Notes under the pieces: generated by a model | What the model was told of the DNA's origin: nothing | Database searches by the model: none | What the model saw: only the letters and a program-made list of their open reading frames with translations | Origin: a virus | Virus record (IMG/VR): IMGVR_UViG_3300048028_000379 | Span: 1 to 24,042 of that record | Direction: 5' to 3' (one strand) | Length of the DNA: 24,042 nt | Part shown: piece after piece, positions 1 to 24,042 of the stretch | Layout: each line of letters starts with the position of its first letter | Numbering within the stretch: position 1 is the first letter of the stretch | Made by a program: the position numbers and the translations under genes

Positions 1-1047
1 GTCAAAGCTTAAGGCTGTTCTCAAAAGAGTCCCTGCAGCTAAACGACCGTAATTTAAGACATTGGTCCCGTCCCAACTAAGGAGCGGCGATGCAGAACCT
101 AAATTTTTGTAAGCGAAACGATGACTATCGTATTCACCATAGATAAGTGAGTTAGCCCCATCAGCATCGTTGAATTGATACTCAGCGTAAAACGTTCCTT
201 CTGAGCTTGAAAAGAAGTCGGTGAAGGCACTGCCGGTTATCTTAAGGTCGTCAGCGGCTCGCGTTCTTGCTGCGGCATTTCCGCCTGATGTCGGTATGAA
301 CGATGTTGCCACTGCGCCGACCTCAACTTGAGGCATTGCTATCTCTATTGAGTCGCCAGCGGTAACTATATCAACACCGAAGGTAACATTTCCACCGCCT
401 GATTTGCCCGTGAATGTCGCGGTAAACTTTTGGAATTCACTCGTAAGGGAAATTGATTGCTTTGCTGTGGGTGAACTTATATAAATTATGTTACAACCAC
501 CACTTCCTGAGACGCGCCTTGCCCAGATTGAGGCTGTATATGACACGCCATTGCTTGTTGCCACTGAAATGATATAAGCTGCATTGACTCCTGTAGAGGT
601 AATGACGCGAGAAGGCTGAGACGCATAACCACCCCCAGCGGATGAGTTAATCAGGTACTCCTGCCACCCTCCCGAAAAGTCAGAATGAGTTACCAAGTTT
701 TCACTCGACGGCTCCACCAGAATCGCGGGATAGCCTAAAGAATAATCCACTCTTACAGTGTTGGGACTGGCGGCCACTACGGTTCCGCTGGCAGAAGTGA
801 CCGTTGCGATTCCTGCGCGGGTCGCTGTGATAACGTCGAGCGTCGATGGATTCTCCGGGTCTAGGTCGAGTGTGAATGCTTCAAGGGTGCCGCGCATTGA
901 TGTCTCAGCGTCAAAAAACAAATACGGGTCGAGGTCTAACGGATTAAAACCGCTTACTTTATAAAGGCCAGAATTTCCATAAACGCCACTTGTCCCGTGA
1001 AGTCCAGAAAACCCATGAACGCCAGACTTTTCTGAGAATCTAAACAT
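1..1047 (-). CDS. Tail fibre/tail tip-like structural protein (partial, C-terminus beyond window)
   Basis: An open frame runs from an ATG at 1047 to the window edge without a stop: 349 codons, C-terminus missing. The N-terminus has four hexapeptide-like glycine repeats (SGVHGF, SGLHGT, SGVYGN, SGLYKV). Around residues 100-120 comes an R-V-D-Y-x5-P-A-I-L-V-E-P-S-S-E-N-L motif. From memory, this resembles the R-x-DY...P-x-LLLEP-x-x-TNL motif that recurs in phage tail and receptor-binding proteins, where it is followed by a carbohydrate-binding-module-like jelly roll ('SIWARRVSG') and a laminin-G/concanavalin-like domain ('EGTFYAEYQF'). It lies 12 bp after the 85-residue gene and downstream of terL on the same strand. 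The leader has no Shine-Dalgarno sequence. A tail or baseplate receptor-binding role is inferred; any other surface-exposed virion protein is possible. Confidence 0.7.
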   Translation of the reverse strand, partial: MFRFSEKSGVHGFSGLHGTSGVYGNSGLYKVSGFNPLDLDPYLFFDAETSMRGTLEAFTLDLDPENPSTLDVITATRAGIATVTSASGTVVAASPNTVRVDYSLGYPAILVEPSSENLVTHSDFSGGWQEYLINSSAGGGYASQPSRVITSTGVNAAYIISVATSNGVSYTASIWARRVSGSGGCNIIYISSPTAKQSISLTSEFQKFTATFTGKSGGGNVTFGVDIVTAGDSIEIAMPQVEVGAVATSFIPTSGGNAAARTRAADDLKITGSAFTDFFSSSEGTFYAEYQFNDADGANSLIYGEYDSHRFAYKNLGSASPLLSWDGTNVLNYGRLAAGTLLRTALSFD

Positions 1048-1059
1048 TGTGGGGTTATT

Positions 1060-1317
1060 TTAATTATCTTCAACTCTTACAACTGTGACCGCCCAATCGA
1101 CTCCAGAGGCTGAAGGTGTAAAAGTGACATCAACCTCACTGTTATCATGGGCAATACACAATCTTAGACGCTCGCCGTCCGCAACTGATCCTTCAGAGTA
1201 AAGCGAGCCATTTCTAACAACTTGGACATTCAGAGAGCCGCCAGTTGCTTGAATTGCGTATTCTTTGCCAGACTGAAGTTTCTTAACGACTGGTGTGGTT
1301 CCGGTGCTGATTGGCAT
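1060..1317 (-). CDS. Small hypothetical virion-associated protein
   Basis: An 85-residue protein, if started at the ATG at 1317; an in-frame TTG at 1329 would add four residues (MHPI). It reads as a compact all-beta domain with alternating hydrophobic residues ('YAIQATGGSLNVQVVRNG', 'VDWAVTVVRVEDN') and no membrane segment. It sits between terL and the tail-fibre-like gene in the same orientation, so it may be a small head or tail accessory protein or be linked to the fibre. I do not recognise a family. No clear ribosome binding site is visible before either start, which leaves the start uncertain. Confidence 0.6.
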   Translation of the reverse strand: MPISTGTTPVVKKLQSGKEYAIQATGGSLNVQVVRNGSLYSEGSVADGERLRLCIAHDNSEVDVTFTPSASGVDWAVTVVRVEDN

Positions 1318-1370
1318 AATTGGATGCAACCACCATTTTAGGGCAAGATCACTTGTTTCATGTGGTCCCC

Positions 1371-2765
1371 CTAGAATGAGACATGATTAACTGAGAACCT
1401 AGATGACCCTGATTCGCTTCTGTTCAATACGTCATCAGTTAGCGATCCCGTCATTGATGAGCCGCAAATAATGCAACCAAGAAGCGCGTCCCCTCTATCT
1501 GGCGACCTTAAGCCCCTAGCTGCCATCTTCTTTTTGGACTCAACGCGAAGCTTGCCACGATCGTCCCACTCAATAAATCGGCTTGTGATTTGTTTAAATG
1601 TTGCCGGGTCAATTCCTTCGCCATTATTAGAAACCATATGAATCTTGCCTCGCTCAATCTTGCGCGCCCCTTGAATCCAGACCTCTGAGATTAGGTTAGC
1701 GTAGTTTTGTGAGTCTTTCGCCGGGAGTCCTCCATGAAATGCATTAATAGGAAACCCCTCATCTGCAAACAAATCGACCATTGGCTTGCCTAGACCGTCA
1801 GCATCGCCCCAGCATTGACTACCTGCAAGCCCTTGTTGCTTGGCTAACCGCATAAACTTACGCACTGCCTGCACTGTGTCTGTATCTGTCCAAGCGTCAA
1901 CCAGCTCGACAATGTTGCCCTTACGCATATAAAAGACGTTTTCATCTCGTCCGGCTGCAAAGTCAAAGAACGCAACCTTTTCGCCGCCGTAGATCTTGGG
2001 CGCTTGTGTGTCGATGGCTTCTCTGAGGTTTGACGCCGTGATGACAAGCCTTTCCTCGTCCTCTGTAAACTCTGCAAGGTGCATTGACCGATAGAGAGGT
2101 GAAGTCTCGCCGTGCTTCCTACGATCCCGCTCTCGCTTTGCTGGGTCAATGTGTGGGCATTCTAATGACGTGACCTGACGAGTCCAAAACAAACTGCGAT
2201 TTGCATGAAACGCCTCATAAAACTCCCCGACTGCTGGGCCGGGAGATGATACCCAAAGCTGAAACAAGCGAGTGCAACGATCAAACGCCTCAAAAATCTT
2301 ATTTGGCACGGTCTTAGCCTCATCAACGATAATCATTACGGGATCATCTTCTTTGCTAATCTTTGGATGCCATCCTTCAGCTCGTCCCGGTTGATCTGTT
2401 GAGAATCCAAGCGCAAAACCTCCTTCTGGCGTTTTTAGCTCAGTTTGTAAAAACGACCATTCCGGGAAACACTGCGAGAATACACGCATAGCAGGCCATA
2501 ACTGCTTCTCAATCTGCCTAAACGAGCCAGAGGTGACCACAACCTGACCTTTAGGGTAATGCGCTAGAAACCAAAGGACGGCAGGCGCTACAAGGTTTGA
2601 CGTTTTGCCTGACCCGTTTGCCGCAACTACTGAAGTAGGAAGCCCGCCGCTTTCTTGTAGCCCAATAGACTCAAGGCACTCAATTTGCCAATCGTAGAGC
2701 GAGCCCATGTTGAGCCTGAGCAGCGCAAACTCGGCAGGCGTTAGCGTTGTCCCTGATGCTGCCAC
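1371..2765 (-). CDS. terL: Terminase large subunit (packaging ATPase-nuclease)
   Basis: The 464-residue packaging motor docks on the portal, cuts concatemeric DNA and drives it into the head. The N-terminal ATPase has Walker A AANGSGKT at residues 48-55, Walker B 'MIIVDE' ending at 149, and a coupling-type 'WVSSPGP' near 171-177. The C-terminal RNase H-like nuclease has acidic residues at D268 (FFDFAAGRDE), D321/D323 (WGDADG) and D423/D426 (SPDRGDALLG), so both activities look intact. The start is GTG and directly follows the TAA stop of the small-subunit gene, consistent with translational coupling. Length is normal for the family. Assignment is secure; the packaging type (cos or pac) cannot be read from this sequence. 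Confidence 0.95.
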   Translation of the reverse strand: MAASGTTLTPAEFALLRLNMGSLYDWQIECLESIGLQESGGLPTSVVAANGSGKTSNLVAPAVLWFLAHYPKGQVVVTSGSFRQIEKQLWPAMRVFSQCFPEWSFLQTELKTPEGGFALGFSTDQPGRAEGWHPKISKEDDPVMIIVDEAKTVPNKIFEAFDRCTRLFQLWVSSPGPAVGEFYEAFHANRSLFWTRQVTSLECPHIDPAKRERDRRKHGETSPLYRSMHLAEFTEDEERLVITASNLREAIDTQAPKIYGGEKVAFFDFAAGRDENVFYMRKGNIVELVDAWTDTDTVQAVRKFMRLAKQQGLAGSQCWGDADGLGKPMVDLFADEGFPINAFHGGLPAKDSQNYANLISEVWIQGARKIERGKIHMVSNNGEGIDPATFKQITSRFIEWDDRGKLRVESKKKMAARGLRSPDRGDALLGCIICGSSMTGSLTDDVLNRSESGSSRFSVNHVSF

Positions 2766-3272
2766 TTAGCTCTCATCCTTGATTTTGTTGCGCGTATCAG
2801 CAATCTGCCTGATCTTCTCCTCGTCTTCCTTGGTAAGCAAAAACGATGCCTCCTGTTTAATTGGCCCCCCGGCCTTCCCGGTCAACTCGTTTCGACGGAA
2901 ATCAGAATACCTCTCTGGATGTAGCTTTGACAGGCTCCATTTAAGAGCGTCCACTTCAAGCCTAATCGCTTGCACCTTGGCGCTGGCTTCACCTGTGCCG
3001 GGCGCTCCTGTTGCGTTCTGAAATGCCTTCTGTGATAGCTCAATGAGCTTATCAAATAACACATCACCTTGGATTTTACGTGCTCGCGCGTATTGCTCCT
3101 TGAATCCTTCGCGATCATCCATTACCCATCCGAGCACTGAGCTAGCAGCAGGAAGGTGATCGTCTTTGCATATTGAGCGCAACGATTCTCCTTCAGCTAA
3201 ACGTGTCAGGATCTCGTCAGCCTTTTCCTCAGTATAAACTGTTTGACCTCCCCGCTTCCTCTTCTTCTCCAT
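2766..3272 (-). CDS. terS: Terminase small subunit
   Basis: A 168-residue DNA-recognition partner of the large subunit. The N-terminal 'YTEEKADEILTRLAEGESL' followed by 'RSICKDDHLPAASSVLGWV' is the helix-turn-helix pattern of phage small terminases. After it come 'FKEQYARARKIQGDVLFDKL', a helical oligomerization region, and an acidic C-terminus that probably contacts the large subunit. The gene ends exactly where terL begins (TAA then GTG) and starts six bases after the stop of the upstream small DNA-binding gene, so the three genes are one transcription unit. Family pattern and position agree. Confidence 0.9.
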   Translation of the reverse strand: MEKKRKRGGQTVYTEEKADEILTRLAEGESLRSICKDDHLPAASSVLGWVMDDREGFKEQYARARKIQGDVLFDKLIELSQKAFQNATGAPGTGEASAKVQAIRLEVDALKWSLSKLHPERYSDFRRNELTGKAGGPIKQEASFLLTKEDEEKIRQIADTRNKIKDES

Positions 3273-3277
3273 AACGC

Positions 3278-3472
3278 TTAAACGTTGATTGATGTCAGGA
3301 TCTTATCAGAAAGATAGACGCCTCTTGATTGGCTACCTCTTAGCCTGTCGATCTCAGCCCATATCTCTGGCTTCATGCTAACGGACCTTGTGACTACTGT
3401 TCTGCCCTTGCCTGATCCTTTGGGTCTGCCTGCCCCTTTGCGGGCTCCTCCATGTGTATTTGTTACCTTCAT
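3278..3472 (-). CDS. Small basic DNA-binding protein, ribbon-helix-helix-like
   Basis: A 64-residue protein whose N-terminus carries a glycine/arginine-rich 'GGARKGAGRPKGSGKGR' stretch, like the AT-hook-type leaders seen on many small phage and plasmid proteins. It is followed by 'SVSMKPEIWAEIDRLRG' and 'SRGVYLSDKI', which fits a beta strand plus two helices of a ribbon-helix-helix fold. It directly precedes terS and is likely co-transcribed with it. Its ATG is only five bases past the T-tract of an intrinsic terminator, so it must be expressed from read-through or from a start inside that leader. It could regulate packaging genes or bind the packaging site; both ideas are inference. Confidence 0.65.
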   Translation of the reverse strand: MKVTNTHGGARKGAGRPKGSGKGRTVVTRSVSMKPEIWAEIDRLRGSQSRGVYLSDKILTSINV

Positions 3473-3477
3473 AATAT

Positions 3478-3500
3478 AAAAAATCCCCGTCTTTCCGGGG
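3478..3500 (-). terminator. Intrinsic terminator closing the cassette array
   Basis: Read on the minus strand: CCCCG, loop GAAAGA, CGGGG, then A and six T. It ends transcription coming from the 3603-4115 gene and from the orphan promoter-like site at 3567-3595. It lies right in front of the next start codon at 3472, so partial read-through would act as an attenuator for the packaging genes. Confidence 0.75.
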
Positions 3501-3560
3501 TGTCAAAGTTAGTTTAAAATCGTCTTAAAGATCGGTAGTAGGATGCCAGCCGTCTTGATG
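3480..3560 (-). ncRNA. Candidate short untranslated transcript between orphan promoter and terminator
   Basis: If the promoter-like site at 3567-3595 is active, it would produce an RNA of roughly 80-90 nt ending at the 3478-3500 terminator. The stretch contains no ATG-started frame of useful length. It may be a small RNA, a leader for the 3472 gene, or what is left of a cassette that lost its gene. No RNA family was recognised. Confidence 0.3.
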
Positions 3561-3566
3561 TTTTTA

Positions 3567-3595
3567 AGCAAAGCGCATTTCTTGATTTGCGTCAA
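3567..3595 (-). promoter_or_regulatory. Promoter-like site C of the TTGAC-N3-AATCAAG family (orphan)
   Basis: On the minus strand, TTGACG then a 17-base spacer then TTTGCT. The spacer begins with the conserved AATCAAG block (3581-3587). It shares exact -35-to-block spacing with the sites at 4586-4614, 4125-4153 and 19302-19330, and the TTTGCTT hexamer position is identical to the 4586-4614 site. Unlike the others, no start codon follows at the expected distance. Confidence 0.5.
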
Positions 3596-3602
3596 TGACC
3601 AA

Positions 3603-4115
3603 TTACACGAATTTCTTCCAATCCTTAGCGGCAAAAGTTTGGCCCTTATGATTTTCGTAACGGACAACCGACCTAAGTTGGTTACCAGATGCGTCGATGA
3701 TTGTCTCGGTGTATCTGGTTTTGATACTAGGATGAAAAGCGCCGAATTCGTGAGATACCGCTGTTTGCAATCTAAAATCTCCGGGGTAGCGATCCACAAA
3801 CGTGTGACGGTTTGACGGCTTTGGTTTGCTGACAATTATCCAATTATCTAAAGTTGGATCAACACCCTCAAAGCAATCTTTTACTTCCTCGGTTCCAATC
3901 ACAAATTCTGAGAAATAATCATCTTTCCGAGTAATTGCTTTAGCAAAGGCAATGGGATCAATTTCATGCGTAAGGAGAAACGTATTGCCTCCTTTGTTTT
4001 TCCAATATTGAGGGCATTCGCCTTCACCATCCCAATCGTGAGCCCCGTAGTTTTCGATAATTTGGGTAAAAATCTGGGTTACTTTAGGGGCTTCGGTAGT
4101 AGTTGTATTTGTCAT
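3603..4115 (-). CDS. Orphan accessory protein in self-contained cassette (170 aa)
   Basis: A soluble 170-residue protein of unknown function, started at the ATG at 4115; an upstream in-frame ATG at 4166 lies inside the promoter-like element and would add 17 unlikely residues. A GGAG precedes the chosen start. The N-terminus 'MTNTTTTEAPKVTQIFT' matches that of the neighbouring cassette gene at 4576 almost codon for codon, while the core is different. The body contains 'ECPQYWKNKGGNTFLLTHEI' and the C-terminus ends in 'NHKGQTFAAKDWKKFV'. No membrane segment or catalytic motif is evident. Its own promoter-like site (4125-4153) and flanking terminators make it moron-like. A counter-defence or host-modifying role is possible but unproven. 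Confidence 0.75.
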   Translation of the reverse strand: MTNTTTTEAPKVTQIFTQIIENYGAHDWDGEGECPQYWKNKGGNTFLLTHEIDPIAFAKAITRKDDYFSEFVIGTEEVKDCFEGVDPTLDNWIIVSKPKPSNRHTFVDRYPGDFRLQTAVSHEFGAFHPSIKTRYTETIIDASGNQLRSVVRYENHKGQTFAAKDWKKFV

Positions 4116-4124
4116 AACTCCAGA

Positions 4125-4153
4125 AGGGTAGGCGCTCACTTGATTCCTGTCCA
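4125..4153 (-). promoter_or_regulatory. Promoter-like site D of the TTGAC-N3-AATCAAG family
   Basis: On the minus strand, TGGACA, a 17-base spacer containing AATCAAG (4139-4145), then TACCCT. The conserved block ends 24 bases before the start codon at 4115, exactly as in the 4586-4614 site relative to 4576. The -10 hexamer is weak, so an activator or a phage-specific factor could be needed. Confidence 0.55.
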
Positions 4154-4174
4154 CAATAAAAAGCATCTAGGCAC

Positions 4175-4199
4175 AAAAAAACCGGGGTATTACCCCCGG
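4175..4199 (-). terminator. Intrinsic terminator after the 4247-4576 cassette
   Basis: On the minus strand, CCGGGG, a short GTAATA loop, CCCCGG, then seven T. It insulates the upstream cassette from the promoter-like site at 4125-4153, which begins 22 bases further on. Confidence 0.85.
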
Positions 4200-4246
4200 C
4201 CTTGCGGCAAACGTCTGCCCTTTTTGGTTTTTGATGAGGGTGGTTC
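4200..4246 (-). pseudogene. 3' coding remnant related to the C-terminus of the neighbouring cassette gene
   Basis: Directly after the stop of the 4247-4576 gene, in another frame, the minus strand still encodes 'KNQKGQTFAAR' (about 4200-4232). This matches 'ENHKGQTFAAK' near the C-terminus of the 3603-4115 product, and the DNA is also alike. It suggests the 4247-4576 cassette once held a gene related to its neighbour along its whole length and that the middle was replaced, leaving the tail end untranslated. Confidence 0.5.
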
Positions 4247-4576
4247 TTAAAACGGGCAATCAGCCCACTTTAAATCATACGCCGCTTTCGCTTCTGCTTC
4301 ATCCGAAAGAATCTTGGCAATCCGGGCGTCTTCCGCTTCCCGCTCTTTATCTGTAAGTGCCGCCCGTCTGGCCTTTTCTTCAATAACACTGTCACGTTTT
4401 TCTTCCAAAAACTCTTCATATGTTGGCGAAGGGTCTAAACCAGCGAAACGTTCTTTGTTATAATCGTAATCAGAAAAATCTAGTGGTTCGTAATCTAATG
4501 TCTTGAATAAGTTCATTTTCTTGTTTGGGGTAAAAATCTGGGTTGTTTTGTGGGCTTCGTTAGTTGTATTTTTCAT
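4247..4576 (-). CDS. Orphan acidic accessory protein in self-contained cassette (109 aa)
   Basis: A 109-residue acidic, mostly helical protein started at the ATG at 4576; the in-frame start at 4630 would put the promoter-like element inside the gene. The leader 'MKNTTNEAHKTTQIFT' pairs with that of the 3603-4115 product: 42 of 48 aligned bases are identical, plus one inserted codon. After it come 'LDYEPLDFSDYDYNKERFAG' and a highly charged helix with 'TDKEREAEDARIAKIL'. No known domain is recognised. It has its own promoter-like site and terminator and sits between the replication operon and the terminase genes. The high acidity would suit a protein or DNA mimic, but this is only a suggestion. 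Confidence 0.75.
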   Translation of the reverse strand: MKNTTNEAHKTTQIFTPNKKMNLFKTLDYEPLDFSDYDYNKERFAGLDPSPTYEEFLEEKRDSVIEEKARRAALTDKEREAEDARIAKILSDEAEAKAAYDLKWADCPF

Positions 4577-4585
4577 AACAACCAA

Positions 4586-4614
4586 AGCAAACACCAAACC
4601 TTGATTAAGGTCAA
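4586..4614 (-). promoter_or_regulatory. Promoter-like site B of the TTGAC-N3-AATCAAG family
   Basis: On the minus strand, TTGACC, a 17-base spacer containing AATCAAG (4600-4606), then TTTGCT. The bases ACCTTAATCAAGGT form a near-palindrome, so the block could also be an operator. The first 18 bases match the 19302 site at 16 positions. The start codon follows nine bases after the -10-like hexamer. Confidence 0.6.
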
Positions 4615-4642
4615 CCCTTAATTTCAACAATTGTCAAAAATC

Positions 4643-4897
4643 TTATTTTTTGGGCTTTAAAGTAAGCTCGCCTTTTAGTCCCGTCTCAAAACCTAGCGCG
4701 CAATAAGCTGCGATAATTGTATCACGCCGGGCGATCGCCTCATCAAGATCTCTAGTTCTCAGCCTGACTTTAATTCGTTTACCGACGACCTTAGTTGACC
4801 AAATAACTGTGACTCGCAGAAAGTAGCCCCGCCCTTCTTCCCAAGAGACATGATGCTCCTTTCTTAAATGGCTAAGGCTCTCTTCGGGGTCTGACAT
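4643..4897 (-). CDS. Small protein resembling an AP2/integrase arm-type DNA-binding domain
   Basis: An 84-residue basic protein. The core 'GYFLRVTVIWSTKVVGKRIK' followed by 'VRLRTRDLDEAIARRDTIIA' has the three-strand plus helix pattern of AP2-like or arm-type DNA-binding domains found at the N-terminus of tyrosine recombinases. No recombinase catalytic domain follows. The start ATG overlaps the stop of the upstream gene by one base (TAATG), so it is the last gene of the coupled replication operon. Domain resemblance is by pattern only. Confidence 0.65.
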   Translation of the reverse strand: MSDPEESLSHLRKEHHVSWEEGRGYFLRVTVIWSTKVVGKRIKVRLRTRDLDEAIARRDTIIAAYCALGFETGLKGELTLKPKK

Positions 4898-5121
4898 TAG
4901 GTCATGGTTTCAAGGTCGCGCTGGATGATTGCAGCAAGCTCAATGCGATCTTCTTCGTGGGATTTCCACGTTTTACAATCGCACCAAGCTGAAAGGCAAC
5001 CGGGCTCATAGGTCAGGATCGGCATTTTTTTGCAGATCTTACAAGTCCCAATTTGCTTTTGCGCCATTTTCTTGTGAATAAAGTGCTGCTGCAAAGTTGG
5101 ATGATATTCGTTGTAACCCAT
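4897..5121 (-). CDS. Small zinc-finger-like protein
   Basis: A 74-residue protein with 'CKICKKMPILTYEPGCLSAW' followed by C-D-C, a Cys4-5 cluster (CxxC...C...CxC) that could bind zinc. The rest is short helices. The ATG at 5121 overlaps the SSB stop (TAATG); an internal ATG 18 codons in, just before the cysteine cluster, is an alternative start. It sits in the replication operon behind the SSB gene. The exact role is unknown. Confidence 0.65.
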   Translation of the reverse strand: MGYNEYHPTLQQHFIHKKMAQKQIGTCKICKKMPILTYEPGCLSAWCDCKTWKSHEEDRIELAAIIQRDLETMT

Positions 5122-5504
5122 TAAAATGGTATGTCGTCACCACTGGCAACTGATGCACTTGATTGGGTTTGACCTTCAAGTCTTGGCCCAAATTGCAGAT
5201 TCTGAGCTGTGATCTTGATCTTGCTGCGCTTTTGGCCGCTTTGCTTGTCTTCCCATTGATCCATTGTCAGCCGTCCCTCTACAAGCGCAACAGAGCCTTT
5301 TTTAAGATACTGGCAAGCATTCTCTGCCTGCCGTCCCCAGACTGACACATCAAGAAAAATTGGATCATCAACCCATTCCTCTCCCTTTTTGGTTCGTTGG
5401 TTTACTGCTAAACCCAGCTCAGTCACTGAGTTACCATTTGGAAGTGCCTTTAGTTCTGGGTCACGGGTAAGCCGTCCGGCAATTATTGTTTTGTTTAGGT
5501 TCAT
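5121..5504 (-). CDS. ssb: Single-stranded DNA-binding protein
   Basis: A 127-residue SSB that coats single-stranded DNA at the fork and recruits partners through its tip. The OB fold begins 'MNLNKTIIAGRLTRDPELK', with 'FLDVSVWGRQAENACQYLKK' and 'VALVEGRLTMDQWEDK' as in bacterial SSBs. The C-terminus ends DDIPF, the typical acidic interaction tip. The ATG at 5504 shares an ATGA overlap with the stop of the DnaA-like gene, which decides the start over a longer frame running to 5606. Length is slightly short, with a short linker, as is common in phages. Confidence 0.93.
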   Translation of the reverse strand: MNLNKTIIAGRLTRDPELKALPNGNSVTELGLAVNQRTKKGEEWVDDPIFLDVSVWGRQAENACQYLKKGSVALVEGRLTMDQWEDKQSGQKRSKIKITAQNLQFGPRLEGQTQSSASVASGDDIPF

Positions 5505-5818
5505 AGATTTTCGTTTTGTTGAATGAGCGCCTGCTCTGCTGCTTGGTATGTTGCCGCCATTCGGTCGCCCGGTTTTGACGTTGCAAGCTTGCGCAGCGCA
5601 TAGCAAACATTTGCGTGGTTGATTTTAAAGATCTTACCAATGTCGTGCAGGCTCATAAATGTGTAACGCCGGATCAGGATCATAGCGGCAAACCTCGGAT
5701 ATGAAACGCGCCATTGTCTTGTGTATGAAAGCATTTCCTCCGGCTCTATCTCAGCAGAATCACAAACGGCCTCAATGATTCGACTTGCTACAATCGTGTC
5801 TTTGATTCGTTTGGTCAT
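5501..5818 (-). CDS. Stand-alone DnaA domain IV-like protein
   Basis: A 105-residue protein matching only the DNA-binding C-terminal domain of the initiator DnaA. Residues 11-80 show the layout: 'IIEAVCDSAEIEPEEMLSYT' then 'RVSYPRFAAMILIRR' (compare DnaA 'ARPRQIAMYL'), 'SLHDIGKIF', and 'INHANVCYAL' in place of the DHTTV signature. There is no AAA+ domain. The start at 5818 forms an ATGA overlap with the helicase-loader gene. DnaA domain IV binds DnaA boxes, so this could bring the loader to a phage origin or compete with host DnaA. The DHTTV change to NHANV may alter specificity. Confidence 0.8.
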   Translation of the reverse strand: MTKRIKDTIVASRIIEAVCDSAEIEPEEMLSYTRQWRVSYPRFAAMILIRRYTFMSLHDIGKIFKINHANVCYALRKLATSKPGDRMAATYQAAEQALIQQNENL

Positions 5819-6405
5819 TGGATCTCGTTTTTGTGCTTTCGATAGCTTTGCCAATCGCACAGCAAAATCCCCCCGGTCTCCTCTGCTCGGTTCCAGATCG
5901 ACTCGCCAACAGCAACAATCGCCTCAGACGGGCTGTGATTCGTAATGATCACGGTTGAAAGCTTTTCGTCGTATCGATGATCAATGAGATTTGTCAGCGT
6001 TCGTTTCTCCCATTCAGTCCCAGCAAGCTCAGACCACTCGTCAAGCACGAGAAAATGACATTTCTTGGCCATTTCCAACTCCTCTCTGGCCGAGTCGCTC
6101 CTGTGCCGATCTTTGTCGAACTGCTCTCGAATCTTACAAAGGAGATCGTGACATTTGTAATAGCGAGCGCGTTTTAAGCTAATCGCCACGCTTTGGCCCC
6201 AGAATGCCGCCATTTGCGTTTTACCCGGCCCACGGTGACCGCATAGGATACAGAGGAGATCTCCCGATAAAACGCGAGCAACGTGCTTCTCTGCCATTTC
6301 TAGGCTAGGGCCATGCATGAATTCGAGCTTCTCAATGTGGCGGCGTGGAAATTTCCACTTCTTGAGCCATTTTCGGACTTGTTCTTTAGAGGGTTTTGAT
6401 TCCAT
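5815..6405 (-). CDS. DnaC/IstB-like AAA+ helicase loader
   Basis: A 196-residue ATPase expected to load the replicative helicase on phage DNA. Walker A GHRGPGKT at 56-63, Walker B 'FLVLDEW' with D122/E123, and a sensor-type 'VIITNH' at 152-157 are all present, in the order seen in DnaC and IstB proteins. The basic N-terminus ('RKWLKKWKFPRRHIEKL') could contact helicase or DNA. It overlaps the upstream initiator gene by 20 bases and the downstream DnaA-like gene by four. No transposase lies nearby, which argues for replication rather than an insertion-sequence IstB. Confidence 0.87.
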   Translation of the reverse strand: MESKPSKEQVRKWLKKWKFPRRHIEKLEFMHGPSLEMAEKHVARVLSGDLLCILCGHRGPGKTQMAAFWGQSVAISLKRARYYKCHDLLCKIREQFDKDRHRSDSAREELEMAKKCHFLVLDEWSELAGTEWEKRTLTNLIDHRYDEKLSTVIITNHSPSEAIVAVGESIWNRAEETGGILLCDWQSYRKHKNEIQ

Positions 6406-7189
6406 TGGTTGACCAGTTTTCTAGGTTTGTTTGCTCATCCTTGATTTGTAAAGGCTTAATTCCTTCTTGCTCCCAACCAAGCCAGCCTGCTGCGATTGCT
6501 CTGTCTATCGCGTCAGTCAGAACCGGGGTAGGGTAAAGCTTCATCCTTTTCAGTGACTTCTCCCAAGCCGTCAGGCTCTGGAATCGGCTTTTCTTGATCG
6601 AGCGAGCCTGTTTATCAAATGCCCATTCTTTCGCGGCATTGGCTTTCTTCTCGTCAAACTCTACCGGGATAACCTCAATCATCTCAGATACAGAAGGACA
6701 TCCCCCCTTGGGGGATTGAGGGGGTGTATCTTTCTTTTCTTTTCCTTCCTTTATCTTATCTTTCTTTTCTTTATCTTTCGTTGGGCTTTTGCTTGGGTTT
6801 TGCTTGGGTAGTTTGCTTGGGTCTTGCTTAGAGCCATTTATTTGAGCGGCTTTGACCTTTGCTTCAGAGGTTGATTTCCCGCCCTTTCTACCAGCTTCCC
6901 GGCGTGCAATTGCTGTTTGCTCCATGCTTTTTGGGTAGTAGTTGACAACTAAATTCCCTTCTTTATCAAAATGATAAAGCGCGCTTTCAGTCTTTACCTC
7001 AAGAAAAGTGACGCCTGCAATCTGTTGCCATTTTCGGCACTTCCAACTCGCTGCGTCCTTAATCACGCCGCCATTTTCTTGAGACGCACACCAGCCAAGC
7101 AGATTCAACCACGTTGCTCGCTCGACTGGCTCCGCGCCCAAATAGTCCTCCGATCTCAGAATATCTGTGTTTATGTTTAAGTAGTTCAT
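6386..7189 (-). CDS. Phage replication initiator/replisome organizer-like protein
   Basis: A 267-residue protein. The N-terminal part 'ERATWLNLLGWCASQENGGV' with 'WKCRKWQQIAGVT' reads as a winged-helix module like those at the start of phage replisome organizers. Next is a very lysine-rich linker (about residues 90-155, 'KEKKDKIKEGKEKKD'), then a C-terminal region with 'RAIAAGWLGWEQEGIKPLQ', a pattern common at the end of phage initiators where the helicase-loader partner docks. It lies directly ahead of the DnaC-like loader. It probably binds the origin and hands over the loader. The start ATG overlaps the upstream stop (ATGA). Confidence 0.75.
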   Translation of the reverse strand: MNYLNINTDILRSEDYLGAEPVERATWLNLLGWCASQENGGVIKDAASWKCRKWQQIAGVTFLEVKTESALYHFDKEGNLVVNYYPKSMEQTAIARREAGRKGGKSTSEAKVKAAQINGSKQDPSKLPKQNPSKSPTKDKEKKDKIKEGKEKKDTPPQSPKGGCPSVSEMIEVIPVEFDEKKANAAKEWAFDKQARSIKKSRFQSLTAWEKSLKRMKLYPTPVLTDAIDRAIAAGWLGWEQEGIKPLQIKDEQTNLENWSTNGIKTL

Positions 7190-7491
7190 TTTTGTGTAGT
7201 TTTGTAGGGTCTTGATCCTTGTCTAGATGATCCCGCTGGCTCTATTTCGCCAAGCCTTTTCAGCTCTGAGAATCGTCCACTGATCGCATTCATGCCAATT
7301 TGCCAATCCTTGGCAAGCTCTTTGCACGTCAAGCCTTGATTTCCGGCGTTGTTTATTGCAAGCAATACCTCAATTTGTCGTTGCCTTAGAGTTGGTTTAA
7401 CTTTTGTCTGGAAGGCTTCGGCAGATTGCTCATTTCCTTGGTGCTTGTTCTGACAAACATCTTGCCACTCGTCAAAAAGGTCAGGGATCAC
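7186..7491 (-). CDS. Winged helix-turn-helix protein
   Basis: A 101-residue protein whose C-terminal two thirds is a winged-helix domain: 'LRQRQIEVLLAINNAGNQGL' then 'TCKELAKDWQIGMNAISGRF' (recognition helix) and a wing with 'LGEIEPAGSSRQGSRPY'. It starts at a GTG that overlaps the resolvase stop as GTGA, with a G-rich run upstream serving as a ribosome binding site. Its place between resolvase and initiator genes suggests a DNA-handling or early regulatory role. No specific family name is claimed. Confidence 0.75.
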   Translation of the reverse strand: MIPDLFDEWQDVCQNKHQGNEQSAEAFQTKVKPTLRQRQIEVLLAINNAGNQGLTCKELAKDWQIGMNAISGRFSELKRLGEIEPAGSSRQGSRPYKTTQK

Positions 7492-7895
7492 TTGCGCCCC
7501 CCTTTCTGCTCAAACGCTCCGGCTTCCGTAATCGTTAGCTCTACCGCTGGCCCTTGCTCGCGCCTTGTAGAGTCCTGATCTGAAGACGTTCGCTTAATGA
7601 ATGTCATAGAGTCATCAGTAAACCATCCGCAAGCAACCAGAGCGTCTTCTAGCTGCTTATAGTTGCCACGCAGCACGCTGCTAGAGTCCCAGAACCTTTG
7701 ACCTTTGCCTAGGACACGCACAACGTGAACACTTACCGGGAACAGGTAAGGAGTCCTTACCAATCCAAGAGATCTAATCTCAAACTCAAACCGTTTCCGA
7801 TCTTTTGCCGACCCATGCCATGACCGCCCTTGACCGTTGTTTTTGTTGGTAATCTCAAACGGCAGAAAGACGGTTTCTGTAAAAACATCATTCAT
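7488..7895 (-). CDS. RusA-like Holliday junction resolvase
   Basis: A 135-residue protein that probably cuts recombination junctions. RusA-type features are the acidic set D70 (FWDSSS), N78/K80 (RGNYKQLEDAL), D84 and the D94-D95 pair (WFTDDS), matching the family pattern of D-x-DN-x-x-K...DAL...DD. The start is the ATG at 7895, preceded by a good Shine-Dalgarno AAAGGAGG; an earlier in-frame start at 7916 would bury that site. It overlaps the exonuclease gene by eight bases. Together with exonuclease and annealase it forms a recombination set. Confidence 0.78.
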   Translation of the reverse strand: MNDVFTETVFLPFEITNKNNGQGRSWHGSAKDRKRFEFEIRSLGLVRTPYLFPVSVHVVRVLGKGQRFWDSSSVLRGNYKQLEDALVACGWFTDDSMTFIKRTSSDQDSTRREQGPAVELTITEAGAFEQKGGRK

Positions 7896-9087
7896 TAGCG
7901 CCTCCTTTCGGCTCAATGCCTGCCAGTTCTTGGATCATGTAAGAAATTGACGCCGGAAACAGCGGATCGAGTAAAACCGAATCAATGCAAGTCTTCCAAG
8001 CGTCCTTTTCGCCTTTGCGATCAGCAAGGTATCGTTTGCAGACATCTTTGAGCGCCATATCAGCGCAATGCCAGCCAGCGACTAGATGCGCGTTAGGAAT
8101 CTCATACGGGTAAGCCTCAAAAGGTGCAGTTGTTTCTTGAGCAAGTAATACCGCTTTCCGCTTCTCAGATAGGCTGTAAAGCTCACAAAGATCTTTTGGC
8201 ACTTTGGTCGCTAATTGCCTGAGCATTTCCAAGTAAATGGCCATCGAAAAGAAATACCCTCGCTTGATTGATTCCTTGCTGAAATCCTCAATATGGATAG
8301 AGCGGCAAGTCTTGTAATCGTGGAGCGTGTCGCCCTTGAGGACAAGATCAGGCCGACCTTTCATCTGCACCGGGATAGTCACACCGGGGGCGACCGTAAT
8401 ATCAACAACGCAGAAAATGCTGACCTCAACCCGTTTTTCTTTTTGGTCAATGTCTGCAAGAACTTCCCTAGCCTCGTAGTTCATCGGCGCATAATCCAGC
8501 GCGTCCTTCATGCCAATAACAGTCTTGTGGTCGCTATAGCTATCATCAAGCACCAGAGCGGTCTCTGATAGGTCTAGCATCTCTTTAGAGTTCTTGTTTA
8601 GACCAGAATCAGCGGCCAGCTCTCTCTCAATGCGTGACTTAATCAAAACCTTTTGCTCTGACTCGTCAGGAGTGCGGTTATTGTCTGCCTTGAATGCTTT
8701 GGCTTCGGCAAAATTACACATAAATTTGCGCGCTGAATAATCCGAAAAAAGCTGGTCACGTTTGCGTTCTAGTCTTGACGCTTCCATCTCTTTGCGGCGT
8801 TCGTCGTTGATCACGATAAACTTGTCAGACTCAAGGATTAGCCTGTGCGCCAGCGTCCCAAGACCTAGAGACTTGGATCGTTTGTTTTCGATTTCTCCGG
8901 CAAGGTAGGAGCGCAGACGAGCAGCAGAGCCTTTTGGCTCGCCAAACCCGCCAAGGTCTTCGACTGCTTTCTTGAGGCCGCTAGGTGACAATCCGTCAGC
9001 AGATCGATACTCAGTGTCTGGCATACCGATCACAATCTCGTTGCGCGGATTAGTCGGATAGATAATGTTTTCAAATGGGTCTTTCAT
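7888..9087 (-). CDS. Exonuclease VIII-like PD-(D/E)XK nuclease
   Basis: A 399-residue nuclease that likely chews 5' ends to give single-stranded DNA for annealing. Motifs: 'LSPSGLKKAVEDLGG' near 33-47, a conserved histidine in GTLAHRL (H81), E221 in 'VEVSIF', D247 in KGRPD, and D257-Y-K259 in 'LHDYKT', followed by 'GYFFSMAIYLEML' resembling the Q/Y helix. This is the active-site order of RecE/exonuclease VIII and related phage nucleases. The partner ERF annealase is two genes upstream. The start overlaps the upstream stop (ATGA). Confidence 0.88.
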   Translation of the reverse strand: MKDPFENIIYPTNPRNEIVIGMPDTEYRSADGLSPSGLKKAVEDLGGFGEPKGSAARLRSYLAGEIENKRSKSLGLGTLAHRLILESDKFIVINDERRKEMEASRLERKRDQLFSDYSARKFMCNFAEAKAFKADNNRTPDESEQKVLIKSRIERELAADSGLNKNSKEMLDLSETALVLDDSYSDHKTVIGMKDALDYAPMNYEAREVLADIDQKEKRVEVSIFCVVDITVAPGVTIPVQMKGRPDLVLKGDTLHDYKTCRSIHIEDFSKESIKRGYFFSMAIYLEMLRQLATKVPKDLCELYSLSEKRKAVLLAQETTAPFEAYPYEIPNAHLVAGWHCADMALKDVCKRYLADRKGEKDAWKTCIDSVLLDPLFPASISYMIQELAGIEPKGGANE

Positions 9088-9326
9088 AGATTTAGTAGTT
9101 CGTTAATTTTTTCTTCGTTAATTTCGTCATGGTCAATTGCCTCGCTCACTTCAATCCAAAACTCTAGACCTTCCTTAGTTTTAGACCACTCAGCAAAGCT
9201 TGCAACAGCGTCAAAGATAGAATCAACCCTAGCCGTAAATCGCTCAGGGTTGGCTTGACGTATTGCTCTCGTCGCGAGTGGTTCGGGTAGAATGCTCAAG
9301 GCTTCAGCCAGTGTGCGTTTTCTCAT
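9084..9326 (-). CDS. Small acidic hypothetical protein of the recombination operon
   Basis: An 80-residue, mostly helical protein ('MRKRTLAEALSILPEPLATR', then an acidic half with 'EAIDHDEINEEKINELLNL'). No domain is recognised. The start overlaps the annealase stop as TAATG and the end overlaps the exonuclease start as ATGA, so it is fully coupled between the two recombination proteins. It may be an accessory factor for one of them. Confidence 0.7.
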   Translation of the reverse strand: MRKRTLAEALSILPEPLATRAIRQANPERFTARVDSIFDAVASFAEWSKTKEGLEFWIEVSEAIDHDEINEEKINELLNL

Positions 9327-10075
9327 TATGATTCTGACGTAAATAGTTTGTCCCAGCCTGACACAATTCGACCTTTAACCTTGTCGCTTTGCTCTTCCCA
9401 GCCCCAACCGTCAAGATCAACGCCCTTTTTAGTCAAAGCTGCATTAAGCTGATCGCTGGTCACGCCTGCGCGCTCCATCTGCAACTTAATAGCATCGTCA
9501 ACGGTTGTCTGTGTAACCGTGTCGGGCTTTGGTAAAACGCCATCGGTGTCGTCGTCAGTGAAGACAAGCCCGAGCGCGGCCTTCAAAGCGTAGCGTTCGC
9601 CGTAGGTGTTTGTGATGCCCCCGGCTTGAATGTCGCTCGTGAGCTGGCTTTGAGGTTTCGCAAATGGGATTGGGATCGTGGTTTCTGGGAAAGTAAAACC
9701 TGAGATATGCAAGACCCGGCAGATCGTGATCTGTTTGTTGTTTTGGATTTCGTGGGAGAAAGTCCAACTCAACCCGTGCTTGTCTGCGTAGGGTTTTACG
9801 AACCTGACAAGATCATCCATTGCTGAATACCTAAATGCAACCTGACCGCCGCGAGTTTTAGCGCCGTCCCTCATTTTAGGGATCACCGGAACCTCTTGCT
9901 TGAACAGGGCTAAATCCCGATAAGCCTCATCGCGTGCTTGTCGATCCTTTTCTTGATTGTGCAACTTAACAAGCTGCTCAAGCTTATTAGCGTCAACCTC
10001 TGGACTCTTGGCAAGTTCAAGGATAAGGGCAAGCTGAGAATCAGCTTCTGTCTGTTGTGTTATAATTTCACTCAT
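9326..10075 (-). CDS. erf: ERF-family single-strand annealing protein
   Basis: A 249-residue recombinase that anneals complementary single strands. The ERF core is visible as 'FRYSAMDDLVRFVKPYADKH' with 'GLSWTF', then 'PQSQLTSDIQAGGITNTYGE' and 'RYALKAALGLVFTDDDTDG', the family's most conserved stretch. The C-terminus is a short linker and helices. The leader reads ACACTAAAACT before the ATG, with no Shine-Dalgarno sequence. It heads the recombination genes, with a small membrane protein gene just upstream. Confidence 0.92.
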   Translation of the reverse strand: MSEIITQQTEADSQLALILELAKSPEVDANKLEQLVKLHNQEKDRQARDEAYRDLALFKQEVPVIPKMRDGAKTRGGQVAFRYSAMDDLVRFVKPYADKHGLSWTFSHEIQNNKQITICRVLHISGFTFPETTIPIPFAKPQSQLTSDIQAGGITNTYGERYALKAALGLVFTDDDTDGVLPKPDTVTQTTVDDAIKLQMERAGVTSDQLNAALTKKGVDLDGWGWEEQSDKVKGRIVSGWDKLFTSES

Positions 10076-10087
10076 AGTTTTAGTGTT

Positions 10088-10252
10088 TTATTTCAATTGA
10101 AGGTATCGTTTGATGCGAGGCCATACCTTGAGCCTAGATCTTGAGTAGTCGAGCCCGTCACTTCCGAGGAATGCCCGGATGAAAAAGCCGATGGATAGAA
10201 TTGTCAGGATTACTGACAGGAGGAAGAACGCGAACGTTAATGTTGTAGCCAT
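10088..10252 (-). CDS. Small single-span membrane protein (54 aa)
   Basis: A short frame from ATG 10252 to TAA encoding 54 residues. Residues 3-28 ('TTLTFAFFLLSVILTILSIG' and following) are a strong membrane segment; the remaining half is polar and basic (RSRLKVWPRIKRYLQLK), presumably cytoplasmic. It is the first minus-strand gene after the divergent control region, 12 bases ahead of the annealase gene, so it would be made early. Possible roles include host-membrane modification or superinfection exclusion; none is shown. It has no homologue I recognise. Confidence 0.6.
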   Translation of the reverse strand: MATTLTFAFFLLSVILTILSIGFFIRAFLGSDGLDYSRSRLKVWPRIKRYLQLK

Positions 10253-10264
10253 GCAAGAGACTTA

Positions 10265-10296
10265 TTGACACTGCTCGGTGATTGCAATGCTTATTT
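10265..10296 (+). promoter_or_regulatory. Candidate rightward promoter in the divergent control region
   Basis: A perfect -35 TTGACA at 10265-10270 is followed by TGCTTATTT at 10288-10296, which could act as an extended -10. The match at ideal 17-base spacing (TGCTTA) is weak. It would serve the plus-strand small membrane protein and HTH genes. Confidence 0.35.
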
Positions 10297-10323
10297 TGCT
10301 TTTTTTCACTTTAGGCTTGTCGG

Positions 10324-10340
10324 CACACCGTAAAAGTGTG
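10324..10340. promoter_or_regulatory. Inverted-repeat operator candidate (CACAC-N7-GTGTG)
   Basis: Perfect five-base half-sites with a seven-base A-rich centre, 13 bases before the start codon at 10354. The same ACAC-N7-GTGT layout recurs at 19184-19202 in front of another small gene. It is suited to dimer binding, possibly by the HTH protein encoded two genes downstream. Confidence 0.4.
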
Positions 10341-10353
10341 TTTCCTTTACCAC

Positions 10354-10485
10354 ATGAGAGAGTTCTTCCTCACAATCGGCGTCTTGCTAACACTTCCCTT
10401 AATGATTGCGATTATTTGGGCGAATGGGGTAAAAACGGAAACCCGTCGCCAAAAAAAGACAAAAGATCGCAACAAATGGAGATAA
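10354..10485 (+). CDS. Small single-span membrane protein (43 aa)
   Basis: A 43-codon frame with an N-terminal membrane segment 'FFLTIGVLLTLPLMIAIIWA' and a strongly basic tail ('KTETRRQKKTKDRNKWR'). Its stop overlaps the start of the HTH gene by ten bases, which supports real coupled translation. The layout mirrors the 54-residue membrane protein encoded on the other strand across the control region. Function unknown; a small inner-membrane effector or holin-like peptide are possibilities. Confidence 0.5.
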   Translation: MREFFLTIGVLLTLPLMIAIIWANGVKTETRRQKKTKDRNKWR

Positions 10486-10727
10486 CTTGTCATCATCCCG
10501 CAAGTCAGCGAGGTATCCCGGTCATATTGAACGACCTTGGCCAGCCTATGCAAATGACTGAAGGTTTAAGAGCTATTATTGAACGCCTTGGGTGGTCTCG
10601 TTCTCAGTTTGCGGCGTTTTGCTTTTATAAGAGCAGCAGATCAGTCGAGAAGTTTTTTCAAGGAACAACACCACCAGCTCACACTCTTAACCTTCTTAGT
10701 GTTTATCTAGCAGCGTTAGAACCGTAA
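10476..10727 (+). CDS. Small helix-turn-helix regulator candidate
   Basis: An 83-residue protein with a Xre-like DNA-binding pattern: 'TEGLRAIIERLGWSRSQFAA' (helices 1-2), then 'SSRSVEKFFQGTTPP' (recognition helix and turn) and a closing helix 'LNLLSVYLAAL'. The ATG at 10476 overlaps the membrane protein stop; a longer frame back to 10278 would cross the promoter-like and operator-like sites and is unlikely. It is the only regulator seen in the divergent region, so it is the best candidate for controlling the switch between early minus and plus genes. Confidence 0.65.
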   Translation: MEITCHHPASQRGIPVILNDLGQPMQMTEGLRAIIERLGWSRSQFAAFCFYKSSRSVEKFFQGTTPPAHTLNLLSVYLAALEP

Positions 10728-10754
10728 ACTGGGGACCACTAGCAATAATGGAGG

Positions 10755-10783
10755 GGATGGCTTGCAAAGGTCATCCTCTTTTT
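10755..10783 (+). terminator. Hairpin with T-tract before the connector/tail operon
   Basis: GGATGGC, a loop, GTCATCC (with one G-U pair), then TCTTTTT. It lies between the HTH gene and the GTG start at 10785. It could end the early plus transcript and need read-through or antitermination for the tail genes. Confidence 0.45.
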
Positions 10784-10784
10784 C

Positions 10785-11207
10785 GTGGCTTGGATTACAC
10801 TTACAGTCGATCACGTTCGCGACCGTTTAGCGGTTGATGAGCTTGGCGCTATTGAGGCAACAGGAGGAGGAGACGGTAACCGTCTGGCTGGGATACTGTT
10901 ACAGGTCACGGCATTGGTAAGAGCTAAAGTTGCCGCTTGTGATGACAACCCACTTGGTGACGCCGGAACGATTCCAGAAGAATGCTTACACGCTGCCGCC
11001 ACGCTCGCCAAGCATGACCTACGCGCCAGCCTTCCTTCTACTGGCTTAGAAGATGAAGGAGATCTGAGAAAAGACGAATACCGGGCTGCGCAAGACTTCC
11101 TGTCTGATGTGGCTGCTTGTGACATCGGTATCGAAAAACCAGATGGTTCATATATTGGCGGCAGAGATACCGGATGTTTTGGCGGCGATCCTTTATACAA
11201 ATTTTAA
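10785..11207 (+). CDS. Head-tail connector protein, Mu gp36-like
   Basis: A 140-residue protein. The pattern 'WITLTVDHVRDRLAVDELGA', a helix 'LAGILLQVTALVRAKVAA', 'IPEECLHAAATLAKHDLRAS' and 'YRAAQDFLSDVAACDIGIEK' follows the layout of gp36-like/DUF1320 adaptors that join the portal ring to the tail. It is the first gene of the tail block, followed directly by a tail terminator candidate, as in Mu-like modules. The start is GTG; an in-frame stop just upstream (10746) excludes earlier starts. The family match is by pattern and order, not by strong motifs. Confidence 0.65.
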   Translation: MAWITLTVDHVRDRLAVDELGAIEATGGGDGNRLAGILLQVTALVRAKVAACDDNPLGDAGTIPEECLHAAATLAKHDLRASLPSTGLEDEGDLRKDEYRAAQDFLSDVAACDIGIEKPDGSYIGGRDTGCFGGDPLYKF

Positions 11208-11632
11208 TGAGCGCGTTCCTCGACAAAGCTGATGAGATAAAAACACTCCTTGATGGTGTTTCTGCTCTTTCGTCGGTTGAGGTTATTGTTGACAAGCAAA
11301 AAGACATTGCTGCCGAGTTTGCAAAAGCGATCCAAAAAGCAAAAGGCGGCGTCATTATTATTCTATTTGATGGCTACGAGCCTAATGATTTAGATGTCAA
11401 CGATTCAACGCTTATATCGTCGTTTTCAATCACAATTTGGACTCAGCCCATCCTAAGAGGCACTAATCCAAAGAATACCGATTTGGTTGAGGCCACTCAC
11501 AAAGCTTTACACGATTGGAAGCATGACGCTTTCTGTCACAACAACGCGCAAGTTTTGCGGGGTCGATTGATACCTAACCCAAAATTCTTGATTCACGAGT
11601 TGACCCTTCAACTAAAACATAATTTACCCTAA
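11207..11632 (+). CDS. Tail terminator/gp37-like tail completion protein
   Basis: A 141-residue protein started at the ATG that overlaps the connector stop (TAATG). The pattern of an N-terminal helix 'SAFLDKADEIKTLLDGVSAL', a strand pair 'GGVIIILFDGYEP', 'SSFSITIWTQPILRG', and a C-terminal 'LIHELTLQLKHNL' is that of small alpha/beta tail-terminator proteins, and the position after the connector fits. It would cap the tail tube at the head end. The name rests on order and fold pattern. Confidence 0.55.
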   Translation: MSAFLDKADEIKTLLDGVSALSSVEVIVDKQKDIAAEFAKAIQKAKGGVIIILFDGYEPNDLDVNDSTLISSFSITIWTQPILRGTNPKNTDLVEATHKALHDWKHDAFCHNNAQVLRGRLIPNPKFLIHELTLQLKHNLP

Positions 11633-11844
11633 TGAGCGAAGAAGCTAAAAAGCAGGCTAAAAAAGCCGCCAAAACAAAGCAAGCAAAGCCCCAAAATGAG
11701 GTTTTGTATTCCTGTGTAGTAATTGAAGACCACACTAAAATCGGCTCAATGTTATGCCTTGCTGGCACAAAAGCAAACCTTCCAAAAGACAAAGCCGAAG
11801 CCCTTAAAGAACTGGGCAAAGTCAAAATCGAAGGAGTCGCATAA
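11632..11844 (+). CDS. Small lysine-rich tail-module protein
   Basis: A 70-residue protein started in a TAATG overlap with the preceding gene. The first 20 residues are almost only K, A, E and Q ('EEAKKQAKKAAKTKQAKPQ'); the rest, with 'IGSMLCLAGTKANLPKDKAE' and 'ALKELGKVKIEGVA', is like short proteins that sit between tail terminator and tube genes in Mu-like modules (role of Mu gp38/FluMu-type small proteins). Function is not known. Confidence 0.6.
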   Translation: MSEEAKKQAKKAAKTKQAKPQNEVLYSCVVIEDHTKIGSMLCLAGTKANLPKDKAEALKELGKVKIEGVA

Positions 11845-11878
11845 ATTTAAACCAAAAAACCTCAACCCATAGAATAAA

Positions 11879-12439
11879 ATGCCTCAATATAATCTTCAAA
11901 AAACAATGCTCGGCTCAACGCTGTATTTCATCGAGAGCGGCGTAACTGTTGACAGTGTAACAGTTTCAAAAACTGCAAAGCCAGACATTAATCCAACCAG
12001 TAACTGGAGAACCCTCGGATGTGTTAATGATTTAACTCCTTACCGTGTTACCGAGGAGGACACTCCATTTAAATGCTTTGAAGGCGCTCGCTATCGCCAA
12101 GAGACAACCAGCGTTGTCTTAGAAGATGGCTGGGAATTTACCTTAAAGAATCACGCAGAGCCAATCTACAGACTTATGCTTGGTCTTGCTGCTGAAGTCT
12201 CTGATGATGCTCCTGTCATTCCTTACGCTAAAAACGTGCGTGAAATTTACGGATGGCTTAAATTCCAAGCAACAAACGTAAATAAAGCACAAGATATTTG
12301 GACAATGGACCTTTGGGGTAAGCTTGAGATGATTGAGCTACCAACCTACAACGATAAGTCTGTCTTCCCTCGCTTGCGGTTCACTCAGAACGATAGTGCT
12401 CTTAATGTTATCGAACTTGATAACGTAGCTAACATATAA
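11879..12439 (+). CDS. Major tail tube protein candidate
   Basis: A 186-residue, beta-rich protein. It begins 'MPQYNLQKTMLGSTLYF' and has 'WRTLGCVNDLTPYRVTEEDT', 'YRQETTSVVLEDGWEFTLKN' and 'EIYGWLKFQATNVNKAQD'. Length, gene order (after the terminator, before the tape measure) and strand-rich sequence suit the ring-forming tube subunit of non-contractile tails. No sheath gene precedes it. The leader is A-rich (ATAGAATAAAATG) with no Shine-Dalgarno sequence. It could also be another tail ring protein. Confidence 0.6.
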   Translation: MPQYNLQKTMLGSTLYFIESGVTVDSVTVSKTAKPDINPTSNWRTLGCVNDLTPYRVTEEDTPFKCFEGARYRQETTSVVLEDGWEFTLKNHAEPIYRLMLGLAAEVSDDAPVIPYAKNVREIYGWLKFQATNVNKAQDIWTMDLWGKLEMIELPTYNDKSVFPRLRFTQNDSALNVIELDNVANI

Positions 12440-12440
12440 A

Positions 12441-12824
12441 ATGCCATTTATAAAAGTTGACGCGCAAATCGATGATTTTCCTTCCAGCGGGATATACAAG
12501 CAAAACAGCTCAACTCTCTGGTCTCAAGTATCACCTAATAACGATTATGTGTTTAATATTGCTAATTCAAAATGGAGACTAGTAGCTAATTCTTCGGGAT
12601 CTGCAATCGTTAGAGAAATATCAACTGGCACTCAAAACTCTAATCCTAAAAATGCGACTTGGGTAAAATACACAATTGATGATTGGGTTAGTCCGTTGGA
12701 AATACCTGCCACAGCAGCAAGCCCTGCAAGCCCTAACACCTACCCAACTGTTACCCCAACGCCCGCAAGCCCTAACACGTATCCAACACCGTCACCAAGC
12801 CCTTCAAGCCCTAATCAAATTTAA
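12441..12824 (+). CDS. Virion-associated protein with Pro/Ser/Thr repeat tail
   Basis: A 127-residue protein. The first 90 residues read as a small beta domain ('SGIYKQNSSTLWSQVSPNND', 'ANSKWRLVANSS', 'WVKYTIDDWVSP'). The C-terminal part is a low-complexity stalk of ASPNTYPT-type units that comes from a 39-base in-frame repeat. It follows the tube gene with one base between. It may be a tube-decorating or linker protein. It is not a known chaperone pair: no frameshift site is seen. Confidence 0.65.
   Translation: MPFIKVDAQIDDFPSSGIYKQNSSTLWSQVSPNNDYVFNIANSKWRLVANSSGSAIVREISTGTQNSNPKNATWVKYTIDDWVSPLEIPATAASPASPNTYPTVTPTPASPNTYPTPSPSPSSPNQI
12723..12816 (+). repeat. 39-bp in-frame tandem repeat (13 residues per unit)
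   Basis: Copies begin at 12723, 12762 and 12801 with exact 39-base spacing; the first two share 23 of 26 bases in 'CNGCAAGCCCTAACAC' and the following TACCCAAC/TATCCAAC, and the third is partial and more diverged. The copy number may vary by slippage and would change the length of the proline-rich stalk. Confidence 0.8.
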
Positions 12825-12832
12825 ACGCTGGA

Positions 12833-13330
12833 ATGTTCTGCTCCCATTATCGCTACACCTTAAACGGCGTTGTCTTGTTAGACTACGGTGATAAGATGCT
12901 TGAGGAGCCAGTTCATCCAATTTCTCAACAAATACAAGAATCCAGATTTATAGGCGCTAAATGGGGGAAAGCTCGTTACAGAGGAAACGCAATCAGGTCG
13001 TTTTCTTGGTCGCGAGTTATGACCTTTACAAGTTTAGCAGAGCGGCAAACTAGACAACTGCAATTAGCCTCTTCTTATTTGGGCTTAGGTTCTGGCGATT
13101 TGTTGATTGAAGTCGAAAACGGAGGATCTACCCAAATAAAAGACTTTTGCCTTGAAAGCGTAACGCCATCACAAAGGTGGGAGAAAAACCAATTTGATCT
13201 TGTGATTGCTTTTGAAGGGCTAGGAGGCGAGGAAATTACCATTAGTGATGGTGGATATTCAGAAAAATGGCTTGCAACAGACGGTTCATTATGGGCTGCT
13301 AATGACTCAACCAAGTGGGAACTAATATAA
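12833..13330 (+). CDS. Tail-module protein of unknown role (165 aa)
   Basis: A beta-rich 165-residue protein with 'MFCSHYRYTLNGVVLLDYGD' at the N-terminus, 'NAIRSFSWSRVMTFTSLAER' in the middle and 'NQFDLVIAFEGLGGEEI' near the end. It resembles no family I can name. It lies between the stalk protein and the 242-residue protein, before the tape measure, in a coupled run of tail genes. A tail-tube ring, distal tail or adhesion role would fit. The start follows a weak TGGA. Confidence 0.6.
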   Translation: MFCSHYRYTLNGVVLLDYGDKMLEEPVHPISQQIQESRFIGAKWGKARYRGNAIRSFSWSRVMTFTSLAERQTRQLQLASSYLGLGSGDLLIEVENGGSTQIKDFCLESVTPSQRWEKNQFDLVIAFEGLGGEEITISDGGYSEKWLATDGSLWAANDSTKWELI

Positions 13331-14059
13331 ATGCAAACTTACACAATAATTAACAAATCGAAAGGGTCGCCTGATAATAGTCAGAACACGCTTTTGCACC
13401 TTTACAATCAAACTCTAGGCTCCGGCGCAAGAGTTGCTCAGGGAGACGGCACAGCTACCGGTTTGATTTTGTTTGCTAATGATTTTGGAGTTGAAAACAC
13501 GGCTGGATTTCACACTAAAATTGGCACGCTTGCCTCGGCAAACCGAATTGTCAATTACCCTGATGGGAATGGTTTTATTGTTTTAGGGGATGGGACAGGG
13601 ATCTCTAACGTTTCAGATTTCAGAGAAGCACTTGACGATCAGAACAAAATTCTTGCAGCAGATTTTGCGACGACAAGCAACACGCCTCAAGCTGTAAGCG
13701 GTTTTAATCTTGCTCTTGAAACTAGTAGCATCTACAAGCTTTCGGCTGTTTTTAGAGTGCAAGGTACAGTTGCTTCTCATTGTATTAGACCACGCTTGAC
13801 AGGTCCGAGTTCTTCATTGTCATATCTAACGGCAAAGTTTAACGTTAACAATGAGACTATCGATATTAACGCTTTTGATCAGGATGCTAATTTTGCCAGT
13901 TTTGAATCTACTGTTGCAGAAATAATGACAATTGACGGAATTCTAGCGACAAACTCAGTTAATCCTACTGCAAATCTTGGATTGTCTATTAAAAGCGAAT
14001 CAGCAGGCGACGAAGTTAAGATTCTTGCGGGCTCCTTGTTATCGCTTAAAAAGATGTAA
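13331..14059 (+). CDS. Tail-associated structural protein with beta-sandwich C-terminus
   Basis: A 242-residue protein beginning directly after the preceding stop (TAAATG). The N-terminal half has 'SANRIVNYPDGNGFIVLGDG'; the second half starts with 'AADFATTSNTPQAVSGFNLA' and 'YKLSAVFRVQGTVASHCIRP', a pattern common to decoration-type domains in phage structural proteins. It is probably virion-exposed. No enzyme motif is present. It precedes the tape measure, an unusual place for a surface protein, so a tail-tube decoration role is one option. Confidence 0.6.
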   Translation: MQTYTIINKSKGSPDNSQNTLLHLYNQTLGSGARVAQGDGTATGLILFANDFGVENTAGFHTKIGTLASANRIVNYPDGNGFIVLGDGTGISNVSDFREALDDQNKILAADFATTSNTPQAVSGFNLALETSSIYKLSAVFRVQGTVASHCIRPRLTGPSSSLSYLTAKFNVNNETIDINAFDQDANFASFESTVAEIMTIDGILATNSVNPTANLGLSIKSESAGDEVKILAGSLLSLKKM

Positions 14060-14063
14060 TTAA

Positions 14064-15719
14064 ATGGCTGGTAAAAATGTCGATATTAATTTTCGTACAC
14101 GCGCAGACTCTAAAGGAGCACGCGAAGCGGAAAAAGGCATCAAGAAAGTTGGGCGCACTGCCATCGACACAGACCGGGCGCTTGATAACGTAGAAGACTC
14201 TGCTGCCGATCTTAGACGCGAACTTGATAAGATTGACGGGCTTGACCCAAAGATCAGAACTGACGTTGATAAGCTTGCAGGATCGCTTGAAAAGACGGCT
14301 GTTAGCGGTCGCCAAATGGCAACCGCTCAGGGCAAAAACGCCAAATCGACAAAGAACGCCGGACTTGCAGCGTTAGAATTTTCGCGAGCCGTTGAAGATG
14401 CTCAGTATGGAATGAGAGGTGTGCTTAACAACATACCGCAACTTGTTCAGTTTATGGGTGGCGGCGCTGGTCTTGCTGGCGCTATCTCGTTGGCTGCTGT
14501 TGGATTGACGCAATTGGTTGAGGCTTTATCTAGATCAGGGAAGGAGATTTCAAACCTTTCGATGATTGTTGAGGTTGCGAGGGATCAAATCAACGAGCTT
14601 TACAAAATTGCGGCTAAAGATGGCACTTCGGCAATGCGCGCTCAAATTGCCGCCGTTGTCAGTTCTCTTGATGATCAAAGCGCAGCACTTGCAAGAAACA
14701 CAAGCCTAATCCAAAAAAAGCGACAGGCAGAGCTAGAACTTGCTAAGATTACGCAGGATTTAGAGCTGCAAGAAATTGCAAGGGCAGAAGGAGCTAAAGA
14801 AATTAGCCCCCAAGAGGCTGATGAAAGGCGCAAGCAGCTAGAAATTGCAAAGGTTCAAAGTGCTGCCGATGAAAAGATCTTACAGGGCAGGGAAAAGGTT
14901 GAACTACTTAACGAGCAAAGACTTGCGGCGGGAGCGGAACAAGTAAGGCTTGATGAGAGGATAGCTAAATTACAACAACAAGAGGCCGAAATTCGTGAAA
15001 GGCGTAACGCGCTGCAAAGTCGACGGGAGACTGCTGAGGAAGCAATAGCAAAAGGAGAGGAAGAGAAAAAACAAACGGGGTTTTTAGGTATTGGCTCCAA
15101 AGTTGCTATTGGAGAAGCTAGAATTGAAGGGGCTGAACTCATTTTTGGAGAAGAGCAGCGCAGGCAATTAATACAGGTTGAGGAACAGTTAAACCAGTTT
15201 GAAAGCTCTATTGAAACGCTAAAAGCTGCTAGGCAGGCCGCTGAAGAGCAGCAAATGAATTTAAGTGTTGCGCAGGGTGAGGCGTTTCAAATAGCTGAAT
15301 TAACGGAAACAACTGAGACGCAAGCGGTTGAACTTAAGACTAAGCTGATAGAAGCTAAAGCAAGCAATCAATTAGCAGCAGAAGCAAGAGCAGAGCTTTC
15401 TGCTGGTGTATCGGCGCTTGAGACTGCCGCAAAGGACACTTCGGCGATGACTGAAGCTGATCGCAAACGTGTGGAAATTGCCAACGAGCAATTCCGCAAA
15501 ATAATGGATGACGACACACTGACCGCTGAAGAACTAGGTCAGACGAGTCAAGTTCTTGGTCGCCTTACAACTACGGTAGTCGGAGCCACTAAGGAAAATA
15601 CCTTGATGATCGACCGCTTGCAAAGCACGGTTGACCAATTGACCCAGACAATAGCGACAACAAAAACCAAAAATATCCAATTGACTGAGCGAGTCAATAA
15701 CCAGAATCCCCGGAGATGA
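14064..15719 (+). CDS. Tape measure protein
   Basis: A 551-residue, largely helical protein that sets tail length and is later ejected. It has an N-terminal charged domain ('VDINFRTRADSKGAREAEKG'), a hydrophobic segment around residues 130-155 ('GGAGLAGAISLAAVGLTQLV'), and a very long coiled-coil region rich in A, E, K and Q. With the usual 0.15 nm per residue, a tail of about 80 nm is expected. It overlaps the hub start by four bases (ATGA). The short length suggests a compact siphovirus tail. Confidence 0.82.
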   Translation: MAGKNVDINFRTRADSKGAREAEKGIKKVGRTAIDTDRALDNVEDSAADLRRELDKIDGLDPKIRTDVDKLAGSLEKTAVSGRQMATAQGKNAKSTKNAGLAALEFSRAVEDAQYGMRGVLNNIPQLVQFMGGGAGLAGAISLAAVGLTQLVEALSRSGKEISNLSMIVEVARDQINELYKIAAKDGTSAMRAQIAAVVSSLDDQSAALARNTSLIQKKRQAELELAKITQDLELQEIARAEGAKEISPQEADERRKQLEIAKVQSAADEKILQGREKVELLNEQRLAAGAEQVRLDERIAKLQQQEAEIRERRNALQSRRETAEEAIAKGEEEKKQTGFLGIGSKVAIGEARIEGAELIFGEEQRRQLIQVEEQLNQFESSIETLKAARQAAEEQQMNLSVAQGEAFQIAELTETTETQAVELKTKLIEAKASNQLAAEARAELSAGVSALETAAKDTSAMTEADRKRVEIANEQFRKIMDDDTLTAEELGQTSQVLGRLTTTVVGATKENTLMIDRLQSTVDQLTQTIATTKTKNIQLTERVNNQNPRR

Positions 15720-18697
15720 TTACTATTGCAGGAGAAGAAGGTAAAACGTTTGGGCCTGCACAAATTGATTTTGCAGAAATTGGAGCAAGCGGCTCATTAA
15801 ATTATCAATCGCTTGGTGTTGATGAATTAACTTTTTCAATCGAACCAGAGTATTTAAATGCTAGAGAGCAAGAAATTCCAGAAGAAGGGCAATATATTGA
15901 ACTGTTTGAAAGCTCACAAAGGATTTTTTGCGGGATTGTCACAAGCGTTCAAAACGAATGGGGGCAAGGCAACCTGTCGGTTGATATTACCGTCTCAGGT
16001 CCGTTTTGGTGGCTAGAACAAACTGCGCTTTCTGAAATTGTTGGTGTTGGGAGCGAGTCAAGCGAAAGACCGCAATTTAGATGCGAGATTGGAGGGGTAG
16101 AAAGCCACATTCGGCGGTTGTTTGACAGGATGCAAGATCTTGGTCTACCTGTTGCTCTTGGCGAAATGGACGCTTGTTATGATATTCCTACAACCACATT
16201 TCAAGATGCTTCGTTTGCAAGAGCCTTGTCTGAACTTCTTAGAATGGTACCTGATGCGGTCGGTTGGTTTGATTACTCAACAACTGGTCATCCGGAGTTT
16301 AGAGTTTCGCGAAGAATAAACGAAGAACTGCAAAAAATCTCAAGACCGGAAGACGCAACATTTAAGTATATTGGCAGCGATTTAGGCGCTCCGGGTAATT
16401 TAAAATTTCGAGGTATTGCAGAAAGTAATGGGAAAATTTTCTGCACTCCTTACAATAATAATCACATATTATTGATTGATCCTCTAGATGATACTACTAG
16501 TGAAGCTGGTGTTGTTATTGCCAATTTAGGGGGTAATATGATTGACACAATCAACGCAAGTGACGGTTTTATTTATGCAAACCCTGCTAAATATAGTTCC
16601 TACTTTAGAATTAATCCCTCTGCTGCTGGTACCGTTAGCGACCCTTACATTAGCCCACCCCCTCGGGTTGCTACAGACTCAACTGATTCTTATTTAGGTT
16701 TTAACCCGGAAAATGTAAGAGGAGGCGCAGAAACCAATGGAATTATTTATGCGTCCGTTTATTCTAGAAGCGCAAGTGTAAACAATGGTAAACCATACGT
16801 TTTAAAAGTTGATACTAATGCAAGTAGTTTATTAAACCACCAGTCTCCTTATGGAAGAGATTTACTAGATATAAATTTTCCTGTTGACAATAACGGGAAT
16901 AGAACTGGCGGTATTTATGAAGTTCGCCCAAATTGGGAAACGGAAATTGCCGGGTCTGATTACACATGGATTTATGATAGCTATTATGGCGCTACAAAAG
17001 CGGGAAACGGGAAAATTTATTTAACTCCATATGGTGCTGATAAAATAGTAATTGTTGATCCTGTAACTGATCCTGTAACTAATGTTACAACTGAGTCTGT
17101 TTCAGTTGGAAGTGATCTAATAACAGGAAATGAGCCATATTATACTGCCGCAAGCTGGCCAACAAATCCAGCTCAAGTACAAACAACTACTCTTCATTTT
17201 ACTTATTGGAGTAAGTACTCTGGAGGCACTTATGTCCCAGAAAATGGTTGTATTTATTGTTTTCCTCGACACGCAAATGCAATTTTAAAAATAGATACAA
17301 GTAACGATTCAGCCGTTGAAATACCTTTGCCTCCTGCTTTACGTATTTATAAAGATACTTATTTAAGTGGAACAAATTTCCAATTTGACGGCTACAAATT
17401 AAAATCTTTTTCTTCTGTGTTAGGTCCAGATGGGAAAGTGTATTCAGTACCTGTAGAAATTCCATTTCTGTTTTGGATTGACCCTAAGACTGACGAAATA
17501 GGATACAAAGACATTTCTGTATTGCTTGAGCAATCGGGATCAAATGGAGTCGAGTGGTATTCGTATGGTGTAACATACAAAAACGCAATTTACTTTGCGC
17601 CAATGAAAGCTCGGTATGTTCTAAAACTAGTGTTTCAATATCAAAACGGTGCAGAATTGTTAACTTTAGGATCTGATCCAGTAACCTCTGGATCTTTAGA
17701 AGCTCAATACTCATTAAAGATTGATAGTGTTTCTGTTCCTTATGCTGAAAGGCTTCTTGATGGTTCAATCTCATTTAAAGAAATCTCAGCAGGCTCAACT
17801 TCTGGGACTCGTCAAATTGTTCCTATCAGCGGGCCTGAGCTTGTTGATTTCGTCCCTCCTGATCCAATCGATGGCGTCACAATAAGCACCGCCAACGCAA
17901 TGGCCAACTCGGTCACAGTGCAAAAGACAACGATTGAGAAATTGTTTCCTGTATGGTATCGATTTGAGTCAACTTATCCCTCAATAGCAGCAACAAGAAA
18001 TTTAAATCTTTGGTCTACTGATGCAACTTCACAACAATACTCTGGCGGAGTGACTCCGTTTATTAAATTAGAAGATGGCACAGATTTAGACATCAACACT
18101 CATAACCGTTGGGCTATTATTTACGATCCTGATTTAGAGGTTCCAAGTTGGTTATCTGATGTTGAATCAGTGCAAAAAGCAAGACTCGCAGGAACAGTTT
18201 GGATCTTTGAAGACAATGCCACTATCACAGATGATTGGATCGTTGATCTTATTAATGATTCTGATTTTGTCTTTAGAGTAGTAGGAGGGCCAAACAATAA
18301 TGACACCACTATCTTCTTTGATTTAGATCTTGAGATCCTTTTGCTTGACCGAGAATTGACCAATCAAACGTTTTACAAGCCACTGAGCTACATCTTTGAG
18401 ACTCCCCCGGCTGACTTTGCTGAGAACCTCAGAGCGGCGCAAAACTGGCTTCCTTATATTGGCAGCGTAAACCTAGAAGCAGAAAACCCGCCATTTGTAA
18501 GAAAGACGGGCTCGACGATCAACCTAGCAGGCGGCAGATCTGTCTGGGAGTCGATGGGAGGGCTTGTGCAGGGCGAGACGTTCGATTTGTTTACTAGAGA
18601 GCAAAGTTTATCCCTTGGCCTTCCTGAGCGGCTTACAGGCTCAACACCAGTAACAAGGCTTGAGCGATCCAGCTCTGATAGCCTTATCATCCTTTAG
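15716..18697 (+). CDS. Tail hub/tip protein with an inserted seven-repeat beta-propeller-like domain
   Basis: A 993-residue protein. Residues 1-220 read like the start of tail hub proteins ('VDELTFSIEPEYLNAREQEI', 'SQRIFCGIVTSVQ'); residues from about 645 onward return to hub-like sequence, ending 'ENLRAAQNWLPYIGSVNL' and 'WESMGGLVQGETFDLFTREQ', typical of hub C-termini. Between them (about 221-642) are seven repeats of the type G-K-I-Y-x-x-P-x6-V-L-x-I-D-P, starting near 239, 283, 341, 430, 510, 573 and 623. This is the layout of a seven-bladed propeller. The insert is visibly AT-richer (sampled lines about 33% GC) than the hub parts (47-55%). A surface-binding role for the insert is inferred. 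Confidence 0.8.
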   Translation: MITIAGEEGKTFGPAQIDFAEIGASGSLNYQSLGVDELTFSIEPEYLNAREQEIPEEGQYIELFESSQRIFCGIVTSVQNEWGQGNLSVDITVSGPFWWLEQTALSEIVGVGSESSERPQFRCEIGGVESHIRRLFDRMQDLGLPVALGEMDACYDIPTTTFQDASFARALSELLRMVPDAVGWFDYSTTGHPEFRVSRRINEELQKISRPEDATFKYIGSDLGAPGNLKFRGIAESNGKIFCTPYNNNHILLIDPLDDTTSEAGVVIANLGGNMIDTINASDGFIYANPAKYSSYFRINPSAAGTVSDPYISPPPRVATDSTDSYLGFNPENVRGGAETNGIIYASVYSRSASVNNGKPYVLKVDTNASSLLNHQSPYGRDLLDINFPVDNNGNRTGGIYEVRPNWETEIAGSDYTWIYDSYYGATKAGNGKIYLTPYGADKIVIVDPVTDPVTNVTTESVSVGSDLITGNEPYYTAASWPTNPAQVQTTTLHFTYWSKYSGGTYVPENGCIYCFPRHANAILKIDTSNDSAVEIPLPPALRIYKDTYLSGTNFQFDGYKLKSFSSVLGPDGKVYSVPVEIPFLFWIDPKTDEIGYKDISVLLEQSGSNGVEWYSYGVTYKNAIYFAPMKARYVLKLVFQYQNGAELLTLGSDPVTSGSLEAQYSLKIDSVSVPYAERLLDGSISFKEISAGSTSGTRQIVPISGPELVDFVPPDPIDGVTISTANAMANSVTVQKTTIEKLFPVWYRFESTYPSIAATRNLNLWSTDATSQQYSGGVTPFIKLEDGTDLDINTHNRWAIIYDPDLEVPSWLSDVESVQKARLAGTVWIFEDNATITDDWIVDLINDSDFVFRVVGGPNNNDTTIFFDLDLEILLLDRELTNQTFYKPLSYIFETPPADFAENLRAAQNWLPYIGSVNLEAENPPFVRKTGSTINLAGGRSVWESMGGLVQGETFDLFTREQSLSLGLPERLTGSTPVTRLERSSSDSLIIL

Positions 18698-18880
18698 GGC
18701 AATCTCAGCCTCTTCGCGCCATTCAGACACAGACAAATGGCTCATTGCTGAGACGTAAACCGAATTTGCCTCAAGGGCTCTATTGCTGGCAATGTCTACA
18801 AAGTAGAACACCCCATCGCGGCCACCACCTGCGATCTCAAGACCGAGGTGGCTAATGGCTTTGTTTATGCGGGATCTCAT
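18641..18880 (-). CDS. Small hypothetical phage protein (79 aa)
   Basis: A 79-residue protein started at the ATG at 18880, five bases after the stop of the upstream small gene. 'INKAISHLGLEIAGGGRDGV' and 'FYFVDIASNRALEANSVYVS' followed by 'EWREEAEIAL' form a compact alpha/beta pattern that I associate with common small orphan phage proteins. Its last 57 bases run antisense to the end of the hub gene, with no terminator between the convergent genes. The product is not characterised. Confidence 0.65.
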   Translation of the reverse strand: MRSRINKAISHLGLEIAGGGRDGVFYFVDIASNRALEANSVYVSAMSHLSVSEWREEAEIALKDDKAIRAGSLKPCYWC

Positions 18881-18885
18881 GTTTA

Positions 18886-19134
18886 TTAACGTGATGCAAA
18901 TTCAATTGCTCTTTTGCACGTATCAAAAAAGAAATACGGAAAGTAATCTGATTGCATATCTGGCAAATCGTCTTTTCTCCTAACAGAAAAATGGCTAACA
19001 TCTCCATCACAGTCAGCTTGGAATTCTATAACATACTTGCCGAATTCTCTCTCTGCTTTGTAGCAGCTCCAAGGTTTAATTCTTACAGCAAACCCTGCTT
19101 TCTCTAACTTGTTTCTGGCGTTTTTTAGTTTCAT
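18886..19134 (-). CDS. Small hypothetical phage protein (82 aa)
   Basis: An 82-residue protein from the ATG at 19134. An upstream in-frame start (19209) would cross the inverted repeat at 19184-19202, so the shorter form is preferred. 'LKNARNKLEKAGFAVRIKPW' then 'GKYVIEFQADCDGDVSHFSV' and 'SDYFPYFFFDTCKRAIEFA' form a small alpha/beta domain. It is co-transcribed with the next gene. The leader is ACTAACTAAAAAAACTATT, A-rich without a Shine-Dalgarno sequence. Function unknown. Confidence 0.65.
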   Translation of the reverse strand: MKLKNARNKLEKAGFAVRIKPWSCYKAEREFGKYVIEFQADCDGDVSHFSVRRKDDLPDMQSDYFPYFFFDTCKRAIEFASR

Positions 19135-19183
19135 AATAGTTTTTTTAGTTAGTAGCAGGCTTTTTCCTGCCGACACATAAGGA

Positions 19184-19202
19184 ATACACGTTTTTGGTGT
19201 AT
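19184..19202. promoter_or_regulatory. Inverted-repeat operator candidate (ATACAC-N7-GTGTAT)
   Basis: Perfect six-base half-sites around a seven-base T-rich centre, about 50 bases upstream of the start at 19134. It shares the ACAC-N7-GTGT core and spacing with the repeat at 10324-10340. Confidence 0.45.
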
Positions 19203-19301
19203 GCCACAAGATAAATCGAATGTTTTAGCGCATTTTTATCAAGTGGCTTAAATTAGCAAAAAACTAGTCTGGGTTATCGGTAATTATCTTCATTTTGGTG
19301 G

Positions 19302-19330
19302 TTGACACTAATCAAGGTTAGCTTATTCTA
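19302..19330 (+). promoter_or_regulatory. Promoter-like site A of the TTGAC-N3-AATCAAG family
   Basis: A perfect -35 TTGACA (19302-19307), the AATCAAG block (19310-19316), and a -10 of TATTCT at 16-base or ATTCTA at 17-base spacing. The ATG of the 58-residue gene at 19336 falls about where transcription should begin. Confidence 0.65.
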
Positions 19331-19335
19331 AGCAC

Positions 19336-19512
19336 ATGAAAGACATGAAGTCACTCATCGCAGCGGGAGATCTTAAAGTGATCTCAGGTATTAATTTTAA
19401 CGCAACCACTTTTGAGGTTGCTCCTTCTACTAAAGCAGGAAGGGCTTGGTTTGACGAAAACGTCAGCGAGTTAGCCAGCTCAATTAATGTGCTAAAATCA
19501 GCACTAGTTTAA
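19336..19512 (+). CDS. Orphan 58-residue protein in self-contained cassette
   Basis: A short frame between a promoter-like site and a strong terminator, on the strand opposite its neighbours. The product is soluble, with 'MKSLIAAGDLKVISGINFNA' and 'TTFEVAPSTKAGRAWFDENV', then a short helix. No domain is recognised. A second ATG lies three codons in. Its transcript probably has almost no 5' UTR. The shared control element ties it to the two cassette genes 15 kb away at 4115 and 4576. A moron-type accessory role is inferred from layout alone. Confidence 0.65.
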   Translation: MKDMKSLIAAGDLKVISGINFNATTFEVAPSTKAGRAWFDENVSELASSINVLKSALV

Positions 19513-19529
19513 AGGAAATAAAACTACAG

Positions 19530-19555
19530 GCCGGGGAGAAATCTCCGGCTTTTTT
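19530..19555 (+). terminator. Strong intrinsic terminator after the 58-residue gene
   Basis: GCCGGGGA, loop GAAA, TCTCCGGC (eight pairs, one G-U), then six T. It closes the cassette and lies just beyond the 3' end of the convergent metallophosphoesterase gene. Confidence 0.9.
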
Positions 19556-19559
19556 GTGT

Positions 19560-20696
19560 CTACCCATCACAGCGCGGGCAAATCCAGCCGTGAGTGTAAT
19601 TGTTATAAAGATGCGCTCCGCATTTGCAGATCTTAGCATCCGGCTCAATAAAATGTGTCAGCCTAGCAACCTGACCGTGATCGTATGAATGCACGAACGC
19701 TTCGACTGCTTTAGGGCTCCTATAACCATTCTTCGCGTGCCATGCGTCACTCGCTGAAGGGCTGCGCAAGTATTCGCAAGTGATCCCAATAAAGTCTTTT
19801 CCAGAAATCATGAACTTCGCCGTTTGTTTGTGATGAATGTGATGGAGGTAGATGTATCGGTGAACGCTATTGCTCCACATTTCCGGGCGTTCGGTCGCCA
19901 TCAGAAGCGGCGTGTTTTCCATGCGCGCTCCATCGCCGTGACTAAATGATAAAAGGTTCTTGCCGTAGGCTGTGTATTTGCGATGAGCGATTGAAACATC
20001 AAACGTGATGTTTTTGCTTTTGCGGAAATATGCCTTAATGGTGTGGGCCAGCATAAAACCACTCATAAAATCGTGGTTTGACGGGCAGAAAATAATTTCG
20101 ACATCAGCCAAAGGTAAGCACTTCTCAATTGCGCGCACATACATATCCTTAGCGGCTAAGAAAGCCTCGTGCCAGCTTCCACTAACATCGACTCCTGTGC
20201 CTGCCGTAGTGGTGTTTCTAGGGCTATCTATGTGCAAGCAATCATTGCCGATTACAAAGATAATCTTATCCAAAGGAAACCCGCTTGCTTTCTGAATTAG
20301 CGAGTCAATCCCGGTGTCTACGATTGAGACCGCTTTCTTAATGTCGTAGGATTCCCCGGCCTCGGAGTTGGTCGCATACTTACCGACATGAATATCAGCA
20401 GGATCTAAAATCAAACAATGCGGGTTTTTGACCTTTGCGCGCTTAATCTTCCGCATCTTTGGTGAATACCTTTGAACGTCCTTGATAATGGGATCGAATA
20501 CATCTTCTAGCTGTAACCCGTCTGTTTTGCTGAAGATTGAAAACTTCTCACTCTTATACCAGAAATGCTTTACATTAGACAATGGTAGACCGGCCTCGTC
20601 GCATTGATTGACAAGCTCGGTTGCAACACCTTTTTCTCTAAGCTGCTTTATCAACGTGTATTCGTTTTCGCTGAGTCTTAATCTTGGAACTTTCAT
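19560..20696 (-). CDS. Calcineurin-like metallophosphoesterase with HTH and zinc ribbon
   Basis: A 378-residue enzyme with the full metal-binding set: D101-x-H103-x-G (ADIHVGK), GND at 150-152, NHD at 207-209, SHGD at 252-255 and the histidine cluster LHHIHH at 285-289. The N-terminus ('LRLSENEYTLIKQLREKGVA') reads as a helix-turn-helix-type module, and the last residues hold a CxC...CxxC zinc ribbon. Phage members are often described as DNA-repair exonuclease-like, so a nuclease or phosphodiesterase acting on DNA is likely. The start at 20696 is fixed by an ATGA overlap with the upstream gene; the longer frame to 20753 lies inside that gene. Confidence 0.85.
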   Translation of the reverse strand: MKVPRLRLSENEYTLIKQLREKGVATELVNQCDEAGLPLSNVKHFWYKSEKFSIFSKTDGLQLEDVFDPIIKDVQRYSPKMRKIKRAKVKNPHCLILDPADIHVGKYATNSEAGESYDIKKAVSIVDTGIDSLIQKASGFPLDKIIFVIGNDCLHIDSPRNTTTAGTGVDVSGSWHEAFLAAKDMYVRAIEKCLPLADVEIIFCPSNHDFMSGFMLAHTIKAYFRKSKNITFDVSIAHRKYTAYGKNLLSFSHGDGARMENTPLLMATERPEMWSNSVHRYIYLHHIHHKQTAKFMISGKDFIGITCEYLRSPSASDAWHAKNGYRSPKAVEAFVHSYDHGQVARLTHFIEPDAKICKCGAHLYNNYTHGWICPRCDG

Positions 20697-20983
20697 AATT
20701 TTAGTTTTTTGCGCGTCCTTTCCCAAGCCGGGAAAAATACCTCGTCCATGCACCGGACAACGGCCTCTTGTTCATACCTGTCACACCAGCCAACCCCAGA
20801 CAATAGAAGTGAGGCTTCAACCATTTCATGGCGCAAGGTTAAAGCTAACTCTTTCCCGGCAATGCTAGAGTTGAGCAAAATAATGCGCTCGTCGTGCCGA
20901 TACTGGCCATAACAATCATCAAGCGCCTGCCTTTTGATGGCAATGCGATGCCCTGCAATTGTTACTGATTTAGGAATGGCCAT
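20693..20983 (-). CDS. Small metallopeptidase-like protein with HExxE variant
   Basis: A 96-residue protein from ATG 20983 (a GTG at 20995 would add four). It has the layout of small phage zinc-peptidase-like proteins: beta start 'KSVTIAGHRIAIKRQALDDC', 'DERIILLNSSIAGKELALTL', then 'RHEMVEASLLLSGVGW', and a C-terminal 'EQEAVVRCMDEVFFPAWE'. The usual HExxH is HEMVE here: the second histidine is replaced by glutamate, so activity may be lost or changed. It is coupled to the metallophosphoesterase gene. Confidence 0.7.
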   Translation of the reverse strand: MAIPKSVTIAGHRIAIKRQALDDCYGQYRHDERIILLNSSIAGKELALTLRHEMVEASLLLSGVGWCDRYEQEAVVRCMDEVFFPAWERTRKKLKL

Positions 20984-21011
20984 GATAAAAGGCACTCATC
21001 CAGTAGTTAAC

Positions 21012-21040
21012 AAAAACCCCCGACCAATTAAGGCCGAGGG
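21012..21040 (-). terminator. Intrinsic terminator upstream of the HExxE gene
   Basis: On the minus strand, CCCTCGGCC, a short loop, GGTCGGGGG, then GTTTTTG (five T at 21012-21016). The G-U pairs exist only in minus-strand RNA, which sets its direction. It sits about 85 bases after another terminator and shortly before the start at 20983. Confidence 0.75.
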
Positions 21041-21124
21041 CTTCCGTTATTACTACACACTACTATGAACACAGATCCAGAGAAGACAGAAGAGATTAAA
21101 CATGATTTTTATTGTGTGGCAATC

Positions 21125-21165
21125 AAAAAAAACCCCCTCCCTGCACACAAAAGACAGAGAGAGGG
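21125..21165 (-). terminator. Strong intrinsic terminator after the capsid gene
   Basis: On the minus strand, CCCTCTCTCTG pairs along 11 positions with CAGGGAGGGGG (G-U pairs only in minus RNA), then eight T. It ends the head-gene transcript 20 bases after the capsid stop. Confidence 0.88.
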
Positions 21166-21184
21166 TAAAGAATCAAAACGGATG

Positions 21185-22090
21185 TTAGGAGACAGTCACG
21201 TTGAGACGGGCAGCAGCAGCAGCGTTGTTAACAAATGCGGCCTCAGTCCACTCAGTGATTACTTTCTCACCAAAGTCTTTCTGGACAACGCGAACCCCAC
21301 CGAATGGGTTGTTACGAACCCGGAAGGTCTTGAATGCAGAAGGGTCGAACATATCAACCGACTCGCTTGAGTAGTAGATCCAAACGTCAGAAGTGAGAGC
21401 GTTAGCTTTTGCACTGGTCTGGCGAATCTTAGAATCAAACACAGACGTGGACATCATGCACTGAGTGTCTGGGTTCAAGAAGAGAGATCCGATTCCACCA
21501 ATCTGAGGCGCAGCGGTCACAGAACCGGGGTAACGATCAATTACAGATGGGCTGTTTTTGAATGCTTCCCATGCGCCAAGGTTGAAAACAACACGGTTAG
21601 GAAGGAGACCAATTGAGTCAGCAATCTCTTTCATCTTCTCATCAATTGCGCTGATTACGTCAGTTGAAGATCCCCAAGTCTGAGCAGCAGCAGAAACGCC
21701 AGCGCGCAGAGTGGTGAGGGTCTCATTAAGGCGAGAGTTGCCAGCTTGAGAAACAAGGTTGCGGACGCGAGCCTCACGAAGAATGCGAGAACCTTCGCCA
21801 GTGGTGGCGCGGTCAAGCTCGTGATTGTCGATCATGTCATGCAGAGCGTAAGGCTGAAGGCTCACGTTGATGCGCTCACCGTCAGTTACAACAGCGGAAG
21901 AGTCACCACCGATTGCGCGGCGGGCATCTGGAGTCTGGAAGCCGGAACGTTGTCCGTAATCGATGATTGAAAACTCGGCGGCTCCGGTTGGAACGACTGG
22001 GGCGAGGAAATCAGCGACTGGGCTGGAGGTGTCTTGAAAGAGTCCTTTAGCGAACTGGTTCAAGACTGAGATATTTGCGGAAGTAGCCAT
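21185..22090 (-). CDS. Major capsid protein (HK97-fold type)
   Basis: A 301-residue protein in the capsid position behind protease, scaffold and decoration genes. It has an N-terminal arm ('SANISVLNQFAKGLF'), 'DTSSPVADFLAPVVPTGAAE', a middle 'LREARVRNLVSQAG', a helix and strand with 'LLPNRVVFNLGAWEAFKNSP', and a C-terminal 'FRVRNNPFGGVRVVQKDFG', typical of Mu-like and related HK97-fold major capsid proteins. The leader ACTAAATAAAAAA precedes the ATG, with no Shine-Dalgarno sequence, yet expression must be high. The 3' end is sealed by a strong terminator. Confidence 0.88.
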   Translation of the reverse strand: MATSANISVLNQFAKGLFQDTSSPVADFLAPVVPTGAAEFSIIDYGQRSGFQTPDARRAIGGDSSAVVTDGERINVSLQPYALHDMIDNHELDRATTGEGSRILREARVRNLVSQAGNSRLNETLTTLRAGVSAAAQTWGSSTDVISAIDEKMKEIADSIGLLPNRVVFNLGAWEAFKNSPSVIDRYPGSVTAAPQIGGIGSLFLNPDTQCMMSTSVFDSKIRQTSAKANALTSDVWIYYSSESVDMFDPSAFKTFRVRNNPFGGVRVVQKDFGEKVITEWTEAAFVNNAAAAARLNVTVS

Positions 22091-22120
22091 TTTTTTATTT
22101 AGTCAGATTTTACCTTAGAA

Positions 22121-22513
22121 TTAAATTGTGGGCTTGTTACTTTGTCCAAGAACAACTTTGATTAGAGCGCCTTGTGCGGCTGCTGCTTCAAGAGCAACAC
22201 CTAAAACGTGCTTGCCACTTGTTGCAGTTGCAGCGCGACCAGCGGCGGCGGGCATGAGTGGTGCTCCAAGTGCAACAGCAGCGTGAGCTTCAACGAGAAC
22301 AACTGCACCAGATCCAGCAACTGCAACAGCAGCTTGACCACCAGCAGAAGCGTCTTCTGTAACTACTCCAAAAATCACATCAGTGTTAGCAGCGGTTACA
22401 ACAGTTTTCCCAGCGTCATCGCCAGAAGTTCCAAGCTTCACAACCTTGCCTTGGGCAATTGCAGAAGCTCCGTTATCAAAGGCCAAGATTGGGCCATCAT
22501 TTGCGAGGGGCAT
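22121..22513 (-). CDS. Head decoration/stabilization protein, DUF2190-like
   Basis: A 130-residue Ala/Gly/Val-rich protein. 'FDNGASAIAQGKVVKLGTSG', 'NTDVIFGVVTEDASAGGQAA', 'LVEAHAAVALGAPLMPAAAG' and 'KHVLGVALEAAAAQGALIKV' follow the beta-barrel pattern of DUF2190-type capsid cement proteins, which sit between protease and capsid genes in many phages. The leader has two tandem ACTAAAA units before the ATG. It probably trims the capsid surface after maturation. Confidence 0.82.
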   Translation of the reverse strand: MPLANDGPILAFDNGASAIAQGKVVKLGTSGDDAGKTVVTAANTDVIFGVVTEDASAGGQAAVAVAGSGAVVLVEAHAAVALGAPLMPAAAGRAATATSGKHVLGVALEAAAAQGALIKVVLGQSNKPTI

Positions 22514-22545
22514 AATATTTTTTAGTTTTAGTTCTTAAATAGAGT

Positions 22546-23040
22546 TTAGAGGCCAAAGGCTTCGGGATCGATTTGAGCAGCAAGCTCCCATTTGACATCG
22601 AAAGAAGCGTTGTCGCCACATTGGTCAGAAGCTTTTGCCATAGCAGCTTCAATTCTGACTTCTGAGCTACCAGTCTTTTCTCCGCTTGCTTTTACAATCG
22701 ACTCTTCAAGTCCGGCGTGAATTTTTGGTAACTTAGAAAGGATCTCTTCAGCAAAGTCATCCCCTGCTTCGATCTTTTCGATAAACTTGGTTTTAGTGTC
22801 CTCGTCTTTTGGAGCAATGCGGCCTTCAGAGACGGCAGCTTTGACAAGTGACTCAGCGCGGGACTTGTTAGCCTCGGCAGCTTTAGCTTGAAGCTCGTCG
22901 CGCTCTTCTGTGATTTCTGCAAGAGAAGCCTTAGCGGTCTCGGCGTCACTCTTGAGGGCTTCGATGGCGGCAACAGCGGCGGCCTCGGCGGTTTCGGTTT
23001 CCGGCTCAATTGAGAGAGCGGCAAGAATAAGATCAGACAT
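22546..23040 (-). CDS. Possible internally started scaffold protein
   Basis: Within the protease gene, an in-frame ATG at 23040 follows AGTAAAAAA, much like the capsid leader, and begins 'MSDLILAALSIEPETETAEA'. Translation from here gives a 164-residue scaffold without the protease half. Mu (I/Z) and lambda (C/Nu3) make their scaffolds this way. The internal start is inferred from leader similarity and family precedent. Confidence 0.4.
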   Translation of the reverse strand: MSDLILAALSIEPETETAEAAAVAAIEALKSDAETAKASLAEITEERDELQAKAAEANKSRAESLVKAAVSEGRIAPKDEDTKTKFIEKIEAGDDFAEEILSKLPKIHAGLEESIVKASGEKTGSSEVRIEAAMAKASDQCGDNASFDVKWELAAQIDPEAFGL

Positions 23041-23550
23041 TTTTTTACTTGTATCAGTTATTTCCGCTTCCTGTTCGGATGCAGCTATACGAGGAATCTC
23101 TCGGAAGGCTGGTTCGTTGACCAGCGCCCCTAGTGGTCCCCGTTTTGGTAACCCGGCAGGCACTCCATCCTTGCCAAGCAAGAAGGTAGGGGAGAAATAC
23201 GAATAGTCTTTTGATTCGATTGCTTTACGGCCTGCGCCAGTCCATTCAATCTCTGCCATCAGACCCTCACCTTGAACGTAATAAAAGCGTTTTGGTAGCG
23301 CAGAGGCTGGGCCTTTGTCGTTGTGATCAAAATCAAACACTGGGCGCACATTAGCGGCAAGCCTTTGCTCTAGGTCTTTTTGGAACGTTGCGGCAACTTC
23401 TTCGCCGTAATAGGCTTCCATTTTAATCTCAACGCTTTTGGGCTTACCGTTAACGCTTGGCGTGATTGTGTGAGATCCCTCTGGAATGTAAACGATTGAG
23501 GCAATTTGCCCTTCTTCCGGCAAAGAGTAATCAAGAGCGCAAATCAGCAT
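22546..23550 (-). CDS. Head maturation protease fused to scaffold (Mu I protein-like)
   Basis: A 334-residue protein from the ATG at 23550 (a TTG at 23562 is also in frame). The N-terminal half resembles the Mu I protease: 'MLICALDYSLPEEGQIASIV', 'RPVFDFDHNDKGPASALPKR', 'VQGEGLMAEIEWTGAGRKAI', 'KDYSYFSPTFLL' and 'LGALVNEPAF'. The second half is a charged helix ('KSDAETAKASLAEITEERDE') with a helical tail, as in scaffold domains. It cleaves itself and the scaffold inside the prohead. The gene lies between a small head gene and the decoration gene. Confidence 0.87.
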   Translation of the reverse strand: MLICALDYSLPEEGQIASIVYIPEGSHTITPSVNGKPKSVEIKMEAYYGEEVAATFQKDLEQRLAANVRPVFDFDHNDKGPASALPKRFYYVQGEGLMAEIEWTGAGRKAIESKDYSYFSPTFLLGKDGVPAGLPKRGPLGALVNEPAFREIPRIAASEQEAEITDTSKKMSDLILAALSIEPETETAEAAAVAAIEALKSDAETAKASLAEITEERDELQAKAAEANKSRAESLVKAAVSEGRIAPKDEDTKTKFIEKIEAGDDFAEEILSKLPKIHAGLEESIVKASGEKTGSSEVRIEAAMAKASDQCGDNASFDVKWELAAQIDPEAFGL

Positions 23551-23591
23551 TTCACTAGACAATGGCTAAAAGCTCTTTACTGGCGACCTTC

Positions 23592-23786
23592 TTATCTGGT
23601 CCCCGATTCTAAATCATCAATGATTGTAAAGTTGATCGTCATCATAGAAGCTAGACCAGATCTAGCATCTTCCTCAGATACGCCTAAATCGACAAGCTTA
23701 TCAACAGCAGCTTCAAAATCAATGACCTTAGCAAAAAAGTCATCATAGATTTTAGTCATTGCCTTATCTAACTCTTCCTCATCCAT
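23592..23786 (-). CDS. Small hypothetical head-region protein (64 aa)
   Basis: A 64-residue acidic helical protein ('MDEEELDKAMTKIYDDFFAK', 'VIDFEAAVDKLVDLGVSEED'). Its start lies inside the end of the upstream minor head gene (19-base overlap), with GAGG just before the ATG. It lies between minor head and protease genes. It may be an assembly factor. No family is recognised. Confidence 0.65.
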   Translation of the reverse strand: MDEEELDKAMTKIYDDFFAKVIDFEAAVDKLVDLGVSEEDARSGLASMMTINFTIIDDLESGTR

Positions 23787-24042
23787 CCTCGTTTAGTAAA
23801 TATTTTAGTGATTGCCTTTGATATGGGCGCAAAATCCTCATCGCTCCAGTGACCAAGCTCTTTATCGTTTCTCATTCTGGCTTCTGCAATCATTACTTCG
23901 TCGCCGCTTTGTTCCGCAATCCATTGAGAATAAGCCCTAGCCCAACCTTCATGCATAGACAATAAGTATTTTTTGTATCCTCTAGGGGCTGTTGCTTGTT
24001 CAATTCTAGAATATCCTTCGGATTCTACATAAGCTTTTCTAA
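23768..24042 (-). CDS. Minor head (MuF-like) protein, partial C-terminus
   Basis: The reading frame stays open from the window edge to the TAG, giving 90 C-terminal residues; the N-terminus is outside. The end 'HWSDEDFAPISKAITKIFTK' plus RGW resembles the C-terminus of phage minor head proteins of the MuF group, and position ahead of the protease fits. The portal gene would be expected further right. The assignment is by context and a short motif. The in-frame ATG at 23956 is unlikely to be the true start, because coding sequence continues upstream. Confidence 0.55.
   Translation of the reverse strand, partial: RKAYVESEGYSRIEQATAPRGYKKYLLSMHEGWARAYSQWIAEQSGDEVMIAEARMRNDKELGHWSDEDFAPISKAITKIFTKRGWMRKS

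Follow-up and report, generated by a model that had tools for sequence, protein, structure and literature searches.

A probable moron-like accessory locus in which short genes vary between conserved promoter-like and terminator borders in an IMG/VR phage record

Morons, which are expressed on their own and commonly in the prophage, are known from the lambdoid phages HK97 and HK022 (Juhala et al. 2000, in the definition quoted in PMC4378225), and the way in which phages acquire or swap them has been termed mysterious (PMC4378225). Lambdoid phages have also been described as exchanging modules at short conserved sequences, as in HK620 (Clark et al. 2001, as cited in PMC2327257), and relaxed recombination is carried out by Rad52-like recombinases (PMC3945230). 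Pseudomonas Mu-like phages contain regions of genomic plasticity that include anti-CRISPR genes (PMC4378225). Here we describe a locus in a 24,042-base stretch of DNA, analysed in full and referred to as the window (IMG/VR virus record IMGVR_UViG_3300048028_000379, positions 1-24,042), that resembles each of these systems in part. As with morons, single short genes with a promoter-like element and a terminator lie between genes that adjoin each other in a relative, the cargo is lower in GC and is missing, by loss, from one close relative (L106), and a second slot is on the strand opposite to its neighbours. Unlike morons, which are described as being gained as whole units, the ORF appears to be exchanged while promoter and terminator stay, two slots share one 15-bp promoter element, and remnants of the previous occupant persist. 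The locus shares with lambdoid module exchange the short conserved sequences flanking swapped genes and an encoded Erf-type recombinase; it differs in having a promoter and a terminator as anchors, in that single genes of 75-170 aa are swapped and in that recombination is deduced from the products. Fixed places holding different small accessory ORFs in each phage recall the Mu-like plasticity regions, in which no shared flanks were recognised, whereas promoter element and terminator are conserved here. Integron-type gene cassettes have attC-like sites and an integrase gene, whereas the present borders are promoter and terminator; a non-exhaustive scan of the proteins found no integrase.

Relatives were collected by protein search, and the locus was covered in four related genomes including the window, all of them fragments or bins. 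Nucleotide identity to the window was 88-95% for L002/G001 in the main aligned blocks, 67-84% for L003/G002, and 94-95% over most of its match for L106, a contig binned with a Porticoccaceae MAG. Luteolibacter and Verrucomicrobiaceae contigs carry related terminases (60-65%), which indicates Verrucomicrobiota hosts, and the phage probably infects members of this phylum (Verrucomicrobia). A literature search on Verrucomicrobiota-linked phages returned almost nothing. In L111 other genes, one of which resembles a Dam-type methylase (named from sequence alone), lie between a gene homologous to the 84-aa one and the gene for the terminase small subunit. The ORF list of L087, whose terminase small subunit is 51% identical, gave no sign of the slot locus, and the 170-aa gene family and the second slot were absent from the four whole genomes behind L106, L107, L108 and L111. 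Features of the window are collected in Table 1.

Table 1. Positions of slot, cassette and flanking features in the window, with the evidence for each
Feature	Position	Strand	Evidence
Terminase small subunit, right flank	2766-3272	-	Family search
64-aa protein, candidate regulator	3278-3472	-	Basic tail and two helices
Terminator-like hairpin between third element and next gene	3485-3500	-	Hairpin analysis
Third promoter element TTGACGCAAATCAAG, inner edge of exchanged block	3581-3595	-	Exact-copy scan
Cassette-2 cargo, 170-aa ENYGAHDW-family protein	3603-4115	-	Family search, alignment, dN/dS, identity comparison
Cassette-2 promoter element TGGACAGGAATCAAG	4139-4153	-	Sequence comparison
Conserved terminator CAAGGCCGGGGGTAATACCCCGGTTTTTTTGTGCCTA, right swap border in all three filled sites	4168-4204	-	Slot alignment and hairpin analysis
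3' fossil of ENYGAHDW-family gene	4200-4231	-	Alignment; KGQTFAA in other frame at 4203-4223
Slot-1 cargo, 109-aa putative chimeric ORF	4247-4576	-	Comparison with 170-aa gene and relatives
Unrelated 89-aa core, charged, with own ATG at 4516 (MNLFKTL...KWADCPF)	4247-4516	-	Family and protein searches
Leader remnant of ENYGAHDW-family gene, N-terminus ending TQIFT	4525-4576	-	Repeat and alignment
Slot-1 promoter element TTGACCTTAATCAAG	4600-4614	-	Retained by L002; degenerate in L003
Conserved 84-aa gene, left flank of slot	4643-4897	-	Protein search and flank comparison
Exonuclease VIII-like protein, candidate Erf partner	7888-9087	-	Family search, E = 2.8e-24
Erf-like single-strand annealing protein, candidate exchange agent	9326-10075	-	Family search, E = 1.6e-26
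Second-slot promoter element TTGACACTAATCAAG, strand opposite to neighbouring genes	19302-19316	+	Exact-copy scan
Second-slot cargo, 58-aa ORF	19336-19512	+	Comparison with G001 and G002
Second-slot terminator (AGGCCGGGGAGAAATCTCCGGCTTTTTTG)	19528-19556	+	Hairpin analysis

The 109-aa unit consists, in order, of a leader remnant, an 89-aa core, a stop codon (4247-4249), a tail remnant that encodes KGQTFAA out of frame with the ORF, and a terminator. The leader is one copy of a 58-nt direct repeat (4061-4118 and 4525-4582). Gapped alignment of the two copies gave 48 identities in 58 positions (83% with gaps; blastn E = 6e-13); counted from the ATG there are 46 identical bases and one in-frame 3-nt gap, close to the 42 of 48 reported in a first-pass annotation of this DNA, which had also held that the two cores differ and that the KGQTFAA frame is a coding fossil. 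The cores of the 109-aa and 170-aa proteins indeed gave no useful alignment, as BLASTP returned only the leader extended through gaps (E = 0.047) and a chance match (E = 5.7). The fossil proved to be about 32 nt of homologous DNA, identical to the window's 170-aa gene at 26 of 33 positions (blastn E = 0.013). The L003 gene comes closer still, with a single mismatch and a 1-nt gap in 33 aligned columns; in each of three comparisons the match of the fossil was equalled in none of 2000 shuffles. Extending the fossil upstream (LRTTLIK against LRSVVRYE, with a match at LR) was rejected, as this alignment is one codon out of register. Leader and tail are thus both homologous to the 170-aa gene, in the same order, and both are nearer the L003 copy than the window's own gene.

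Neither the 109-aa ORF nor its core had a relative in viral_contigs or in the related records; phage records gave chance matches only, and Pfam, PHROGs, NCBIfam and PADLOC gave no match. The core was seen in the window record only. As none of the genomes found carries it intact, replacement of the middle is deduced from the remnants. These alignments support the interpretation of the 109-aa ORF as a chimera, in which an unrelated middle is enclosed by the two termini of an earlier copy of the 4115-type gene. This much of the earlier proposal, an ancient duplication followed by replacement of the middle, stands. Its first step is less certain: the L003-like remnants may reflect the ancestral state, so that the data do not separate a duplication in this lineage from an import out of a relative.

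The interval between the conserved 84-aa gene and the terminase genes had four different contents in the four related genomes, in agreement with the earlier suggestion of a cargo-swapping site. The window contains the 109-aa ORF and the 170-aa gene. The 170-aa gene is accompanied in L002 by a 75-aa ORF with a CHCSHDCC stretch, and in L003 by a 102-aa ORF resembling DUF3127 (E = 1.2e-15) and single-strand DNA binding proteins (phrog_4932, E = 1.9e-15). In L106 a 15-nt scar replaces positions 3638-4606 of the window (969 nt). At the scar, TTTTTTGTGCTTGAATG, which is part of the terminator, is followed by the final codons of the 170-aa gene; because this tail is still present, L106 represents a loss and not an original empty site.

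The left border extends from the promoter through ATGAAAA. Between the window and L002 it comprises 33 identical nt, a 3-nt difference and 22 identical nt; in L003 this border is degenerate. On the right the border is the terminator CAAGGCCGGGG...GTGCCTA, of which 37 nt are identical in the window and L002. The swaps in L002 and L003 span promoter/start codon to terminator CAAGGCCGGGG, and neither cargo has the TQIFT leader or the KGQTFAA tail. The first-pass view of leader and tail as the general exchange ends is therefore not supported; the 170-aa family has TQIFT as its N-terminus, and in viral contigs the tail pattern was confined to the 170-aa gene itself. When viral_contigs were scanned with the exact tail and terminator patterns for further genes that share them, only the two known relatives came up. 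Both slots of the window have a hairpin followed by a U tract, as does slot 1 of L002 and of L003 (shuffle z -2.2 to -4.0), and an Rfam search gave no match. Cargo GC was 0.40-0.43 versus 0.456 for the window and 0.47-0.50 for the flanking genes, a modest difference.

The 170-aa protein, by its sequence, is a member of a large unnamed marine-phage family, to which the slot leads. Its motif, TQxxENYGAHDWDGxGxCPQYWKxKGG, occurs in at least 599 viral-contig stretches, and in ENYGAHDW-type proteins (window 3603-4115; L002-L081) the N-terminal 65 residues are conserved and the C-terminus is variable. No significant Pfam, PHROG or NCBIfam model was found for the family; the 170-aa protein has no solved relative, and a fold search of PDB and BFVD with its predicted structure (pLDDT 78.7) gave nothing at E <= 0.001. 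A weak B3 match (E = 0.04-0.08) was set aside. The gene is under purifying selection (dN/dS ~0.1; 0.10-0.13). Alignment and the predicted structure place TQIFT at the family N-terminus, within the first beta strand, which means that the shared leader is no general tag.

In the 170-aa gene, identity was 88.7% between the window and L002, 86.7% between the window and L003, and 89.1% between L002 and L003. The five flanking genes measured were 90-96% identical between the window and L002 and 70-74% in both L003 pairs. Compared with L003, a block of raised identity extends from ~4204 (slot-1 terminator) to ~3545 (just past the third element), with 93-98% at its edges, and identity drops to 60-82% outside it. 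This terminator-to-promoter segment was thus exchanged among the window, L002 and L003 lineages, and the 170-aa cassette moves independently of its flanks. Comparison of the genomes shows the putative promoter and the terminator remaining in place around an ORF that has been replaced (slot 1), swapped for a diverged allele (170-aa gene) or lost (L106).

The elements of slot 1 and cassette 2 each stand 23 nt ahead of an ATG, consistent with the equal spacing noted before. Three exact copies of TTGACNNNAATCAAG were present in the window (slot-1, third and second-slot elements) against 0.02 expected, and none of 100 shuffles reached three. The -35 hexamer fits sigma-70; the -10 hexamers TTTGCT (17 nt after TTGACC in slot 1) and TACCCT are poor, and the elements were not called in a promoter scan. 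AATCAAG in the spacer is kept although the sequence around it differs, which suggests, speculatively, an additional protein contact in the putative promoter. The second-slot unit, which is oriented opposite to the neighbouring genes, is composed of the element, the 58-aa ORF and an GGCCGGGG-type terminator. Its cargo is 78 aa in G001, and in G002 it is 25 aa together with an opposite-strand 178-aa ORF; the corresponding elements are TTGACATTAATCATG and TTGACGAAAATCAAG. The 178-aa ORF (L095, downstream of 1501) contains a DFDLLKNGKKIEVKTKRR stretch reminiscent of PD-(D/E)XK nucleases.

The probable explanation for these results is a moron-like hypervariable accessory locus, placed between the replication/recombination operon and the terminase genes, in which two tandem cassettes of promoter element, short gene and terminator are reshuffled via their conserved promoter and terminator anchors. 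Plain tandem duplication of the 170-aa gene and decay by deletion and unrelated insertion, with no special exchange site, would leave leader and tail remnants in order and would be expected to produce the AAGG joint; that L002 and L003 carry quite different genes within the same borders, that the L106 slot is empty and that the 170-aa gene has a history different from its flanks make it improbable. Very unlikely is a regulatory role for the shared leader and promoter, with the N-terminal 16 codons forming a translation or targeting leader required by unrelated cargos. It would account for the frame kept despite the 3-nt gap and for the identical 23-nt spacing to the ATG, whereas the L002 and L003 cargos occupy the same place without this leader, TQIFT belongs to the 170-aa family itself as the first strand of its fold, and most family members elsewhere begin right at that strand.

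We attach hardly any credence to a chimeric assembly in which two phage populations were joined at the leader repeat. The restriction of the 109-aa core to the window record and the breaks of G005 near the slots would be in keeping with it. Against it, the leader copies differ (83% with gaps), so that joining by shared k-mers is unlikely, ordered remnants at both ends would not be expected, and independent variants exist in L002, L003 and L106. The G005 contig (L105, 16.7 kb; 90-93% identical to the window) stops short of slot 1, and its ends, at 1 and 16682, lie within tens of bases of both slots; circumstantially, this fits assemblies breaking where populations vary.

For the moron-like locus, the remnants suggest a series of steps. 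Slot 1 of the window would once have been occupied by a 170-aa gene copy, whose start codon (GTTATGA) was fused to the slot promoter and which was truncated close to its end (AAGG) where it met the slot terminator. The middle would then have given way to an unrelated 89-aa gene that brought its own ATG, leaving leader and tail behind. Such exchanges may proceed by recombination at short conserved anchors via the phage's Erf annealase and exonuclease, and the cargo genes would be optional accessories expressed from their own putative promoters. Rad52-like phage recombinases pair short, diverged sequences, with a reported minimum of 23-27 bp for Red-beta (PMC3945230), and RecET can join 5-13 bp, rarely (PMC2327257). 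The window-L002 anchors of 33 and 37 identical nt exceed the Red-beta minimum. The conserved anchors suit the 23-27 bp range and the start-codon joint the 5-13 bp range, with the 4-nt AAGG shorter still; since Erf-type pairing is not efficient at joints as short as GTTATGA and AAGG, some steps would need illegitimate joining. The small size, own terminators and low GC of the cargo and its natural absence from L106 would fit morons. Filled, re-filled, chimeric and emptied states are visible across four close relatives, with remnants at the joints, which makes single steps of the exchange legible and open to testing. The slot is also a place to seek small host-takeover or anti-defence genes in Verrucomicrobiota-linked phages.

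At 3485-3595 of the window, the third element is followed by ~80 nt without a long ORF and then by a terminator hairpin just before the 64-aa gene; a short RNA, an attenuator and an emptied cassette are all conceivable for this stretch. The 64-aa protein is, at low confidence and speculatively, compatible with a ribbon-helix-helix fold from its predicted helices. It is a doubtful possibility that TTGACnnnAATCAAG tags swap slots lineage-wide, as a common regulated promoter and landing homology, perhaps controlled by the adjacent ribbon-helix-helix-like protein. If true, the TTGACnnnAATCAAG system would represent integrase-free, promoter-guided cassettes, in which an ORF joined at the start codon is instantly and correctly expressed.

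Two further observations concern other parts of these genomes. Within the 993-aa tail-region ORF (15716-18697), ~1.34 kb (447 codons; window 16311-17651) is without counterpart in G001 and G002, and repeats in this segment (e.g. NNNHILLIDPLDD) look like a beta-propeller-type domain insertion. G001 (L101/L102) contains a 98% direct repeat (1-1416 versus 33874-35289) close to both contig ends and within two long ORFs.
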